Positions 1-64,000 of a stretch of DNA of 64,000 bases are shown in pieces. Location of the stretch: contig NZ_CP011005.1 of assembly GCF_000950575.1 (NCBI RefSeq), positions 620,001 to 684,000 on the forward strand, written 5' to 3'. The translations under genes and the position numbers were made by a program. The first letter of the stretch is position 1; every line of letters starts with the position of its first letter. The notes under the pieces are model-generated. The model worked only from the letters and a program-made list of their open reading frames with translations. It ran no database searches and was not told where the DNA came from. The stretch is from Psychromicrobium lacuslunae (GTDB lineage: Bacteria; Actinomycetota; Actinomycetes; Actinomycetales; Micrococcaceae).

Positions 1-2
1 CG

Positions 3-1535
3 CTCACTGCGGGACGACTCAGCAGCACAGTACCCGAGGATCTTCGGATCGACCTCGCGCAGATCACCACTGATTCACGCGAATCTGGCCCGGGAAGCAC
101 CTATGTGGCCAAACCCGGTGAGCACTCCGATGGCCACAACTTCATCCCTGCCGCGGCCGAAGCCGGAGCAGTTCTGATGATTGCGGAGCGCGAGGTTCTC
201 GACCCGCAGGGCGTGCCCTACCCCGCTGTGATCGTCAAGGATGCGGTGATCGCGATGGGGCAGCTGGCGGCCGAGGCAGTCCGGCTGATCCGGGAACAGG
301 GCGAGGTGTCGGTAATTGGGATTACCGGATCAGCTGGGAAAACCACCACCAAGGATTTGCTGGCCGGAATCTTATCCTCGATAGCGCCTACTGTTGCACC
401 GGAAGGCTCCTATAACGGCGAGATCGGGGTGCCGCTGACCGTTTTTCGGGCGGATTTTGATACCCGTTACCTGGTCGTCGAGATGGGCGCCACCGGAATT
501 GGCCATATCAATTACCTCACCGGTCTGGTGAAGCCCGATATTGGGGTGGTGCTCGGTGTCGGCAGCGCCCATGCAGGCGAGTTCGGTGGGGTTGAGAATA
601 TTGCCATTGCCAAGGGCGAGATGGTTGAAGCGCTCACCGAGCAGGGCATTGCGGTGCTCAATCTGGCGGATCACCGAGTTGCTGCAATGGCGCAGCGAAC
701 CGTGGCACCGGTGCTCTGGTTTGCGGAGGGAGGCGTTCAGCCGCCCGAAGGTGCCTTGGTAGTGCAGGCTTGGCACGTCAGCACCGATAGCGCGGCGCGG
801 CCGAGTTTTGAGCTCGAATTCCCTGAGCGTCCGGGTGAGGCCGGTGCTAGCGATGCTGAGCCGGCTAGTACCGAGTCCGTAGGGGCCGGCTCAGCTCGCA
901 GCCCGCAGCGTTTTGAGGTGCATAGCGGACTGATCGGTGTTCACCATGTTAACAACCTGCTTGCCGCAGCGGCGGCTGCCTGGGCACTGGGCCTGAACGG
1001 TGAGCAGATTGCTCAAGCGCTCGACGGACAGAAGGCGAAGAGCCGCTGGCGGATGGAACTAACTGAACGCCCGGACGGCGTGACGGTGCTTAATGACGCC
1101 TATAACGCGAATCCGGAATCCATGCGTGCCGCGCTCCGCACGCTCGCCGAGCTGGGCCGCGAGTCAGGTCGGCCGACGCGCCGCACCTGGGCCGTGCTAG
1201 GGCCAATGCTTGAATTGGGCGAAGACTCAATTCTGGAACACAATGCGCTGGGCCAGGTGGTGGTTCGGCTGAACATTTCCCGATTAATTGTGATCGGAGC
1301 GGAAGCTCGAGCCATGCACATTGGTGCCATAAACGAAGGTTCTTGGGGGGACGAGTCCATTTTTGTCGACGATATTGAGGCCGCCTATGAGATTCTTGAG
1401 AGAGAGTTGTGCAGCGGGGACATTGTTTTATTCAAATCCTCTCGTGATGCCGGGGTTCGTTATTTAGGTGACCGGATAGCATTAAGCGCAACTGCAAGCC
1501 GGACGAGCGAGCAGGAAGGGCTGGGCGAGCTATGA
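3..1535 (+). CDS. murF: UDP-N-acetylmuramoyl-tripeptide--D-alanyl-D-alanine ligase MurF, 5' end outside window
   Basis: MurF adds D-Ala-D-Ala to the UDP-MurNAc-tripeptide, the last cytoplasmic step of peptidoglycan precursor synthesis. The frame is open from base 3, and the segment before the first in-window GTG (105) already reads as the MurF N-terminal substrate-binding domain (TTDSRESGPGSTYVAKPG, then DGHNF), so the true start lies before base 1. The Mur-ligase P-loop GITGSAGKTTTK sits at bases 315-353, and the central domain (HHVNNLLAA) and C-terminal domain (LNDAYNANPESM) follow in normal order. An insertion rich in Ala, Ser, Glu and Arg near bases 820-900 looks like a variable loop. The stop overlaps the mraY start by four bases (ATGA). 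Family assignment is secure; only the N-terminus is missing. Confidence 0.95.
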   Translation, partial: LTAGRLSSTVPEDLRIDLAQITTDSRESGPGSTYVAKPGEHSDGHNFIPAAAEAGAVLMIAEREVLDPQGVPYPAVIVKDAVIAMGQLAAEAVRLIREQGEVSVIGITGSAGKTTTKDLLAGILSSIAPTVAPEGSYNGEIGVPLTVFRADFDTRYLVVEMGATGIGHINYLTGLVKPDIGVVLGVGSAHAGEFGGVENIAIAKGEMVEALTEQGIAVLNLADHRVAAMAQRTVAPVLWFAEGGVQPPEGALVVQAWHVSTDSAARPSFELEFPERPGEAGASDAEPASTESVGAGSARSPQRFEVHSGLIGVHHVNNLLAAAAAAWALGLNGEQIAQALDGQKAKSRWRMELTERPDGVTVLNDAYNANPESMRAALRTLAELGRESGRPTRRTWAVLGPMLELGEDSILEHNALGQVVVRLNISRLIVIGAEARAMHIGAINEGSWGDESIFVDDIEAAYEILERELCSGDIVLFKSSRDAGVRYLGDRIALSATASRTSEQEGLGEL

Positions 1536-2650
1536 ACATGATCGCCATTTTGATGGGCGCCGGGTTTGGTTTGGCCCTGTCCATGATCGGCACCCCGCTG
1601 TTCATCAGGCTGCTGGTCCGCAAAGGCTACGGTCAGTTCGTTCGAGACGACGGCCCCACCTCGCATCACACCAAACGCGGTACCCCGACAATGGGCGGCG
1701 CGGTGGTGATCGGCTCGGTCATCCTCGCTTATCTGCTCACCCACTTGCTGATCTGGCTGATGAATCCGAAATGGTCCGGTCCGACGGTTTCCGGCTGGCT
1801 GCTGATCCTGCTGATGGCTGGTATGGGTCTGGTCGGCTTCCTGGACGATTACATTAAGATCTCAAGACAGCGTTCGCTCGGTTTGAACGCCAAAGCTAAA
1901 TTGATCCTGCAAGCTGCAATCGGCGTGGCGTTCGCCATCCTGGCGCTCAACTTCGCTGACAGCCGTGGCCGCACTCCGGCGAGCATGAGCATTTCTTTCT
2001 CGCGCGATATCCCAGGGCTCAACTTGGCCTTCGCCGGTGCCGGACTCGGCGTGGTGCTCTTCATCATCTGGTCGAACGCGATTATCACCGCGGCTACTAA
2101 TGGTGTGAACCTGGCCGATGGCCTGGACGGTTTGGCCGTCGGTGCCTCGGTAATGGTTTTTGGTGCCTACACGCTGATCGGCATTTGGCAGTCCAATCAA
2201 AGCTGTGGTTCTCCTCGTTCCAATGGCTCAGCCGCTTGTTATGAAGTGCGAGACCCGCTCGACCTCGCCCTACTCGCGGTGATCTTGTTCGCCTCCTTGA
2301 TCGGCCTGCTCTGGTGGAACACCTCACCCGCGAAGATTTTCATGGGGGATACCGGCTCCTTGGCCATTGGTGGCGCAATCGCTGGTTTCGCCATCCTGTC
2401 ACGCACCGAGTTGCTGCTGGTGATCATCGGCGGGCTGTTCGTCATTATCACCCTCTCGGTCATTCTCCAGGTAGGTTTCTTCAAACTCAGCGGCGGCAAA
2501 CGGATCTTCAAGATGTCACCCCTGCACCACCACTTCGAACTCAAAGGCTGGGCCGAAGTGACCGTTGTGGTGCGGTTCTGGATCCTCTGCGGTCTCTTTG
2601 TGGCAATTGGCTTAGGTGCCTTCTACGCCGAATGGGTTGTCCAGCTTTGA
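1532..2650 (+). CDS. mraY: Phospho-N-acetylmuramoyl-pentapeptide-transferase MraY
   Basis: This membrane enzyme transfers phospho-MurNAc-pentapeptide to undecaprenyl phosphate, making lipid I. It has about ten membrane segments in 372 residues, and all family signatures are visible: FLDDYIK (residues 103-109), NLADGLDG (193-200), MGDTGSLAIGG (271-281) and the triple histidine of PLHHHFELKGW (330-340). A hydrophilic loop with two cysteines (around residues 220-240) is longer than in many homologues. It is translationally coupled to murF by an ATGA overlap, and its TGA stop overlaps the proposed TTG start of murD. Confidence 0.97.
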   Translation: MNMIAILMGAGFGLALSMIGTPLFIRLLVRKGYGQFVRDDGPTSHHTKRGTPTMGGAVVIGSVILAYLLTHLLIWLMNPKWSGPTVSGWLLILLMAGMGLVGFLDDYIKISRQRSLGLNAKAKLILQAAIGVAFAILALNFADSRGRTPASMSISFSRDIPGLNLAFAGAGLGVVLFIIWSNAIITAATNGVNLADGLDGLAVGASVMVFGAYTLIGIWQSNQSCGSPRSNGSAACYEVRDPLDLALLAVILFASLIGLLWWNTSPAKIFMGDTGSLAIGGAIAGFAILSRTELLLVIIGGLFVIITLSVILQVGFFKLSGGKRIFKMSPLHHHFELKGWAEVTVVVRFWILCGLFVAIGLGAFYAEWVVQL

Positions 2651-4245
2651 GCGGAACGGAAGATAGCGGTCCGATTGATGCCGCAGATCCGCTTTCTCAC
2701 CTGAGTAGCTGGGATTCCGACTGGTCGGGCCTGCGCGTGGTGGTAGCCGGCATCGGAAAGACCGGTTTCTCCATCGCCGACACGCTGATCGAACTGGGTG
2801 CTCGGGTCGTTGTGGTGGCAGCGGCGGAGGATGCGGAGGCGCAGCAAGCGGCTGATACCCTGCGCATTGTCGGTGCCATCGAGGTTTTGCTGGGCGAGCA
2901 AGTCTCTCAGCAGCTGCCCGAAGTGGAGGGCCAGCGCGCACAACTCGTGGTCACCTCACCGGGACTCCGCCCGAGCCACCCGTTGCTCTCGGAAGCTGCC
3001 AACGCCGGGATTCCGGTCTGGGGCGATATTGAACTGGCTTGGCGAGTGCGCGAGAGGGCCGGACGTAAAACCGCTGACTGGATCACGATCACCGGAACCA
3101 ACGGCAAAACCACCACCACCACGATGGTTGAGTCGATGCTGCAAGCGGCTGGCCTGCGGGCGATTGCGGTAGGCAATATTGGCACCCCCATTCTGGATGC
3201 GATTCGCGAGCCGGAGGGTTATGACGCTTTCGCTGTCGAGCTTTCCAGTTTCCAATTGCACTGGACTTACAGCGTTTCCCCGGTTTCCAGTGTTTGTCTT
3301 AACCTGGCCGAAGATCATGTGGACTGGCATGGCAGCTTCGCTGCCTATGCAGCCGATAAGGCGAAGGTCTACCAGAACACCCAGCGGGCTTGTATTTATA
3401 ACGCTGAGCAGCTGGAAACCGAGCACATGGTGGAGGAAGCAGAGGTGATCGAGGGCTGCCGGGCGGTTGCTTTTACCACCGGGATGCCCGCGATCAGCAT
3501 GCTCGGCATAGTCGAAGGACTCTTAGTGGACCGCGCCTTCATCGCTGAGCGACGCGATTCGGCGGCGGAGCTCGCTCAGCTCGCCGATATTGGCGAGCTG
3601 GTACCGCGACATCAGGTGGCTAATGCCCTGGCGGCGGCAGCCCTGGTGCGGGCCTACGGAGTGGCAGCCTCGGCGGTGCGTGATGGACTGCGCAACTACG
3701 ACAATGGAGCACATCGGATTCAGCCGGTGGCGCAGCGGGATGGCGTGCTCTGGGTAAATGATTCGAAAGCGACTAACCCGCATGCCGCCGCTGCCTCCCT
3801 GGCAGCCTTTAATCCGGTGATCTGGATTGCCGGAGGAGATGCCAAAGGTACAAGCTACGACGAACTGGTCAAACAGCACAGTGCACGGCTGAAAACGGTG
3901 ATTCTGCTCGGTGAGGACTCAAGTGCGCTGCGGGCCGCCTTGGCACGACACGCGCCGAATGTCCCGGTGATAGAGCCGGATTCAGGCGAGACTGGAATGG
4001 TGCAGCAGCTAGCAGCCGTCGACAATGCGCAGCCGATCTTTCCCGGACCGGTGCTCATGGCGAGGGCGGTTAGGGCAGCCGCGGGCGTAATCGCCGACGG
4101 TGACACTGTTTTGTTGGCTCCAGCTGCCGCATCAATCGATCAGTTCTCTTCCTATGCTCAGCGCGGTGAGGCTTTTATCGCCGCCGTTACGGAGTTGCTG
4201 GAAGGGCAGGCGACAACGCGAACAAGCGGTACTGAAGGGCAATAG
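2647..4245 (+). CDS. murD: UDP-N-acetylmuramoylalanine--D-glutamate ligase MurD
   Basis: MurD adds D-glutamate to UDP-MurNAc-L-Ala in the cytoplasm. The frame stays open back to 2314, but that upstream part only reads through mraY in another frame and has no MurD homology. The TTG at 2647, inside the mraY stop (TTGA), gives a 532-residue protein starting MSGTEDSG, with the first Rossmann motif (VVVAGIGKTGFS) at about residue 31, as expected for actinobacterial MurD. The ligase P-loop GTNGKTTTTTM follows near residue 150, and WVNDSKATNPHAA, with its conserved Lys, follows in the C-terminal half. No strong Shine-Dalgarno is visible before the TTG, so translation probably depends on termination of mraY. 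The product is secure; the start is inferred. Confidence 0.93.
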   Translation: MSGTEDSGPIDAADPLSHLSSWDSDWSGLRVVVAGIGKTGFSIADTLIELGARVVVVAAAEDAEAQQAADTLRIVGAIEVLLGEQVSQQLPEVEGQRAQLVVTSPGLRPSHPLLSEAANAGIPVWGDIELAWRVRERAGRKTADWITITGTNGKTTTTTMVESMLQAAGLRAIAVGNIGTPILDAIREPEGYDAFAVELSSFQLHWTYSVSPVSSVCLNLAEDHVDWHGSFAAYAADKAKVYQNTQRACIYNAEQLETEHMVEEAEVIEGCRAVAFTTGMPAISMLGIVEGLLVDRAFIAERRDSAAELAQLADIGELVPRHQVANALAAAALVRAYGVAASAVRDGLRNYDNGAHRIQPVAQRDGVLWVNDSKATNPHAAAASLAAFNPVIWIAGGDAKGTSYDELVKQHSARLKTVILLGEDSSALRAALARHAPNVPVIEPDSGETGMVQQLAAVDNAQPIFPGPVLMARAVRAAAGVIADGDTVLLAPAAASIDQFSSYAQRGEAFIAAVTELLEGQATTRTSGTEGQ

Positions 4246-4252
4246 GTAGCAG

Positions 4253-5530
4253 ATGGTTAACGCGCCCGCTCGCCCGACGTCGAAAAGCCCTAGGCCTGTG
4301 GCAGCGGGGGCCAAGGCGACGGCGAGTTTTCGACAGCGAATCCGTGACATAAGTGATCGGTTTTGGCCTCGTTTGGAAGGCAAAAACAGTTCACGGAACT
4401 CGAGCTACTACCTGATTTTGGGGGCCTCGCTGGCCCTGACCTGTATTGGCCTGATGATGGTCTTCTCCGCCTCCGCGGTTGAGCAGCTCTCTAAAGACAC
4501 CAGTCCCTTCACGCTAGGAATCAAGCAAACAGTTTTTGCGATTGTGGGGTTCATCGCGATGCTGGTGCTTGCTCGCTTCCCGGCGAAATGGTTCAAAGTG
4601 CTCGCCTGGCCCGGCCTAGCGGTTTCCTTCGTGTTGTTGGTTTTGGTGCTCTTCATCGGTCATGACGCCGGTGGAAATAAGAACTGGATTGTGGTTTCCG
4701 AATCGTTTTCTTTCCAGCCTTCGGAGATTACCAAGCTCATGCTGATTCTCTGGATGGCCTCGGTACTGTCCAAAAAGGAGCCTCTGCTCGGGCAGCTGCG
4801 GCACCTGATGATCCCGGTGGTGCCGGTCGCTGCCGTGGTGGTGGTGCTGGTGCTGCTGGAAAAGGACCTCGGTACTTCGGTCATCGTGATGGCAATCGCC
4901 GCCGCCGCTCTTTATTTCGCTGGCGCGCCGGGCAAACTTTTTGCCGGGGCCGCGTTGCTCGGCGGCATCGCCGCCCTGGCGCTGGCCCTCACCAGCGATA
5001 ACCGACTGGGCCGACTGACCGCCTGGATGGGCTGTGGCGACGCTAATTACAACGATGTCTACGGGCTCTGCGACCAAGCCCGCAATGGCATGTACGCGCT
5101 GGCCTCGGGCGGCTGGTGGGGTGTCGGTTTGGGTCAAGGACGACAGAAGTGGAATTGGATCCCAGAAGCCCATAATGACTTCATCTTTGCCATCATCGGC
5201 GAGGAGTTTGGCTTGCTCGGCACTATCGTGCTGATCCTGCTTTACGCCGTACTGGCAATTGCCATCTTCCGGGTGATCGTTCGCCATAATGATCTCTTCG
5301 TGCGCATTGTCTGCGGCAGCGTGATGACCTGGATCCTCGGCCAGGCCTTCGTCAATATCGCCATGGTGACCGGGCTACTGCCGGTGATCGGCGTGCCTTT
5401 GCCCTTGGTCTCCTACGGTGGCACCTCGCTGACTATCAGCCTGGTGGCGATCGGCGTGGTGCTCTCCTTTGCCCGAAATCTGCCCGATAAAGCTCCCAAG
5501 ACAAAGAAAAGAAACACAGTAACTTCATGA
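4253..5530 (+). CDS. ftsW: SEDS-family septal peptidoglycan glycosyltransferase FtsW
   Basis: FtsW polymerises lipid II at the septum together with a class B penicillin-binding protein. The protein is 425 residues, with a hydrophilic, basic cytoplasmic N-terminus of about 55 residues followed by about ten membrane segments. SEDS signatures are present: FSASAVEQ after the first helix, the region [20 protein letters not shown], and [11 protein letters not shown] near the end. The position between murD and murG, and the absence of rodA context, favour FtsW over RodA. Its stop overlaps murG by four bases (ATGA). Confidence 0.95.
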
Positions 5531-6642
5531 GCTCTGAACATCCCCTCTCTGTAGTGCTCGCTGGTGGCGGCTCTGCGGGGCACGTTTCCCCTTTGCTGGC
5601 GATCGCCGCCGCGCTGCGCGACCGCCACGCCGAGGTGGAGCTTCTCGCCGTCGGTACTAAAGAGGGCCTGGAAACCCGGCTAGTGCCAGCAGCCGGTGTC
5701 GAGTTGACCCTGATCGATCGAGTTCCGCTGCCTCGCAGGCCCAGCCTTGCGGCACTGAAGTTTCCGACCAGAATGCGCAAAGCAATTCGAGACTCGGAGC
5801 GGATCCTGATCGAGGCAAAGGCGGATGTGTTGCTCGGGGTGGGCGGATTCGTCTGCACGCCAATGTATGTGGCGGCCAAAAAGGCCGGTATCCCCATCGT
5901 GATCCACGAAGCTAATCTCCGGCCCGGTCTTGCCAATCGTCTTGGCGCGCGCTCCACCTCGTGGATTGGCACTGCTTTTGAAGGCACTAAGCTGAAAGCG
6001 GCGCGCTGGGTCGGGATGCCGATTCGTCGTCAGATTGCCCAGCTGGAGCGCGCGGTCCGCCCCGGCGGCAGCGCGCAACGTCAAGCCAAAACTGAACTTG
6101 GCTTTGACGCCGACCGGCCGTTGCTGGTGGTGACCGGAGGCTCACTGGGCGCTCAGCGGATCAACCAGGCCCTCGTCGATTCATTGCCAGCTCTTACCGA
6201 AGCAGCCATTCAGGTGCTGCACATCACCGGGCGCGGCAAGCAGGTGCGCGAGGCATCAGGTCAGTTAGTCGCTGCGGCGGGTTATCAGCAAATCGAGTAT
6301 CTGGATGGCATGGAAGATGCCTATGCAGCAGCCGACCTACTAATCTGTCGCGCCGGTGCTGGCACCGTCAGCGAAGTGGCTGCGGTCGGGGTGCCTGCCG
6401 TTTTTGTGCCGCTGCCAGTGGGCAATGGCGAGCAGGCGCTTAATGCAGCCACCTTGGTTGACCGGCAAGCAGCTCTCAGTGTGGCCGATAAGGATTTCAC
6501 TCCGGAATGGCTTCGCCAGCACGTACTGCCCTTGGTGACTGACCCAGCCCGGCTGGAGGAATTGGCTCGTCGTGCCGCCCAGTTGGGGATTAGGGACGCT
6601 GCGGAGAAGATGGCTGAAATGATTGTGCAGGCCGTCCGATGA
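5527..6642 (+). CDS. murG: UDP-GlcNAc:lipid I N-acetylglucosaminyltransferase MurG
   Basis: MurG converts lipid I to lipid II at the inner face of the membrane. It is a GT-B fold enzyme of 371 residues. The first glycine-rich loop [15 protein letters not shown] is at residues 13-27, [15 protein letters not shown] belongs to the N-terminal lobe, and the UDP-GlcNAc site reads [20 protein letters not shown], ending in [12 protein letters not shown]. It overlaps ftsW upstream and murC downstream by four bases each, consistent with tight co-translation. Confidence 0.96.
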
Positions 6643-8054
6643 GCCCTGAGGTGGACCTTGAATTGAGTGACTTGGGCACTGTGCACTTCATCGGTATCGG
6701 TGGTGCCGGGATGTCCGGAATAGCGCGAATCATGCTCGCCGATGGGGTAGTGGTGAGCGGTAGTGACGCCAAAGCGTCAGCGGCCCTGACTGAGCTCAGC
6801 CAACTTGGTGCGCGGACCTTTATTGGACATGCTGCCGAGCAGGTCTCGGCGGCGAACACGGTGGTGGTGTCCAGCGCGATTAAGCCCTCGAATCCGGAAC
6901 TGCTAGCCGCGCAGCAGCTCGGGCTGCGGATTCTGCACCGCTCAGAGGCTTTGGCGGCAACCATGAAACGGCACACAGTGGTCGCGGTTGCCGGTACGCA
7001 CGGCAAGACCACCACCAGTTCGATGATCGCGGTGGCCCTGCGTCGGGCAGGGCTGGACCCGTCCTTTGCGATCGGCGCCACGGTGGTAGATCTTGGCGCG
7101 AACGCTTACCACGGCCGGGGCGATATTTTTGTTGCTGAAGCGGATGAGTCGGATGGTTCGTTCCTGAACTACCGACCGAAGATCGCGGTGCTGACCAACG
7201 CCGAACCGGACCACCTCGACCATTACGGCAGCGCCGAGGCAGTGATGCGCGCCTTTGGCGACTTCATTGCGTTGCTGCCGGAGGACGGGCTTTTGGTGGC
7301 TTGTGCTGATGATGAGGGCAGCCTAGCGCTCAGCGACGCTGCGGTTGCCGCAGGTCATCGAGTATTGCGCTATGGCCGCAACGAGCGGGCTGATCTTCGG
7401 CTCAGAGGTTCTGCCCTGGAATTCCGAGGACGGCAATACCAGCTTGAATTAGCGGTACCGGGGGAGCACAACCGGCTCAACGCCGCGGCGGCCTTTGCCG
7501 TTGGGATCGAACTGGGGGGCGAAACCGAGCACGAAACTGAGCAATTGTTGGCCGCGTTGGCTGAGTTCAGGGGCGCGGCCCGGCGCTTCGAGTTGAAAGG
7601 CAGCGTCGACGGGGTCCGGGTCTTTGATGACTACGCTCATCACCCCACTGAGCTCAAGGCGGCGTTGCAAGCGGCCCGTACGGTGGCCGCCGGACATCGC
7701 GTTCTGGTGCTCTTCCAGCCCCACCTTTTCAGCCGAACCCGTGAGTTCGCCACCGAGTTCGCTGCCGCTTTGGAACTGGCGGATGCTGCCGCGGTGCTAG
7801 ACATCTACCCGGCCAGAGAAGAGCCTATTCTCGGGGTGAGCAGCGCCTTAATCACCGACCTGGCAGCACACACCGAGCACTTCGCCGATCCGCAGCAGGC
7901 CCTGGCGAGTCTGCTGGATCAGGTTTCCGCAGGGGACTTAATTCTGACCATCGGAGCGGGCGATGTTACCCAGTGGGGGCCGGTGTTGCTTGAGCAGCTG
8001 AATGCCCGGACAGCCGGCCCAGGAGAGCGAGGAAGCAATGCCGATGAGGCGTAA
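6639..8054 (+). CDS. murC: UDP-N-acetylmuramate--L-alanine ligase MurC
   Basis: MurC adds the first amino acid, L-Ala, to UDP-MurNAc. The N-terminal nucleotide-binding motif [14 protein letters not shown] lies at residues 18-31, the ATP-binding [14 protein letters not shown] at about 119-132, and the metal and substrate segment [14 protein letters not shown] at about 167-180; [13 protein letters not shown] follows in the C-terminal domain. The length of 471 residues is normal. It overlaps murG (ATGA) and extends about 17 bases past the likely ftsQ start. Confidence 0.96.
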
Positions 8055-8922
8055 GCCGCCGGTGATCTCCACTCAGGGGGGCAGGCCCGAAGTCGAGCAG
8101 GAACCGAAAGCGCAGAGTTCGAGTGCGGGCAGCACAAAAGTCTCCCAGTTGCCGATCACCGAGCCGTCCGAAGATCAGGGCGCAACGGTATTGAGTTTTC
8201 CTATCGGCCGTGGTGCGACTCGCCGTTGGTGGCCTTGGGCTCTGGCCGGTGGGGTGCTCGCGCTGATTGCCGTCATTATGGCGGTGGTACTTTTCTCTCC
8301 CGCACTCGCGCTCAAAACGGTCAAGGTCGATGGCACCAAACTAGCCAGCGAAACGGCAGTGCAGGCCGCGCTAAAGCCACTTCAAGGAAAATCGCTGACT
8401 CAGATCAGTCAGTCCCAGGTGCAGGACCTGCTCGCCAACTTGCCCCAGGTGCAGTCGGTCAGTATTGAAGCCAGGCCACCGTCAACGCTATTGGTGCACA
8501 TTGTTGAACGGCTTCCGGTGGCGGTGCTGAAAAACGGTAGTAAATATATTTTGGTCGACCCCAAAGGCACCCAATTGGGCAGCACCTCAAATCCGGCGGC
8601 GGCGAAGTTGCCGCTCATTGACGGGGGCACTGCGGCGATTGGCCAGGCTACTTTCTCAGCGATGACTGCTGTATTGGCCTCGCTGCCGGCGGCGGTTAGA
8701 GCGCAATTGCAGTCCGCCGCGGCCAAGTCTCCGGACGCGGTTGAGCTGACTTTGCTTAACGGAAAAAAAGTTGTTTGGGGAGATGCCTCCGAAATGGCGC
8801 TGAAATCTGAGGTTTTGCAGACCTTATTGAAGAATCCACCGAAGGCCGAACCGGGCAAACCGGAGCCCGCCCCGGTGAATGTCTACGATGTGAGTTCGCC
8901 CAGACATCCGGTGACCCGGTGA
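8038..8922 (+). CDS. ftsQ: Cell division protein FtsQ/DivIB (POTRA domain)
   Basis: FtsQ is a bitopic scaffold of the divisome. The frame opens at 8002, but the ATG at 8038 has a purine-rich AGGAGAGCGAGGAAG just upstream and is preferred; it gives 294 residues. The protein has a cytoplasmic tail of about 65 residues, one membrane helix (WWPWALAGGVLALIAVIMAV), and then a POTRA domain beginning VKVDGTKLASETAVQAALKP. The conserved segment of the second domain, PPSTLLVHIVERLPVAVL, follows. The start lies inside the murC 3' end. Sequence conservation is low in this family, so the assignment relies on domain order and position before ftsZ. Confidence 0.9.
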   Translation: MPMRRKPPVISTQGGRPEVEQEPKAQSSSAGSTKVSQLPITEPSEDQGATVLSFPIGRGATRRWWPWALAGGVLALIAVIMAVVLFSPALALKTVKVDGTKLASETAVQAALKPLQGKSLTQISQSQVQDLLANLPQVQSVSIEARPPSTLLVHIVERLPVAVLKNGSKYILVDPKGTQLGSTSNPAAAKLPLIDGGTAAIGQATFSAMTAVLASLPAAVRAQLQSAAAKSPDAVELTLLNGKKVVWGDASEMALKSEVLQTLLKNPPKAEPGKPEPAPVNVYDVSSPRHPVTR

Positions 8923-9005
8923 GAATTTCGGTTGATTCGCACGACACGCGGGAACGGTTATTGAAAGACAGCGCGATGCCCCATAGCGTCGCAATCAAGA
9001 ATTAC

Positions 9006-9042
9006 TTGACATAACTCTAACCCTCAAGTAGAGGGTTAGAGT
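9006..9042 (+). promoter_or_regulatory. Probable ftsZ promoter with embedded perfect palindrome
   Basis: TTGACA (9006-9011) is followed after 17 bases by TAGAGG (9029-9034), a reasonable -35/-10 pair. Bases 9014-9025 (ACTCTAACCCTC) and 9031-9042 are perfect reverse complements around a 5-base loop, so the palindrome covers the spacer and the -10. It lies about 40 bases before the ftsZ start. It could be an operator or an mRNA 5' stem-loop; the regulator is not identified. Confidence 0.6.
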
Positions 9043-9082
9043 CACAAAGCTTCAAGCAGCAAACGAACAAGGGAAAGCAACC

Positions 9083-10261
9083 GTGGCAGCACCGCAGAAT
9101 TACCTGGCCGTCATCAAAGTCGTCGGCATCGGCGGCGGTGGCGTGAATGCCGTCAACCGAATGATCGAGGTTGGCCTGAGAGGCGTTGAATTCATCGCCA
9201 TCAATACCGACGCCCAGGCGCTGTTGATGTCCGATGCTGATGTCAAGCTCGACGTTGGCCGCGAGCTCACCCGTGGTCTGGGTGCTGGCGCCGATCCGGA
9301 GGTAGGCCGGAAGGCCGCTGAGGACCACGCCGAAGAAATCGAAGAGGTGCTACGCGGTGCCGATATGGTTTTCGTCACCGCCGGCGAGGGCGGTGGCACC
9401 GGCACCGGCGGCGCGCCCGTGGTGGCTCGGATCGCTCGCTCACTGGGTGCTTTGACCATCGGCGTGGTGACTCGGCCATTCACCTTCGAAGGCCGTCGTC
9501 GCTCGAATCAGGCCGAAACCGGCATTGACGGTCTGCGCGATGAGGTAGACACCTTGATCGTGATCCCCAATGACCGATTGCTTTCGATCAGCGATCGCAA
9601 TGTCTCGATGCTCGATGCCTTCCGCTCGGCAGACCAAGTGCTGCTTTCCGGCGTGCAGGGCATTACCGATCTCATTACCACTCCCGGTTTGATCAACCTC
9701 GACTTTGCCGACGTCAAATCGGTGATGCAGGGCGCCGGCTCGGCGTTGATGGGCATTGGTTCGGCCAGAGGTGAGGATCGCGCCGTGAAGGCCGCCGAGT
9801 TGGCGATTGCCTCACCGCTGCTGGAAGCCTCTATCGATGGTGCACACGGTGTGCTGCTCTCCATTCAGGGCGGTTCTGATCTCGGATTGTTCGAGATCAA
9901 TGAGGCGGCCCGGTTGGTTCAGGAAGTCGCGCACCCCGAGGCGAATATCATCTTCGGTGCGGTGATTGACGACGCACTGGGCGACGAGGCGCGGGTCACC
10001 GTGATCGCGGCCGGCTTTGACAATGTGGATGCCACCAGCGCGCCAGCAGGTGACCCGGTGGCCCGGGCAGCAGCGAAGCCTAGCGAAGAGGAAGCCGCCC
10101 CGGCAGCTGCTGCGGCGAATCTATCCTCCTGGAGCCAAAGCGCGGGACACAATTCTTCCTCGGCCGAGAACAGTTTCGAGATGGATCTGCCCGCTGTGGT
10201 GGAGCCTGACCTGAGCAGCGCCCGGCAAGATGATCTGGATGTCCCTGATTTCCTGAAATAG
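9083..10261 (+). CDS. ftsZ: Cell division GTPase FtsZ
   Basis: FtsZ is the tubulin-like GTPase that forms the cytokinetic ring. The start is GTG with AAGGGAAAG shortly upstream. The tubulin signature [13 protein letters not shown] begins at residue 103, and the T7 loop [11 protein letters not shown], with its catalytic aspartates, lies at about 205-215. A low-complexity Ala/Glu/Ser linker runs over about residues 315-375. The C-terminal tail [10 protein letters not shown] is the conserved actinobacterial peptide that contacts SepF and FtsW. At 392 residues the length is typical. Its own promoter with a palindrome lies upstream, so it can be expressed apart from the mur genes. Confidence 0.98.
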
Positions 10262-10272
10262 CAGACTCAGCG

Positions 10273-10974
10273 ATGTTTTTCTGGCGCCGAGAGGTCCGGC
10301 CCGGCTGGGGTGTGGCTTTTAGCGATATCCGGGCCGGCTCGTTGAGCTTGAACGTGCCGGCGGACTCGGCAGCCCGGCAGCATCGTGAGTCGCTGCGCGA
10401 GGAACTCCGGTTAGAAACCGGATTCCAATTCATGTCTCAAGTACACGGGCGTGAGCTAGTGGAGGTCGAGCGAGCTGGGCAGCAGCCCACCGCAGACGGT
10501 TTGATTTCCGCTAGCTTGCCGCTCGCCGTGCTGGTCGCTGATTGTCTGCCAGTGATCTTATTGGCGGAGCGGGCTACCGAAACCATTTCTGCGGCGGTAC
10601 ATGCTGGCCGGCAAGGTGTGCTGAACGGTATCGTGCCGGCCGCCATTGAACGGTTGACGGTTCTGGGAGCTGAGCAAGTTGAGGCGTGGATCGGTCCGGC
10701 GATCTGTGCCGGATGTTACGAGGTGCCTGAACAGATGCGGGCGGAGTCCACCACTCAGTTCCCGGAACTTTACGCCAGCACAAGCTGGGGTACGCCGTCC
10801 TTAGATTTACGTGCTGGTGCTACTGCTCAGCTGGAGCGAGCTGGCGTGCTGGTCAATCAGGTCGAAGTATGCACCCGCGAGGAGCCAGGACTTTTCTCCC
10901 ATCGAGCAAGTCAACAGACCGGACGACAGCAGGGTCGCTTCGCCGGGTTGGTCTACCGCACCAGGCAAAGATAG
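10273..10974 (+). CDS. pgeF: Peptidoglycan editing factor PgeF (laccase domain, YfiH/YlmD family)
   Basis: The family removes wrongly incorporated amino acids from UDP-MurNAc peptides; older annotation calls it polyphenol oxidase. Seen here: HGRELVEV, LVADCLPVIL with the metal-site Cys, AAVHAGRQG with the conserved His, and GPAICAGCYEVPEQ, then a C-terminal FSHR...GRFAGLVY segment. The length of 233 residues fits. It starts 12 bases after ftsZ and is followed by yggS after 7 bases, the usual actinobacterial ftsZ-downstream order. Confidence 0.88.
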   Translation: MFFWRREVRPGWGVAFSDIRAGSLSLNVPADSAARQHRESLREELRLETGFQFMSQVHGRELVEVERAGQQPTADGLISASLPLAVLVADCLPVILLAERATETISAAVHAGRQGVLNGIVPAAIERLTVLGAEQVEAWIGPAICAGCYEVPEQMRAESTTQFPELYASTSWGTPSLDLRAGATAQLERAGVLVNQVEVCTREEPGLFSHRASQQTGRQQGRFAGLVYRTRQR

Positions 10975-10981
10975 GGAGTTA

Positions 10982-11713
10982 ATGCAGCAATCGGTGGAGC
11001 GCAAACAACAACTTGCCCAACGACTGCAAGCGGTTCGGCAACGCATCGACCGGGCTGTGCAGCACGCGGGTCGTAGTGATCGGCCAGAGCTGATCGTCGT
11101 GACAAAGTTTCACCCGGCAGCCGATGTGTTGCTCTTAGCGGAGCTCGGAGTCGAGCAGGTGGGGGAGAACCGCGATCAGGAAGCGGCCGCTAAACAAGCT
11201 GAACTCGCTGCTCAGGGAGTTCACTTACGATGGCACTTCATTGGCCAGCTGCAAAGTAATAAAGCGAAATCGGTGGCTCATTATGCCGAGGCAGTGCACT
11301 CGGTGGATCGGCAGAGTCTGGTTGACGCCCTGGGGCGGGCGGTTGCCTCGCTGGAGCGGCCCGCGCTGAAATGTTTTGTCCAGATAGACCTGGCCGCCGA
11401 GTCGACCGGGCAGCGTGGTGGGGCGAGCCCGAGTCAGATGCTAGGCCTTGCGGATCAGATTGCCTCCACCGCCGGACTCGAGTTGGCAGGTTTGATGGCG
11501 GTGGCGCCGCTCGGTGAACAGGGCAGCAGCGCTGACCCGGATGCTGCGTTCCGAAGGCTCGCCGAACTCAGCCAAGAACTGCGAGAAATCTACCCGCAGG
11601 CCCAGGCGATTTCGGCGGGGATGAGCTCCGATTTGGAAGTCGCTGTGGCGCACGGCGCGACACACCTGCGGATTGGTTCGGATGTGCTCGGTGCGCGCCC
11701 CGCTGTGCGGTAG
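10982..11713 (+). CDS. YggS/YlmE-family PLP homeostasis protein
   Basis: This is a small PLP-binding fold III protein of the YggS (PLPBP) family, which buffers pyridoxal phosphate and amino-acid balance. ATG 10982 is chosen because GGAG lies just upstream; the frame runs further back only by reading through pgeF. The PLP lysine is in [11 protein letters not shown] (about residue 40), [14 protein letters not shown] is the family hallmark, and [23 protein letters not shown] forms the phosphate-binding end. The length is 243 residues. It sits between pgeF and sepF as part of the ftsZ operon. Confidence 0.9.
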
Positions 11714-11753
11714 CGTCAAAACTGCAGCAGAACTATTAACCGAGGAGCAAAAA

Positions 11754-12278
11754 ATGGCTGGCGCTCTGCGCAAGACAATGGTTTATCTTGGTCTCGCCGA
11801 TGGCGAAGAGCAGTACGAGGCTGAACTAGATTCAAAGCCTGTCCGCACTGCAGCCAAAGAGACCCCGAAGAATGAGGATTATTCAGTGGAATACGACAAC
11901 CGTCATGCTGAAGCAGAAACTCACCCGGAAGGTGAGTACCGGGCGCCGGTGACGCCGATCAAACGGGCCGCTTCGAGCCGTGATGAATCCGCTGGTTTGC
12001 GCCAGATCACCACGGTGCACCCCCGCTCCTACAATGACGCGAAGCTGATTGGTGAAAGCTTCCGCGACGGCATTCCGGTGATTATGAACGTCACGGATAT
12101 GGGTGAAGCCGACGCTAAGCGGTTGGTTGATTTCTCAGCCGGTTTGGTCTTTGGCATGCACGGTTCCATCGAGCGCGTGACCAATAAGGTGTTCTTGCTC
12201 TCACCGGCTTTTGTGCAGGTGCTTGGGGCGGACTCCGAAGCCAGTGAGAACCAGGCCAGCTTCTTCAACCAGAGCTAG
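11754..12278 (+). CDS. sepF: Cell division protein SepF
   Basis: SepF anchors FtsZ filaments to the membrane, the function FtsA serves elsewhere; no ftsA is seen here. The start at ATG 11754 has GAGGAG upstream and gives a 174-residue protein beginning [14 protein letters not shown], an amphipathic membrane-binding helix. A charged linker follows, then the SepF core domain (residues ~82-160): [27 protein letters not shown], and [20 protein letters not shown]. It follows yggS by 40 bases. Confidence 0.95.
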
Positions 12279-12295
12279 CGCATAAGCTTATCCTT

Positions 12296-12586
12296 GTGGG
12301 ATTGATTTTTACGCTGCTCTCGGTGCTGCTGCTGTTGTTCTACCTGACTCTCGTGGTGCGTCTGATCTTTGATCTAGTACAGCAATTCGCGAGAGAATGG
12401 CGCCCCAGTGGAGTCTCCTTGATCGCTGCCACCGGGGTGTACTCAGTGACCGACCCGCCATTGAAGTTGCTACGCAGGATTCTGCCACCGGTGAACCTGG
12501 GCGGAGTGTCCTTGGATCTCGCCTGGATCATCTTGTGGGTAGCCATCTGGGTGGCTATGGTGATTGTTGGAAATTTCGCCGCTTGA
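12296..12586 (+). CDS. YggT family membrane protein
   Basis: This 96-residue protein has two hydrophobic segments (about residues 3-27 and 72-95) flanking a central motif VYSVTDPPLKLLRRILPP, the YggT-family hallmark (TdP.L...R...P). The function is not settled; in Gram-positives it lies between sepF and divIVA and is linked with septum or envelope assembly. The start is a GTG 17 bases after sepF. A TAAGCT seven bases before the GTG could be a -10 for a leaderless transcript, but read-through from sepF is equally possible. Confidence 0.88.
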   Translation: MGLIFTLLSVLLLLFYLTLVVRLIFDLVQQFAREWRPSGVSLIAATGVYSVTDPPLKLLRRILPPVNLGGVSLDLAWIILWVAIWVAMVIVGNFAA

Positions 12587-12732
12587 GGCGGAGTTAGTTT
12601 TCGTGCCCAAATAGTTATATTGTGTTTCACGAACGTATTGAAAGTACTGATTTACCGATAGATAACCTATTAGGTATCGTAGTTGTGCCGGTCAGCAATG
12701 GCCGGAACCCATTAACCCAACGAGGTGACTAG

Positions 12733-13467
12733 ATGGCTCTGACGCCAGAAGATGTTGTCAACAAGAGATTTCAGCCGACGAAATTTCGCGAAGGCTACGA
12801 TCAGGACGAGGTCGATGACTTTCTCGATGAAATCGTGGTTGAGCTTCGCCGCTTGAACCAGGAAAACGAGGAGCTTCGTAAGAAGGTCGCAGAACTCGAA
12901 TCCGGTGCTCCTGTTGCTTCGGCTCCGGCTGCTGCCCCGGTGGCGGCTAGCGCCCCCGTGGCTGAAGAAGAGAAGCCCGCCGAGGAAGAGCCAGCTAAGG
13001 ATGAAAAGCCGGTTGTTGAGGAGAAGCCTGCTGCTTCCTCCTTCGCCGCGACCACTCCTGCGGCTACCGCCCCGGCTGCTACTGCTGCCCCGGTAACCTC
13101 CGCGGTGCCTGCCGCCGGAGTCACCCCGACCGCCGAGTCCGCCGCTGGCGTGCTCACCATGGCGCAGAAACTGCACGACGAGTACGTCAACGCTGGTGTT
13201 GAGCAGCGCGATAAGATCATCGCCGAAGCTCAGATTGAAGCCTCTAGCTTGGTCAACGATGCCCAGGAGAAGAGCCGCAAGACCCTCGGTGCTCTTGAGC
13301 AGCAGCGTTCGGTGCTGGAGCGCAAGGTTGAGCAGCTCCGCGGCTTCGAGCGTGACTACCGTGCTCGCCTGAAGACCTACATCGAAGGCCAGTTGCGCGA
13401 TCTCGAAGCTCGTGCTTCGGTGGCCGCTCCTGATGTCTCGGAAAACAGCAACAACGCTGATTCCTAA
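12733..13467 (+). CDS. divIVA: DivIVA/Wag31 polar growth and septum-site protein
   Basis: DivIVA is a coiled-coil scaffold that binds curved membrane and directs polar wall growth in actinobacteria. The N-terminus MALTPEDVVNKRF, then FREGYDQDEVDDFLDEI, is the conserved lipid-binding domain, followed by a short coiled coil to about residue 55. A linker of Ala/Pro/Val/Glu repeats (about residues 58-140) separates it from a second coiled coil (AQKLHDEYVNAGVEQRDKIIAEAQ onward to about 230). AACGAGGTGAC precedes the ATG as ribosome site. The 146-base upstream gap contains AT-rich sequence with TTGAAA about 85 bases before the start, so an own promoter is likely. A strong hairpin follows the gene. 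Confidence 0.95.
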   Translation: MALTPEDVVNKRFQPTKFREGYDQDEVDDFLDEIVVELRRLNQENEELRKKVAELESGAPVASAPAAAPVAASAPVAEEEKPAEEEPAKDEKPVVEEKPAASSFAATTPAATAPAATAAPVTSAVPAAGVTPTAESAAGVLTMAQKLHDEYVNAGVEQRDKIIAEAQIEASSLVNDAQEKSRKTLGALEQQRSVLERKVEQLRGFERDYRARLKTYIEGQLRDLEARASVAAPDVSENSNNADS

Positions 13468-13477
13468 GCACCTCCTT

Positions 13478-13525
13478 AACGCCGAAGCCGGTGGTTGGGT
13501 CCGCCCAACCACCGGCTTCGGCGTT
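13478..13525. terminator. Perfect 22-bp hairpin after divIVA
   Basis: Arms 13478-13499 and 13504-13525 are exact reverse complements around a 4-base loop (TCCG). It starts 11 bases after the divIVA stop and ends 20 bases before lspA. There is no long T-tract (GCGTTCCCGG follows), so it may rely on stem stability or also stabilise the divIVA mRNA. Confidence 0.8.
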
Positions 13526-13545
13526 CCCGGCAACTCATAAGGCTC

Positions 13546-14151
13546 ATGACTGAAAACCCCGCCCCCGCCGAGCGGAAGAGCTCGGCGAACACTGCCCGCT
13601 GGATTTTGATCTGCTGCTTGGCTGGCCTGGCAGTACTCGCTTACGGCTTGGACCAATTGACAAAATTCTGGGTCACCAGCACGATGACCCTCGGTCAGGT
13701 GACCGAGGTATGGCCACCGGTGCTGCGCTGGTACTACATTACGAACTCCGGTGCTGCCTTCTCGATTGGCGAGGGGTACACCTGGATCTTCAGCATCGTG
13801 ATGACAGTGGTGTCGATTGCCATCATCGTATTGGCTCGGAAGGTCGGCTCGGTTTGGTGGGCAATCGCGATGGGCATGGTGCTTGGTGGCGCGCTGGGCA
13901 ACCTCACCGATCGGCTGTTCAGGCCGCCTTCTTTCGGGATGGGGCACGTTGTCGATTTCATCTCGGTGCCGAACTTCGCGATTTTTAACCTGGCTGACTC
14001 CGCAGTGGTTGGCGGAGTGATAGTGATTTGCCTGCTGACCCTGATTGGCGTGCCGTTCCGCGGCGGCCCACGTCGGGTGGGCGAGGACGCCCGGCGCGAC
14101 GCTGATAAGTCCACGGATAGCGCCGCGGCAGCTGAGTCTGCTGATGACTGA
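13546..14151 (+). CDS. lspA: Prolipoprotein signal peptidase LspA
   Basis: LspA is signal peptidase II, which cleaves lipoprotein signal peptides before the lipidated cysteine. ATG 13546 is preferred over the in-frame upstream codon at 13495, because that one lies inside the terminator hairpin. The protein has 201 residues with four membrane helices. The family blocks [18 protein letters not shown] and [17 protein letters not shown] contain the two catalytic aspartates (GNLTD and NLAD). The Arg/Asp-rich C-terminal tail is longer than usual. It overlaps the following rluD-like gene by eight bases. Confidence 0.95.
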
Positions 14152-15085
14152 TCCAGCGGCCGACACCGGACTCACTCGGCTAGAGGTGCCGAGTGAGTTT
14201 TCGGATCGGCGGGCAGATGCTGCACTTGCCGAGTTGCTCGGGGTTTCACGGTCCGCCGCCGCTGGAATGCTAGCAGCCGGACGCGTACGGCTGGGCGGCA
14301 AGGCCTTGGGTAAGTCCTTCAAGCTGAGTACTGGCATGGTTCTCGACATCCAGGTGCCAGTGGAACGCGATCCGCTGGCGATTGACACTGAACCCGTGGA
14401 AAATCTGCACATTCTGCTCGACGATGAGTCCTTTGTGGTGATTGATAAACCGGTGGGGGTAGCGGCGCACCCTTCTCCCGGTTGGGTCGGCCCGACCGTC
14501 GTCGGTGCGCTGGCCGCCGCAGGGTATCGAATTTCTACCTCAGGAGCACCCGAACGGGCGGGCATTGTGCACCGGCTCGACGTCGGCACCTCCGGAGTGA
14601 TGGTGGTGGCGAAGACCGAACAGGCTTATACGGTACTGAAACGGGCCTTCAAGGAGCGCACCGTGGAGAAGATCTACCACACAGTGGTTCAAGGCTTGCC
14701 CGACCCCCTGCGGGGCACCATCGATGCGCCGATTGGCAGGCACCCAGGTCATGATTGGCGATTCGCAGTGATCGAAGGGGGGAGGCCCTCGATCACCCAC
14801 TATGAGGTGCTAGAGGCCTTTGGCCGAGCCGCTTTACTCGAGGTGCATTTGCAGACTGGCCGCACTCATCAAATCAGGGTGCATTTCTCCGCCCTGCATC
14901 ATCCCTGCGTGGGCGATTTGACCTACGGGGCTGATCCCAGCCTGGCGGCGGAACTTGGCCTGACCCGGCAATGGCTACACGCAAAGATGCTGGGCTTCGC
15001 GCACCCGATCAGCGGTGAATGGCTTGAGGTGAGCAGTGAATACCCGGCGGATCTGGACTACGCCCTGGAGGCGCTTCGCGGCTAG
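14144..15085 (+). CDS. rluD: RluD-family rRNA pseudouridine synthase
   Basis: The enzyme isomerises uridines in 23S rRNA to pseudouridine. ATG 14144, which overlaps the lspA stop, gives 313 residues. An S4 RNA-binding domain ([31 protein letters not shown]) covers about residues 18-65. The RluA-type catalytic motif [18 protein letters not shown], with the catalytic Asp of HRLD, is at about 142-160, and [13 protein letters not shown] is further on. The lspA-rluD pairing is common. Which uridines are modified cannot be told from sequence. Confidence 0.9.
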
Positions 15086-15185
15086 CCTGCCCGCTAAGGA
15101 AACACTTTCTTGATCGATTGCTCAACTTTACTCACTTTCTGCTAATTTTGCTTCAGCAATGCTGACGCCTCAGCGAGGGAGAACT

Positions 15186-16277
15186 GTGAGCTTTCACGAA
15201 AATGGTTATTACCAACAGCCGGGGATTGCGCCCTCGCATTCCTATGGCCGATCCCCGGGGCTGGTCGCCCGGGCAGTTATTGGTGCTTTGATCGCTGCCA
15301 CTATAGCCACCGTGCTGGCCCTGCTGTTTTTGCCCGGAATCAGTATTCCAATGCGGCAGAACCGTCAGCTGATCCTGCTGCTCGCCTTCGGTGCCGGTAG
15401 CTTAGTACTGCTGCTCATCCTCGGCAGCGTGCTCTGGCGGGATCAATTCAAAGTAGTGATCAGCGGCAGCGAAGTAACCGTGATCAAGGCGTATCGAACC
15501 ATCGGACACTTCGATGCTCGGATGGCGCGGGTCAGCAGCCAAGTGGTCAAGCAGTCCACCAACGGCATCCCCTCCGGCACGGTACGTCGTTTGATCATCA
15601 GCATTCAGGGCCTCGAGCAGCAGTTCAGCTGCAAACAGTTCAGTCGGAAAACCTTCAGCGAACTGGTCGCGCACCTACAGAGCTTTGCGCTCAGTGAGGA
15701 AGCGCAGCAGGCCGCTCAGCAGCCTTCGGGACACCAGCAAGCTGCCAAGCAGCGACTGACTTTTCAACTGGACCCTTCGGTCTTCTCCAGCCGAGTGACC
15801 GGATTGACCATCCTCGGCGTGGTGGGCGGAGTGATCGCGTTGCTTGCCGGTGTATTAATAGCGCTGTTCTGGGGCAGCGAATCGGAAGATTTCTTCGACC
15901 TCAGCATCTGGCTCTTCCTCGCGGTGGGCATCGGCATTATTTTCCTGTTAGCGGGTCTCCTGTCTGCCGCCTCACTGAGCCGACAGCGTCGACGCACTCC
16001 GCAGCAACTCGGCCTAGACAGTCAAGGTCTCTATGTCGATCAACACTATTTCGCGTTCAGCAGCCTGCGACGCATCCAGGCCACACCGCCGAACTATGGG
16101 ATAAGCCAACAGCAGAAACTCCGTCTACAACAGCTAGACGGCGGCAAAGCCGAGTTCCTGCTCGGGCTGAACCACGCCAAGATGATCAAGATTTTCCCGC
16201 AGTACGGTGAATTCATCGGTGCGCTGCAGCAGTTTACTGCGACACAACCCGGCTTGCTGGTGATGGACCTGCAGTAA
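15186..16277 (+). CDS. Uncharacterised membrane protein with two repeated TM-TM plus soluble-domain halves
   Basis: I do not recognise a named family. GTG 15186 is preferred because GAGGGAG lies seven bases upstream; an ATG at 15159 has no such site. The 363-residue product has four hydrophobic segments in two pairs (near residues 22-46, 59-82, 201-226 and 234-260). Each pair is followed by a soluble, beta-rich segment of about 90 residues; the first contains QFKVVISGSEVTVIKAYRTIG and the second QLGLDSQGLYVDQHYFAFSSLRRI. That layout resembles membrane proteins with bacterial PH-like domains, an inference only. A possible TAATTT -10 lies about 40 bases upstream. The neighbours, rluD and dnaE, give no functional clue. 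Confidence 0.75.
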   Translation: MSFHENGYYQQPGIAPSHSYGRSPGLVARAVIGALIAATIATVLALLFLPGISIPMRQNRQLILLLAFGAGSLVLLLILGSVLWRDQFKVVISGSEVTVIKAYRTIGHFDARMARVSSQVVKQSTNGIPSGTVRRLIISIQGLEQQFSCKQFSRKTFSELVAHLQSFALSEEAQQAAQQPSGHQQAAKQRLTFQLDPSVFSSRVTGLTILGVVGGVIALLAGVLIALFWGSESEDFFDLSIWLFLAVGIGIIFLLAGLLSAASLSRQRRRTPQQLGLDSQGLYVDQHYFAFSSLRRIQATPPNYGISQQQKLRLQQLDGGKAEFLLGLNHAKMIKIFPQYGEFIGALQQFTATQPGLLVMDLQ

Positions 16278-16293
16278 GCACTGTGGCGGTGAA

Positions 16294-16321
16294 TTGAATC
16301 CCCTCACAACGGTTCTAGAAT
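16294..16321 (+). promoter_or_regulatory. dnaE promoter giving a leaderless transcript
   Basis: TTGAAT (16294-16299), a 16-base spacer and TAGAAT (16316-16321) form a good housekeeping promoter. The dnaE GTG starts six bases after the -10, where transcription would begin, and no Shine-Dalgarno is present. The message is therefore probably leaderless. Confidence 0.65.
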
Positions 16322-16327
16322 GGGTGA

Positions 16328-19300
16328 GTGGCTCGCTCTGACTCTTTCGTTCACCTTCACAATCACACCGAGTATTCAATGCTGGACGGAGCCGCGCGGC
16401 TCGGCGATTTGTTCTCGCACGCGGCCGAACTTGGCATGGACGCGGTGGCGACTACCGACCATGGCTTCGTCTTCGGGGCTTTCGATTTCTGGTCCAAGGC
16501 GAAGGCAGCGGGAATTAAGCCAATCATTGGCGTCGAAGCGTATCTGACCCCAGGCACCGCCCGCCAGGACCGCACTCGTGTCAAATGGGGTGATGGCTCC
16601 GGCAAGGACGTGGCGGGTGCGGGTGCCTACACGCATATGACAATGTGGTCAGAGACCACCGAGGGTATGCATAATTTGTTCCGGATGTCCTCGCTAGCTT
16701 CGCTGGAGGGCTATCTTTACAAGCCTCGAATGGACCGCGATCTGCTGCAAACCTACGGCAAGGGCCTGATCGCCACTACCGGTTGCCCCTCGGGTGAAGT
16801 TCAGACCAAGCTAGGTCTTGGCCTCTACAAAGAGGCAGTGCAAGCGGCCAGTGATTTCCAGGACATTTTCGGTAAAGGCAATTTTTATTGCGAGCTGATG
16901 GACCACGGCCTCAGCATTGAACGCAATGTCAAGGCCGACCTGCTCAAGTTAGCCAAGGAACTGAAGCTGCCGCTGGTGGCCACCAATGACTTGCATTACA
17001 CACACGCCGAGGACGCCTCTAGCCATGCTGCGTTGTTGTGCGTGCAATCGGGATCCACCCTGGCCGACCCAAAGCGGTTCAAATTCGACGCTGACGAGTT
17101 CTACCTCAAATCTCCGCAGGAGATGCGGGCGTTGTTTAGCGACTTCCCGGAAGCTTGCGACAATACGCTATTGATCGCCGAGCGTTGCGAGGTCGAGTTC
17201 GATACCAAAGCGAACTATATGCCTCGTTTCCCCGCCCCGGAGGGCGAAGACGAGCAGTCCTGGTTCGTCAAGGAGGTTGAGAAGGGACTGCATTACCGCT
17301 ATCCCAAGGGAATTCCCACCGAGGTACGTGAGCGCGCGAACTTCGAAGTCGGGGTGATCACTCAGATGGGGTTCCCCGGTTACTTCCTGGTGGTTGCCGA
17401 CTTCATTAACTGGGCCAAGGACAATGGTGTCCGGGTGGGGCCTGGTCGTGGCTCTGGCGCTGGTTCAATGGTGGCCTATGCGATGCGAATCACCGACCTG
17501 GACCCGATCCAGCACGGTCTGCTCTTCGAGCGATTCCTCAACCCGGAGCGCGTCTCGATGCCTGACTTCGACGTTGACTTCGATGATCGGCGTCGCGGCG
17601 AGGTGATCAAGTACGTCACCGAAAAGTATGGTGATGAACGCGTCGCGATGATCGTCACGTACGGCACCATTAAGGCCAAGCAAGCGCTCAAGGACTCCTC
17701 TCGGGTGCTCGGCTATCCCTTCTCGACGGGGGAGCGGTTGACCAAGGCGATGCCGCCGGATGTGATGGGCAAAGGCATCCTGCTCACCGATGTGCACAAT
17801 AAGGAGGCCAAGAGGTACGGCGAGGCAGAGGAAATGCGCGAACTGCTGCGCACCGACGCTGATTCGCAGAAAGTTTTTGAGACCGCGCTGGGCTTAGAGG
17901 GCCTGAAGCGGCAGTGGGGGGTGCATGCCGCCGGGGTGATCATGTCCTCCGATCCGCTGATTAATATCATCCCGATCATGCGTCGCGAGCAGGACGGTCA
18001 GGTGATCACTCAGTTCGATTACCCGACGTGTGAAGGTCTCGGCCTGATCAAGATGGACTTCTTGGGGCTGCGAAATCTGACCATCATCTCGGACGCCATC
18101 GAGAACATTAAGATGAACCGGGACTTTGACCTGGATCTTGAGCATTTGCCGGTGGACGATAAAGCGTCCTACGAATTGCTCTCCCGGGGTGAAACTCTCG
18201 GTGTTTTCCAGTTTGACTCCTCCGGATATCAACAGCTTTGCCGGATGCTGCAACCCGATCAGTTCTCCGACATCACCGCGCTCGGCGCACTGTTCCGACC
18301 CGGTCCGATGGGTACCAATACGCACGTCAACTATGCATTGCGGAAAAACGGCGGTCAGCAAGTCGAGCACATTCACCCGGAGCTCGCCGGAGTGCTCGAA
18401 GAGCTACTCGGTGAAACCTATGGCCTGCTGGTTTACCAAGAGCAGGTGATGGCAATCGCGCAGCGATTGGCCGGTTACTCGCTTGGCCAAGCAGATATTT
18501 TGCGCCGTGCGATGGGTAAGAAGAAAAAAGAAGAGCTGGACAAACAGCAACTTAGCTTCTTCGCCGGGATGGCCGAGCGCGGCTATTCCGAGAAGGCCGC
18601 ACAAGCACTCTGGGACACCCTAGTGCCCTTCTCGAACTACGGCTTCAATAAATCTCACGCTGCTGCCTATGGCCTGGTCTCCTACTGGACCGCCTACCTC
18701 AAAGCACATTATCCGGCTGAGTACATGGCCGCGCTGCTGACCTCTGTTGGTGATAATAAGGATCGCTCGGCGATCTATCTGAATGAGTGCCGTCGAATGG
18801 GCATCACCGTATTACCGCCGGATGTCAATGAATCGGCGCTCAACTTCACCCCGGTCGGCGGCGATATCCGCTTTGGCATGGGAGCGGTGCGCAATGTGGG
18901 GGCGAACGTCGTTTCGGCAATGATTGAAGCGCGCCAGGAGAAGGGCAATTTTGAGTCCTTTAGCGACTTCCTGATGAAAGTGCCGGCGGTGGTCTGTAAT
19001 AAGCGCACCATTGAATCGCTCATCAAAGCCGGCGCTTTTGACTCGCTGGGCCACCCGCGTCGGGCGCTCGCCATGGTTCACGAAGAGGCCATCGACTCGG
19101 TCGTAGTGCTGAAACGCAATGAAGCGGCGAATCAGTTCGATCTGTTCAGCGCTTTCGAGGATTCCTCCGAGAACAGCAGCCTGGCGGTTGACGTCCCGGA
19201 CCTGCCGGAATGGGAAAAGAAGGACAAACTGGCGTTTGAGCGCGATATGCTCGGGCTTTACGTCTCCGATCACCCCTTGCGCGGCTTGGAGGGCGTACTG

Positions 19301-19855
19301 AGTCAGCACGCCGAACACACCGTGACTCACCTAATGGGAGAGGACGGACCGGGCGACGGAGCGATAGTTACGATCGCCGGGATGATTACCTCGCTTTCCC
19401 GCCGGATTGCCAAGGCCAGCGGCAATGCCTATGCGCGCGCCGAGGTGGAAGATCTCGGCGGCTCAATGGAAGTGATGTTCTTCGGACAGGTTTATGGGCC
19501 GATCGCCAGTGTGCTGGCTGAAGACCTGATTGTCACTGTGAAGGGCCGAGTGCAAAAGCGTGATGACGGCTCAACGACCTTGAACGCGATGGAACTTACG
19601 GTGCCCGATGTCAGCGACGATGGCTCCGGTCCAGTGGTTATTTCGCTGCTCGAATACAAGGCCACCGAATCCGTGATCACCGCCTTGGCAGACGTTTTGG
19701 GTACTCATCCGGGGAACTCCGAAGTGCGCTTGCATTTGACCGGCTCTTCGGCGGTCAAGGTGATGAAACTGCCATTGCATCGCAGGGTGAACCCCAACCC
19801 CGCACTGTTTGGAGATCTCAAGGTTTTGCTGGGACCCACCTGCCTGGAGGCATGA
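16328..19855 (+). CDS. dnaE: DNA polymerase III subunit alpha DnaE (replicative, DnaE1 type)
   Basis: This is the C-family replicative polymerase, 1175 residues. The N-terminal PHP domain starts at once (FVHLHNHTEYSMLDG, residues 7-21; TTDHGFVFG). The polymerase palm contains GPGRGSGAGSMVAYAM and the catalytic aspartates in PDFDVDFDDRRR (near residue 412). The finger region has FGNYGFNKSHAAAYG-like sequence (FSNYGFNKSHAAAY), then a helix-hairpin-helix part and a C-terminal OB-fold (VTIAGMITSLSRRIAK). Length and order match DnaE1 rather than the shorter ImuC/DnaE2. The GTG start follows a strong -10 by six bases. Confidence 0.97.
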   Translation: MARSDSFVHLHNHTEYSMLDGAARLGDLFSHAAELGMDAVATTDHGFVFGAFDFWSKAKAAGIKPIIGVEAYLTPGTARQDRTRVKWGDGSGKDVAGAGAYTHMTMWSETTEGMHNLFRMSSLASLEGYLYKPRMDRDLLQTYGKGLIATTGCPSGEVQTKLGLGLYKEAVQAASDFQDIFGKGNFYCELMDHGLSIERNVKADLLKLAKELKLPLVATNDLHYTHAEDASSHAALLCVQSGSTLADPKRFKFDADEFYLKSPQEMRALFSDFPEACDNTLLIAERCEVEFDTKANYMPRFPAPEGEDEQSWFVKEVEKGLHYRYPKGIPTEVRERANFEVGVITQMGFPGYFLVVADFINWAKDNGVRVGPGRGSGAGSMVAYAMRITDLDPIQHGLLFERFLNPERVSMPDFDVDFDDRRRGEVIKYVTEKYGDERVAMIVTYGTIKAKQALKDSSRVLGYPFSTGERLTKAMPPDVMGKGILLTDVHNKEAKRYGEAEEMRELLRTDADSQKVFETALGLEGLKRQWGVHAAGVIMSSDPLINIIPIMRREQDGQVITQFDYPTCEGLGLIKMDFLGLRNLTIISDAIENIKMNRDFDLDLEHLPVDDKASYELLSRGETLGVFQFDSSGYQQLCRMLQPDQFSDITALGALFRPGPMGTNTHVNYALRKNGGQQVEHIHPELAGVLEELLGETYGLLVYQEQVMAIAQRLAGYSLGQADILRRAMGKKKKEELDKQQLSFFAGMAERGYSEKAAQALWDTLVPFSNYGFNKSHAAAYGLVSYWTAYLKAHYPAEYMAALLTSVGDNKDRSAIYLNECRRMGITVLPPDVNESALNFTPVGGDIRFGMGAVRNVGANVVSAMIEARQEKGNFESFSDFLMKVPAVVCNKRTIESLIKAGAFDSLGHPRRALAMVHEEAIDSVVVLKRNEAANQFDLFSAFEDSSENSSLAVDVPDLPEWEKKDKLAFERDMLGLYVSDHPLRGLEGVLSQHAEHTVTHLMGEDGPGDGAIVTIAGMITSLSRRIAKASGNAYARAEVEDLGGSMEVMFFGQVYGPIASVLAEDLIVTVKGRVQKRDDGSTTLNAMELTVPDVSDDGSGPVVISLLEYKATESVITALADVLGTHPGNSEVRLHLTGSSAVKVMKLPLHRRVNPNPALFGDLKVLLGPTCLEA

Positions 19856-20422
19856 GTGAGTCACTACGAGCGCGAGATGGCTGACCCTCAGGCCGCCTAT
19901 GGTTCGCCGCAACAGGTTTATGGACTGAGTCAACAGGAAGGTCTGAGAACTGCTCCGCCGGCTTCTCTGCTGCGCTGGTTCAGTTCGACGGCCGCCGCCG
20001 GGGTAGTGGTCGGCCTATTGTGGTGGTTGTTGGCCCCTGGTGGGGCGTTCTATGGCAAGGGGACTGACGCCACGGTCTGGCTACCGCGAGACCTGATGCT
20101 CGGGCTGCTGTGTCTGATCGCCGGACTGGTCAGCGGACTGCTCTTATTACCTCAGCGTCGCAGCAAGGCCGCCTGGACGAAGCTGCTGGCCGCTTTGCTC
20201 GGTGGCGCTCTCGGCGCCGTGGTGGCCTGGCTGATTGGCACCTTTGCCGGTGTGCTTTGGGGGCCTAGCAGTTCGGGAAATCTGAGCGAATCAGTGGCTT
20301 TTTCACTGCGTAGCTACACTGTGTTGCTGCTCTGGCCCTTTGCTTGCGCCTTGGTGTTCTTTGTCTTCACTTTGGCTTCGCTCTTGCGTTCGCCGCCCGC
20401 GGAGAGCCTGGCGGACGACTAA
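19856..20422 (+). CDS. Small membrane protein of unknown function
   Basis: GTG 19856 begins at the base after the dnaE stop (TGA GTG), so translation is probably coupled. The 188-residue product has a hydrophilic, Gln/Tyr-rich N-terminus of about 35 residues, then four hydrophobic segments: TAAAGVVVGLLWWLLAP, LMLGLLCLIAGLVSGLLLL, LLAALLGGALGAVVAWLIG and VLLLWPFACALVFFVFTLA. The topology and the LLWWLLAPGG motif resemble the actinobacterial DUF2567 group, but I am not certain. It lies between dnaE and hisD, and nothing visible assigns a role. Confidence 0.7.
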   Translation: MSHYEREMADPQAAYGSPQQVYGLSQQEGLRTAPPASLLRWFSSTAAAGVVVGLLWWLLAPGGAFYGKGTDATVWLPRDLMLGLLCLIAGLVSGLLLLPQRRSKAAWTKLLAALLGGALGAVVAWLIGTFAGVLWGPSSSGNLSESVAFSLRSYTVLLLWPFACALVFFVFTLASLLRSPPAESLADD

Positions 20423-20425
20423 ACT
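20420..20425 (+). promoter_or_regulatory. Possible -10 (TAAACT) for leaderless hisD
   Basis: TAAACT ends six bases before the hisD GTG, with no Shine-Dalgarno in between. No good -35 is visible, so confidence is modest. Confidence 0.4.
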
Positions 20426-20431
20426 AGCTTC

Positions 20432-21766
20432 GTGACCAAGCAATTAATGCGCACTCTTGACCTGCGCGGTGAACAACTTACTCTGGCGCAATTGCGTCGT
20501 GTCGTGCCGCGTGCGGCCGGTGAGGACACCGCGATAGCCGAACAACGAGTCCGTGAGGTTCTGCAAAACGTGCAGAGCGACGGCTTATCCGCCCTGCGCG
20601 AGTATGCAGAGTTGTTCGATGGGGTAAGCCAGGAACATCCGCGGGTGCCCGAGGAAGCGTTGGCAAGCGCGCTGGCCGAGCTCGACCCTCATATTCGGCA
20701 GGCCCTGGAAGAATCAATTGCTCGGGCGCGCAGAGTGGCTGAGGCGCAGCGCCCCCAGGATGTGCCGGTGCAACTCGCCCGGGGTGCTGAGGTGACACTG
20801 CGCTGGCAAGCCATGCGCCGGGTTGGCCTTTATGTTCCTGGCGGGCTGGCGGTGTATCCCTCCTCGGTGGTGATGAATGTGGTGCCCGCGCTCGCTGCTG
20901 GCGTCGGTTCAATCGCCCTCGCCTCGCCGCCACAAAAGGCCTTCGGCGGGTTACCGCACCCCACCATTCTGGCTGCCGCTGCCCTGCTAGGGGTGAACGA
21001 GGTCTATGCCATTGGCGGAGCGCAGGCGATCGCTGCTTTCGCTTACGGGATCGAGGACGAACTAGAACCAGTGGACTTGATCACCGGTCCGGGTAACGTC
21101 TACGTGGCAACCGCCAAACGTCTAGTGAAGGGCTTGGTGGGTATCGATTCTGAGGCCGGGCCGACTGAAATCGCCATCCTTGCCGACCACAGCGCAGAGG
21201 CGGCCTTTGTCGCTGCCGATCTGATTAGCCAGGCCGAGCATGACCCGGCGGCTGCCGCTGTACTGGTCACCCCGTCGGTGGAATTGACGGAACAGGTGCA
21301 GCGTGAGCTGTTGGCTCAGCTGGCGACTACCAAGCATGCTGATCGCGTTCAGCAAGGGTTGGGCGGTGGGCAATCTGCCGTGTTGCTCGTCGATGATCTT
21401 GCGCAGGGACTCGATGTGGTGAATGCCTATGCAGCCGAGCATCTTGAGGTGATTACCGAGAATGCCGCCGAGGTGGCCGCCCAGGTGCACAGTGCCGGAG
21501 CGATCTTCATTGGTGCTTCCTCGCCGGTTAGCCTCGGTGATTATTGCGCCGGGTCGAACCACGTTCTGCCCACCAGCGGTACCGCAGCTTTTAGCTCAGG
21601 CTTGGGCGTGCAGACCTTCTTGCGGGGCATCCAGGTGATTGACTATGACCGGGCCGCTTTGGCGCAGCTAGCTGAGCATATTGTGGCGCTTTCCCGGGCC
21701 GAGGATTTACCGGCTCATGGGGATGCTGTCTCGATTCGTTTCAAGCCTTCGTCGACTGAAGCTTAG
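20432..21766 (+). CDS. hisD: Histidinol dehydrogenase HisD
   Basis: HisD oxidises L-histidinol in two NAD-dependent steps to L-histidine, using zinc. The 444-residue protein has [52 protein letters not shown] and [11 protein letters not shown]. The zinc and catalytic His/Asp residues are in [15 protein letters not shown] and [13 protein letters not shown]. The other his genes would usually follow, but here hisD is followed by nrdR on the same strand, so the rest of the his operon lies elsewhere. An ATG 15 bases further in is an alternative start; the GTG is favoured by the -10 spacing. Confidence 0.95.
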
Positions 21767-21788
21767 TCCGAGCGGAAAACCTAAGAAA

Positions 21789-21836
21789 ACACTACATATG
21801 GTAATTACCTTCTTGTAATTTTCCCATATCTAGTTG
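21789..21836 (+). promoter_or_regulatory. Paired NrdR boxes before nrdR
   Basis: Two 16-base sites, 21789-21804 (ACACTACATATGGTAA) and 21821-21836 (TTCCCATATCTAGTTG), each match much of the NrdR consensus acaCwATATaTwGtgt. Their starts are 32 bases apart, about three helical turns, the usual spacing for NrdR pairs. The second overlaps the spacer of the likely nrdR promoter. NrdR probably represses its own gene. Confidence 0.65.
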
Positions 21837-21842
21837 TAAAGT
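21813..21842 (+). promoter_or_regulatory. nrdR promoter, leaderless
   Basis: TTGTAA (21813-21818), an 18-base spacer and TAAAGT (21837-21842) precede the nrdR ATG by six bases. The downstream NrdR box lies inside the spacer, a position fit for repression. Confidence 0.55.
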
Positions 21843-21848
21843 AGCAGC

Positions 21849-22328
21849 ATGTACTGTCCGTTCTGTCGACATCCCGACTCCAGGGTGGTTGACTCGCGGG
21901 TTGCCGACGATGGTTCGGCGATTCGCCGTCGTCGTCAGTGCCCGTCATGTGAGCGGCGCTTCACTACGGTGGAGACAACCAGTCTGACGGTGATCAAACG
22001 TTCCGGGATTGGCGAGCCGTTTAGTCGCGGCAAGGTGATCAACGGAGTGCGTAAGGCCTGTCAAGGTCGGCCAGTTACCGAGGACGACCTGGCATTACTG
22101 GCGCAAGAAGTCGAAGAGAGCATTAGGGGTGCCGGTAGCGCTGAAATTGAAGCGCACGAGGTTGGCCTCGCCATTCTCGGTCCGCTACAGAAGCTCGACA
22201 AGATTGCTTATCTGCGATTCGCAAGTGTTTATCAAGCCTTTGAATCGCTTGAAGACTTTGAACATGCCATTGAATTGCTCCGTCACGAAGCCGAGTTGAA
22301 ATCGGCTGCGGCTCGGCAGGACGCCTAG
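21849..22328 (+). CDS. nrdR: Transcriptional repressor NrdR
   Basis: NrdR senses ATP/dATP and represses ribonucleotide reductase genes. The N-terminal zinc ribbon [17 protein letters not shown] with CPSCERRF supplies four cysteines, and the ATP-cone domain ([24 protein letters not shown] onward) covers about residues 49-140. The length of 159 residues is normal. No nrd genes are adjacent in this window, so its targets lie elsewhere. Two NrdR boxes precede the gene itself, which suggests autoregulation. A bidirectional hairpin follows. Confidence 0.96.
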
Positions 22329-22343
22329 CCGGGTAACTAGACT

Positions 22344-22383
22344 CCGGTGGTGGTCAGGGAGGGGAAGCCCGGGCCACCACCGG
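22344..22383. terminator. Bidirectional hairpin between nrdR and the SDR gene
   Basis: Arms 22344-22355 and 22372-22383 pair over 12 bp with one G-U, around a 16-base G-rich loop. It lies 15 bases after the nrdR stop and 21 bases beyond the end of the convergent SDR gene, so it probably serves both. Confidence 0.6.
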
Positions 22384-22404
22384 TACCACTGAATCCGGCA
22401 GGGT

Positions 22405-23166
22405 TTATCGTCCGCCGCTCACCGGCAAGATGCTGCCGGTGATGTACGAGGCTTGGTCCGAGAGTAACCAGAGCACGGCGTTGGCCACTTCTTCAGGAGT
22501 CGCTGCGCGGCCCATCGGAATGGTCGGGCTGAGTCGTGCTACCCGGTCCGGCATCCCCGCCTCCTGATGCAGACCGGTGTCGGTAAGACCTGGAGCTACC
22601 GCATTGACTCGGATGCCTTGCTGGGCGACTTCAGCGGCCAGGCCCCGGGTAAACACATCAATAGCCCCCTTAGTGGCGGCATAGTGCACCCATTCTCCCG
22701 GTGAACCAGCTTTGGTCGCGGTGGAGGAAATATTAATAATCGACATTCGGCTTGCCGGGGACCGTTGCCAGTGCTGTAACACGGCCTGGCTTGCTCGCAT
22801 ACTGCCCAGCACGTTCGTGGCGAAAGTCTCGGCCAGCAAATGATCCGGCAGCTCGACGAAGGTCCCAGGAGAGTTGCCGGTGATGGCGGCATTATTGACT
22901 AAAGCACAAAGCTCGCCGAGTTCCGCGGCCGCGTCAATGAGTCGAGATAGCTGCCCTGGATCGGCGACATCCGCCTGAACTGCTTGGCTGAGGCCGCCCG
23001 CAGTGGTGATTTCTGCCACTACGGCTTCGGCCCCGTCGACGTCCCGCGCATAGTTGACCACCACAGCGTATCCACCGGTCGCGGCCTGCCGTGCCACTGC
23101 AGCACCAATGCCGCGGCTTGCTCCGGTGACAATAATTACCGGGGGCCTGGCCGGCTGCTGACTCAC
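22405..23166 (-). CDS. SDR family oxidoreductase
   Basis: This is a classical short-chain dehydrogenase/reductase of 253 residues. The cofactor loop TGASRGIGAAV is at about residues 15-25, NNAAITG at about 90-96 and the active-site YAATKG at about 160-165, preceded by the Ser of NISSTATK. The C-terminus SYITGSILPVSGGR is the family ending. The NADP-preferring Arg in the loop (ASRG) suggests NADPH use. The substrate is unknown; FabG-like naming would be over-interpretation. The GTG start overlaps the ppgK stop by four bases, so the two are translated together. Confidence 0.88.
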   Translation of the reverse strand: MSQQPARPPVIIVTGASRGIGAAVARQAATGGYAVVVNYARDVDGAEAVVAEITTAGGLSQAVQADVADPGQLSRLIDAAAELGELCALVNNAAITGNSPGTFVELPDHLLAETFATNVLGSMRASQAVLQHWQRSPASRMSIINISSTATKAGSPGEWVHYAATKGAIDVFTRGLAAEVAQQGIRVNAVAPGLTDTGLHQEAGMPDRVARLSPTIPMGRAATPEEVANAVLWLLSDQASYITGSILPVSGGR

Positions 23167-23954
23167 TTGCTTTTGAAGTGCCGAGAGGCTTGCAGCGCGG
23201 CGCCAACGATGCCCGCATTGTTCTTGAGCTGGGCGGGAATGATTTTGGTGCGCAACTTAAGCTGCGGCAGGAAATCTTCACTGCGCTTGGAGATCCCACC
23301 ACCAATAATGAACAACTCAGGGGAGAACAAGAACTCGACGTGTGAGAAGTAGCGCTGCAGCCGTTCGGCATATTGTTCCCAGCTCAGGTTCTCACGCTCG
23401 CGAGCGGTGGCTGAGGCGCGGCTCTCGGCATCGTAGCCGTCGAGCTCCAAATGGCCTAGCTCGGCGTTTGGCACCAGTTTGCCATTGAAGATGAATGCTG
23501 AGCCGATGCCGGTACCCAGGGTAATGACCAGTACGGTGCCGTCCTGATCACGGCCAGCGCCGTATTTTGCTTCAGCCACACCCGCCGCGTCGGCGTCGTT
23601 CATGACGTGTACCGGTCGTTGAAGTACCTTGGTGAGCAGGGCATCCGCATCGGTGCCGATCCAGCTCTTATCGACGTTCGCCGCCGAATGAGCAACCCCG
23701 TGCGAAATGATCGCGGGGAAGTCAACGCCGACCTGACTGTCCGCGCTGGGCGCCTCAGGGCGGCTCATCAATTCATCGACGATCTGCTTCACCACTGCAG
23801 CTACGGCTTCCGGAGTGGAGGGTTGTGGGGTGTCGATCCGGAACCGCTCGCCGACTAATTCGCCTTTTTTGAGGTTGACAATGCCGCCCTTGATACCGGT
23901 GCCGCCGATGTCGATACCGATGGCGTGATGGGACTTAGCGGGATTCTTAGACAT
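23163..23954 (-). CDS. ppgK: Polyphosphate glucokinase PpgK (ROK family)
   Basis: PpgK phosphorylates glucose using polyphosphate, or ATP, and is typical of actinobacteria. Visible motifs are the N-terminal phosphate loop IGIDIGGTGIKGGIV (residues 12-26), NDADAAGVAEAKYGAG, and LVITLGTGIGSAFIFNGKLVPNAELGHLEL, the sugar-binding segment of this subfamily. The C-terminus contains FIIGGGISK. The length of 263 residues matches PpgK rather than the longer ROK kinases. GGAG lies before the ATG. It forms a two-gene unit with the SDR gene; map is upstream on the same strand after 42 bases. Confidence 0.93.
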   Translation of the reverse strand: MSKNPAKSHHAIGIDIGGTGIKGGIVNLKKGELVGERFRIDTPQPSTPEAVAAVVKQIVDELMSRPEAPSADSQVGVDFPAIISHGVAHSAANVDKSWIGTDADALLTKVLQRPVHVMNDADAAGVAEAKYGAGRDQDGTVLVITLGTGIGSAFIFNGKLVPNAELGHLELDGYDAESRASATARERENLSWEQYAERLQRYFSHVEFLFSPELFIIGGGISKRSEDFLPQLKLRTKIIPAQLKNNAGIVGAALQASRHFKSK

Positions 23955-23996
23955 GAGGACTCCGTAGCTGATCGTGCAGAACTGTAAAGCGTGCGG

Positions 23997-24863
23997 TTAG
24001 GGCAAGGTGAGGATTTCGGCACCGGTGTCGGTGACTAGCAAGGTGTGCTCGAACTGCGCGGTGCGTTTGCGATCACGGGTGACCACCGTCCAATCGTCAT
24101 CCCACATATCCCATTCAATACCGCCCAAGGTGAGCATTGGTTCGATAGTAAACGTCATGCCGCTCTGGATCACAGTGTTGTAGGCCGGCGCGGCGTCATA
24201 ATGCGGGATGATCAGTCCGGTGTGAAAAGCCTCGCCCACTCCGTGACCGGTGAAGTCGCGAACTACGCCATAACCAAAACGCTTGGCATAAGATTCAATC
24301 GCCCGGCCAATCACGTTGATTTCACGGCCCGGCGCGACAACTTTGATGGCCCGACGAAGCGACTCTTGGGTGCGTTCCACCAGTAGTCTGGATTCTTCGT
24401 CGACATTGCCGACCAGGAAGGTGTAATTGGTGTCGCCATGCACACCGTTCTTATAGGCGGTGATATCGATATTGATAATGTCGCCGTCCTTGACCACGGT
24501 GGAATCCGGAATGCCGTGGCAGATCACTTCATTGAGCGATGAGCAAAGCGATTTCGGAAAACCGCGGTAGCCCAGGGTCGAAGGGTAGGCCTGCTGAGAG
24601 AGCAGGAACTCGTGACCTATTCGGTCCAGTTCGTCAGTGCTGACGCCGGGCACAATGTGTTTGCCGACCTCAACAATTGCCTGCGCGGCAATCTTCGAAG
24701 CCTCACGAATCTTTTCAATGGTCTCAGCTGTTTTGACCTCGGAGCCGGTAAATTTCGCCGGTGCCGGCTTGCCGACGTACTCCGGCCGTGGGATTGAGCT
24801 GGGCACGTCGCGGCGAGGACTGAGCTGTCCTGGGGTGAGAGTTCTGAGTGGGGCATGAGGCAT
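23997..24863 (-). CDS. map: Type I methionine aminopeptidase Map
   Basis: Map removes the N-terminal methionine from new proteins. All metal ligands are present: Asp in [11 protein letters not shown] and HGDTNYTF, His in [13 protein letters not shown], Glu in FTIEPML and Glu in QFEHTLLV. The 288-residue form has an N-terminal extension of about 45 residues ([21 protein letters not shown]) like the actinobacterial type Ic enzymes, which is thought to contact the ribosome. TAGGAT lies six bases before the ATG, so the message is probably leaderless. Confidence 0.95.
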
Positions 24864-24869
24864 GAATCC

Positions 24870-24875
24870 ATCCTA
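24870..24875 (-). promoter_or_regulatory. Possible -10 (TAGGAT) for leaderless map
   Basis: On the minus strand TAGGAT ends six bases before the map ATG, and no ribosome-binding site intervenes. The -35 is weak. Confidence 0.45.
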
Positions 24876-25001
24876 GCCATCACTGCTTCCGCACGGAGAA
24901 CTCGCGCGGTTACCAGGGGTTCTGTTGAGCGTGGCGATCGAGCGATAGGCTCAAGGTACTGCCATCAGTCGAAGTTACTACCGAGTCGAAGAGGAGCCGC
25001 T

Positions 25002-25166
25002 ATGCCGCAGTTTTGGTACAACGTGAAAACCCACGAAGTCGAAGAGGACGCGCAATCTGACTGGACTCAGTTGATCGGACCCTATGAAACCCGGGCCGAG
25101 GCCGAACAAGCGCTGGAGAAAGTCCGGCAACGCAATGAGGCTTGGGACGCCGCCGAGGAGGACTGA
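25002..25166 (+). CDS. Small SPOR-like protein
   Basis: This 54-residue acidic protein begins MPQFWYNVKTHEVEE after a clear GAGGAG six bases upstream of ATG 25002. The pattern YNVKTHEVE...IGPYETRAEAEQALEKVRQRNE looks like one half of a SPOR repeat (the GPY/F-T-x-x-E-A-E-x-A-L motif). No signal peptide or membrane segment is present, so it is probably cytoplasmic. Close homologues are common, unstudied actinobacterial proteins. Function is unknown. The frame continues further upstream, but that part lacks a start with a ribosome site. Confidence 0.75.
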   Translation: MPQFWYNVKTHEVEEDAQSDWTQLIGPYETRAEAEQALEKVRQRNEAWDAAEED

Positions 25167-25260
25167 GTCGAGGCTTCTACTTTGAAGTTGATGACGCCGC
25201 TCAAGCCGATGCCGGGGTAGCCGGTAACTCCGGATTTTGCTGAGAATATTCTGGGATCCC

Positions 25261-25290
25261 TTGCCTCTACCGCGGGGAAGCTGCTAAACA
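25261..25290 (+). promoter_or_regulatory. Possible promoter of the DUF4185 gene
   Basis: TTGCCT (25261-25266) and TAAACA (25285-25290) are separated by 18 bases. Downstream, ATCGAT occurs twice three bases apart (25297-25302, 25306-25311), followed by a ribosome site GAGGAG before the ATG at 25331. The match to consensus is only fair. Confidence 0.3.
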
Positions 25291-25330
25291 TGAGGCATCG
25301 ATGTAATCGATTTCTCAGCGAGGAGACAGC

Positions 25331-26419
25331 ATGCCATCCACCCCGATCAGCCGTAAAGCCTTCGTGACAGCTGCCGCCGGCAGCCTTGCCGCCGTCGGAC
25401 TGGGCGCGAGCGCAGTTGCGCCAGCGCAGGCGGCCGGACCCATTGTGGTCAAAAAGGTAAAGGATCTCACCGGGCCAGGGCTGACCACCGCTTATCGGAT
25501 GGAGGCAACCGACCTTGGCATCCCGGCTCGGACTCCGGATGGCCGTACGCTCTATGTCTTTGGCGACACTTTTGAGCAAGCACATGTTGGTGGCGGCTGG
25601 TGGCGCTCACCGGTGGCGCTCTGGTCCAACACCACCGACCTTGCTTCCGGCGTCACCTGGTCGGGCGCGGTGGGCGGTGCAGCTGCCGAACAATTGTGGG
25701 CCTACGAGCACAATAATGCGGTGTTCTCCACCGTGCTGCCCTCCGATGTGATCACCATCGGGAACTCGATGTACCTGCACGTGATGGTCAATAAAGGCCT
25801 AGGTAATGTGGTGTGGACGGAGATCTGGCGCAGCGACGACAGTGGCGCACATTGGGTACACACCGGGGCCAAGTTCGCCTCCGACCTGCACGGCGGACTC
25901 TTCCAGCTGCTCACCTGGGGCCTCGGCAACGACGGCTACGTCTACATTTACTCGACCGGTTTCCAGCGCGATAAGCCCATCATTATGCACCGGGTGAAGA
26001 GTCAGGACATCGCCAACCCCGCCGCATACCAGCCCTGGGGCTACGCGGCTGGTAGCTGGGGCTGGGGGAATCCGCCAACGCCGATTCTGAACGGTAAATT
26101 CGGCGAAATGAGCCTACGCCCGCTCGGCGGGAAATGGATCCTCACCTGGTTCTGCTCGGATGACGATAACTGGCGGATCGACGGCATCATCATGGACAGC
26201 CCAACCTCAAATCTTTACACCGCCAAGCGCAGGACGCTGATCAATCACGCCGATTGGGGCAGCGAGGACGATAGCCATGTTGCTCAGCTTTACGGAGGAT
26301 ACGTGATTCCGGGTTCCACGCTGGATGACTTGCATCTTTCAGTCAGCCAGTGGAATACCAGCGCTAATTGGCCCTACCGGGTGATGCAGTTCCGAGTCAA
26401 AGGTTTCGGCAGTTCGTAG
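25331..26419 (+). CDS. Secreted DUF4185 domain protein
   Basis: The 362-residue protein starts with a signal peptide: ISRKAFVTAAAGSLAAVGLGA, a hydrophobic run, then an AQA-type cleavage site around residue 35. The RK pair at the front resembles a Tat motif with one Arg replaced. The rest matches DUF4185: YVFGDTFEQAHVGGGWWRSPVALWS, then WTEIWRSDDSGAHWVHTG and YIYSTGFQRDKPIIMHRV, which suggest a beta-propeller related to glycoside-active enzymes. The reaction is unknown. GCGAGGAGACAGC precedes the ATG. It is flanked by housekeeping genes and convergent with panB. Confidence 0.8.
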   Translation: MPSTPISRKAFVTAAAGSLAAVGLGASAVAPAQAAGPIVVKKVKDLTGPGLTTAYRMEATDLGIPARTPDGRTLYVFGDTFEQAHVGGGWWRSPVALWSNTTDLASGVTWSGAVGGAAAEQLWAYEHNNAVFSTVLPSDVITIGNSMYLHVMVNKGLGNVVWTEIWRSDDSGAHWVHTGAKFASDLHGGLFQLLTWGLGNDGYVYIYSTGFQRDKPIIMHRVKSQDIANPAAYQPWGYAAGSWGWGNPPTPILNGKFGEMSLRPLGGKWILTWFCSDDDNWRIDGIIMDSPTSNLYTAKRRTLINHADWGSEDDSHVAQLYGGYVIPGSTLDDLHLSVSQWNTSANWPYRVMQFRVKGFGSS

Positions 26420-26439
26420 CTGAGCCGCGGCTGCTCAGC
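26419..26439. terminator. Weak hairpin between DUF4185 gene and panB
   Basis: GCTGAGC (26419-26425) and GCTCAGC (26433-26439) pair around a 7-base loop in the 29-base space between two convergent genes. Short stem, no T-tract. Confidence 0.35.
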
Positions 26440-26448
26440 GGAGCTAGC

Positions 26449-27315
26449 TCAGAAGGAATGCTGTTGCCCCGGGAAGGCTCCGGAGCGCACTTCAGCAGCA
26501 TAGCTTTTAGCCGCCTCACCGAGAGTTTCCCGTAGCTGAGCGTATTGTTTGACGAACTTGGCCGCTTTGCCGCCGCGTAGGCCGGCCATGTCCTGCCAGA
26601 CCAGCACCTGGCCAGTGGTTCCATTGCCCGCGCCAATACCGATTGTTGGCACCTTGATCGCGGCGTCCACGGCGGTGGCGACTTCTGCTGGCACCATCTC
26701 CATCAGCACACTGAACGCTCCAGCCTCGGCGAGGGCAACAGCGTCGTCAATTACCTGCTGACCGGCATCACCACGACCCTGCACCCGGTAACCGCCGAGC
26801 GCATGCTCGCTCTGCGGAGTGAAGCCGATATGTGCCATCACCGGGATGCCCGCATCGACCATGGCTCGGACATGTCCGGCGAAGCGCTTACCGCCCTCCA
26901 TTTTGACCGCGGCGACCAGGCCTTCTTTCAGTAATCTGACTCCTGCGGCCACTGCCTGCTCCGGGCTTGCCTCGTAACTGCCGAAGGGCAGATCCGCGAC
27001 CACCAGGGCGCGCTGGGCAGCCCGGGAGACGGCACGGCAGAGCGGCAACATCTCATCCATGGTGATCGGAATAGTGGTTTCGTAGCCGTAAACATTATTC
27101 GCGGCTGAATCGCCGATTAGTAGCACTTCAATTCCCGCCTCATCGAAGATTTCGGCAGAGTACTGCTCGTAGGCGGTGAGCATGGCGAACTTCTCGCCGT
27201 GCTCTTTGGCCTGCTGCAGGTGGTGAGTACGAATACGGCGCACTCCCGAGGTAGCGGAACTAGCCTCGGCCTTCGGGCCATTTCCGTAGGGTGCTGGGAT
27301 TTCGGCGGAACTCAT
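26449..27315 (-). CDS. panB: 3-methyl-2-oxobutanoate hydroxymethyltransferase PanB
   Basis: PanB makes ketopantoate from 2-oxoisovalerate and 5,10-methylene-THF, the first step of pantothenate synthesis. Visible motifs are [37 protein letters not shown] near residues 45-80, [22 protein letters not shown], and [22 protein letters not shown]. The 288-residue length includes an N-terminal extension of about 30 residues, common in actinobacteria. No panC or panD is adjacent. TAGGCT lies seven bases before the ATG, so a leaderless message is possible. Confidence 0.95.
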
Positions 27316-27322
27316 GGATCAG

Positions 27323-27328
27323 AGCCTA
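27323..27328 (-). promoter_or_regulatory. Possible -10 (TAGGCT) for panB
   Basis: The hexamer ends seven bases before the panB ATG on the minus strand. No clear -35 is seen. Confidence 0.35.
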
Positions 27329-27436
27329 CTGGAAATTAGCGGGCTGAGTCCTTTGTGGCTGAACTCTCGGTAGAGTTATTACCGCAGGGCGCGTTAGCGC
27401 AGGTGCCCCAGGGCAAGCAGAGCAGAAGGAAACCCG

Positions 27437-28777
27437 ATGGATCGCCAGCAGGAATTTGTTCTCCGCACCATTGAAGAGCGTGATGTGCGCTTTGTTCGGC
27501 TTTGGTTCACCGACGTGGTTGGTTCGCTCAAATCGGTGGCACTTGCTCCGGCCGAAGTGGAGGGTGCTTTTGAGGAAGGACTGGGCTTCGACGGCTCCGC
27601 AATTGAAGGATTGGCCCGGGTTTTCGAGTCCGATATGTTGCTGCAACCGGATCCTTCGAGCTTCCAGATTCTGCCCTGGCGCGGAGAAACCGAACCGACT
27701 TCGAGGATGTTCTGCGATATTTTGACCCCGGACGGGCAGCCTTCCACCGCCGACCCACGCAATGTGCTCAAACGGACCCTGGCCAAAGCCGCCGATATGG
27801 GTTTCACCTGCTACACCCACCCAGAGATCGAGTTCTACCTACTCAAATCCGAAGAACTTGGAGCTGACGGCATTCCGGTGCCGGTGGACCATGCCGGTTA
27901 TTTTGATCATGTACCCGGGGGAGTGGCGCAGGACTTCCGCCGTACCGCGGTGACCACACTGGAGAACGTTGGCATCTCGGTGGAGTTCAGTCATCACGAA
28001 GGTGGCCCCGGGCAGAACGAAATAGATCTGCGCTACGCCGATGCTCTACAGACCGCCGATAACATCATGACCTTTCGCACCGTGATCAAAGAAGTCGCGC
28101 TGCAGCAGGGTACCTACGCTACTTTCATGCCGAAGCCGTTCTCAGATCATCCCGGCTCCGGTATGCACACGCACTTTTCACTGTTCGAAGGCGATTCCAA
28201 CGCTTTCTTCGAAGCCGGTGCAGAATTCCAGCTCTCCACCACGGCCCGGCAATTCATCGCCGGTATCCTCAAACACGCCCCCGAATTCACCGCGGTCACC
28301 AATCAGTTTGTGAACTCCTATAAGCGACTTTGGGGTGGCGGCGAGGCGCCAAGCTACCTGTCCTGGGGGCACAATAACCGTTCGGCCCTGGTCCGGGTAC
28401 CGCTTTATAAGCCGGGTAAGGGCCAATCCGCCCGGATCGAATACCGCGGTATCGATTCGGCGACTAACCCTTATTTGGCCTATGCCGTGCTGCTCGGCGC
28501 GGGCCTGAAGGGTATTGAGGAAGGATACGAATTGCCGCCGGCCGCCGAGGATGATGTCTGGGCGCTGAGCACGGCTGAGCGCCGTGCGCTGGGCCACGAT
28601 CCGCTGCCCTCCAGCCTGCACGATGCGATCCGGATTATGGAGGATTCCGAGGTAATGGCTGAGATCCTTGGGGAGCAAGTTTTCGAGCACTTCCTGCGCA
28701 ATAAGCGCGCCGAGTGGCAGGATTACCGCTTGCAGGTGACACCCTACGAGTTGCAGCGCAACTTGGGGATCCTCTAA
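27437..28777 (+). CDS. glnA2: Glutamine synthetase GlnA2 (type I fold)
   Basis: This enzyme makes glutamine from glutamate, ammonia and ATP, or is a related ligase. It has 446 residues with the N-terminal beta-Grasp (VRFVRLWFTDVVGSLKSV) and catalytic motifs GFDGSAIEG, HHEGGPGQNEIDLRYADAL, FMPKPFSDHPGSGMHTHFSLF and SARIEYRGIDSATNPYLAYA. In place of the adenylylation loop of GlnA1 it reads GYELPPAAEDDVWAL, so control by GlnE is doubtful. AAGGAAA precedes the ATG. It is followed after 24 bases by glnE, the usual actinobacterial glnA2-glnE pair. Confidence 0.93.
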   Translation: MDRQQEFVLRTIEERDVRFVRLWFTDVVGSLKSVALAPAEVEGAFEEGLGFDGSAIEGLARVFESDMLLQPDPSSFQILPWRGETEPTSRMFCDILTPDGQPSTADPRNVLKRTLAKAADMGFTCYTHPEIEFYLLKSEELGADGIPVPVDHAGYFDHVPGGVAQDFRRTAVTTLENVGISVEFSHHEGGPGQNEIDLRYADALQTADNIMTFRTVIKEVALQQGTYATFMPKPFSDHPGSGMHTHFSLFEGDSNAFFEAGAEFQLSTTARQFIAGILKHAPEFTAVTNQFVNSYKRLWGGGEAPSYLSWGHNNRSALVRVPLYKPGKGQSARIEYRGIDSATNPYLAYAVLLGAGLKGIEEGYELPPAAEDDVWALSTAERRALGHDPLPSSLHDAIRIMEDSEVMAEILGEQVFEHFLRNKRAEWQDYRLQVTPYELQRNLGIL

Positions 28778-28801
28778 AACCCGCGCAGCAGGGACTGCTT
28801 T

Positions 28802-31800
28802 GTGAAAAGTCTGCAGCGAACCCTGATCGCCAACGGTTTTGCCGATTTGGAGAAAAGTAGCCGCTTTTTGGCTGCCCCCGAACTGCAGGGTATTGACCAA
28901 GAGCGGCTCTTTGCGGGACTGAGCTTCGCCGCCGACCCTGATCTGGCTTTGCAATCGTTAGTCCGGCTACTGGCAGCCGCAGAGCCGCTGCGTTCCGAAG
29001 TGCATCGCCTAGTGGCGCAAGGCGGCGAGGCGAGCGAGCCGATGTTCCGCTTACTCGGCGCCTCCGAGGCGCTCGCTGACTTCCTGATCCGTCATCCCGA
29101 ACACGCCGAATTACTGCGCACGCCGGTGACACCGGAACCCCATGGAGTGCCCGCCTGGCAACTGCGGAGCTCGCTGCTGAAGAGCGTCGGAGCCGACCCC
29201 GAGGCGCACCGGCCGATTGCGAGCCGACCACCGCTCGAGGCGGTTCCGGCGCTACGTACCCAGTACCGTCGGCATCTCGCGGAGCTCGCAATCAGGGATT
29301 TATCGGCTGCCTCGCCAACCGATGTGATGCCGATTGTCGGTGCCGAACTTGCCGATCTGGCCGGTGCCGCGCTGGATGCCGCGCTCGCCGTGGCTCGGGC
29401 TGAGCTGAGTGCCGAATCCTCTGCCTGGACCGCAGAACAGGTCAATGCTGTTGACCTTGCGGTGATCGGAATGGGTAAATGTGGGGCCCGGGAACTGAAC
29501 TATATTTCGGATGTCGACGTGATCTACCTGATTGAGGCGGTGGAACTCGACGAAGTGGTGGCGATGACGATTGGCGAGCAATTGGCACTTGCCATTTCGC
29601 GGATTATTAACGCTCCGGCGCGAGAACCAGGGCTCTGGGAGGTCGACACCAACCTACGCCCCGAAGGCAAAGACGGGCCCTTGGTGCGGACCCTTGAGTC
29701 ACATCTTGAGTATTATCGGCGCTGGGCTTCGGGCTGGGAATTTCAAGCCCTGCTCAAGGCGCGGACGGTGGCGGGAAGCCGCCCGCTGGGCGAGCGTTAT
29801 CAGCTCGCGGTGGCGCCGATGGTGTGGAGTTCCTCGGAACGTGAGGGCTTCGTGGAATCGGTGCAGGCGATGCGCCGTCGGGTCAGTGATCACATTCCCC
29901 CCGGTGAGCAGGAGCGCCAAATCAAGCTGGGGGTCGGCGGTTTGCGTGATGTCGAATTCACCGTGCAGCTGCTGCAATTGGTGCACGGCAAGACCGATCA
30001 GCACTTGCATCGCCGCGATACCACTGGCGCCATCGAAGCACTATCGCATGCAGGCTACATTGGCCGTAGTGACGCCGCCGAACTCAATGCCGCCTACCGA
30101 TACCTCAGAGTGCTCGAACATCGGATTCAGCTCGTACAGTTGCGTCGCACACACCTGATGCCGCTCGCCGCCCCTGCGCTCAAGGCTCTGGCCAGGTCGT
30201 CAAGGGGATCCTTTGAACGCGGTCGGCCTAGCGCCGATACTTTGCTGAGTGAATGGCAGGGCGTGAAGCGCAGGGTACGGGCCCTGCACGAGCGTATTTT
30301 CTACCGCCCGCTGTTGAACACCGCTGCCCATCTGAGCGCTGCGGAGGCTGCGCTCAGCCCGCAGGCAGCTCAAGCACGGCTGGCCGCCCTGGGCTACCAA
30401 GACGGCGCCGGTGCGATGCGACATATTGAGGCACTGACCGCCGGGGTTTCTCGCCGGGCGGCGCTGCAACGGCAGCTGCTGCCGGTACTGCTAGGCTGGC
30501 TGGCCGATGGTGTTGACCCGGATGGCGGGCTGCTCGCCTTCCGCCGGCTCAGTGAATCGCTGGGCACTACGCACTGGTACTTGGCGATGTTGCGGGACTC
30601 GCAAGCCGCAGCGGAGCGGCTCTGCCATGTGCTCTCCAGCTCGCGATTGATCGCGGATTTGTTGGAAGTCTCTCCCGAGGAAACCGCCTGGTTGGGTTCC
30701 GATAAGGAGTTGCAACCACTCAGTTTTGAGGCTCAGTGGCAGGAAATTCAGTCTAAGATGTCGCGGCACCCGTTGCCTGCTGAGTCGATCCGGCTGATCC
30801 GGTTGATCCGTCGCCGCGAAATCTTGCGGATTGCGATTGCCGATGGTGCTGGGCTGCTTGACCAGGGACAGATCGGCCAGGCGCTCGCCGACGTCGACCG
30901 GGCCGCCGTGCTCGGCGCCCTACACGTGGCCGAGGGGGCGGTGGGGGAGTTGAAGACCGAAATCCTGGTGGTCGCGATGGGGCGCCAGGGTGGCCGGGAG
31001 ATTGGCTATGGCTCGGACGCTGACGTGATGTACGTGCACCGAGCCTTGCCGGGAGCTACGGAAGCCGAAGCCCAGGAGCAAGCCCTCGCTATTGTTGCGC
31101 AGATTTCCAGCCTGCTCACCCAGCCGTTGAAGCCAGCCGTGCTCGCCGAACGGGTGCTCCAGATCGATGCTGATCTGCGTCCAGAAGGTAAGAACGGTGC
31201 GATGGTGAGGTCGCTCGACTCGTTCCGCGAGTACTATCAGCGTTGGTCGCTGATCTGGGAGGCTCAGGCGTTGCTCAGGGCGCGGCCGATGGCCGGTTCC
31301 GATAAGCTCGCTGAAGATTTCCTCAGCTTGATAGATCCGATCCGTTACCCGGCGCAACTGAGTGAGCAGGATCGTCGGGAAGTTCGCCGCATCAAAGCAC
31401 GCGTTGAGTCGGAACGTCTGCCCAGGGGAGCAGACCCCGCCCGTCATCTTAAATTGGGTCGCGGCGGGCTGAGCGATGTGGAGTGGCTGGTCCAATTGAA
31501 GCAGCTAGAACACGCCGGGCAGTACCCTCAGCTGCGCACCAGTTCGACGCTGCCAGCCTTGGCCGCGCTTGCCGATCTCGGCCTGGTGGCTGCCGACGAC
31601 GCTGAGTTGCTGGGCAGCGCTTGGCAGCTGGCCAGCCGGATTCGTTCGGCAAATGTGCTCTGGAGCGGCAAAGCCTCCGATCTGTTGCCGTCCTCGCGGC
31701 GCGATCTGGAAGCGGTGGCACGCTGGTGCGGTTATCCGGCGGGACACGGCGGCGCGCTGGAGGAAGATTATTTGCGACTCACCAGACAGGCCCGGATCGT

Positions 31801-31828
31801 TTTTGAGCGGTACTTCTACGCCAGTTAG
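28802..31828 (+). CDS. glnE: Bifunctional glutamine synthetase adenylyltransferase/deadenylyltransferase GlnE
   Basis: GlnE attaches and removes AMP on a tyrosine of GlnA1 according to nitrogen status. It is 1008 residues with two nucleotidyltransferase halves: the first around residues 225-245 (GARELNYISDVDVIYL), the second around 733-750 (GREIGYGSDADVMYV). Each is followed by an RPEGKDG/RPEGKNG block and a helical segment (LKLGVGGLRDVEF, LKLGRGGLSDVEW). Both pairs of catalytic aspartates are intact. The start is GTG. An inverted repeat shortly after the stop may terminate the glnA2-glnE transcript. Confidence 0.95.
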   Translation: MKSLQRTLIANGFADLEKSSRFLAAPELQGIDQERLFAGLSFAADPDLALQSLVRLLAAAEPLRSEVHRLVAQGGEASEPMFRLLGASEALADFLIRHPEHAELLRTPVTPEPHGVPAWQLRSSLLKSVGADPEAHRPIASRPPLEAVPALRTQYRRHLAELAIRDLSAASPTDVMPIVGAELADLAGAALDAALAVARAELSAESSAWTAEQVNAVDLAVIGMGKCGARELNYISDVDVIYLIEAVELDEVVAMTIGEQLALAISRIINAPAREPGLWEVDTNLRPEGKDGPLVRTLESHLEYYRRWASGWEFQALLKARTVAGSRPLGERYQLAVAPMVWSSSEREGFVESVQAMRRRVSDHIPPGEQERQIKLGVGGLRDVEFTVQLLQLVHGKTDQHLHRRDTTGAIEALSHAGYIGRSDAAELNAAYRYLRVLEHRIQLVQLRRTHLMPLAAPALKALARSSRGSFERGRPSADTLLSEWQGVKRRVRALHERIFYRPLLNTAAHLSAAEAALSPQAAQARLAALGYQDGAGAMRHIEALTAGVSRRAALQRQLLPVLLGWLADGVDPDGGLLAFRRLSESLGTTHWYLAMLRDSQAAAERLCHVLSSSRLIADLLEVSPEETAWLGSDKELQPLSFEAQWQEIQSKMSRHPLPAESIRLIRLIRRREILRIAIADGAGLLDQGQIGQALADVDRAAVLGALHVAEGAVGELKTEILVVAMGRQGGREIGYGSDADVMYVHRALPGATEAEAQEQALAIVAQISSLLTQPLKPAVLAERVLQIDADLRPEGKNGAMVRSLDSFREYYQRWSLIWEAQALLRARPMAGSDKLAEDFLSLIDPIRYPAQLSEQDRREVRRIKARVESERLPRGADPARHLKLGRGGLSDVEWLVQLKQLEHAGQYPQLRTSSTLPALAALADLGLVAADDAELLGSAWQLASRIRSANVLWSGKASDLLPSSRRDLEAVARWCGYPAGHGGALEEDYLRLTRQARIVFERYFYAS

Positions 31829-31844
31829 TCTGCATCCCGCGATT

Positions 31845-31892
31845 GGCGTCAACCTTAGTTGACGCCTCTTGTTTCGTCAACTAAGGTTGACG
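31845..31892. promoter_or_regulatory. Mirrored pair of palindromes between glnE and a small HTH gene
   Basis: Bases 31847-31864 (CGTCAACCTTAGTTGACG) and 31875-31892 (CGTCAACTAAGGTTGACG) are exact reverse complements of each other, and each is itself a 7-4-7 palindrome; the first extends to 9-4-9 (31845-31866). The DNA could be a double operator for the HTH protein that follows. The RNA could fold as two small hairpins or one 18-bp stem with a 10-base loop, the first with a T-rich tail that would end the glnE message. Confidence 0.65.
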
Positions 31893-31908
31893 TATGGAGG
31901 TGGAGCGG

Positions 31909-32109
31909 ATGAAAACACTAATCGGCGATATGGATGCTGATAACCCTAGTGAGGCCCTTTTTGCCTTGGCCGAGCTGCAGAAGGAAGTCGGTCGTACTGA
32001 GGCTGCCCTGGTGCGTCGAGCCAGGCTGGCCGGGTTCTCCTGGGAGATGATCGCCGTTTGTCTGGGAGTCAGCAAACAGGCGGTGCACAAAAAGTTCGGC
32101 AAAGCCTAG
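31909..32109 (+). CDS. Small helix-turn-helix DNA-binding protein
   Basis: ATG 31909 has GGAGGTGGAG just upstream; the ATG at 31894 would sit one base from the palindrome with no ribosome site. The 66-residue product ends in a helix-turn-helix: LVRRARLAGFSWEMIAVCLGVSKQAVHKKFGK (about residues 33-65). An acidic helical N-terminus precedes it. This HTH type is frequent in actinobacteria, often next to Clp-N domain proteins, but no such partner is here; the next gene is a VOC protein. The double palindrome directly upstream makes autoregulation likely. Confidence 0.8.
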   Translation: MKTLIGDMDADNPSEALFALAELQKEVGRTEAALVRRARLAGFSWEMIAVCLGVSKQAVHKKFGKA

Positions 32110-32129
32110 TACCGCGGTGGTGACCTTGC

Positions 32130-32135
32130 TAGTTT
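32130..32135 (+). promoter_or_regulatory. Possible -10 (TAGTTT) for leaderless VOC gene
   Basis: TAGTTT ends six bases before the ATG at 32142. No Shine-Dalgarno and no strong -35 are visible. Confidence 0.4.
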
Positions 32136-32141
32136 TAGGGC

Positions 32142-32549
32142 ATGTCACACAAATTATTTGTTAATATTCCGGTTGCTAACCTCGATGCCTCGGTGGAATT
32201 CTTCACCGGTCTTGGGTTCAGCTTCAATCCACAATTTACCGATGAGAACGCCACCTGCATGCTGGTGGGCGAGGACGCCTATTTCATGCTGCTGGTCCGA
32301 GAGTATTTTCAGAGCTTCACCGCCAAGCCGGTCGGTGACCCGAAGGCCGCTGATCAAGCTATCTACGCCCTCGGCGTCGATAGCCGCGAGGACGTGGATA
32401 CCTTCGTGGATAAGGCACTAGCTAGCGGTGCAACGGTGGCCGGTGAGACCATGGACCAAGGTTTCATGTACCAGCGCAGTTTCTTCGATCTAGACGGTCA
32501 TCACTGGGAAGTTTTCTTCATGGACATGAGCCAAATGGGCGAAGCTTAA
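32142..32549 (+). CDS. VOC (glyoxalase/bleomycin-resistance fold) protein
   Basis: This 135-residue protein has two beta-alpha-beta-beta-beta units: KLFVNIPVANLDASVEFFTGLGFSF at the start, and DVDTFVDKALASGATVAGETMDQGFMYQRSFFDLDGHHWEVFFMDM at the end. The ending with DLDGHHWEVFFMD is typical of the PhnB/glyoxalase-like subgroup. Substrate unknown. Its last four bases overlap the convergent SRPBCC gene, leaving no room for a terminator between them. Confidence 0.85.
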   Translation: MSHKLFVNIPVANLDASVEFFTGLGFSFNPQFTDENATCMLVGEDAYFMLLVREYFQSFTAKPVGDPKAADQAIYALGVDSREDVDTFVDKALASGATVAGETMDQGFMYQRSFFDLDGHHWEVFFMDMSQMGEA

Positions 32550-32989
32550 GCACCCAGTAAGTATCGATTTCGCTGCTCGATCAGCTTGCGGAGATAGCTC
32601 TTAAGAAAGAGCTTCTCGGCGATCAGCCCGAGCACCCCGCAGGGAGCGGTGACCGTGAGAGTATCAGTCATCACGGTCACCGCTCCCTGCGTTTCAAATT
32701 GGTGCAAGTGGCGGAAGCGCTTAAACGGCCCGCGTTGTTGTTCGTCAATGAAGTGGTGGGGTGCGTCCAGCTCGACAATCTTTGAGGTCATTGTCCACCA
32801 GATGCCGAAGTGTTTCGCCCGCCAGGTCACCGTTTCGCCGAGCGCGATCTTTCCCTGAGTGACCCCTGCAATGGCCTTTTCATCGCTGGCCGACATTGAC
32901 TCAAGGTGGGCATCGATACTCAGGGAGGCGTCGAAGAGATCAGCTTGGGCCAGCGTCGACTCATTGCGTAAGGTGACCACGAAACTCAT
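32546..32989 (-). CDS. SRPBCC family ligand-binding protein
   Basis: The 147-residue protein fits the START/SRPBCC hydrophobic-pocket fold: FVVTLRNESTLAQADLFDASLSIDAHLESM, GETVTWRAKHFGIWWTMTSKIVELDAPHHFIDEQQRGPFKRFRHLHQF, and a long C-terminal helix (LIAEKLFLKSYLRKLIEQRNRYLL). It resembles the ligand-binding domain often fused to TIGR01777 proteins. The ligand is unknown. The coding region contains a perfect 21-bp inverted repeat (32638-32691) encoding QGAVTVMTDTLTVTAP. TATCCT lies six bases before the ATG, so the message may be leaderless. Confidence 0.82.
   Translation of the reverse strand: MSFVVTLRNESTLAQADLFDASLSIDAHLESMSASDEKAIAGVTQGKIALGETVTWRAKHFGIWWTMTSKIVELDAPHHFIDEQQRGPFKRFRHLHQFETQGAVTVMTDTLTVTAPCGVLGLIAEKLFLKSYLRKLIEQRNRYLLGA
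32638..32691. repeat. Perfect 21-bp inverted repeat inside the SRPBCC gene
   Basis: Arms 32638-32658 and 32671-32691 are exact reverse complements around a 12-base loop. The repeat lies about 90 bases beyond the VOC stop, within the coding sequence of the opposing gene. On the plus strand the second arm is followed by TTTCAAATT. It could terminate the VOC transcript. Confidence 0.7.
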
Positions 32990-32995
32990 AATTGC

Positions 32996-33001
32996 AGGAT
33001 A
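32996..33001 (-). promoter_or_regulatory. Possible -10 (TATCCT) for leaderless SRPBCC gene
   Basis: On the minus strand TATCCT ends six bases before the ATG. The -35 is not obvious. Confidence 0.4.
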
Positions 33002-33025
33002 GCCCGAGCCGGGTTCCGGCGGTGA

Positions 33026-35416
33026 CTAGCTCGCTGCCGGCACGCCATAGGCCTCGATCTCGAAGATCGAGTAACCCCATTGAGTTGCCCGTTTAATGCC
33101 CTGAACTCGGAGGTAGTTGACCGCTGTCGTGCTGTTCACCACGATCTTCTGCACTCCACTGCAGACCGGCTTATCGACGGCAATATCTTTCCAGCTCACA
33201 CCGTCCACGGAGGTTTGCAGCTTATAAGCGGTGGCGCAGGCGGTCTCCCAATTGATGTTCACGGTGCTCAGTAGCACCGGTTGCGTGAGCTTCACTTGAA
33301 TCCAAGCATTATCGGCGTAATTGGAAGCCCAGCGAGTGGTGGCGACGCCGTCTACCGCATTCTTCGCGACGAAGCTGGTGCCCGGTTCGACGCCGCTGGC
33401 CTTCACCTCGGGGGAGTTTAGGGCATAGTTTTCGCCACCATTGCTGGCGGTTTTAATCAAAAGGTTGATCAAAACGTCGAGCACGCCGTCGCCTAATTTT
33501 GGTGCCGGCGTTGCCGAGGCACTCCAAGTATTCTTCTGATCGGTAATTTTCACGGCCCTGGCCTGATCGACGGCGGCATTTGAAGCGTCAACCAGGGCTT
33601 GCACGGCGTCCTGCTGGCCGGACCGGGCTGCTTCGACGGCGGCTATCGCCTTCTGCAGGGCGACGCCCCACGGTTTCTCCGCGGTCAACCAGGCGGCCGC
33701 ATCCTGAACAAAAATCTTGTCGCTGAGTTTGGCCGGTATCAGGCTGGAACCGGACACCATTGAGTTTGCGTAGTTCTTCAAAGCGCTCAGATCGGCAGTT
33801 TTCGGTGCAGCTTTGAAAGCGTCGCTGAGCTTGCCGAGCGCGGGAGACTGCGGTAACCAGAAGTTTGGGCCGAAGGTCGGCGCGGCAAAGTTCAGATCCG
33901 CGAAGGTCTGCAGCGCGGCAGCTAACTCGGCATTGCCTTTCGCAAGATAGTTAAGCGACCACAACCAGGTGGAGTTAGCATCGTATTTCGTATCGTTCCA
34001 GGAGAAGCCAGCCACTCCGGCAATCGCAGGTTTACTCGCGGAGGACTGATTCATCGGATTAGACACTACTCCGAGGAGCGAGGCAGATAGCCCGGCTTCG
34101 CGCTTGTCATAGGCACCCATCAACAGCCGGCCAGTGGTCTGACCGAAGTCATTGACCGGGTAGTTGTCCCAGAGGAAGACTTTGCGCCCCCACACCGCAG
34201 CAATCGCCGAGGCATCGGCGTTGCTGATCGAGGGCGGGACCACGTCGGTGCCCGTCCACATGATCACAATGTCCGATTGCAGATTCGCCTTGAACTGCTG
34301 CTTATAGGGCGAGGTCTTGATATCGGAGTACTCGGTAGGCACCATTTGCAGGGGGAAGGTGCCGCTGTGAGTCTTAATGAAGTTGGTATTCAGGTAGTTC
34401 AGGAGGGACACCTGGGCTTTGCCCGCATTGCCGGAGCCGGGGGTGCCGTAAGCGGTCTGGTCCGCACTGCAGTTCCACTTCGTGTAGGAAATGTCATCGA
34501 GCGGAATGGAGAAAGCGCGCACTCCGACGTCATACATCGCCTGCATTTTGGCAATAGCAGCCTCTCGGTCTGCCTGCGAGGAGAAGCAGACCGATTCGCC
34601 AGGGGAGAGCGCGAAAGTGAAGCGGACGTGGTGCTTCTGGCTCTCATCGACCAGTGCCTTGAGTTCGGCGAGTTTATCGACCGGGTAAGGATCACGCCAC
34701 TTGCTGCGGTGGTAAGGATCGTCCTTGGGTGCGTAGATGTAGGTATTCATCTTCAGATCGCCGTAGAAGGCGAGCTGATCGAGGCGTTCTTGCTGGTTCC
34801 ACGGCATGCCGTAGAACCCCTCGATACTGCCGCGAATAGGCATCGCCGGCCAGTCGACAAGGCTGGCCTGGGCGACCTTGTTTCCGGTCAGCAGCTGTCT
34901 GAAGCTCTGCACCCCGTAGTACTGACCGGCAGCGTCGAAGCCGCCAATCGCGATGCCGCTCGCGCTAACTTTGAGCGCATAACCTTCGGGTTTCTGCGGG
35001 GTTGCGTTGCTGCCCAGCACATTGGCGATATCGCTGCGGGTGCCAGGACCGAGGAACAACTTAGTGGCACCAACGGTGTTGCTAATACCGCTTGCCTGCA
35101 GGCTTTGCAACAGCAGTGCCTTCGCGGCCGGATCGGTGTCTGAGCCGGCCACCACCTCGACCGCGGTAAGGGACAGCGGGCTGCCACTAAATTGTTGCTG
35201 CTGCGGGGTCGGTACGATCACCGGATTGCTGGCTGCTTCGGACGAGGGGGCAAATGGCACTGCGGCTCCTGCAGATGCGGGGGAGAAGGTGGACAATACG
35301 GCGAGGATCAGCGGCACGCCGGTCAGCACCGCGACGGCTTTTCGCCAGCGTGGCCGATACGCAGCGGCTGATTGATCGACTGAATCTGAGGATGACTGGC
35401 TGGCTGGACGTGGCAT
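33026..35416 (-). CDS. Secreted beta-N-acetylglucosaminidase, GH84 with C-terminal CBM32
   Basis: The protein removes terminal GlcNAc from glycans outside the cell. Of 796 residues, about 1-50 form a signal peptide (RWRKAVAVLTGVPLILAVLS). A GH20b-like domain covers about 65-185, and the GH84 catalytic barrel begins with IRGSIEGFYGMPWNQQERLDQL at about 194. The catalytic aspartate pair is in FSIPLDDISY (D307, D308). The C-terminal 135 residues (ALNSPEVKASG...TRWASNYADNAWIQVKL...YLRVQGIKRATQWGYSIFEIEAYG) are a discoidin-type CBM32. It is shorter than the large clostridial hexosaminidases. Related enzymes are sold as hyaluronidases, but true GH84 activity is on O- or N-linked GlcNAc. No sugar-uptake genes adjoin it. 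Confidence 0.87.
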   Translation of the reverse strand: MPRPASQSSSDSVDQSAAAYRPRWRKAVAVLTGVPLILAVLSTFSPASAGAAVPFAPSSEAASNPVIVPTPQQQQFSGSPLSLTAVEVVAGSDTDPAAKALLLQSLQASGISNTVGATKLFLGPGTRSDIANVLGSNATPQKPEGYALKVSASGIAIGGFDAAGQYYGVQSFRQLLTGNKVAQASLVDWPAMPIRGSIEGFYGMPWNQQERLDQLAFYGDLKMNTYIYAPKDDPYHRSKWRDPYPVDKLAELKALVDESQKHHVRFTFALSPGESVCFSSQADREAAIAKMQAMYDVGVRAFSIPLDDISYTKWNCSADQTAYGTPGSGNAGKAQVSLLNYLNTNFIKTHSGTFPLQMVPTEYSDIKTSPYKQQFKANLQSDIVIMWTGTDVVPPSISNADASAIAAVWGRKVFLWDNYPVNDFGQTTGRLLMGAYDKREAGLSASLLGVVSNPMNQSSASKPAIAGVAGFSWNDTKYDANSTWLWSLNYLAKGNAELAAALQTFADLNFAAPTFGPNFWLPQSPALGKLSDAFKAAPKTADLSALKNYANSMVSGSSLIPAKLSDKIFVQDAAAWLTAEKPWGVALQKAIAAVEAARSGQQDAVQALVDASNAAVDQARAVKITDQKNTWSASATPAPKLGDGVLDVLINLLIKTASNGGENYALNSPEVKASGVEPGTSFVAKNAVDGVATTRWASNYADNAWIQVKLTQPVLLSTVNINWETACATAYKLQTSVDGVSWKDIAVDKPVCSGVQKIVVNSTTAVNYLRVQGIKRATQWGYSIFEIEAYGVPAAS

Positions 35417-35575
35417 GAGGATCCTTCGATCTGTTGAATTCCACTAGGCGTTGCCAAGCATCCTTGCTCAGATCGGTGCCGAAATCCACAGCAAGGATCA
35501 GATTCAATCATCGGAATGTGAGATTCACAGAACAGGAGGCATCCTGCGCCCTCGCCGCGCGTCTCGATAGGGCCG

Positions 35576-35608
35576 TTTCACGGCGTGTTGCGGCAACACG
35601 CCGTGAAA
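35576..35608. terminator. Hairpin downstream of metI
   Basis: TTTCACGGCGTGTTG (35576-35590) and its exact complement (35594-35608) surround a 3-base loop. It lies 35 bases beyond the metI stop on the minus strand, and about 160 bases before the GH84 gene. No T-tract follows in the minus direction. Confidence 0.5.
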
Positions 35609-35628
35609 ACGTTTCATTAACCGGTTAA
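35604..35628. promoter_or_regulatory. CG-centred palindromes resembling LacI-family operators
   Basis: TGAAAACGTTTCA (arms TGAAA/TTTCA, starting 35604) and the perfect 12-base TTAACCGGTTAA (35617-35628) lie side by side between metI and the GH84 gene. LacI-type sugar regulators bind such sites. The GH84 start is about 190 bases away, so a link to it is only a suggestion. Confidence 0.35.
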
Positions 35629-35642
35629 GCACCGATCGCACT

Positions 35643-36305
35643 CTAATGTCGCAATGCTTTCCGAGCCAATCGGTTGCCGAGGAACTGCACCAGCTGCACG
35701 ATCACGATAATGGTCGCGGTCGCTAAGAGCGTGACGTCCCAGCGGAAGACCATATAACCGCTCACCAGGGCGAAGTCGCCTAAGCCCTTGCCTCCAATCA
35801 CGCCGGCCAGAGCTGACATGTCAACGATGCCAACCACGATGAAGGTGTAGCCAAGAATCAATTGGCCGAGTGCTTCAGGAATGAGCACCGCAAAGATGAT
35901 GTGTCGCGGCCTGGCACCGGCCGCCCGAACCGCCTCAATCACTCCCGGGTCGATGCTCACCAGATTTTGTTCGACTACCCGCGCGATTGAGAAGGTTGCT
36001 GCCACCACCATCACGAAGATCGTCGCGTTGGTGCCGATGTGAGTGCCAACGATGGCCCGAGTCACCGGTTGCAGGGCAGCGATCAGGATGATGAAAGGGA
36101 TCGGCCGGACAATATTGAGAATCACGTTGATTACCGCGTAACTGAACCTGTGCGCCAGGATGCCTCCCGGACGAGTGGTGTAGAGCACCAAGCCCAGAGC
36201 GAGGCCTAGTATCCCGGCGAGCAACAGGGTGAAAGCAACCATGTAGAGAGTGATCCACAGATTCTCTAGTAGCGAGCCGAGAATGCTTCCCCAGTCCGAA
36301 GTCAT
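35643..36305 (-). CDS. metI: Methionine ABC transporter permease MetI
   Basis: MetI is the membrane channel of the methionine importer. It has 220 residues and five hydrophobic segments. The ABC permease loop EAVRAAGARPRHIIFAVLIPEALGQLILGY shows the EAA motif with conserved Gly. The start overlaps the metN stop by four bases. It is the last gene of the metN-metI unit; the binding protein is divergent. Confidence 0.93.
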   Translation of the reverse strand: MTSDWGSILGSLLENLWITLYMVAFTLLLAGILGLALGLVLYTTRPGGILAHRFSYAVINVILNIVRPIPFIILIAALQPVTRAIVGTHIGTNATIFVMVVAATFSIARVVEQNLVSIDPGVIEAVRAAGARPRHIIFAVLIPEALGQLILGYTFIVVGIVDMSALAGVIGGKGLGDFALVSGYMVFRWDVTLLATATIIVIVQLVQFLGNRLARKALRH

Positions 36306-37324
36306 CGGTTCACCTCCTCTACCGTCGCCACGGCACGAAACTCAGAAATCGCCTGCTCGACTAGCTCGTTGGTGCCGTTTAGTGCCAGCGTGAGGGTGCC
36401 GAAGTCCCGCCCTTGGATGGAGTCAATGCCGCCAAAGGCGATCTCGACCTGTGCCCCGGCCTCGCGTGCTGTCCTCAGGCTTTGGTTGAAGTCGTCAAGG
36501 TCGCTAATCGTCACGATGAGCAGCCTGCCCGGGTGCCGTCGCGAGACCCGCTTTAAGTCTTCAGCGTCAGGTCTGGTGTGCACCACGCCGTCGAGGAATC
36601 TTCTGGTGACCGGGTGCTGGGGGGTGGCAAAGACCTCGAAGGTGCTGCCGATCTCAGCAATCTGACCGGCGTCGAGCACCGCCACCCGATCGGTCACCGA
36701 ACGAATCACCTCCATTTCGTGAGTGATCACCACCACTGTCACGCCCAACTCACGATTTACCCTGCGTAAGAGCGCGAGCACGTCCCGAGTGGTTTCCGGA
36801 TCCAGGGCACTGGTCGCTTCGTCAGCGAGCAAGATGACTGGGGAGGCTGCCAGCGCCCGGGCAATTCCAACCCGTTGTTTTTGGCCGCCGGAGAGCTGCT
36901 CGGGGTAGTCATGTGCACGATCTAGCAGGCCGACAAAATCCAGCAATTCAGCAACCCGGCTCCTGCGTTGTTCACGTGGCACTTTGGCGACCCAGAGCGG
37001 GAACTCAACGTTCCCTGCCACGGTTCGCGAACGGAGCAAGTTGAACTGCTGGAAGATCATTCCGATCCGCAGCCGGAGCTTGGCTAGTGCACCCTCGGAC
37101 AATCCGGTCAACTCGGTTTGCTCAACTCGGATGCTGCCACCGCTGGGGCGTTCCAAGCCGTTTATCAGCCGAACTAACGTGCTTTTGCCGGCCCCCGAGT
37201 AACCAATAATGCCGAATATTTCTCCCTGCTCAATGCTGAGGTTCAGATCGTCCAGGGCGCTGACTTGACGGCCGTGGGAACTGAAGGTTTTGCTGACATG
37301 CCGGAATTCAATAATGCTGGTCAA
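36302..37324 (-). CDS. metN: Methionine ABC transporter ATP-binding protein MetN
   Basis: MetN powers methionine uptake. TTG 37324 is preferred: AGGAAG lies nine bases upstream and the protein then begins MTSIIEFRHVSKTF, as in homologues. A TTG 60 bases further up has no support. The 340-residue protein has Walker A GYSGAGKST (about 41-49), the signature LSGGQKQR, Walker B VILLADEATSALD, and a C-terminal NIL regulatory domain (about 255-335) that binds methionine and slows transport. It is translationally coupled to metI. Confidence 0.92.
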   Translation of the reverse strand: MTSIIEFRHVSKTFSSHGRQVSALDDLNLSIEQGEIFGIIGYSGAGKSTLVRLINGLERPSGGSIRVEQTELTGLSEGALAKLRLRIGMIFQQFNLLRSRTVAGNVEFPLWVAKVPREQRRSRVAELLDFVGLLDRAHDYPEQLSGGQKQRVGIARALAASPVILLADEATSALDPETTRDVLALLRRVNRELGVTVVVITHEMEVIRSVTDRVAVLDAGQIAEIGSTFEVFATPQHPVTRRFLDGVVHTRPDAEDLKRVSRRHPGRLLIVTISDLDDFNQSLRTAREAGAQVEIAFGGIDSIQGRDFGTLTLALNGTNELVEQAISEFRAVATVEEVNR

Positions 37325-37479
37325 CCGATGGATCTTCCTAAATCTGCTTAAATCTGCGGAGGCAATTGTGGTTCGCTTTGCCAACTTAACAACTGCCCCG
37401 GAGCTGGCAAATTCTGGTTACCCAGCGAGTAGAAAAATGAATCTGGGCGTCGTTTTCTTGCGAAAAATGCAGCGCAAAT

Positions 37480-37507
37480 TTGTCTCCGATTGCCTCGCTC
37501 CTAGGGT
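37480..37507 (+). promoter_or_regulatory. Possible metQ promoter
   Basis: TTGTCT (37480-37485), 16 bases, then TAGGGT (37502-37507), about 40 bases before the metQ ATG. No SAM riboswitch was recognised in the divergent region. Confidence 0.4.
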
Positions 37508-37547
37508 TGGTGCGATACGCAATCACTCGGTACCGAAAAAGGACGAA

Positions 37548-38510
37548 ATGTCAGAGCACCAGCTTCCTCAGCAGCCAGAAAAAGCTGCCCCTGTTTTACC
37601 CAGCAAGCCGAAGCGAAAGCTTTGGCCAAAATTGACCATTGCCGCCGGGGTGGTCGTCGTGGTGGCCGCTGCGGCAATAGCGATCCCCAGTTGGATCAGC
37701 GGCAATAAGCCTGCTTCAACCAGCACCGCAACGGTCAAGCTGGGTGTGGACGATGCCGGCTCGGCTTACTGGAAGCTAGTCGCTCAGCGCGCCGAAGAAC
37801 AGGGCGTGAAGCTCGAGTTAGTTAGCTTTACTGACTACAGCACACCGAACCCCGCATTGGTTTCTGGTGATATCGATGTTAATAAGTTCCAGCATCTTCG
37901 GTACCTAGCTCAATTCAATGCCTCACAAAAGCAGGACCTGGTGCCGGTAGGCTCCGGCGAGATCTACCCGATTGGTTTTTATTCGAAGAAGTGGTCATCG
38001 GTCGCTGAGGTACCGCAGGGCGCCGAGGTGGCGTTGAGCAATAACCCGGCCAATCAAGTTCGCCCCTTACTGGCGCTCAAGGAGGCTGGACTGGTCGTCT
38101 TCAAGGGAGATCCTGGCTGGAAAGCTACTTTGGCCGATGTTGATTACGCTAAGTCGCGGATCGGTAAGATCACCCCAATCGATCCCACCCAGACCGCTGC
38201 ATCCTTGGACAGCGTCGATATCGCTTTTGTGGATTCCCAGTTCGCGGCGAATGCCAAGCTCACGGCACAGCAAGAAATCTACAAGGAGTCGGCTGAACGT
38301 GACGATCTGCAGCAGTACATTAATATCTTCGTCGCCAAGGCCAAAGATGCCGATAACCCCGCAATAGCAACTCTGGTTAAGATCTATCAGTCGGATGAGA
38401 TCAAACAGGCCATCCACAGTGAGAAAGGTCAGGATGCGGTTTTCCGCAGCGACGTACCGGTGAGCGAACTTAAAGCGGTGTTAGCTGAGCAGCAGAAGCA
38501 GTTCTCCTAA
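37548..38510 (+). CDS. metQ: NlpA/MetQ-family substrate-binding protein without lipobox
   Basis: This is the probable methionine-binding component for MetNI. ATG 37548 follows AAAAAGGACGAA; longer forms lack a ribosome site. The 320-residue product has a 38-residue hydrophilic, Pro/Lys-rich head, one hydrophobic helix (LTIAAGVVVVVAAAAIAIPSW), and then the NlpA domain: VKLGVDDAGSAYWKL, FTDYSTPNPALVSGDIDVNKFQHLRYLAQFN, GSGEIYPIGFYSKKW and NPANQVRPLLALKEAGL. There is no Cys after the helix, so it seems anchored by the helix rather than by a lipid. It is divergent from metNI. The ligand is inferred from context. Confidence 0.88.
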   Translation: MSEHQLPQQPEKAAPVLPSKPKRKLWPKLTIAAGVVVVVAAAAIAIPSWISGNKPASTSTATVKLGVDDAGSAYWKLVAQRAEEQGVKLELVSFTDYSTPNPALVSGDIDVNKFQHLRYLAQFNASQKQDLVPVGSGEIYPIGFYSKKWSSVAEVPQGAEVALSNNPANQVRPLLALKEAGLVVFKGDPGWKATLADVDYAKSRIGKITPIDPTQTAASLDSVDIAFVDSQFAANAKLTAQQEIYKESAERDDLQQYINIFVAKAKDADNPAIATLVKIYQSDEIKQAIHSEKGQDAVFRSDVPVSELKAVLAEQQKQFS

Positions 38511-38589
38511 GCGAGGCCGTCGTTAGTGGGGCGGCGATCCTTGCTGCCGGACGGTAAAGTTTCAGTTGCCGCCGAATGAAAGAACGCAG

Positions 38590-39777
38590 ATGAAAAGGGT
38601 TGCCCAGAGGGCCCAGCAAAGGCCGCTAGCGGCACTATCTATGGTCCTCGTGTTAGCCAGTGGAGCAACCCTAGCCGCCTGCTCCACTACGGCGCCGCAG
38701 ACGGCAAAGAAGTGCGCTACTGGGACTTTGTCGTACTCGTACCCAGACGCCGAGGCCGCGGCCGAGCAGATAGCGCCGGAGACCACTCCGAAATCGTTGC
38801 CGATCACGAAATCTCTGGCGCGAAATATCAATTGGAAGCTGCTCAATAAAGCGTCAGGTGAAGTGCTCGGCGAGGGGATTACCGACCCTAGCAGTGCCGC
38901 GTTCGAAGCCTGTTTCGACGCTTCACTGTCTTCCAGCGCGGTAAAGGTCCAATTTGAGTCGGCGAGATCCGGGCTGTGGCGGACGGTAAAGGCCAATGAC
39001 GCCGCCGCAACAACTTATACCAATGACCACAACCTCGAAGGGCAGAACTTCGGTGCTCTCGAAGTACCCGAGGATCAAGCCGCAGCCTTCAAAATTGTCG
39101 ATACGCTTTCCTCATTATGGGCGAAGCGAGCCAATAGCAGCTCAGCCTGTTGGGCGGCTTTTGAGAGTCCCGGACAATGCAAGCCGCTCACTTTTGCCTG
39201 GGGGAGCGCCATCGATAACGATAAGGACGAGGGCGGCAAAGACACCGGTTATTGGGACTATCGCGGACCTGACAGCGGAAGCAAGTATGTCGTGGTCGGC
39301 AGCAACAGCATCCGATCAAAACACACCATTGTCCATGAAGCGGGTCATGCCTGGCAGGAAATGCTGAACGGTAGCTTTCCAGTGGTGACAAATTGCGCGG
39401 AACATACTCACGCCAAGGCAACCTCGACCAGCTGTGCGTGGACCGAAGGCTGGGCTGACGCGGTGGCCGCCTGGGCTCTCGGCGACACCCGCTATGTCTT
39501 CGATGACGGCAAATACATTGATCTGGTCGGTCATCCGGAGTGGCAGCAGGGAGCTGCCGTGCAGGGCCGGGTGGCGGCTGCATTACTGCAATTATGGGCT
39601 GGGCCAGACGCCGGCAGCTGGGATAAAACCATTTCGCTGATGACCGGGAAGGTAGTGAGCTGTTTCAGCGAGTACTATCAGGCCCGACCAGCTGCTGGCC
39701 TGGCTAACACGGCGGCGGTCGAAAAGATTCTCACCGATAACTCGCTCGATCCTCAGAGTGTGGCGGACTGCGGCTAG
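38590..39777 (+). CDS. Lipoprotein with gluzincin-type zinc-peptidase motif
   Basis: I do not recognise a named family. ATG 38590 gives 395 residues with a lipoprotein signal peptide: MKRVAQRAQQRP, a hydrophobic run and the lipobox LAAC (Cys31). The zinc-peptidase motif HEAGH lies at residues 249-253 (KHTIVHEAGHAWQEM), and 32 residues after its last His comes WTEGWADAVAAWALGD, with Glu286 well placed as third zinc ligand. Several cysteines could form disulfides. It probably cleaves proteins or peptides at the cell surface; the substrate is unknown. A TTG 24 bases upstream is a poorer start. It is convergent with glnA and ends 44 bases before a hairpin. Confidence 0.75.
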   Translation: MKRVAQRAQQRPLAALSMVLVLASGATLAACSTTAPQTAKKCATGTLSYSYPDAEAAAEQIAPETTPKSLPITKSLARNINWKLLNKASGEVLGEGITDPSSAAFEACFDASLSSSAVKVQFESARSGLWRTVKANDAAATTYTNDHNLEGQNFGALEVPEDQAAAFKIVDTLSSLWAKRANSSSACWAAFESPGQCKPLTFAWGSAIDNDKDEGGKDTGYWDYRGPDSGSKYVVVGSNSIRSKHTIVHEAGHAWQEMLNGSFPVVTNCAEHTHAKATSTSCAWTEGWADAVAAWALGDTRYVFDDGKYIDLVGHPEWQQGAAVQGRVAAALLQLWAGPDAGSWDKTISLMTGKVVSCFSEYYQARPAAGLANTAAVEKILTDNSLDPQSVADCG

Positions 39778-39820
39778 CCTTCGGTGTGATGACTCAACTA
39801 ACGCCACAGCCTGGGCCGGG

Positions 39821-39874
39821 ATAGCAGGCAGCCCGCAGAGTCGCCTAGCGGTGACTCTGCGGGCTGCCTGCTAT
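39821..39874. terminator. Perfect 22-bp bidirectional hairpin
   Basis: Arms 39821-39842 and 39853-39874 are exact complements around a 10-base loop. It separates the zinc-peptidase gene and glnA, which converge here, and ends 11 bases from the glnA stop. Confidence 0.85.
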
Positions 39875-39885
39875 CTGCTGAGTGG

Positions 39886-41310
39886 CTACACCCCGTAGTA
39901 AAGCTCGAACTCGTACGGGTTCGGGCGCAGCGCAAGCGGTTTGATCTCGTTCTCCCGCTTGTACTCGATCCAGGTGTCGATCAAGTCCTGCGGGAAGACT
40001 CCGCCGGCCTGCAGGAACTCGTTATCGGCTTCCAGGGCGTCCAAAGCTTCTTCGAGCGAACCCGGAGCCTTGGGGATGTCCTTGGCTTCTTCCGGCGGCA
40101 GCTCGTAGAGGTCCTTATCGATCGGTGCGGGTGGCTCGATCCGATTGCGGATGCCGTCCAGGCCAGCCATCAGCTGAGCCGCGAAAGCCAGGTAAGGGTT
40201 GGAGGAGGGGTCCGGGGCGCGGAACTCGATCCGCTTAGCCTTCGGGTTGGAGCCGGTGATCGGAATCCGGATGCCGGCCGAGCGGTTACCCTGCGAGTAG
40301 ACCATGTTGACCGGCGCCTCGAAACCCTTGACCAGGCGTCGGTAGGAGTTCACCGTCGGGTTGGTGAAGGCCAGGATCGCCGAAGCATGCTTCAGCACCC
40401 CGCCGATGTACCAGCGAGCCAGGTCAGACAGGCCGCCGTAACCCTTTTCGTCGTAGAACAGCGGTTCGCCATTGCTCCACAGCGATTGGTGGCAGTGCAT
40501 GCCGGAGCCGTTGTCGCCAAAGATCGGCTTGGGCATGAAAGTGACGCTCTTACCCCATTCGGCGGCGGTGTTCTTAATGATGTACTTGAATTTCTGCAAG
40601 TCATCAGCTGCGTGGACCAGGGTTGAGAATTTGTAGTTGATTTCGGCCTGGCCAGCGGCACCGACTTCGTGGTGCGAACGCTCCACCTCAAGGCCAGCTT
40701 CACCCAAGGCGACACACATTGCATCACGCAAATCAGCCTGGTGGTCAACCGGAGCAACCGGGAAGTAACCGCCCTTGAACGGCGTCTTGTTACCAAGGTT
40801 GCCGCCCTCTTCCTTGCGGCCCGAGTTCCAGGGCGCCTCAATGGAATCCACCTTGTAGAAGGAACCCTGCGGCGAAGATTCGAACTGCACATTATCGAAA
40901 ACGTAGAACTCGGCTTCGGGCGCGAAGAATGCGGTATCGGCAATGCCGGTCGAAGCTAGGTACGCTTCAGCACGTTCCGCGACGCTGCGCGGATCGCGAT
41001 GGTAAGGGTCACCGGTTCGTGGGTTCACGATGGAGAAGTTCAGCGCGAGGGTCTTCTCAATCCGGAAAGTATCGACAAAGGCCGTGGTGACGTCCGGAAT
41101 GAGCTGCATATCTGATTCGTGAATGCCTTGGAAGCCGCGGATCGATGAGCCGTCGAAGAGCTGTCCGTTGACAAAGAAGTCAGCATCGACGCTTTGCGCC
41201 GGAACGTTGAAGTGCTGCTGCACGCCGGGAAGGTCGGTAAAACGAATATCGACGAACTTCACATCTTCGTCTTTGATGAACTTGAGGACTTCGTCCGCAT
41301 TCTTGAACAT
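39886..41310 (-). CDS. glnA: Glutamine synthetase type I GlnA1
   Basis: This is the main ammonia-assimilating enzyme. It has 474 residues: beta-Grasp [18 protein letters not shown], then [50 protein letters not shown], and the adenylylation loop [10 protein letters not shown] with the target Tyr (near residue 400). The latter makes it the likely GlnE substrate. GGAG precedes the ATG. Upstream is a complete GlnR-type four-box operator. It lies 8 kb from glnE, separated by unrelated genes. Confidence 0.97.
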
Positions 41311-41392
41311 CTATGCTCCTTTTAGCACGTAGGCAATGGCCGGATCTGCTGATGCGCAGCAATCCCAACTGTTAACAGCATAGTCAGAGCGG

Positions 41393-41430
41393 ATTTCTCG
41401 GCGGTATCGTGATTGTTTCCGGCAGGTTAC
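41393..41430 (-). promoter_or_regulatory. GlnR-type operator upstream of glnA
   Basis: Read on the minus strand: GTAAC (41430-41426), 6 bases, GAAAC (41419-41415), 6 bases, GATAC (41408-41404), 6 bases, GAAAT (41397-41393). This is the a1-b1-a2-b2 arrangement (gTnAC-n6-GaAAC repeated) known for GlnR in actinobacteria. It lies 83-120 bases before the glnA start, and TATGCT, a plausible -10, begins 10 bases after the last box. Confidence 0.75.
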
Positions 41431-41508
41431 GGTCGCAGCCGTGATTGGCTCTTCGGCGTTCCCAGCCAGCCGCCGCGGAGCAGATATGAGAACTACCCAA
41501 GCTCCCGG

Positions 41509-41514
41509 TAGCCT
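41509..41514 (+). promoter_or_regulatory. Possible -10 (TAGCCT) for leaderless RDD gene
   Basis: TAGCCT ends six bases before GTG 41521. The intervening GAAGG touches the start codon and is too close to serve as a ribosome site. Confidence 0.4.
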
Positions 41515-41520
41515 TGAAGG

Positions 41521-41979
41521 GTGGTAGATCGTAAAGACCTTGGCTCCTGGATGTCCGGACCGGACACTTCGCACATCTCCAAATACCCGGGAGAACGGCT
41601 TGGTCTGCCGGAAACCGGAGTCGGATCGATAGCGCGGGCCGGCCGAAGAATTCTTGCGCTCATCATCGACTGGGCGCTGTGCATGCTGATCGGCTATTTC
41701 CTGTTTCAGGGTGCCGCGCTGGCCACTTTGGGTATCTTCTTGGTGGAGCAGATCGTTTTGGTGGGCACTTTGGGCTATAGCGTGGGGCATCGGATCGTGA
41801 ATATTCACGTGGTGCGGCAGGCTCGTGCAGGGACAACCGAATTTGCTGCTGCGGGCTTGCTGGCCGGCGTCGTCCGCGGGCTTTTGCTGTGTTTGCTCAT
41901 TCCGGCCGTGATTACCGATCCAGACCACCGCGGCCTGCACGATAAGGCGATGAACACCATTTTGGTGCGCAGAGGCTAG
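41521..41979 (+). CDS. RDD family membrane protein
   Basis: The 152-residue protein has a short cytoplasmic N-terminus with the RDD-type entry GSIARAGRRILALIIDWALCMLIGYF, two or three further hydrophobic segments, and the C-terminal ending ITDPDHRGLHDKAMNTILVR, where D-x-x-x-R-G-L-H-D-x-A is the family hallmark. RDD proteins are small transport-like membrane proteins of uncertain role. In actinobacteria this gene commonly stands between glnA and DUF4191, as here. It is divergent from glnA. Confidence 0.85.
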   Translation: MVDRKDLGSWMSGPDTSHISKYPGERLGLPETGVGSIARAGRRILALIIDWALCMLIGYFLFQGAALATLGIFLVEQIVLVGTLGYSVGHRIVNIHVVRQARAGTTEFAAAGLLAGVVRGLLLCLLIPAVITDPDHRGLHDKAMNTILVRRG

Positions 41980-42058
41980 CAGGTCGGCTCCCTGATGAGT
42001 TAGCTCACTGTTTCTCGGCCAGCGAACTGTGCTTGAAGCTTGAACGGGCAGGGACGAC

Positions 42059-42092
42059 GCTGCCCACCGAATCGGCAGATTCAGTGGGCAGC
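42059..42092. terminator. Hairpin between RDD and DUF4191 genes
   Basis: Arms 42059-42073 and 42078-42092 pair over 15 bp with one mismatch around GGCA. It lies in the 138-base gap between two convergent genes and can serve both. Confidence 0.6.
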
Positions 42093-42117
42093 AATATCAA
42101 GAACCTCAGTCGCGGAT

Positions 42118-42879
42118 TTAGCGCCCGCGGGCTGCTTTGCGGTCGGGTCGAGCCTTATAGGGGTCGACGCCTTTCGGGATTGGCAATTTCCCGCCCAGCG
42201 AAGCGATGCGCTTGCTGACCGCATTGACCTCGGCCTTGGTCAGCTCATTCTTGAGCTTCTTGACCTGTTTGGCGACCTTGCTCAGTTCAACCTGGCCCTC
42301 TTCCCGGCCGGACTGAATAACATGAACGGAAACATTGGGCAGGATCCGGCCCAGCTTCTTGCGTTCCGCCTCCACCAGGGTGCGCACTCGGTGCGGGGCT
42401 CCCTCGGTCACCAGTACGACGCCAGGGCGGCCAACCGCCCGGAAGACCGCGTCCTGGCTGCGCGGATTGACGGCGACCGGTTGTTCTTCAATCACCCAGC
42501 CACGGCGAAGGGTATTCAACGCCGCGCCCGACGCCCCGGGCTTACCTTCGATTTGCGAGAAGGCAGCCCTCTCCGCTCGACGGGAAAGGATTAACAGGGC
42601 ACCCAGCAAGCCGAGCGGAATGCCGAGGATGAGCGCGGTGATCCAGTTGTTGTTGAAAAAGAAGAACGAAATAATCAGGGCCAGCGCAATAACGCCCAGG
42701 AAGACCAGTAGCATCAGCCAGACCACCGATGGGTCATAGCGCCTGGTCATCTTGAAGACGTCCAGCATTTGCTTCATCCGACCGGGTTGCTTGTCCGGCT
42801 TTGGAGTCTTCGGTTTGCGGGAGAACAAATTGCGGCGCTCTTTGGGAGCGTTACTCGCAGAATCAGAGGTTTTGGCCAT
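42118..42879 (-). CDS. DUF4191 domain membrane protein
   Basis: This 253-residue actinobacterial protein of unknown function has a basic N-terminus (ERRNLFSRKPKTPKPDKQPGRMKQM), two membrane helices (about residues 53-74 and 76-97: VVWLMLLVFLGVIALALIISF, WITALILGIPLGLLGALLIL), and a soluble C-terminal domain beginning AERAAFSQIEGKPGASGAAL. RRGWVIEEQPVAVNPRSQDAVFRAVGRPGVVLV is the most conserved part. It sits next to lipA/lipB in many relatives. A TAGAAT nine bases before the ATG is a likely -10 with an almost absent leader. Confidence 0.85.
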   Translation of the reverse strand: MAKTSDSASNAPKERRNLFSRKPKTPKPDKQPGRMKQMLDVFKMTRRYDPSVVWLMLLVFLGVIALALIISFFFFNNNWITALILGIPLGLLGALLILSRRAERAAFSQIEGKPGASGAALNTLRRGWVIEEQPVAVNPRSQDAVFRAVGRPGVVLVTEGAPHRVRTLVEAERKKLGRILPNVSVHVIQSGREEGQVELSKVAKQVKKLKNELTKAEVNAVSKRIASLGGKLPIPKGVDPYKARPDRKAARGR

Positions 42880-43069
42880 AGTGCCTATATTCTATCCGTT
42901 CAATTGCGTCCTCGGCGCCGAGCTGCGCGCCGCTCTCGCAGAGCGAAATCTGGCCTTGCGGGGGTTCGCAGTAGTCCAAAGAGTTCCGGATAGCCCCACG
43001 ATGTATTAACGGGCTATCCCGAATTTTGAACGTCATCTTGAGCAGCACCTTGAACAGCGAAGCAAAAGA

Positions 43070-44080
43070 CTAGCCGACCAGTGAAGCGGCTTCCTGGCGG
43101 GTATGGCCGGAATCTTCGATGCCCTCAGCAATATGCGCCAATTCGGCCGGGATTTCGCGGCCCTTCTTGCGCATTGCGGTGGCCCACAGTCGGCCAGCCC
43201 GGTAGGAGGAACGCACTAAGGGCCCGCTCATAACACCGAGGAAACCCAGCTCTTCGGCTTCATCGCGCAGTTCCAGGAACTCCTGCGGCTTGACCCAGCG
43301 GTCCACCGGCAAATGACGTTCACTGGGCCGCAAATACTGGGTGATGGTGATCAGATCGCACTTGGCCTCGTGCAAGTCCCGCAAAGCTTCGGAGATCTCT
43401 TCGCGGGTCTCACCCATGCCAAGGATCAGATTGGACTTGGTAACCATGCCGAGGTCATGCCCCTGGGTGATGACGTCCATTGAGCGCTCGTAACGGAAGG
43501 CCGGACGAATCCGCTTGAAGATCCTGGGCACCGTCTCGACATTGTGTGCGAAGACCTCAGGCTGGGCCTCGCAGATCGCCTGAATGTTCTCCGGTTTACC
43601 GGAGAAGTCTGGGATCAGGATTTCAACGCCAGTGCCCGGGTTGAGCTCGTGGATCTTGCGAATCGTCTCGGCGTAGAGCCAGACGCCTTCGTCCTCCAGG
43701 TCGTCGCGCGCTACGCCGGTGACGGTGGCGTAGCGCAGATTCATCTTGACCACGCTGCGGGCTACCTTGGTCGGTTCGAAACGGTCTAGCGGCGAGGGCT
43801 TCCCGGAGTCAATCTGGCAGAAGTCGCAGCGTCGGGTGCACTGTGCACCGCCGATCAGGAAGGTCGCCTCACGATCCTCCCAGCATTCGAAGATATTGGG
43901 ACAGCCTGCCTCTTCGCAGACGGTGTGCAGCCCCTCTTTCTTCACCAGGTTCTTCATCCCGACGTATTCCGGGCCCATATTAACTTTGGCCTTGATCCAT
44001 TCGGGCTTGCGTTCCACCGGGGTTTGCGCATTGCGGGCCTCAACACGGAGCATCTTGCGGCCTTCGGGTGCCAGGGTCAC
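43070..44080 (-). CDS. lipA: Lipoyl synthase LipA
   Basis: LipA is a radical SAM enzyme that inserts two sulfurs into octanoyl groups on carrier proteins. It has 336 residues. The auxiliary cluster ligands are in [12 protein letters not shown], the radical-SAM cluster in CTRRCDFC, and the C-terminal serine ligand in RSSYRAG. Its GTG start overlaps the lipB stop (GTGA), so octanoyl transfer and sulfur insertion are made together. The likely acceptor, SucB, is coded about 10 kb away in this window. Confidence 0.97.
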
Positions 44081-44778
44081 TGGAGCACTCCTTCTCTGTC
44101 AGCTGGTTGGGCTTCAGCGGCGGGATCAGCGGCGCCGATCAGTTCCGCCTCTCGGGCGATAAGTTCGCGGCGAATCTTGGGGGCCAGTTCGGCTGGAGTG
44201 ATCTCGCGGCCGAGTTCTTGGCTCATCGTTGTGGTTCCGGCGTCGGTTATCCCGCAAGCGATGATCTGCTGATACGGTGCCAGGTCATTATTAGCGTTCA
44301 GGGCGAAGCCATGCATGGTGACTCCGTTATGCACTCGGATGCCGATTGCGGCGATTTTCCGATCGGGTCCTTTGGTATCGGCCAGCAACCAGATGCCAGC
44401 CCTTCCCTCAACCCGTTGACCGTTGATACCGTATTCGGCGAGTACAGCGATCAGCACATCCTCGATCAGGTGTACGTACTCTCTAATGGCATGTGGATCA
44501 CGCAAGGCCAGGATCGGGTAGCCGACTAATTGCCCGGGGCCGTGCCAGGTGAGCTTGCCGCCGCGATCAACCGGGACCACCGGGGTGCCATCAAAGGGGC
44601 GCTCGTGATCTTCGGTGCGTTTACCTGCGGTATAGACTGCTGCGTGCTCAAGCAGCAGCACGGTACTCGGGGCTTTAGCTGCCACCACATCATCGTGGAT
44701 TTTCTGCTGCAGATCCCAGGCCTGCTGATAGTCCACAAAATGTGGCGCAAACCCGACCTCGGAGAACTCAAGCGTCAT
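44077..44778 (-). CDS. lipB: Lipoate-protein octanoyltransferase LipB
   Basis: LipB moves octanoate from ACP to lipoyl domains. The 233-residue protein shows [57 protein letters not shown] and the catalytic [10 protein letters not shown] (Cys, with the conserved Lys before IAAIG). It is the first gene of lipB-lipA. TACGCT lies six bases before the ATG, with TTAGCT at a suitable -35 distance, so the mRNA is probably leaderless. The C-terminal 30 residues are a poorly conserved tail. Confidence 0.95.
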
Positions 44779-44784
44779 GCGTCC

Positions 44785-44790
44785 AGCGTA
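44785..44790 (-). promoter_or_regulatory. -10 (TACGCT) for leaderless lipB-lipA
   Basis: Minus-strand TACGCT ends six bases before the ATG; TTAGCT lies about 17 bases further up. Confidence 0.45.
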
Positions 44791-44870
44791 GACCTGTTAA
44801 TCGGCACAGCTAAATCTGTTACCTGTGGATAACTTCTGCAGGGGATCTGGAAATCGGGTATCACTGAGGC

Positions 44871-46466
44871 ATGCAGAATCTCTACCCAGCACAGCCTCCA
44901 AGCGCCGAGGGGTTGCATGTGCAGCGGAAACTGGGGCAGGGCGGAAGCGCTCAAGTCTGGCTGGTTAGCACCAAAAGAGGCGAACAATACGCCTTGAAAT
45001 GCTTCGCGGCCGCTGGGGTAGCAATGGCGGTTGGCCATTCGTTCGGGCAGCATCCGGGTTTACGTCGTGAACTGAGGGTATTGAAGAACTTTCAACATAA
45101 GCACCTGATCGGGCTTCATGATGTGGTCAAACTCACAGCCGACTGGTCGGGTATGACGGCGCTGCTGATGGATTACGCTCCCGGTGGTTCGCTGGCTGAT
45201 TTACTGGCGGTGCGGCACCGGCTGAGCGTTGGTGAGACGATCACCATACTGACGCCGATCTTTCAGGTACTCGACTACCTGCATAGCCACGGCATCCAGC
45301 ACGGTGATATCTCGGCGGGCAACATCTTATTCTCCGTGACCGGCGAGCCGCTCCTCGCCGATCTGGGCTTGGCGCATTGGCGAGGCGAGCGGTCGCAGCT
45401 ACCCCGGGAGGGCACCGAGGGATTTATTGACCCGGTGCGGCGTCAGACATTATTTGAACCCGCAGCGGCCGATGTCTATGCGCTCAGTGCGCTGGGCTGG
45501 TGGTGTCTGAGCGGTCAGTCTCCAGGGCAACGTCGTCGACTAGCGGCACTTCCGTCAAACGTGCCAGCCCGTTTAGCTGAAGCTTTACGCTCCGGTCTGG
45601 CCGCCGAACCCGCACTGCGACCCGATGCGGCAAACCTGGCCAGTGAAATCTTTGCCACTGCTGCTGCACTGCCGGTCGATCTGATCGCCGCAGTGCACCC
45701 CAGCGTGCTGCCGCAGCTACTGACCAGGCGTCGGGTACGCCGGTCAGCGTGGTCGAAGCAGGTATCGATTGCGGAACAGCCGAGCCGAACCGGGCCGTGG
45801 CGTTTTCGGTTTCCCGGCAGCCGAGCCGCTGGCTGGTGGCTTTCTTTCCGCGGAGGTCGGGTGTTGCTTCGCCCGTTCGCTCAGCTGTTGAGCAGTGTGA
45901 TGCTGGTTTTCGTGCTGCTGTTCGGACTGTCGCATGGCGTCGGCGAGGACGCCGCGACAACAGCCGCTCGAGCTGCTCACTCTGAGCCTGGAGCAGCGCA
46001 GAACACTCAACAAAAAGCAGTACCAAGACCGCAGCTCGGGGTCGATACCGGGGGTTCCGATGCAAAACTGCTGGTGCCTTCGGCCTCGGCGCAGTCTCCC
46101 GCCGAGCTGCTCGCAGCACTGTGCCGCCTGCGTGCGGAGGCATTTCGAAGCGGGCAACTCAAGCTGCTCGACGATATTGACGCGCCCGGCTCGGTGGCGT
46201 TACAGAACGACCGACTGAGCCTGGCTGCGCTACTTCAACAGCGCCAGCTGCTCGACGGCTTCTCCATCTCAACGACCACCCTGGCACAGCAGCACAACGC
46301 CGTGGGGCAACTGATCATTACCGCCAAAGTACGTTTCAGCCCCTACTCAGTGCGGGCCGTTGCTGGCCGGGTAATCCGCCATAACACCGCGCAAGAGCAG
46401 ACGCTACGCTTCCTCTTGGTAGCCCATCGCGCCCATTGGTTGATTTCAGAAATTCACTCGATCTAG
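44871..46466 (+). CDS. Membrane-anchored serine/threonine protein kinase, non-RD type
   Basis: The 531-residue protein has a Hanks-type kinase domain (about 14-265): Gly loop LGQGGSAQVW (21-30), ATP lysine in ALKCF (K43), hinge MDYAPGGSL, catalytic HGDISAGNILF (D146) and metal-binding DLG (164-166). The usual HRD Arg is Gly, so activation-loop phosphorylation may not be needed. One membrane helix lies near 337-355, followed by an outside domain of about 175 residues with no familiar repeats (no PASTA). TATCAC six bases before the ATG suggests a short or absent leader. The partner protein is unknown. It ends five bases from a convergent gene. Confidence 0.82.
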   Translation: MQNLYPAQPPSAEGLHVQRKLGQGGSAQVWLVSTKRGEQYALKCFAAAGVAMAVGHSFGQHPGLRRELRVLKNFQHKHLIGLHDVVKLTADWSGMTALLMDYAPGGSLADLLAVRHRLSVGETITILTPIFQVLDYLHSHGIQHGDISAGNILFSVTGEPLLADLGLAHWRGERSQLPREGTEGFIDPVRRQTLFEPAAADVYALSALGWWCLSGQSPGQRRRLAALPSNVPARLAEALRSGLAAEPALRPDAANLASEIFATAAALPVDLIAAVHPSVLPQLLTRRRVRRSAWSKQVSIAEQPSRTGPWRFRFPGSRAAGWWLSFRGGRVLLRPFAQLLSSVMLVFVLLFGLSHGVGEDAATTAARAAHSEPGAAQNTQQKAVPRPQLGVDTGGSDAKLLVPSASAQSPAELLAALCRLRAEAFRSGQLKLLDDIDAPGSVALQNDRLSLAALLQQRQLLDGFSISTTTLAQQHNAVGQLIITAKVRFSPYSVRAVAGRVIRHNTAQEQTLRFLLVAHRAHWLISEIHSI

Positions 46467-46470
46467 AGCT

Positions 46471-47373
46471 TCAGAGCTGGGAAACTACCCATTCACTCGC
46501 GGAACGCAGCTCAGGGTGCTGGAAATTGAAGCCTTGCTCCAGGAGCACTGCTGGGCGTGTTTTAGTACTGGTCAGCAATACCTCCCGGGCTGCTGCCTTA
46601 CTCAGACCGAGTTCTAGCAGCGGAGCCGGAACGGAGAAGAAGTGTGGCCGATGGAGGGCTCGGGCTAACTCCTCAACCAGTTGAGCCACGGTGCCCAGTT
46701 CCGGTGCCACCAGGTTCACTGCTCCGTCGAGCCGTTGATCCAGCAGAAACACTATCGCGGCTACCAGATCGGGCTGCGAGATCCAGGGCCAGTATTGCTC
46801 GCCAGAGCCAAGATTTCCGCCAACGCCCCATTTGAGTGGCACGAGCAGTTTAGCCAGCGCTCCACCGCGCGGGCCGAGCACCACCCCGGTACGCATCCTG
46901 GTTACTCGGGTGACATCGCTAGCCTGAGCCGTTGCTGCCTCCCAGAGCCCGCAAAGATCAGCCAAAACCCCCTCGCCTTGTGGGCCTGACTCGTCATAGA
47001 CGCTGCTTTCGTGCGAACCGTAATATCCAGCGCCGGACTGACTGATCAACACCTTAGGCGGCTCATCGACACTGGCGATCGCCGCGGCCAGGGTACGGGT
47101 GGGTCCGATCCGAGAGGCGTAAAGCTCCTCAATATAACTTCGTGTCCAGCGCCGTGGAATCTGAATCAGCGGGGCACCGGAGAGATTCACCACCGCGTCG
47201 ATCCCGGTCAATGCTGCCGGGTCGAGGACCCCCGCGGCCGGGTCCCAAGAAATCTCGGCGGCGTGCTGCGCCTCCCGTCTGACCAGGGCAATCACTTGAT
47301 CGCCGCGTAGGGTGAGTGCCTGGCTGAGCGCACTGCCTAGCATTCCAGATGCACCTGAGATTAAAACTCGCAT
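46471..47373 (-). CDS. TIGR01777 family epimerase-like protein
   Basis: This is an NAD(P)-binding protein of the extended SDR type, 300 residues. The Rossmann motif LISGASGMLGSALSQAL starts at residue 4; SGAGYYGSHESSVYDESGPQGEGVLADLCGLWEAA contains the family's active-site region, RMRTGVVLGPRGGALAKL is strongly conserved, and the C-terminal DUF1731 part (PAPLLELGLSKAAAREVLLTSTKTRPAVLLEQGF) ends the protein. The function is unproven; old names such as SulA or cell-division inhibitor are not justified. It is convergent with the kinase gene and divergent from the tricorn-like gene. Confidence 0.88.
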   Translation of the reverse strand: MRVLISGASGMLGSALSQALTLRGDQVIALVRREAQHAAEISWDPAAGVLDPAALTGIDAVVNLSGAPLIQIPRRWTRSYIEELYASRIGPTRTLAAAIASVDEPPKVLISQSGAGYYGSHESSVYDESGPQGEGVLADLCGLWEAATAQASDVTRVTRMRTGVVLGPRGGALAKLLVPLKWGVGGNLGSGEQYWPWISQPDLVAAIVFLLDQRLDGAVNLVAPELGTVAQLVEELARALHRPHFFSVPAPLLELGLSKAAAREVLLTSTKTRPAVLLEQGFNFQHPELRSASEWVVSQL

Positions 47374-47421
47374 TCTCTATTTCACCACTTTGTCTATTGT
47401 CCCGCCGTCAGCCGGTGTGAC

Positions 47422-47427
47422 TAAGAT
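47422..47427 (+). promoter_or_regulatory. -10 (TAAGAT) for leaderless tricorn-like gene
   Basis: TAAGAT ends six bases before the ATG at 47434; TTGTCC (47397-47402) is a possible -35 at 19 bases. Confidence 0.45.
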
Positions 47428-47433
47428 CGATTC

Positions 47434-50400
47434 ATGAGTGCTGAGAACTCCCAATATCTTCGTTTCCCTCATCTGCATGGCGATTTACTGACTTTCGTCG
47501 CCGAGGATGATGTCTGGGTTGCCCCGTTGAGCGGTGGACGTGCCTGGCGAGTTTCTTCCCTAGGTCTACCGGCGAAGAATCCGCGTTTCTCGCCGGATGG
47601 TTCCCGGTTGTTCTGGACAGTGGTGCAGGGCACCGCCCCCGAACTGGTAAGCGCCGCTGTTGATGGCGGTGATTTCAGGCAGCACACCTGGTTCGGCAGC
47701 CTGAGCACTAAGTTCCGTGGCTTTACCCCGGACGGCTCGGCGATGGTGGCTAGCTCCTTCGAGCAGCCACACTCTTCGCATACTTTTGGTTACGCGGTTT
47801 CCCCGCTTGACGGCTCGCGCCGGGTCTTACCGTACGGTCCGGTCGACACCGTCGCCTATGGGCCGGTGGTGGGGGATGAGAAACCAGTAGTGCTCTCTTC
47901 GGTGTATTCACGGGAGCCAGCCTGGTGGAAACGCTACCGAGGCGGTACCGCCGGGAAGTTGTGGATTGACCGCGACGGTTCAGGTGAATTCTCCCGGCTG
48001 GTGCCGGAACTGGATGGAAACCTGGTTGATCCGATGTGGATCGGCGACCGAATCGCTTTCCTTTCCGATCACGAGGGCTACGGCAATCTCTACTCGGTGA
48101 AGCCGAACGGCAAGAAGCTGCGGCGGCATACCGATCACGAAGGGTTCTATGTCCGTCACGCTGCCACCGATGGCGAGCGAGTTGTCTACGAGTCCGCCGG
48201 AAACCTCTTCCTCCTGGACGGGCTCGACGCCGAACCGGTACAGCTCTCGATCACCCTTGGTTCCGCTTCAACTGGGCGGCGCAAGCGGCCGCTCAATGTT
48301 TCAAAGCACCTCAACGAGGTTCGACCGGATGCCACCGGTCGCGCCAGCCTATTAGAGACCCATGGCACGGTTCATCTGCTGACCCATCGTGATGGTCCTT
48401 CGCGCAGCATCGTTTCGGTGCCGGGAGTCCGTGCCCGGTTACCGCGGCTGCTCGGCGCGGATCGGGTCATCTACCTGGCAGATCACGGCGGCGAGGAAGC
48501 GCTTTACCTCAAGCCGTTGCTACCCGCGGCGGTTTCGAAGCAGCAAGTAGCCAATCCGACCCCCGCCGATCCAGGGCAATCGAATAAAGATCAGCCGAGC
48601 GAAGAATCGGGTGACTTGCCTAAGCCAGTGTCCGCGATCTCTTCAATTGATCGAGGCGCCAAAGCGAACTCCGTTAGCCAGCCGATCGCTGATCAGCAGG
48701 CAGCTGGCGTGGCTAGTGACGTTCAGTCGGCTGCGCAAGCGGCGAAAGCTTCAGTTGAGCTGACATCTGCCGATGACAGCGCTGAGCAACGGTTTGATTT
48801 TCCGGCTCGGACCCGGGTAGCCGCCCTGGAGACTAGCCCCGACGGGCGCTTTGCCGCGGTCGGCACGGAATATGGCGTGGTGTATCTGCTGAACCTGGAG
48901 ACTGCTGAGCTGCGGGAACTGTCGAATAGCAGTGCGGCCAATGTGCATGAAATCAGTTTCAGCCCGGACTCTAAATGGTTGCTCTGGTCCGAGTACACCG
49001 GAGCCGACTCAGGGCGGAGCAAGCTGCGGCTGGCTGCTGTGGAAGCCGCTGAGCAAGCCATTCTCGATCTCACTGACGGTCGATTTAGCGATTTCTCTGC
49101 CAGCTTCACCCCGGACGGTAAGTTTGTTTCCTTCCTCTCCCGGCGCAGCTTCGATCCGGTCTATGACACTCAAAGCTTTGACCTGGCCTTCCCCAGCGCG
49201 ATTAAGCCTTATTTGCTGGCGCTCGCGGCAACCACACCCTCACCCTTCGGGCCATCCGCTGATGGTACGCCGGTGGTTGGGGAACCCGCCGCTGACGATG
49301 AGTCAGCAACAGATAAGGGCAAAGACGGGGCGGTTCAGCTCGTAGTTGACCCCGAGGGGATTGCTGATCGGCTGATCGCGGTTCCGGTAGCGCAGGGCAA
49401 TTACGATGAGTTGCGTTCCGTCGAAGGGGCCTTGCTCTGGCTCAACCGAGACTTAGAAGGCGAAACCGGTGACGGTCGGGCTAGCATTTCCGACGACGCT
49501 GGTGCGAAGCGGCTGGAGCGGTTTGCCTTCGATAGCCGCGAGGTCAGCGTACTGGTGGACGATCTCGACAGCTATCTACTCAGCGGAGATGGTAAACGCA
49601 TTGTGGTCATTAAGGCCGGCAAAGTCACGGTGGTCCCCAGCGATAAGAAGGCCGAAGAGAAGTCGCAGGACAAAGTCTCGGTTGACCTCAGCCGGGTCCG
49701 GGTACAGCTGGACCCGGTCAAGGTCTGGGGGCAGGCCTTTGATGAGGCCTGGCGCTTACAACGAGATTTCTTCTGGACCGAGGATCTGGCCGGGCTCGAC
49801 TGGACTGGCGTTTACGATACTTACCGGCCAATTGTCGAGCGTTTGGGTAGCTACGATGATCTGGTCGATCTGCTCTGGGAAATGCACGGTGAACTTGGTA
49901 CCTCGCACGCCTATGTGCGGGCTGAGGCGACGAGCGAGCCTGGCAGCGCCGCTCAAGGGCGGCTGGGCGCCACCCTTAGCCACACCCCCCAGGGCTGGCA
50001 GGTGCAGAGCATCCTGCCGGGCGAGTCCTCGGATGCGCAGGCTCGCTCGCCGCTCACTGCGCCGGGCAGCAATGTTCGGGTCGGTGACCTACTGCTTGCC
50101 ATTAATGGCACTCCCATACAGCAGTCCGGTCCTGAGCCGCTCTTGGCGGGCACTGCCGAAAAGGTTGTTGAACTCACGGTTGTCAACGGTGAGGGGCATC
50201 CGGGTGCCGTCGGTGAAAGCCGCCGAGTGGCCATTGTGCCGATCAAGGACGAAGGTAGATTGCGCTATCAGGATTGGGTGGCGAGGAACCGGAAACTGGT
50301 GCGGCAGGCTTCCGAAGGACGATTCGGCTACTTACACGTGCCGGATATGATGGCGGTCGGCTGGGCTCAGCTGCACCGCGATCTGGATAGCGAGACCGGC

Positions 50401-50958
50401 CTCGACGCGTTGATCGTCGACGTTCGACACAACCGTGGTGGTCACACCTCGCAATTGGTCGCCGAGTTGATCGGGCGGAAAGTTACCGCCTGGAACCGGG
50501 CACGAGGCGTGCAGGACACCACCTATCCGGCGCATGCTCCGCGTGGCCCGGTGGTCATCTTGACCGACGAGTTCGCTGGTTCGGACGGCGATATCATCAC
50601 TCAGGTCTCCAAGCTACGCGGCATCGGCCCAGTGATCGGTACCAGAACTTGGGGTGGCGTGGTCGGCATCGACGGCCGCTTCGAGCTAGCCGATGGCACC
50701 GGAGTCACCCAGCCTCGCTACGCCTTCTGGTTCACCGGTGGTGTCGGTTGGGGCGTGGAAAACTACGGTGTCGATCCGGATATCGAGGTGACCTTCCCGC
50801 CGCACGCCTATGGGGCGGGCGAAGACCCGCAACTGGAGTACGGTCTTGGTGTGCTGAGCGAGATGCTGAGCGAAATCCCCACCGATCGTGCTCCCGAGCA
50901 TGCCGGGTATCGCAATCTCAAACCGGGCAGTCTGCCGCCGCGTCCGCAGGCCGATTAG
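47434..50958 (+). CDS. Tricorn-type protease (beta-propeller, PDZ, S41 serine peptidase)
   Basis: This large cytoplasmic peptidase of 1174 residues degrades peptides released by other proteases. An N-terminal WD/PD40-like propeller with repeats (NPRFSPDGSRLFW, FRGFTPDGSAMVA, EISFSPDSKWLLW, SASFTPDGKFVSFLS) covers about residues 1-600. A low-complexity insert of about 90 residues (around 370-455) divides it. The region GIADRLIAVPV matches the tricorn linker. A PDZ domain (GWQVQSILPGESSDAQARSPLTAPGSNVRVGDLLLAING) precedes the S41 core, where the nucleophile lies in LTDEFAGSDGDI and oxyanion residues in DVRHNRGGH. No signal peptide is present. Confidence 0.92.
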   Translation: MSAENSQYLRFPHLHGDLLTFVAEDDVWVAPLSGGRAWRVSSLGLPAKNPRFSPDGSRLFWTVVQGTAPELVSAAVDGGDFRQHTWFGSLSTKFRGFTPDGSAMVASSFEQPHSSHTFGYAVSPLDGSRRVLPYGPVDTVAYGPVVGDEKPVVLSSVYSREPAWWKRYRGGTAGKLWIDRDGSGEFSRLVPELDGNLVDPMWIGDRIAFLSDHEGYGNLYSVKPNGKKLRRHTDHEGFYVRHAATDGERVVYESAGNLFLLDGLDAEPVQLSITLGSASTGRRKRPLNVSKHLNEVRPDATGRASLLETHGTVHLLTHRDGPSRSIVSVPGVRARLPRLLGADRVIYLADHGGEEALYLKPLLPAAVSKQQVANPTPADPGQSNKDQPSEESGDLPKPVSAISSIDRGAKANSVSQPIADQQAAGVASDVQSAAQAAKASVELTSADDSAEQRFDFPARTRVAALETSPDGRFAAVGTEYGVVYLLNLETAELRELSNSSAANVHEISFSPDSKWLLWSEYTGADSGRSKLRLAAVEAAEQAILDLTDGRFSDFSASFTPDGKFVSFLSRRSFDPVYDTQSFDLAFPSAIKPYLLALAATTPSPFGPSADGTPVVGEPAADDESATDKGKDGAVQLVVDPEGIADRLIAVPVAQGNYDELRSVEGALLWLNRDLEGETGDGRASISDDAGAKRLERFAFDSREVSVLVDDLDSYLLSGDGKRIVVIKAGKVTVVPSDKKAEEKSQDKVSVDLSRVRVQLDPVKVWGQAFDEAWRLQRDFFWTEDLAGLDWTGVYDTYRPIVERLGSYDDLVDLLWEMHGELGTSHAYVRAEATSEPGSAAQGRLGATLSHTPQGWQVQSILPGESSDAQARSPLTAPGSNVRVGDLLLAINGTPIQQSGPEPLLAGTAEKVVELTVVNGEGHPGAVGESRRVAIVPIKDEGRLRYQDWVARNRKLVRQASEGRFGYLHVPDMMAVGWAQLHRDLDSETGLDALIVDVRHNRGGHTSQLVAELIGRKVTAWNRARGVQDTTYPAHAPRGPVVILTDEFAGSDGDIITQVSKLRGIGPVIGTRTWGGVVGIDGRFELADGTGVTQPRYAFWFTGGVGWGVENYGVDPDIEVTFPPHAYGAGEDPQLEYGLGVLSEMLSEIPTDRAPEHAGYRNLKPGSLPPRPQAD

Positions 50959-50966
50959 CCCTGAGG

Positions 50967-51009
50967 TAGCCGTGGAGCCGTCCCCTTGAGGGGGACGGCT
51001 CCACGGCTA
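50967..51009. terminator. Perfect 19-bp hairpin after the tricorn-like gene
   Basis: Arms 50967-50985 and 50991-51009 are exact complements around TTGAG. It starts 9 bases after the tricorn stop and lies 54 bases from the convergent osmC stop. A second small hairpin (51010-51024) follows directly. Confidence 0.85.
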
Positions 51010-51062
51010 GTTACTACCAGTAACGCCAACTCGGCCCCTCAGCCGAGCGAGCGGCCAGCTGA

Positions 51063-51491
51063 CTAGGCTTCTAAACTTGCTTCCAGAGTGATGGTGGTGC
51101 CGGTGAGAGCAGCAGAAACCGGGCAACCGGTCTTAGCCCCCTCAGCGATGCGCTGGAAATCTTCTTCGCTCAGACCGGGTACCTTGGCCCGCAAAGTGAG
51201 CTTAATTCCGGTGATTCCCTCGCCGGGCTGGAAGGTGACGTCTGCCGAGGTGTTCACGGTCTCCGGAGTTTTTCCCTCTTCGCCGAGCGCATGGCTAAAA
51301 GCCATTGAGAAGCAGGCGGAGTGAGCTGCTGCGATCAATTCCTCCGGGCTGGTCTTGCCCTCTGCTTGTTCGGCCCGGGCCTTCCAGGTCACGTCATAGG
51401 TGCCTAAGCCGGAGCTATCCAGAGTGACCTGGCCACTGCCGGTGGGGAGATTTCCCTGCCAAACGGTATGTGCTGAACGAACTGTCGCCAT
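51063..51491 (-). CDS. OsmC/Ohr family peroxiredoxin
   Basis: The 142-residue thiol peroxidase removes organic hydroperoxides. Both active cysteines are present, in AAHSACFSMAFSHAL (about residue 58) and AKTGCPVSAAL (about 124). The order AVWxG...GTYDVTWKARAEQ...TSPEELIAAAHSACF is that of the OsmC subgroup rather than Ohr. GGAGAG lies before the ATG. It stands alone between two convergent or divergent neighbours. Confidence 0.92.
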   Translation of the reverse strand: MATVRSAHTVWQGNLPTGSGQVTLDSSGLGTYDVTWKARAEQAEGKTSPEELIAAAHSACFSMAFSHALGEEGKTPETVNTSADVTFQPGEGITGIKLTLRAKVPGLSEEDFQRIAEGAKTGCPVSAALTGTTITLEASLEA

Positions 51492-51556
51492 AATGCTGCT
51501 CTCCTTGAGTGGGGGATTCTGCTACTGAACCATCCTAGGCAGAATCCGTCGCTTGC

Positions 51557-51562
51557 TACCAT
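51557..51562 (+). promoter_or_regulatory. Possible -10 (TACCAT) for leaderless VOC gene
   Basis: TACCAT ends six bases before ATG 51569; no ribosome site is seen. Confidence 0.4.
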
Positions 51563-51568
51563 GTCGCT

Positions 51569-51913
51569 ATGGTCAAACTTTCCTCCATCACGGTGAATGC
51601 TCATCAGCCGCAACGCCTCGCCGAGTTCTGGTCTGAGTTCTTAGAAACCGACGTGGCTTTCGAACACGAGGGATTTATCTGGCTGAAGCCGACCGAAGGC
51701 CAAACTCGCTTAGCATTCCAGCAGATCGATCAGCCCACTGAAGGGCGTCGCCGCCTGCATTTGGACCTCACTAGCGAGGATCCGGAAGCAGAGCTGGCCC
51801 GCGCCCTGAGCTTGGGCGCGAGCCAGTTGGAGGATCATTGGGCCGGATCATTTCACTGGGTGGTCTTGGCCGACCCGGAAGGCAACGAATTTTGTATTTC
51901 AGCGGCCGAATGA
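51569..51913 (+). CDS. VOC family (glyoxalase-like) protein
   Basis: This 114-residue protein has one VOC domain: LSSITVNAHQPQRLAEFWSEFLETDVAFEHEGFIWLKP at the start, RRRLHLDLTSEDPEAELARALSLGASQ in the middle and FHWVVLADPEGNEFCIS at the end, matching the glyoxalase-6 type with the conserved DPEGNEFC ending. Substrate unknown. It is not close to the other VOC protein in this window in sequence or context. Confidence 0.85.
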   Translation: MVKLSSITVNAHQPQRLAEFWSEFLETDVAFEHEGFIWLKPTEGQTRLAFQQIDQPTEGRRRLHLDLTSEDPEAELARALSLGASQLEDHWAGSFHWVVLADPEGNEFCISAAE

Positions 51914-51950
51914 CTAACTTTTGACCGAAGCGTCGCTTGGACAAGAGGCT

Positions 51951-52301
51951 TTAGTGCCAGAGCGTTGCCACGCCGATGTTGATCAGGGCCATGCCGCCGA
52001 CGGCATGAGCCAGACCGGTCGAGACCGGTTCACCCTTCTTCGCTTTGCGGTAGCCAATAATCGCGGGCACCGCCACGAGCAAGGCAATCACCAGCTTAAC
52101 GGTGATTTTAATGTAGTTCAGTGGGTCGTGGTTGGCTCCGGCGAGGCCTACTAAGGCTAGGCCGGTAACTAGTTGGGCAATCGCGCCCCAGAGCTGGATC
52201 GGCAGCACAGTGGGCTTTTTGAAGGTGGCGAACCAGCCTCCGACGACGGCCGCGGCGCCGAGGATGTGAAGGAAAATCAGCAAATATTTGAGGAAGTCCA
52301 T
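51951..52301 (-). CDS. Small four-helix membrane protein, unknown function
   Basis: The 116-residue protein has four hydrophobic segments: FLKYLLIFLHILGAAAVVGGWF, WGAIAQLVTGLALVGLAG, LVIALLVAVPAIIGY and GLAHAVGGMALINIGVATLW. Histidines in the first and last helices (HILGAA, AHAVGG) recall small heme- or metal-binding membrane proteins such as SirB or CopD-like families, but no firm match is seen. It is convergent with the VOC gene, 37 bases apart. Confidence 0.72.
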   Translation of the reverse strand: MDFLKYLLIFLHILGAAAVVGGWFATFKKPTVLPIQLWGAIAQLVTGLALVGLAGANHDPLNYIKITVKLVIALLVAVPAIIGYRKAKKGEPVSTGLAHAVGGMALINIGVATLWH

Positions 52302-52397
52302 GTGATTATTCTACGGTACGTAGAAGGTTTTTGGTGACAGGTCGTCCATAAAATTGATTGCTTTTGATGATTATTCGCTGGGCTGAGCAAAAATAGG

Positions 52398-52432
52398 GTG
52401 GTGGGCTAGTCATGGAGTGACTAGCCCACCAC
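52398..52432 (-). terminator. Intrinsic terminator after the M14 carboxypeptidase gene
   Basis: Perfect 15-bp arms (52398-52412, 52418-52432) surround TGGAG. On the minus strand the stem is followed by CCTATTTTTGC, so it has a T-rich tail on the carboxypeptidase strand. Confidence 0.85.
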
Positions 52433-52464
52433 GCTATAGCGTCAGCTGAGTGCGTGCCTCGGAG

Positions 52465-54240
52465 CTACGAGACGAAGATCGCCTTCGCCGGCCCCCAGTT
52501 TCCATCAGCGTCCTTGGTGCGCACGAAAATGGTTTGCTTGCCATCGGCAAGTGCAGCGGTGGTGCCATTGAATGATTCGGTCGTCGAGTTCGCAGTGCCG
52601 TCGGTGAGGCTGAGCGAGGTACCGTTGCCTGCAGCCGCGGGTAAGGTACCGATCGAGTATTCAGCGGCGGTAACGTTCTGCGCGCTGGGCTTGCTGTTCG
52701 AAGGGTTGGTACCGAAAGCGTTGTCATTGGCGGTTGCCTTGATCGACACCGACTTATCGCCATTGCGGGTGGCGGTGAGGGTGGTCACGGTTGGCCCTGC
52801 GGGAGTTTTATACGGTGCCGCAGCAGCGTTGGCGGTATAGAAGATGCCGCCCCGGTACTTGTTGTAGAGTCCTTCAGTGCGCGAGAAAGCGGGGAAGAAG
52901 CCACCCTGGCTCGAGGTGCCAATTTCCCAGGTGTAGGCGGGCACGCCGTTCTGCTGGTAGATAGTGTCGATATCTCCGCCCGCTGCGTTGTAAATCACAT
53001 CGCCAGCCGCACCGGTGGCGAAGTTATTGTAGAAACTCTGCCGGAAGCCTAGGTTTTTAATAGCCGCGATGTTCGGCGGGATCACCGTGTTGTCATAGGC
53101 GTAGGGGTAGATCACCAAGTTTGAGTAGCTATGCAGATTGAGCACTGTGCCCTGGGTAGTGCTAGGCGCTGGACTGCTATTACTGACCGGGTGCTTGCCG
53201 AACAACTGGGTGAAGAAGTCTGCTTGCTGCTTCGATTCTGGTTCGGACAATGCGCTCTTACCGCGGTAGGACTGATCAGAGGGATCAGTGGAGGTCCCTT
53301 GGCCGCCCCAGCCGGTCAGCCAGTTGCGGTTCAAGTCGACGCCAGGCTGGCTGCTGGTGTAGTCGCTGCTACCGCCGGTGTAGCCGTCAGTGTCCATATT
53401 CTTGCGCTGCCAGGCGGTGTTATTGGCCGCTGGGTTGCCGTCGCCGCTTGAGGTGGTGGCGGCGGTTTTGAGCCCCTTTTCTACCGTGGCGATGCCGTCC
53501 GGATTGGAGCCAAAAACCACCCAAACTTCGGTCGAGTCGAGCAGTGCAGTGGCTTCCGGATCGGTGCCGTAGCCATTGAGAATATCGGCGGTAAATCGGG
53601 AAACGAACTCGCTGCCGATGATTTCACGAGCGTGAATTTGTCCACTGAAAACGAAGCGCGGCTTGTGGTTAGTGTTATTCTGCCAGTCGCTGCTCTGCTG
53701 GGCATTGGCAGTGATTCGTAATGCGAACAGATCGTGCCCGGTCTGGCCCTTGGCTTTTTGCCAAGAGTCACCGTAATCGACGTATTGGGCGAACTCCGGG
53801 TAGGCCGCGGCAATGTCAGTTGCCAGTTTTTGATAAGCGGCGATGGTTTTGTAGCCGCCGAAGTAGGTCTCGTAGCTATTGTTTTTGACTCGATTCGGTA
53901 GCGGTGAGGGTGTTGCTGCGGCTTCCGGAGCCGCGGAAAAGTCGCTACCGTAGGGGCTTTCCTTGGTGATCACGATGCCTTTGGCGGCAAGTTTTTGAGC
54001 AGTTTGATGGGTGCCGAGCAACGATCCGGTGTGATTTGAAAGTTGCTCAACATCGTAGCCTTGCAGGGCTGCCTTGACGGTGGCTGAAGATAGGTCCGCG
54101 CGGAATTCGATGTTCTGAACCACTGTGTCCGAGTTAGTCGGTGCGAGGGTTTTCTCGGTGGCGACCGCCGAGCCCATTGCGCTCAAACCGACCGTCAGGG
54201 TTGCTGCGGTGGCGAGCAATTGGAGAGGTAATTTTTTCAT
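52465..54240 (-). CDS. Secreted zinc carboxypeptidase, M14 family
   Basis: The 591-residue exported peptidase has a signal peptide (MKKLPLQLLATAATLTVGLSAMGSAVA) and a propeptide of about 100 residues. The M14 domain (about 120-460) carries zinc ligands in FSGQIHAREIIGSE (HxxE) and VLNLHSYSNLVIYPY (His), substrate residues in GVDLNRNW, and the catalytic Glu in YTWEIGTSSQGGF. A C-terminal domain of about 115 residues (VTTLTATRNGDKSVSIKATANDN) looks Ig-like and ends in IFVS. TAGAGT lies seven bases before the ATG. Confidence 0.93.
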   Translation of the reverse strand: MKKLPLQLLATAATLTVGLSAMGSAVATEKTLAPTNSDTVVQNIEFRADLSSATVKAALQGYDVEQLSNHTGSLLGTHQTAQKLAAKGIVITKESPYGSDFSAAPEAAATPSPLPNRVKNNSYETYFGGYKTIAAYQKLATDIAAAYPEFAQYVDYGDSWQKAKGQTGHDLFALRITANAQQSSDWQNNTNHKPRFVFSGQIHAREIIGSEFVSRFTADILNGYGTDPEATALLDSTEVWVVFGSNPDGIATVEKGLKTAATTSSGDGNPAANNTAWQRKNMDTDGYTGGSSDYTSSQPGVDLNRNWLTGWGGQGTSTDPSDQSYRGKSALSEPESKQQADFFTQLFGKHPVSNSSPAPSTTQGTVLNLHSYSNLVIYPYAYDNTVIPPNIAAIKNLGFRQSFYNNFATGAAGDVIYNAAGGDIDTIYQQNGVPAYTWEIGTSSQGGFFPAFSRTEGLYNKYRGGIFYTANAAAAPYKTPAGPTVTTLTATRNGDKSVSIKATANDNAFGTNPSNSKPSAQNVTAAEYSIGTLPAAAGNGTSLSLTDGTANSTTESFNGTTAALADGKQTIFVRTKDADGNWGPAKAIFVS

Positions 54241-54247
54241 GGGCCAA

Positions 54248-54253
54248 ACTCTA
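54248..54253 (-). promoter_or_regulatory. Possible -10 (TAGAGT) for the M14 gene
   Basis: Minus-strand TAGAGT ends seven bases before the ATG; no separate ribosome site is seen. Confidence 0.4.
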
Positions 54254-54395
54254 GGCAGCCGAAATGGAGATATCGGGGGAGATCCCTGGGAGTTATCGGT
54301 TAACGGTTACTGATGATTAACTCGGATGTCGCATCATGACGTCGCAGGCTCCAGGCCGTCCGGCTCGGGATCCTCATTATCGCTTTAATTGTCGC

Positions 54396-54443
54396 TTAAC
54401 TGACTGAGTCACAGACGCTTTGGTCTGTGACTCAGTCAGTTAA
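54396..54443. terminator. Perfect 21-bp hairpin after sucB
   Basis: Arms 54396-54416 and 54423-54443 are exact complements around a 6-base loop. It begins 8 bases after the sucB stop in the minus direction. Confidence 0.85.
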
Positions 54444-54450
54444 AGCTAGC

Positions 54451-56262
54451 TTAGAGGCCTAGATCTGCCTCAAAAGCGCCTTCTTCCAGACGGGCCTTCA
54501 AGGTCTGCAGGAAGCGACCTGCATCGGCGCCGTCCACTAAACGGTGATCGTAGGTCATCGACAAATACATCATCTGACGAATCGCGATGGTGTCATCGCC
54601 GTTAATATCGGTGACCACGACGGGGCGCTTCACGATCGAGCCAACCCCCAGGATGGCTAGCTGCGGCTGGTTGATAATCGGGGTGTCGAACAGCGCGCCG
54701 ACCGAACCGAAGTTGGTGATCGAGAAAGTGCCGCCGGAGAGTTCATCCGGGCCGATCTTATTGTTCCGGGTTCGTGAGGCGACGTCAGCGATCTTCGAGG
54801 CCATCCCGGCCAGGTTCAGGTTACCGGCGTCGGAAATCACCGGGACCAACAGACCACGATCGGTATCTACCGCAATCGCCAGGTGCTCGGCGTCGTGGTA
54901 GGTGATCTCCTGCTTTTCCTCGTCGTAGGAAGCATTGACCTTGGGATGCTGCTTGAGCGCCTCGGCTACTGCCTTTGCGATGAACGGCAAGAAGGTCAGC
55001 TTCACGCCGCCATTCTGGGCCTGGAAAGTACCCTTAGCGACGTTGCGGAGCTTCGCGATCTTGGTCATATCGACCTCGTGTACCTGGGTGAGCTGCGCCG
55101 AGGTGTCCAAGGATTCGCGCATCCGGCGGGCGATTACCTGACGGATGCGAGGAGCTTTCTGCACGGTGCCACGTAGCGCTGCGGCCTCAGCCGAGGGCGC
55201 AGTGGATACCGCCGGAGCCGCAGCTGGGGTGCTCGGCGCGGGGCTCGACGGTGCTGCTGCAGCAGGAACAGTAGCCTTCGCTGCCTCGGCGGCTGCCAAA
55301 ACATCCTGCTTGCGGATTCGACCGCCGACGCCGGTACCGGTCAGCGAAGCCAAATCAACGCCCTGTTGATTCGCCAGCTTGCGGACCAGGGGAGTGACGT
55401 AGTTCGACTCGTTACCGCTTGCGGCTGGGGTGGCAGCGGGCGCAGCAGGAACTTCAGTGGCCGGAGCGGCGGGAGCTGATGCGGGAGCCGCGGGGGCAGC
55501 CGGAACTTCAGCGGCAGGAGCAGCCGCAGCTGGCTCAGCAGCGGGTGCAGGTGCTGGTGCCTCGGCGACAGGAGCCTCCGCAGCAGGCGCAGGAGCTTCA
55601 GTAGCGGGAGCAGGAGCGGCGTTAGCCGAACCAATCACCGCGAGCACCGAGCCAACCTCAGCGGTCTCGTCCTCGGCGACCTTGATTTCTAACAGCGTGC
55701 CAGCCACCGGTGAGGGGATTTCGGTGTCAACTTTGTCGGTGGAGACCTCAAGCAGCGGCTCATCGACCTCGACCGAATCACCGACGGCCTTGAGCCAACG
55801 AGTGACCGTGCCTTCGGTGACGCTCTCGCCCAAGGCAGGAAGTACGACGTCATGGCCTTCAGCAGCCCCGGAATCGGCAGCGGGAGCTTCAGCAGCGGGA
55901 GCTGCTTCAGCAACTGGCGTCGGAGCCTCGGCGGCAGCGGGCTCAGCCGGAGCCGCCGCCTCCGCCGCAGGCGCCTCGGCTGGGGCAGCCGGCTCCTCGG
56001 CGGCGGGGGCCGCAGCAGCGCCGTCGCCCGAACCGATCCGCACCAATGGTGCGCCAACCTCAGCGGTTTCGTCCTCGGCGACCAAGATCTCCTCAATAAC
56101 GCCCGCGATGGGGGAGGGGATTTCGGTGTCGACCTTGTCGGTGGAAACCTCCAGCAGCGGCTCGTCTACTTCGACTCGATCGCCAACCTGCTTGAGCCAG
56201 CGGGTAACCGTGCCCTCGGTGACACTTTCACCGAGGGCCGGTAAATTCACGGATTCAGACAT
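54451..56262 (-). CDS. sucB: 2-oxoglutarate dehydrogenase E2, dihydrolipoamide succinyltransferase (two lipoyl domains)
   Basis: This is the core of a 2-oxoacid dehydrogenase complex, 603 residues. Two nearly identical lipoyl domains (about 1-78 and 133-210) each carry the lipoylation lysine in [14 protein letters not shown]; Ala/Pro/Glu linkers join them. The E3-binding domain ([17 protein letters not shown]...GRIRKQDVL) lies at about 288-325, and the catalytic domain ends with [17 protein letters not shown] (His and Asp present). By sequence it could also serve pyruvate dehydrogenase; the SucB name follows actinobacterial usage. lpdA is directly upstream on the same strand, 78 bases away. 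Confidence 0.92.
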
Positions 56263-56340
56263 GTCGTTCCCGTTTCTCCTTGTTCTTCACGAACATCATT
56301 GTGCTTTTCACGCTTCTTAGAGCCTAGTGCTTAGCGGCGA

Positions 56341-57756
56341 TTAACCGTGCAACGGCTTCCCGGCCAGGGCCATTGCGGTCTCTCCGAGGGATTCGTTCTG
56401 GGTGGGGTGCGCGTGCACCAGCTGCGCGACATCTTCCGGGTAAGCTTCCCAGTTCACCATCAACTGAGCCTCACCGATCTGCTCACCCATCCGAGCGCCA
56501 ATCATGTGCACACCAACGATGGGGCCATCCTTCTGACGGACCATCTTCACCAGACCGCTGGTGCCCAGGATTGAGCTCTTGCCATTACCGGCCAGATTGT
56601 ATTCCTGAGCTTGCACGTTCTCGGCGCCGAACTTCTCCTCGGCAGCTTTCTGAGTCAAGCCAACCGAAGCAATTTCGGGGTCGCAGTAGGTAACCTTGGG
56701 GATGTTTACGTCTTCGACGATCACCGGGTTCAGGCCGGCGATCTCTTCGGCCACGAAAATACCCTGCTGGTATCCGCGGTGCGCCAGCTGCAGGCCGGGC
56801 ACGATGTCACCGATCGCGTAGATATTGCCGACGCCGGTGTGCAAACGCTCATTCGCCAAGACGAAACCGCGATCCATCGGCACACCAGCCTCTTCGTAGC
56901 CCAGGCCTGCGGTGTTCGGTCCACGGCCAACGGCTACCAGAAGTACCTCTGCTTCAAAGGTCTTGCCGTCTACCAGGGTGACCTTGACGCCGTCGTCGTT
57001 CTGCTCAGCGCTCTGGAAGAAGGTTCCGGTGGAGAAGTTAATGCCACGCTTGCGGAAAGAGCGCTCAAGGGTCTTGATGATGGTGGCGTCCTCGTTGGGA
57101 ACCAGCGACGGCAGGCCTTCAACGATGGTGACGTCGACGCCGAAGGACTTCCAGACCGAGGCGAATTCGCAACCGATGACGCCGCCGCCGAGGATGATTG
57201 CACTCTTCGGGATGAAGTCCAGGTTGAGCGCTGCTTCGGAGGTGATGATCCGGCCACCGATCTCCAGGCCCGGCAGCGTCTTCGAGAACGAGCCCGAGGC
57301 CAACACGATGTTCTTGCCGGTGTAAACTGTGCTTTCTCCGCTGGGACCGGCAACGGTTACGGTGTTCTGCGAGGAGAGTTTGCCCTCGCCTTCAATAACG
57401 GTGATGCCCTTCTTGGACTTGATTAGTCCTTGCAAACCCTTGTATTTGCCAGCGACAATGCCATCCTTATAAGCCTTGACGGCGTTGATGTCGATGCCTT
57501 GCAGTTCGACGTTCACGCCGTACTTGGCGGAGTCTCGAGCGTGGTCCGCCAGCTCTGCTGAATGCAGCAAAGCCTTGGTTGGAATGCAGCCGGTGTGCAG
57601 GCAGGTGCCGCCCAGCTTGCTCTTCTCCACCAAGCCAACGGTGAGGCCAAGCTGAACCGCGCGCAGCGCAGTGGCATAGCCAGCGCTACCGGCGCCAAGG
57701 ATCAGAATGTCGAACTCTTGCGTACCTTGAGCCGGCTGAGCCGCATTTTCGCTCAC
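56341..57756 (-). CDS. lpdA: Dihydrolipoyl dehydrogenase (E3)
   Basis: This flavoenzyme re-oxidises the lipoyl groups of E2 and passes electrons to NAD. The 471-residue protein has the FAD motif ILGAGSAGYATALRA (16-30), redox disulfide GGTCLHTGCIPTKALLH, NAD motif AIILGGGVIGCEFASVW, and the C-terminal interface with the active His in HAHPTQNESLGE. GAGGGAG precedes the GTG start by seven bases. It is transcribed with sucB. Confidence 0.97.
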   Translation of the reverse strand: MSENAAQPAQGTQEFDILILGAGSAGYATALRAVQLGLTVGLVEKSKLGGTCLHTGCIPTKALLHSAELADHARDSAKYGVNVELQGIDINAVKAYKDGIVAGKYKGLQGLIKSKKGITVIEGEGKLSSQNTVTVAGPSGESTVYTGKNIVLASGSFSKTLPGLEIGGRIITSEAALNLDFIPKSAIILGGGVIGCEFASVWKSFGVDVTIVEGLPSLVPNEDATIIKTLERSFRKRGINFSTGTFFQSAEQNDDGVKVTLVDGKTFEAEVLLVAVGRGPNTAGLGYEEAGVPMDRGFVLANERLHTGVGNIYAIGDIVPGLQLAHRGYQQGIFVAEEIAGLNPVIVEDVNIPKVTYCDPEIASVGLTQKAAEEKFGAENVQAQEYNLAGNGKSSILGTSGLVKMVRQKDGPIVGVHMIGARMGEQIGEAQLMVNWEAYPEDVAQLVHAHPTQNESLGETAMALAGKPLHG

Positions 57757-57948
57757 GTAAACGCTCCCTCGCGTAGAGACTGCCGCCAGACTTTGATCTG
57801 AAAGCTGGCAACTTTAGTCGTTTGCTGAATACCTTCAGCATTTACCTTAGCGTTCGGCGCACTCCGTCTCCAGCCGTGACGGCCCTCGAGCGCCTTGTTG
57901 TGGTGCGATTCACGTGGGATTGTGATGCACAGGACGCCCGGAGAGCGT

Positions 57949-57990
57949 CAGTCACCTCAGCCGCAGCTCTGGCAGCGGCTGAGATGACTG
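57949..57990. terminator. Hairpin downstream of pepA
   Basis: Arms 57949-57964 and 57975-57990 pair over 16 bp with one mismatch around a 10-base loop, 26 bases beyond the pepA stop on the minus strand and about 190 bases before lpdA. Confidence 0.65.
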
Positions 57991-58015
57991 CATTGAACCC
58001 TTGGTGGGACGGCTG

Positions 58016-59554
58016 CTATTTACCGTGGCCGAGGCTCTCGGCATAACTCAGTAGGGTGCGTACGGAGACGCCGGTGCCCTGTTTCGGTGTGTAGCCATAG
58101 GCGCCGGCCTCATTAAAGGCTGGGCCAGCGATATCCAGGTGCGCCCACGGGATTTGTTCGCCGTCTTTACCCTTGCCAACGAATTCTTTGAGGAACACCG
58201 CGGCGGTCATCATGCCGCCCATTTTCTCGCCGATATTGGCCAGATCGGCCACCGGCGAGTCCAGGCTGGGGCGTAGCTCCTCGGGCAATGGCATCTGCCA
58301 GAACAATTCACCGGCTGCGGCAGCGGCAGCGGTAATCGAGGCACTGATCTCGTCGTCACCCATCACCGCCGAGTAGCGGTTGCCGAGCGCGATCATCTGC
58401 GCGCCGGTCAGCGTGGCGACGTCCAGAATGACATCCGGCTGCTCTGCTGAGCCAGCGGCCAGCCCATCCGCCATCACCAAACGACCTTCAGCGTCGGTGT
58501 TGAGTACTTCAACTGTCTTGCCGCCAAAGATGGTGATGACATCGGAGGGGCGACCAGCGGCACCAGAAGGCATGTTTTCGGCGATGCAGAGCCAAGCGGT
58601 GATTTTGGTTGGCACGCCGAGTTCAGCTGCCGCCAAGGTCGCCGTCAAGATCGCCGCGGCACCGGCCATATCGCATTTCATCGTCATCATGCCGGTGGCA
58701 GGCTTGAGAGAAAGCCCTCCCGAGTCGAAAGTGATTCCCTTGCCGACCAAGGCCAAATGCCGCTTGGCCCGGGCCGGAGAATACTCAACCTTGACTAGTC
58801 GGGGCTGCCGAGAGGAGCCTTTACCGACGCCTAAGATGCCGCCGTAGCCATCCTTTTCCAAGCGCTTCTCGTCCAGCACAGTGACCTTGACCGGCAGACC
58901 CTTGGCCAGTTCCTTGGCGGCCTGCGCGAAAGTTTCCGGGTAGAGGTGGCTGGGCGGTTCGTTGACCAGGGTGCGCGTAGCATTAACCGCTTTGCCGAGC
59001 ACACTTGCGCGGTCGAGTACGGTCTTAGCCGCCTTGGCGTTCACCGAGGTGATGATCTTGACATTCTTGACCGCAGCTTTGACTGCATCAGTTGAACTAC
59101 GACGCGCCGCGTAGCTGTAAGCGCCGAGGGCCGCCCCTTCTGCCACCGCTACCAATTCGGCCACCGAGGACGCCGGGAAGGCAAGAGCCACGGTTTCGAG
59201 CCCACTCAATTGGCGAATTGCTGAGCCAGCGGCCCGGCGCAGCGCTTCATTGCTGATGGATCCATCATTGGTTCCATCCTTGAGCGGTCCGACCCCGGCC
59301 AGCACTAGGACCTTGGCCTTGACATCGGGCAGGGCCGGCAACCGCCGCAGTTCGTCGGCCGCGCCGCTAATGCCGAGCAACTGCAGGGAGTCACTCAGCG
59401 CGCTAGCTTCCTGCTCGCTCAGCGGGTTATTGAGTAGTACCGGACCTTCTGATCCTTGACCGACAGCGATGACCAAGGCATCACTATCCAGCGAAGCGAC
59501 GATTCCCGCTTTGCTGCTCACTGAGCTGAGTGAAACAACACTATTGTCAACCAT
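58016..59554 (-). CDS. pepA: Leucyl aminopeptidase PepA (M17)
   Basis: This two-metal aminopeptidase takes N-terminal residues from peptides in the cytoplasm. ATG 59554 has GAGGAA seven bases upstream; a GTG five codons earlier is less likely because it would overlap that ribosome site. The 512-residue protein has a variable N-terminal domain and the catalytic part with GKGITFDSGGLSLKP, MKCDMAGAAA and the M17 signature NTDAEGRLVMADGL, supplying all metal ligands. It is divergent from the PAC2 gene. Confidence 0.95.
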   Translation of the reverse strand: MVDNSVVSLSSVSSKAGIVASLDSDALVIAVGQGSEGPVLLNNPLSEQEASALSDSLQLLGISGAADELRRLPALPDVKAKVLVLAGVGPLKDGTNDGSISNEALRRAAGSAIRQLSGLETVALAFPASSVAELVAVAEGAALGAYSYAARRSSTDAVKAAVKNVKIITSVNAKAAKTVLDRASVLGKAVNATRTLVNEPPSHLYPETFAQAAKELAKGLPVKVTVLDEKRLEKDGYGGILGVGKGSSRQPRLVKVEYSPARAKRHLALVGKGITFDSGGLSLKPATGMMTMKCDMAGAAAILTATLAAAELGVPTKITAWLCIAENMPSGAAGRPSDVITIFGGKTVEVLNTDAEGRLVMADGLAAGSAEQPDVILDVATLTGAQMIALGNRYSAVMGDDEISASITAAAAAAGELFWQMPLPEELRPSLDSPVADLANIGEKMGGMMTAAVFLKEFVGKGKDGEQIPWAHLDIAGPAFNEAGAYGYTPKQGTGVSVRTLLSYAESLGHGK

Positions 59555-59758
59555 TAAGAGGTTCCTCACTATTGGGGTTGTGGCTACTTTGATCGTCTTT
59601 TGATCGTAGCCGCAATGGCAGTGACTCGCTGCTGGCGTGTTCGCTGCCGGAGAATTTATTGATGATGCGGAATGTTTAGCGGCTTCAGTGACGTTACTTG
59701 AGGGAAGCTAGTTGGTAGCGCCCTAAGGCGGCTGCATCGGAGGTACGGAGGAACCGGG

Positions 59759-60703
59759 ATGAAAGATATTCAATACCAACCATTTTTGGACCCGTCGAGC
59801 CTGTATGCCACGAATGACGCACTATTCGGTGCCGCCGAACTTAAAGGGCTCAATTTGCTGATGGGCTTCAGCGGCTTTGCTGACGCCGGGCATGTGGTGA
59901 GCCAGATCAGTGCCGAACTGCTTGAACAACTCGATGCCGAACCAGTTGCTTTTTTTGATATCGACCAACTTATTGACTACCGGTCGCGACGTCCGCAGAT
60001 CAGCTTCATTGAAGATCACCTCAGCGACTACCAGCAACCGAGGCTAGCGCTTTTTAAGCTGGTTGACGGCTTGGGTCAGCCCTTCCTCTACCTGACGGGA
60101 AACGAGCCTGATCTGCAGTGGGAACGTTTTAGCGCCGCCGTGATTGAGCTGGTACGTCGCTTGGACGTTAACTTGGTGGCCTGGGTGCATTCGATTCCGA
60201 TGCCGGTGCCGCACACCCGCCCTATTGGCGTAACGGTGCACGGCAACCGTCCGGATCTGATTGAAGGGATGTCTTCGTGGAAGGCCACCGTGCAGTTGCC
60301 TTCAGCGATTGGCCACTTGCTTGAGTTGCGGCTGACCGAAGCCGGCCGGAATATTGCCGGATATGCCGTGCACGTGCCCCACTACCTGGCCGATGCTGAA
60401 TATCCCAGGGCGGCCGTGGCCGCTCTTGAATACCTGGGCGCCGCGGCCTCACTCATGCTGCCGACCGATCGGCTTCGGGAGGCCGGACGTGATGTTGAAC
60501 AGCAAATAGCGGCCCAGGTTCAGGCCTCGATCGAGGTGCAAGGCGTGGTGAGTAAGCTCGAGGAGCAGTACGATGAGCGGCAGCAGAGCATGCCGGTGAG
60601 GTCCTTGCTCGCTGGTGAGGGTGATGAGTTGCCTGATGCCGATGAGCTGGGCGCCGCCATTGAGGCTTATTTGGCTAATCAAGATCATGAGCCGGAAAGC
60701 TAG
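59759..60703 (+). CDS. PAC2 family protein
   Basis: The 314-residue protein begins after GGAGGAA and shows the PAC2 fold (archaeal/eukaryotic proteasome-assembly-chaperone-like): LNLLMGFSGFADAGHVVSQI at residues 31-50, FFDIDQLIDYRSRRPQISFIE, FLYLTGNEPDLQWERF, VAWVHSIPMPVPHTRPIGVTVHG and YAVHVPHYLADAEYPRAAVAALEYLG. The C-terminal 70 residues are acidic and helical. Its role in actinobacteria is unknown, and no proteasome genes are in this window. It is common in this phylum near the primary sigma gene. Confidence 0.88.
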   Translation: MKDIQYQPFLDPSSLYATNDALFGAAELKGLNLLMGFSGFADAGHVVSQISAELLEQLDAEPVAFFDIDQLIDYRSRRPQISFIEDHLSDYQQPRLALFKLVDGLGQPFLYLTGNEPDLQWERFSAAVIELVRRLDVNLVAWVHSIPMPVPHTRPIGVTVHGNRPDLIEGMSSWKATVQLPSAIGHLLELRLTEAGRNIAGYAVHVPHYLADAEYPRAAVAALEYLGAAASLMLPTDRLREAGRDVEQQIAAQVQASIEVQGVVSKLEEQYDERQQSMPVRSLLAGEGDELPDADELGAAIEAYLANQDHEPES

Positions 60704-60880
60704 GAACTGCTAGTTCTAGGCTGATAGAGGATGAGGATGGCCGGGGTTTTTCGCTGGCTGGGTTCTCTGACGTCACTTGACTTTTCCTTATCTGACTTCT
60801 CCTTCCGGAGTTCTTTTTCTGGTGTTTTCCTCACAACGGAGTGGCCGCCCCTGTAGTTTGCGAAGGCTTCCCCGGATGCT

Positions 60881-62119
60881 GTGAGGATGACTGCTCAGAC
60901 ACCTCTCACCATCGCCGAGCCAGCCGAGTTGCTGGCCTATTTACCGCATGCGCTTGGCTATTTCCCGGAACGTTCGCTGATGGTTGTTGGTCTGCGGGGT
61001 AAGACTATTGGTGGGACGGTGCGGGTCGATCTGCCAGACGTCAATAGCTCGCTTGAGCAGTGCCGCGAATTCTCGGAAACGGTGGCTGAATGTTTAGCGG
61101 TGGATCGCTTGGCCGATGCTAGCGTGCTGGCGTTGTTCACCGGTGTTGATTGGCTTGATGGTGAAGATCCCGGTTTTGATCGGCTGATGCTTTGTCTACG
61201 TGAGGCTTTGCAGCTCCGCGGTAAGCCGGTCTGCCAAGCCTGGTGGCTAGGCGAACGATATTTTCGGAACTATCTATGCCGCGATGAGCGATGCTGCCCC
61301 TCTCCAGGGGTGCTTTTGAGCAAGCTGAAAAGCAGTCGGCTGAACACTGAATTGGTGTTCCGGGGAAGCAGCTATTTCTCAGATCTGAGTGAAGCAACCC
61401 AGGCTCCAACGTTAAGCCGAGTGGAGCAGCTGGCGATGTATCGAGGCTTTAGCCGCAACATGCTTCGCCTGGGTGAGGCGATGGCTCGACAGCCGCTTGA
61501 GCACACTCTCAGCGACTGGAGTGCGGAAATGCGGCGACTCGGTAGAGCCCGCACGGCCGCCTGGGGCGGCAATCGTGCGGCAGGCGGAGAGGCACAGCCC
61601 TGGGAGCGCTGGGGCGGCTTAATGGCTATTTTGCAGTGCCCCCGATTCCGGGATGCCGTGCTGCTTTTGGCGCTGTGTGATGCTGCGCCGGACCAGAAAG
61701 TCGAGATCGCGGACCTGCTTCTCGGCAACACCGACTTCCGACCACCTTGGCGGACGTTGAACGGTTTACGGCAGCTCCTCCGACTGATGTCAGCTATGCA
61801 CGATTTTGTGCCTGTTCTGGAAGGTTGGGGAGCCAAGGAGGACGGTGTTTCAGAGCCGGAGCGACCGCAGCTCGCGACAGAGCAGTTCGCAACAGAGCTG
61901 CAGCAGGCAGTAGCTGCTTCTTACAGCTTATTAGGGTGGATCGAATGGAGTAGGGGCCGGGGCAGTCGGGCCGGAGCATATCTCGAAGCAGCGCTGGAGG
62001 TGCTTCCCGGCTACCGCCTGGCGGAATTGCTGACCGAGGTGCTGGGAAGCGGCCTATTGTGCAAGTGGGCTAAATCAGCGGCTACCGCTTGGCAGCGATC
62101 CGCTTCTGAAGCTGACTGA
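60881..62119 (+). CDS. DUF4192 domain protein
   Basis: This 412-residue actinobacterial protein of unknown function begins with the conserved AELLAYLPHALGYFPERSLMVVGLRG, followed by GGTVRVDLP, and has AWWLGERYFRNYLCRDERCCPSPG with four cysteines in a short stretch, possibly metal-binding. The C-terminal half (DAVLLLALCDAA, SYSLLGWIEWSRGRGSRAGAYLEAAL) is helical. The start may be GTG 60881 or ATG 60887; neither has a clear ribosome site. It stands between PAC2 and the sigma factor. Confidence 0.85.
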   Translation: MRMTAQTPLTIAEPAELLAYLPHALGYFPERSLMVVGLRGKTIGGTVRVDLPDVNSSLEQCREFSETVAECLAVDRLADASVLALFTGVDWLDGEDPGFDRLMLCLREALQLRGKPVCQAWWLGERYFRNYLCRDERCCPSPGVLLSKLKSSRLNTELVFRGSSYFSDLSEATQAPTLSRVEQLAMYRGFSRNMLRLGEAMARQPLEHTLSDWSAEMRRLGRARTAAWGGNRAAGGEAQPWERWGGLMAILQCPRFRDAVLLLALCDAAPDQKVEIADLLLGNTDFRPPWRTLNGLRQLLRLMSAMHDFVPVLEGWGAKEDGVSEPERPQLATEQFATELQQAVAASYSLLGWIEWSRGRGSRAGAYLEAALEVLPGYRLAELLTEVLGSGLLCKWAKSAATAWQRSASEAD

Positions 62120-62393
62120 TCACCGTCGCTTAGGGTGTGTTTGGTTCTCTAAGCCCGGCGTTCCGTGAGACAATGATCTAACGACCCGGTTGGGTCCGTG
62201 AATGATCTGCCACTACCTGGTTGGTGATTGCTTGAGATTCCTTTGAGGAATCTGGGAACAAGCAGGACGTTTCTGTAGTTCTATCTATAGACCCTTCAGG
62301 TGGTGATCGCCGATTTAAGTGATCACGGACTTGACAGGGTCATAGTGGTGTTACGCGCAGGTGGCACCACAGAGAGCAGCAGAAAGGTACTCA
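62120..62393 (+). promoter_or_regulatory. Sigma-factor upstream region
   Basis: This 274-base gap before the sigma gene is the longest in the window. It holds a small perfect hairpin (AGATTCC 62235-62241, GGAATCT 62247-62253), a repeated GTGATC separated by ten bases and a TTGACA near 62330, but no complete promoter that I would defend. A long leader or several promoters are likely for a primary sigma gene. Confidence 0.3.
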
Positions 62394-63770
62394 GTGTCTC
62401 CAACCGCACGTAAGGCCAGCACAGCCACCGTGAGCGCTACCCCCGAAGAACCTGCCAAGAAGCAGACGACAACTCGAACCAGCAATGCGCCGAAGGCTCT
62501 TGTCACTCCGGCCGGACGGAAGCCCGCGGGCAAGGTAGTTCCCGTCGAGGAAGCCCCGGAGAAACTCACTCCGGCGAAGAAACGTGCCGCAACCGCAGCG
62601 GCTAAGAAAACCACTGCCGACACCGAAACCCCTAAGGCCACCCGAGGCCGTAAGCCAAAGGCTGATTCGGAGAGCGAAGAGGCCGAGGTCAAGGTAGAGG
62701 ATCTCGAAGTCAGTGAAGAGACTGAGGAACCGGAAGAAGTAACCGAAGAGGGCCTCGCAGAAGTCGCTGAAGTTGCTGAAGAAGCGACGGGCTCGGGTTT
62801 TGTTTATTCAGACGCCGACGATGACGATGCGCCGGTCCAGCAGGTAATGTCGGCGGGTGCCACCGCTGACCCGGTCAAGGACTACCTGAAGCAGATCGGT
62901 AAAGTGGCGTTGCTCAATGCGGAGCAAGAAGTCGACCTGGCGCTACGCATCGAGGCGGGCCTGTACGCTGAAGAAAAGCTGGCCGCCGATGACGGCAAAA
63001 TTGCCGAGAAGCTCAAGCGCGAATACCAGTGGGTTATCCATGATGGAAAGCGCGCCAAGAACCATCTGCTGGAGGCCAATCTCCGACTCGTGGTTTCGCT
63101 GGCCAAGCGTTACACGGGCCGCGGCATGCTTTTCTTGGACCTTATCCAGGAAGGTAACCTGGGCCTGATCCGTGCCGTCGAGAAGTTTGACTACACCAAG
63201 GGCTTCAAGTTCTCGACCTACGCCACCTGGTGGATCCGTCAGGCCATCACTCGGGCGATGGCTGATCAAGCTCGGACCATTCGTATTCCGGTGCACATGG
63301 TCGAAGTGATCAATAAGCTCGCCAGGGTGCAGCGCCAGATGCTGCAGGACCTGGGCCGTGAACCAACGCCGGAAGAGCTGGCCCTGGAGCTCGATATGAC
63401 CCCTGAGAAGGTGGTCGAGGTGCAGAAGTACGGTCGAGAGCCGATTTCCTTGCACACGCCGCTGGGTGAGGATGGCGACTCTGAATTCGGCGATCTGATC
63501 GAGGACTCGGAAGCCGTGGTTCCTGCCGACGCGGTGAGCTTCACCCTGCTCCAGGAGCAACTCCACTCGGTACTCGACACGCTTTCCGAGCGTGAAGCTG
63601 GCGTGGTCGCAATGCGTTTCGGGCTCACCGACGGGCAGCCGAAGACTTTAGACGAAATCGGCAAGGTTTACGGCGTCACTCGCGAACGAATCCGACAGAT
63701 CGAATCGAAGACCATGTCGAAGCTACGGCATCCTTCGCGTTCGCAGGTACTGCGCGACTACCTCGACTAA
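62394..63770 (+). CDS. sigA: Primary RNA polymerase sigma factor (SigA/RpoD/HrdB)
   Basis: This is the housekeeping sigma-70. GTG 62394 has AGAAAGG upstream and is preferred over GTG 62361. The 458-residue protein has a Lys/Ala-rich then acidic N-terminus of about 140 residues, as in actinobacterial SigA/HrdB. Region 1.2 follows ([32 protein letters not shown]), then regions 2.1-2.4 ([62 protein letters not shown]), region 3 and region 4 with the helix-turn-helix [22 protein letters not shown]. It ends in LRDYLD, the usual end of primary sigma factors. Confidence 0.96.
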
Positions 63771-63826
63771 AGCGAAAAGGTTTCCGTCCTACTTCGCCGC
63801 CCCGGTGCCTGAGTTCGCGGTTTAGT

Positions 63827-63860
63827 CTCGGATTCGCTAGTAATTACTAGCGAATCCGAG
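63827..63860. repeat. Perfect 34-base palindrome after sigA
   Basis: The first 17 bases (CTCGGATTCGCTAGTAA) are the exact reverse complement of the second 17, with no loop. It lies 57 bases after the sigA stop. It can fold as a hairpin in RNA or act as a symmetric protein site. Confidence 0.75.
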
Positions 63861-63888
63861 AGGGAACGCCGAACTCAACGGGAACGTC

Positions 63889-63936
63889 TTAAATGGCTGA
63901 GGCCCACACCAAGCGGTGTGGGCCTCAGCCATTTAA
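63889..63936. terminator. Perfect 22-bp bidirectional hairpin
   Basis: Arms 63889-63910 and 63915-63936 are exact complements around AAGC. It lies 4 bases from the stop of the minus-strand gene at the window end, so it serves both converging genes. The A-rich and T-rich ends of the stem give each strand a short T-run. Confidence 0.85.
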
Positions 63937-63939
63937 GCT

Positions 63940-63999
63940 CTAGTCGTCTACTAGCACTGGATCCTTTTCCAGCAGCCGGGAGGTCTCATCATGCCATTC
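63940..63999 (-). CDS. 3' end of an unidentified minus-strand gene
   Basis: Reading the minus strand to the TAG at 63942-63940 gives the C-terminus EWHDETSRLLEKDPVLVDD, an acidic coding-like end placed four bases before a strong hairpin, as the other genes here are. The rest lies beyond base 64000. Too little is present to name the product. Confidence 0.5.
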   Translation of the reverse strand, partial: EWHDETSRLLEKDPVLVDD

Positions 64000-64000
64000 C

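Follow-up and report, generated by a model that had tools for sequence, protein, structure and literature searches.

Among described systems, the closest to the locus analysed here is mycobacterial ClpC2 (Rv2667), which represses its own gene via CGTCAAC-n5-GTTGACG sites positioned over a putative −35 and −10, a self-repression that is relieved by cyclomarin A (Taylor et al. 2023, PMC10030653). In the part of that paper considered here, DNA binding is assigned to the C-terminal domain of ClpC2, with R185A/R189A weakening binding, and mutation of R57 is associated with the larger derepression (4.6-fold vs 2.0-fold). The terms "HTH" and "helix-turn-helix" are absent from the text examined of PMC10030653, and likewise from PMC12913811; an HTH region in ClpC2, detected by HHpred, is noted in the consulted part of Han et al. 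2026 (PMC13284704). Our literature search found no description of actinobacterial gene pairs made up of a small HTH gene and a Clp_N gene, nor of a small HTH/operator pair outside ClpC2. The locus examined here lies in a 64,000-nucleotide stretch of the Psychromicrobium lacuslunae genome (NZ_CP011005.1, positions 620,001 to 684,000), hereafter the window.

A palindrome pair and promoter-like elements ahead of a small HTH gene

Direct inspection of the sequence confirmed two 18-base palindromes which an earlier note had described as mirror images. CGTCAACCTTAGTTGACG at 31847-31864 and CGTCAACTAAGGTTGACG at 31875-31892 each consist of 7-bp arms around a 4-nt centre, are exact reverse complements of one another, and are separated by 10 nt. 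These are referred to below as candidate operator sites 1 and 2 (both on the + strand, and both kept upstream of orthologues). When the motif GTCAAC-N4-GTTGAC was allowed up to 3 mismatches, 5 matches were found in the window against 1.48 expected, 4 of which were sites 1 and 2, each on both strands. The exact form, GTCAACNNNNGTTGAC (GTCAAC-N4-GTTGAC), is present in two places only in the 3.6-Mb genome, namely site 1 and site 2.

On the + strand, a −35 element (TTGACG, 31859-31864) is predicted inside site 1, in its right half, and 17 bp from it a −10 element (TAAGGT, of the form TANNNT, 31882-31887) is predicted at the centre of site 2. Among the 67 two-site loci of the 83 examined (see below), TANNNT was conserved in site 2 in 66 and was found in site 1 in 21; the spacer between −35 and −10 was 17 or 18 in 64, and 59 of the 66 TANNNT-bearing loci have their first start codon 6 or 7 nt past the −10. 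Where a single site was left, six of seven loci retained TTG at a 17–18-bp spacer though the first palindrome had gone. The centre of site 2 is TA-led and asymmetric in the two-site loci and that of site 1 is freer, both of which would be explained by overlap with a promoter, as would the pitch of about 28 bp. On this geometry, the mRNA is predicted to begin at ATG 31894 and so to be leaderless. A simple sigma-70 scan of the window found no promoter at the operator, TAAGGT being a weak match to TATAAT. Because the pair is an exact mirror, the same −35/−10 arrangement can also be read on the minus strand, antisense to the end of glnE, with TAAGGT at 31852-31857 and its −35 at 31875-31880. A divergent promoter is accordingly possible in the window genome by sequence symmetry, and it is not a conserved trait, as exact mirrors were found in 3 of 67 loci.

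The candidate small HTH repressor gene occupies 31894-32109 (+ strand) and encodes 71 aa if it is leaderless from ATG 31894. The 66-residue protein of the earlier note, starting at ATG 31909 (+ strand) behind GGAGG (31896-31900), stays as the alternative; in L081, L082, L086 and L087 the upstream ATG is absent and a 31909-type start is the sole option. An AlphaFold2 model of the protein comprised four helices (mean pLDDT 93.5), of which the helix at residues 61-68 was taken as the recognition helix. The corresponding stretch, SKQAVHKKF, is encoded by codons 60-68 (32071-32097, + strand). Residues Q62, A63, V64 and H65 were invariant in 36 family sequences, as was R44 of the window protein.

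No Pfam or NCBIfam family reached its cut-off for the small HTH protein. Assignment as an ECF sigma factor or sigma-70 region 4 was considered and rejected, since PF07638 (17.5 bits vs 21.1) and PF08281 (12.7 vs 25.7) both fell below the gathering score, and no Pfam match to a Clp_N domain was seen in the 71-aa protein. Foldseek searches with the model gave no match below E 1. With VIA-align, the best rows were Fis (Z 5.5, rmsd 5.1, 68 aligned), a dimeric HTH fold to which no sequence relation was found; this likeness, with Z below 8, may reflect only the common arrangement of a helical bundle. Neither a ClpC2 nor a RelI structure was among the VIA-align matches listed.

Conservation of the double site and its pairing with the HTH family

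To examine the palindromes across species, 83 loci were assembled from the window, the best 80 of 265 tblastn relatives and 2 further congeners. Sites with at most 2 mismatches were sought up to 130 bp from the HTH gene, with windows elsewhere in the same loci serving as controls. At least one site was found in 74 of the 83 loci and two sites in 67, compared with 2 and 0, respectively, of 1440 control windows; these counts do not represent independent events, because many of the loci are close relatives. The motif search proposed in the earlier note therefore found the motif upstream of orthologues rather than missing from them, and its suggestion that the small HTH gene is autoregulated through two operator sites is strongly supported, with binding as a prediction. 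No site was present within 130 bp in nine loci (L106, L109, L111-L114, L116, L121 and L122), nor was an operator farther upstream found in these within 1.5 kb. By name, seven of the nine are Nonomuraea or Thermoactinospora and the others Nonomuraea.

The pitch between sites in the 67 two-site loci was 28 bp in 44, 29 in 16, 27 in 6 and 26 in 1. An exact mirror was seen in three of them, the window, L043 and L105. The mirrored symmetry emphasised in the earlier note is real in the window, but what is conserved is a pair of GTCAAC-N4-GTTGAC sites at a pitch of about 28 bp rather than the exact mirror.

A search with a DNA-only pattern of two exact sites 10–14 nt apart was carried out against 394 genomes of the class. 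The double site was recovered in 53 of these, and the backwards-pattern control gave 0. On inspection of all 53, a small HTH gene of the same family adjoined the double site in 43 (L174 and L175 more weakly), and in 30 of those 43 a Clp_N gene then followed (by Pfam on examples). In other cases the HTH gene was followed by an ABC exporter (L125 by Pfam, L126 by sequence similarity) or by a beta-lactamase-family protein (L135 and L137 by Pfam, L136 by sequence similarity). No adjoining HTH was found in the other 10 double-site loci; in six of these an ABC-exporter-like gene comes next (by Pfam in L167, by eye in the others), L173 precedes a Clp_N-like gene (by eye) and L166 an alpha/beta hydrolase (Pfam), and L164 and L165 fall outside all three cases. 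Within the genus, exactly two exact sites were present in 5 of 7 genomes, with all 10 sites no more than 50 bp from the HTH gene. A genus member without the HTH gene (G001) had zero exact sites, and another (G005; locus L021) had a divergent HTH gene followed by Clp_N and kept only a variant mirrored site. In two congeners (L022 and L023), a 211-aa protein was noted that joins a related HTH to a long C-terminal part and has no operator upstream; it may be the DUF3887 fusion type to which the consulted part of PMC13284704 refers.

Related sites were also observed in viral or phage-like settings. The phage-like viral contig L301 (290-620) carries the same double site with a small HTH gene of the family behind it, ahead of structural genes, and a coding tandem repeat in this contig contains five further in-phase sites (2393-2516). 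Viral contigs L298 (1427-1592) and L300 (6673-6838) contain arrays in which GTCAACTATAGTTGAC-type sites recur every 30 bp; there, no HTH of the small-HTH family was found in the stretch examined. In the Micrococcaceae loci L031, L036 and L041 (around 1501), single exact sites stand beside phage-like genes, for example cytosine methylase (by eye).

Residue 66 of the recognition helix was found to vary with position 6 of the half-site. With K or R at residue 66, GTCAAC accounted for 171 of 196 and 75 of 76 half-sites (L043-L122, from the best 80 of 265). Family f11, taken as Mycobacteriaceae because of its ClpC2 and related proteins, showed GTCAAC in 33 of 52 half-sites for small K66 proteins and in 48 of 48 for ClpC2; for Q66 proteins of this family, GTCAAC was found in 88 of 232, with GTCAAG or GTCAGG in 55 of 232. 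The latter two were never seen with K66 or R66 in these protein-found sets. The difference between K66 and Q66 within the family gave p 0.001 with phylogeny ignored. This covariation supports the HTH as the DNA reader.

Operator, terminator, RNA switch or antitoxin control

The conserved sites, a layout like that of a promoter and the tight association with the small HTH family all point to one reading, namely that the palindrome pair is very probably a double operator placed on the promoter of the small HTH gene, whose product would be an autorepressor. It is a variant of the ClpC2 kind, in which binding and repression are predicted. Each GTCAAC-N4-GTTGAC palindrome would be bound by the small HTH protein as a dimer, and with site 1 over the −35 and site 2 over the −10, occupancy would shut out RNA polymerase. 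Expression of the HTH gene, along with whatever transcription runs on into the VOC gene, would then stay at a low, self-limited level; a leaderless start and an inducing signal are further presumed parts of the model.

Two of the rival explanations concern RNA. The upstream neighbour, glnE (28802-31828, + strand; NF010707, 1326.7 bits; PF03710), lies outside the conserved unit, and directly past its stop, site 1 offers a 9-bp stem, a 4-nt loop and a T-rich tail (31845-31876, + strand), so that it could be an intrinsic terminator of glnE whose operator look is secondary. This is unlikely, because a T-run (5 or more T among the 8 nt past the stem) was found in 1 of 67 two-site loci, the window alone, and because the double site persists in congeners that have other genes than glnE upstream (L017, L019 and L020; labels for those genes, e.g. 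GNAT, were given by eye) and across the class. Eight of the 67 loci have a site-1 stem extended by 4 or more pairs, and in these too the T-run is absent. The terminator raised in the earlier note may hence be a local peculiarity of the window genome, and its conserved role is not borne out. Its other RNA proposal was a transcript that can switch from a fold with two small hairpins to one with a single 18-bp stem. The + strand does fold well (−45.2 kcal/mol, z −5.5), yet palindromic operators do so by construction; centre tetramers were complementary at 1.31 of 4 positions vs 1.08 in permutations (p 0.0075, 54 unique pairs, phylogeny ignored), a small excess that may be phylogeny. Against such a switch, the HTH mRNA would be without both sites because its predicted start falls after them, the mirror is exact in only the three loci named above, and both bases for pairing with the TA of site 2 were likewise present in 3 of 67. 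An RNA switch is thus very improbable and went unsupported. As a separate observation, site 1 in three Arthrobacter-type loci (L045, L046 and L051) lies within a much longer hairpin with 10–13 extra pairs, perhaps an overlap of terminator and operator.

The other two rivals accept an operator and differ in what it serves. If the protein also governed a wider regulon in the window genome, then glnA2-glnE, the VOC gene or distant genes would be expected targets. Double sites in other lineages precede ABC exporters with no adjacent HTH (L167 and similar), which makes action in trans plausible in the family, and the VOC (glyoxalase/Ble-like) gene lies only 32 bp downstream of the HTH gene (32142-32549, + strand; PF22677, PF00903). 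In this genome, however, there are only two exact sites; at up to 2 mismatches, 113 matches were counted vs 122 for the backwards-pattern control, and four other one-mismatch sites (L003-L006) had no convincing gene-start context. A wider regulon is on this evidence improbable, and for the suggested control of glnA2-glnE no evidence was found. An effect on the VOC gene fared somewhat differently. No + strand terminator was found between the two genes, and they are possibly co-transcribed, but VOC is not a conserved downstream partner, being absent from that position in other genus members examined. In L082, L086, L087 and L088, a VOC homologue (57–60% identity) sits between glnE and the HTH gene and hence not downstream. 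The last rival casts the small HTH protein as an antitoxin that pairs with a toxin, as in RelS-RelI, and controls its own expression through the operator. RelI (Rv2664; PDB 9SDC) does give a partial sequence match in its HTH region, over 38 residues (27-64) of the window protein (E 2e-4), and in the consulted part of PMC13284704 short actinobacterial homologues are grouped, most of them beside RelS toxins. In RelS-RelI, though, a RelS toxin gene is adjacent upstream, whereas the neighbours here, judged by gene identity, are glnE upstream and VOC downstream, neither of them RelS-like; moreover, that same source describes relSI as being without upstream inverted repeats and without evidence of DNA binding, unlike the window with its two sites. 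A toxin-antitoxin role is very unlikely, and the autorepressor double operator is the reading carried forward.

Relationship to ClpC2 and to HTH–Clp_N gene pairs

A profile (A1) built from the small HTHs detected ClpC2 in 12 of 12 family f11 genomes. The N terminus of one such protein, L215, matches the N-terminal ClpC2 crystal chain (8ADA, Rv2667), and by alignment with L215 the recognition helix of ClpC2, TKQAAQKRF, was placed at residues 73-81. The 8ADA chain ends at residue 72, and the other crystallised construct is reported to begin at 94 (PMC10030653, in the part consulted), so this helix is in neither crystal. ClpC2 R57 aligns with R44 of the window protein. Because proteins that have no C-terminal domain share the half-site, the comparison suggests that ClpC2 may read DNA with its own HTH. 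The weakened binding of R185A/R189A counts against an N-terminal HTH as the DNA reader of ClpC2.

Taken more broadly, it is probable that these proteins form a modular actinobacterial family. A stand-alone HTH of 65–80 aa, in effect the N-terminal part of ClpC2, would read GTCAAC on its own promoter, and would have as its partner a Clp_N drug sponge encoded separately, ABC exporters or beta-lactamase-like enzymes, or else be fused to Clp_N as ClpC2. If this is true, the ClpC2 operator would be read by the N-terminal HTH, the C-terminal domain not being the main reader that it was proposed to be in 2023, and half-site spacing (n4 vs n5) together with residue 66 would keep paralogues in the same genome apart. 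The HTH gene of the window genome stands nearly alone, while relatives often have a Clp_N, ABC-exporter or beta-lactamase-like gene next to it; in terms of a modular family, the partner would have been lost in the window lineage, with the switch surviving almost alone.

With this interpretation, an odd symmetry becomes a predicted, testable regulatory module common to many actinobacteria, and a different DNA-reading domain is suggested for ClpC2, itself a natural factor in tolerance to an antituberculosis peptide that targets ClpC1. Residue 66 and the n4/n5 spacing offer a clean in vitro specificity test, and the Clp_N, ABC-exporter and beta-lactamase-like genes are likely members of one stress- or drug-response operon type.

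Compared with ClpC2, the window has the same half-site, two sites over a putative −35 and −10, a predicted leaderless start just past site 2 (by sequence geometry), and a related helical N-terminal part that contains an HTH. It differs in that its protein is without the cyclomarin-binding Clp_N domain and in that its half-sites are 4 nt apart (n4) rather than 5 nt (n5); two exact n5 sites were found for ClpC2 in 12 of 12 family f11 genomes, where the small HTH paralogues use n4. The gene pairs of small HTH and Clp_N (30 of 53 double-site loci) share with the window the same small HTH, the n4 double operator and the promoter layout. The difference from these lies in the neighbour, as no Clp_N gene adjoins the window HTH, whereas its congener G005 (L021) has the HTH gene and then Clp_N.

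What the first reader, a model, noticed from the sequence alone, without database searches (positions are those of the whole stretch)
32638..32691. Perfect 21-bp inverted repeat buried inside the SRPBCC coding sequence
The convergent VOC and SRPBCC genes overlap by four bases, so no space exists for a terminator between them. About 90 bases into SRPBCC lies an exact 21-bp inverted repeat with a 12-base loop that fully encodes protein (QGAVTVMTDTLTVTAP). A stem this long within a coding region is unlikely by chance. It may be the VOC terminator, placed inside the opposing gene, with a constraint on both protein and RNA.
Basis: partly seen in the sequence, partly recalled or inferred. Interest (0 to 1): 0.6.

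Follow-up and report, generated by a model that had tools for sequence, protein, structure and literature searches.

The report
Gene-end hairpin inside the opposing gene
In a soil-type bacterium two genes run into each other head-on with no gap, and the long hairpin that probably ends one gene's message is written inside the protein-coding part of the other; this is an unusual placement of an ordinary device, and a sister species does the same with a different hairpin at the same spot.

Summary
There is a perfect 21-bp inverted repeat with a 12-nt loop at 32638-32691, inside SRPBCC and 88 nt past the stop codon of the converging VOC gene. The two genes overlap by 4 bases. No synonymous recoding (0 of 1,500) reaches 21 bp.
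It belongs to a genome-wide class. In 864 kb of this genome, 48 perfect inverted repeats have stems of 16 bp or more. Of these, 42 lie within 160 nt downstream of a stop codon and outside genes. Only this one lies wholly inside a predicted gene, although genes fill 91% of the sample.
Psychromicrobium silvestre, the only other genome found with VOC overlapping SRPBCC, also has a strong hairpin at the same codons (-47.7 against -48.3 kcal/mol), but with different pairs. Eighteen SRPBCC orthologues without VOC lack a hairpin there. Among 30 VOC genes, a hairpin of 12 bp or more follows 4 of 4 without a downstream GNAT gene and 1 of 26 with one.
Termination was not measured; the U-tract is weak. 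The perfect stem may have arisen by template switching. Verdict: new member of a known kind, an actinobacterial U-poor terminator hairpin, unusually placed.

The parts
32638..32658 (+). left arm of the hairpin (VOC-sense strand), CGCAGGGAGCGGTGACCGTGA; antisense to SRPBCC codons of the conserved LTVTAPCG motif or its partner arm: on the SRPBCC strand this stretch reads TCACGGTCACCGCTCCCTGCG and encodes LTVTAPCG
   Evidence: translation
32659..32670 (+). 12-nt loop GAGTATCAGTCA (the fold closes two further pairs and leaves 7 nt open)
32671..32691 (+). right arm TCACGGTCACCGCTCCCTGCG; antisense to the variable SRPBCC codons (T)QGAVTVM; the likely acceptor of a template switch
32692..32701 (+). 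weak T-rich tail TTTCAAATTG (5 T of 10) on the VOC-sense side; the SRPBCC-sense side reads GGGTGCTCGG (2 T)
32142..32549 (+). VOC / glyoxalase-superfamily gene, 135 aa, whose transcript the hairpin probably ends
   Evidence: PF00903, PF22677
32546..32989 (-). SRPBCC-type gene, 147 aa, that holds the hairpin inside its coding sequence and overlaps VOC by 4 bases
   Evidence: the P. silvestre orthologue hits Polyketide_cyc2 PF10604

Best explanation
The palindrome is the 3'-end (terminator-type) hairpin of the VOC transcription unit. Because VOC and SRPBCC overlap, it had to be written into the SRPBCC coding sequence. In the VOC transcript the region beyond the stop codon is untranslated, so the nascent RNA folds into a rod of about -48 kcal/mol followed by a weak U-rich stretch. 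That makes RNA polymerase pause and release, or leaves a protected 3' end, and limits antisense transcription across SRPBCC. In the SRPBCC transcript the same stem lies inside translated sequence and has no U-tract behind it, so ribosomes should keep it open and transcription should pass. Shown: the hairpin, its class in the genome, its dependence on gene context, and its counterpart in P. silvestre. Inferred: termination itself, its direction, and the gating by translation. Likely but unproven: the 21/21 match was made or perfected by a DNA template switch, the arm encoding the conserved TVTAPxG motif serving as template for the arm over a variable loop.
For: (1) In 864 kb, 42 of 48 perfect inverted repeats of 16 bp or more lie within 160 nt downstream of a stop codon and outside genes, 18 of them between convergent genes; this is the only one wholly inside a predicted CDS. 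(2) P. silvestre, with the same overlapping pair, has a hairpin starting at SRPBCC nt 300 (298 here), -47.7 kcal/mol, 12-bp outer stem, not reached in 1,500 synonymous shuffles. (3) Eighteen SRPBCC orthologues with other 3' neighbours have no stem there. (4) VOC orthologues: a hairpin of 12 bp or more within 250 nt in 4 of 4 without a GNAT gene directly downstream, 1 of 26 with one (Fisher p about 2e-4, my arithmetic, not corrected for relatedness); where space exists (L076, L100) the hairpin is intergenic. (5) Tail polarity 5 T against 2 T of 10. (6) Template switching: left coding arm 2/8 amino acids identical to P. silvestre, right arm 5/8, no length change.
Against: No RNA data. The U-tract is weak, and mycobacterial RNA polymerase was reported both to need one (Czyz 2014) and not to (Ahmad 2020); both titles are in the reference list of PMC12288462. 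The hairpin starts 88 nt past the stop, further than most of the class and than the 50 bp quoted for mycobacteria. The pairs are not homologous between the two species (right arm shifted by about 7 codons), so conservation is of place, not of pairs. Only two genomes have the arrangement. The scan did not list the site, but its rules exclude loops over 8 nt and ask for 5 T in 8. Thresholds were set after seeing the data.
Confidence: 0.7

Rival explanations
1. Mutational by-product only: a recent replication template switch (quasipalindrome correction) turned an imperfect inverted repeat in SRPBCC into a perfect one. The frame survived, and the palindrome has no function.
For: Perfect 21/21 match; the arm over the variable loop looks like the copy (2/8 identities against 5/8), with no length change. 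Template switching is a documented source of perfect stems (PMC8794818) and is discussed as a source of coding palindromes (PMC6649704).
Against: It does not predict a second strong hairpin at the same codons in P. silvestre, the absence in 18 orthologues with other neighbours, or the match to the genome's gene-end hairpin class.
Confidence: 0.15
2. RNA-stability or Rho-associated 3' hairpin (a variant of the best explanation that overlaps with it): the VOC transcript is ended elsewhere, by Rho or by collision with opposing polymerases, and trimmed back to this stem, which shields it from exonucleases.
For: Most class members lack T tails: 2.8 T of 10 on gene-facing sides, the same as on the other sides. 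Rho-dependent termination dominates in mycobacteria, and Streptomyces has many U-poor structured 3' ends.
Against: It cannot be separated from intrinsic termination by sequence. The T-richer tail on the VOC side leans slightly towards true termination.
Confidence: 0.25
3. A regulatory hairpin acting in the SRPBCC mRNA itself (translational pausing, RNase III site, attenuation).
For: The same stem folds in the SRPBCC transcript at -48.0 kcal/mol.
Against: SRPBCC orthologues with other neighbours do not have it; presence follows VOC context, not SRPBCC.
Confidence: 0.05
4. A mobile palindromic repeat (REP/MITE-like) inserted in the gene, or a chance or assembly artefact.
For: The genome does carry dispersed palindrome families.
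Against: No other exact copy of this arm in the genome; no length change against P. silvestre, so no insertion; chance excluded by shuffles; the frame is intact and conserved.
Confidence: 0.03

Closest known systems
I-shaped / U-poor intrinsic terminators of Actinobacteria (mycobacterial I-shaped; Streptomyces 'HS-U-lack' 3' ends)
   Same: Long, very stable GC-rich stem at a gene's 3' end with little or no U-tract; numerous elsewhere in this genome.
   Different: Lies 88 nt past the stop and inside the opposing coding sequence; its tail has 5 T of 10, between I-shaped and canonical.
Bidirectional terminators between convergent genes
   Same: A perfect palindrome at a convergent gene junction; many class members lie between convergent genes here (18 of 48).
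   Different: It sits wholly on one side of the junction. For the minus strand it is inside translated sequence with no U-tract, so it should work in one direction only.
Antisense 3' ends / terminators inside the neighbouring gene (49 of 1,427 transcript ends in Streptomyces clavuligerus lie in an opposite-strand ORF; PMC8269248)
   Same: Same topology: a transcript ends inside the gene on the other strand.
   Different: Weakly structured ends there had a higher share of antisense ends; this one is a perfect 21-bp stem.
Template-switch (quasipalindrome-corrected) hairpins and coding palindromes (PMC8794818; PMC6649704)
   Same: Perfect complementarity, one arm apparently copied from the other, both arms coding.
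   Different: Here a plausible function, a neighbour's terminator, explains why it is kept.

Membership tests
U-poor (I-shaped) intrinsic terminator of Actinobacteria | stable stem-loop downstream of a stop codon | tested here: met
   21-bp perfect stem, -48.3 kcal/mol, starts 88 nt after the VOC stop
U-poor (I-shaped) intrinsic terminator of Actinobacteria | no U-tract after the stem | tested here: inconclusive
   TTTCAAATTG, 5 T of 10: more than the class mean of 2.8 here, less than a canonical tract
U-poor (I-shaped) intrinsic terminator of Actinobacteria | usually within about 50 bp of the stop codon (as reviewed for mycobacteria, PMC12288462; a typical, not a strict feature) | tested here: not met
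   88 nt from stop to stem; 69 nt in P. silvestre. The shift puts it beyond the overlap, inside the opposing gene
U-poor (I-shaped) intrinsic terminator of Actinobacteria | transcripts end at the stem without Rho | not testable with these tools
   needs in vitro transcription or Term-seq
canonical (L-shaped) intrinsic terminator | stem followed by a strong U-tract | tested here: not met
   only 5 T in 10, interrupted by CAAA; the terminator-pattern scan did not list it, though its loop limit of 8 also excludes this 12-nt loop
bidirectional terminator | terminates both strands | not testable with these tools
   the stem is symmetrical but the tail is not, and the minus side is translated sequence
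template-switch-derived palindrome | one arm is a copy of the other, seen against an outgroup | tested here: inconclusive
   left coding arm diverged (2/8 amino acids), right arm conserved (5/8), no indel; the only outgroup is about 65% identical in protein, too far to see one event
REP/MITE-like mobile palindrome | multiple copies; insertion against an empty site | tested here: not met
   single exact copy; no length change against orthologues

The most novel reading that the evidence does not exclude
Overlapping convergent genes force one gene's terminator into the other's coding sequence, and selection for that hairpin has rewritten the host protein's variable loop independently in two species. 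The terminator turns over (different pairs, same place) while the protein tolerates it, and translation of the host gene makes a symmetrical palindrome work in one direction only.
Probability: 0.3. Interest if true: 0.55.

Novelty: new member of a known kind. Interest (0 to 1): 0.4.

Why it matters
Convergent genes that overlap have no room for a terminator, and how such pairs end their transcripts is rarely shown. Here the hairpin's presence follows gene context across genomes, and a sister species has a non-homologous hairpin at the same codons. This offers a clean natural test of how a terminator and a protein sequence share the same bases, and of whether translation of one strand makes a symmetrical palindrome act in one direction.

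Tried and rejected
A first scan of orthologues with loops up to 20 nt suggested that no relative has a hairpin and pointed to a purely mutational origin. Allowing longer loops showed the P. silvestre hairpin, and that view was dropped as the main reading. Rfam: only sub-threshold microRNA/snoRNA models that like any long hairpin. Mobile repeat: rejected. Chance: rejected. The pattern-based terminator scan does not list the site, a limit of its rules. A first survey of convergent pairs cut the window at 120 nt and missed the stem; it was replaced. The paper searches gave general precedents only; the library lacks most subscription journals.

Full report
OBSERVATION. The window holds VOC (32142-32549, +; glyoxalase superfamily, PF00903) and SRPBCC (32546-32989, -), which converge and overlap by four bases. 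A perfect 21-bp inverted repeat with a 12-nt loop lies at 32638-32691, 88 nt past the VOC stop and inside the SRPBCC coding sequence. With protein and codon set fixed, 1,500 shuffles never gave 21 bp (most 6-8, maximum 19). The arm occurs nowhere else in the genome as an exact copy. SRPBCC is under protein selection: codon-position identities to P. silvestre are 76, 76 and 44.5%. The window's genome is of the genus that contains Psychromicrobium silvestre (P. silvestre contig NZ_JACBYQ010000001.1 has the same length, 1,688,342, as G004:C1).

A CLASS OF HAIRPINS. In 864 kb of this genome (the window plus forty 20-kb stretches) there are 48 perfect inverted repeats with stems of 16 bp or more. 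Of these, 47 are not contained in a predicted gene, and 42 of those lie within 160 nt downstream of a stop codon (18 between convergent genes, 24 beside a single gene end). One lies wholly inside a predicted coding sequence: this one. Genes cover 91% of the sample. The stems mostly lack a T tail: 2.8 T in the first 10 nt on gene-facing sides, the same as on other sides. That matches what is reported for actinobacteria: U-poor, highly structured 3' ends in Streptomyces (PMC8269248, PMC12207403) and I-shaped terminators in mycobacteria (PMC12288462). A few class members belong to dispersed repeat families, so the class is not purely terminators. A smaller second case of embedding is at L048:2237-2270: a 13-bp stem inside a real gene (anthrone-oxygenase-like), 35 nt past the stop of a converging gene.

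THE COMPARATIVE TESTS. (a) P. silvestre is the only other genome found with VOC overlapping SRPBCC. On the VOC-sense strand it carries ACCCCAGCGGGC...GCCCGCTGGGGT with an inner GACCTC/GAGGTC, predicted -47.7 kcal/mol against -48.3 for the window's stem. It starts at SRPBCC nucleotide 300, against 298 here. None of 1,500 synonymous shuffles reaches 12 bp. (b) Eighteen further SRPBCC orthologues, from genomes where the neighbour is not VOC, have no stem there; their longest stems anywhere are 6-9 bp, with one of 11 bp at the other end of the gene. (c) Of 30 VOC orthologues examined, 26 are followed on the same strand by a GNAT acetyltransferase gene, with the match starting 2-137 nt downstream; only one of these, with the widest gap, has a hairpin of 12 bp or more. 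The four without GNAT (window, P. silvestre, G003, and L100 from another genus) all have one, of 21, 12, 14 and 20 bp. In G003 and L100 there is space and the hairpin is intergenic; where SRPBCC overlaps VOC it is embedded. Fisher's exact probability is about 2e-4 (my arithmetic), overstated because most of the 26 come from one genus and the cut-off was chosen afterwards.

WHAT IS NOT CONSERVED. The base pairs. The left coding arms fall on overlapping codons in both species, but the right arm is codons 111-118 here and about 118-121 in P. silvestre. So there is no base-pair covariation: what is kept is a strong hairpin at that place when VOC converges on SRPBCC.

MECHANISM. Most likely the hairpin ends (or caps) the VOC transcript. 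The VOC-sense tail is TTTCAAATTG; the SRPBCC-sense tail is GGGTGCTCGG. The VOC 3' region is untranslated and free to fold, whereas in SRPBCC mRNA ribosomes pass through the stem, which could make a symmetrical palindrome act in one direction. This last step is inference. Termination cannot be told from Rho-dependent ending plus trimming by sequence alone.

ORIGIN. The coding right arm (LTVTAPCG) belongs to a motif conserved across the family; the left arm (TQGAVTVM) lies over a variable stretch and shares only 2 of 8 residues with P. silvestre, against 95 of 146 overall, with no length change. A template switch copying the conserved arm onto the variable arm would do this in one step; the PNAS paper PMC8794818 reports mutation patterns in RNA genes consistent with template switching that creates and maintains hairpins. 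Stepwise selection cannot be excluded with the relatives on hand.

STANDING. Terminators inside neighbouring or opposing genes are known (49 of 1,427 ends in S. clavuligerus; review PMC7154746), and U-poor hairpin terminators are standard in this phylum. The find is a clear, unusually perfect example with a good comparative argument, not a new kind of system.

Noticed in passing
window 31847-31892: Two copies of the palindrome GTCAACCTTAGTTGAC / GTCAACTAAGGTTGAC directly upstream of a 66-aa helix-turn-helix gene (from about 31909); the motif occurs nowhere else in the genome and is kept upstream of the same gene in two other species of the genus (L072:3663-3710, L073:4092-4137). Looks like an autoregulatory operator pair.
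   Followed up: partly
genome-wide, e.g. L066:1714-1770, L060:9357-9415: A dispersed palindrome family, CGAGTGTGCAGATCTAC in inverted pairs 40 bp apart, about 33 copies, none in the reversed-pattern control; REP/MITE-like.
   Followed up: partly
window 63826-63861; L064:15744-15783; L052:14031-14070: A second dispersed palindrome family (AGCGAATTCGAGACT / AGCGAATCCGAGACT arms, pairs 25 bp apart), several dozen arm matches in the genome.
   Followed up: partly
L048:2237-2270: 13-bp hairpin inside the 3' end of a real gene (Anthrone_oxy PF08592), 35 nt past the stop of the converging gene: a smaller case of the same embedded arrangement.
   Followed up: partly
L072:3925-4260 and L073:3641-3865: SRPBCC remnants broken by frameshifts or truncation in two other species of the genus, still lying next to the helix-turn-helix gene: the gene seems dispensable in this genus.
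   Followed up: no
VOC orthologues L077-L103: In most of the Micrococcaceae-type relatives examined this VOC gene is followed on the same strand by a GNAT acetyltransferase gene (26 of 30), a conserved two-gene unit that the window's species does not have at this place.
   Followed up: partly
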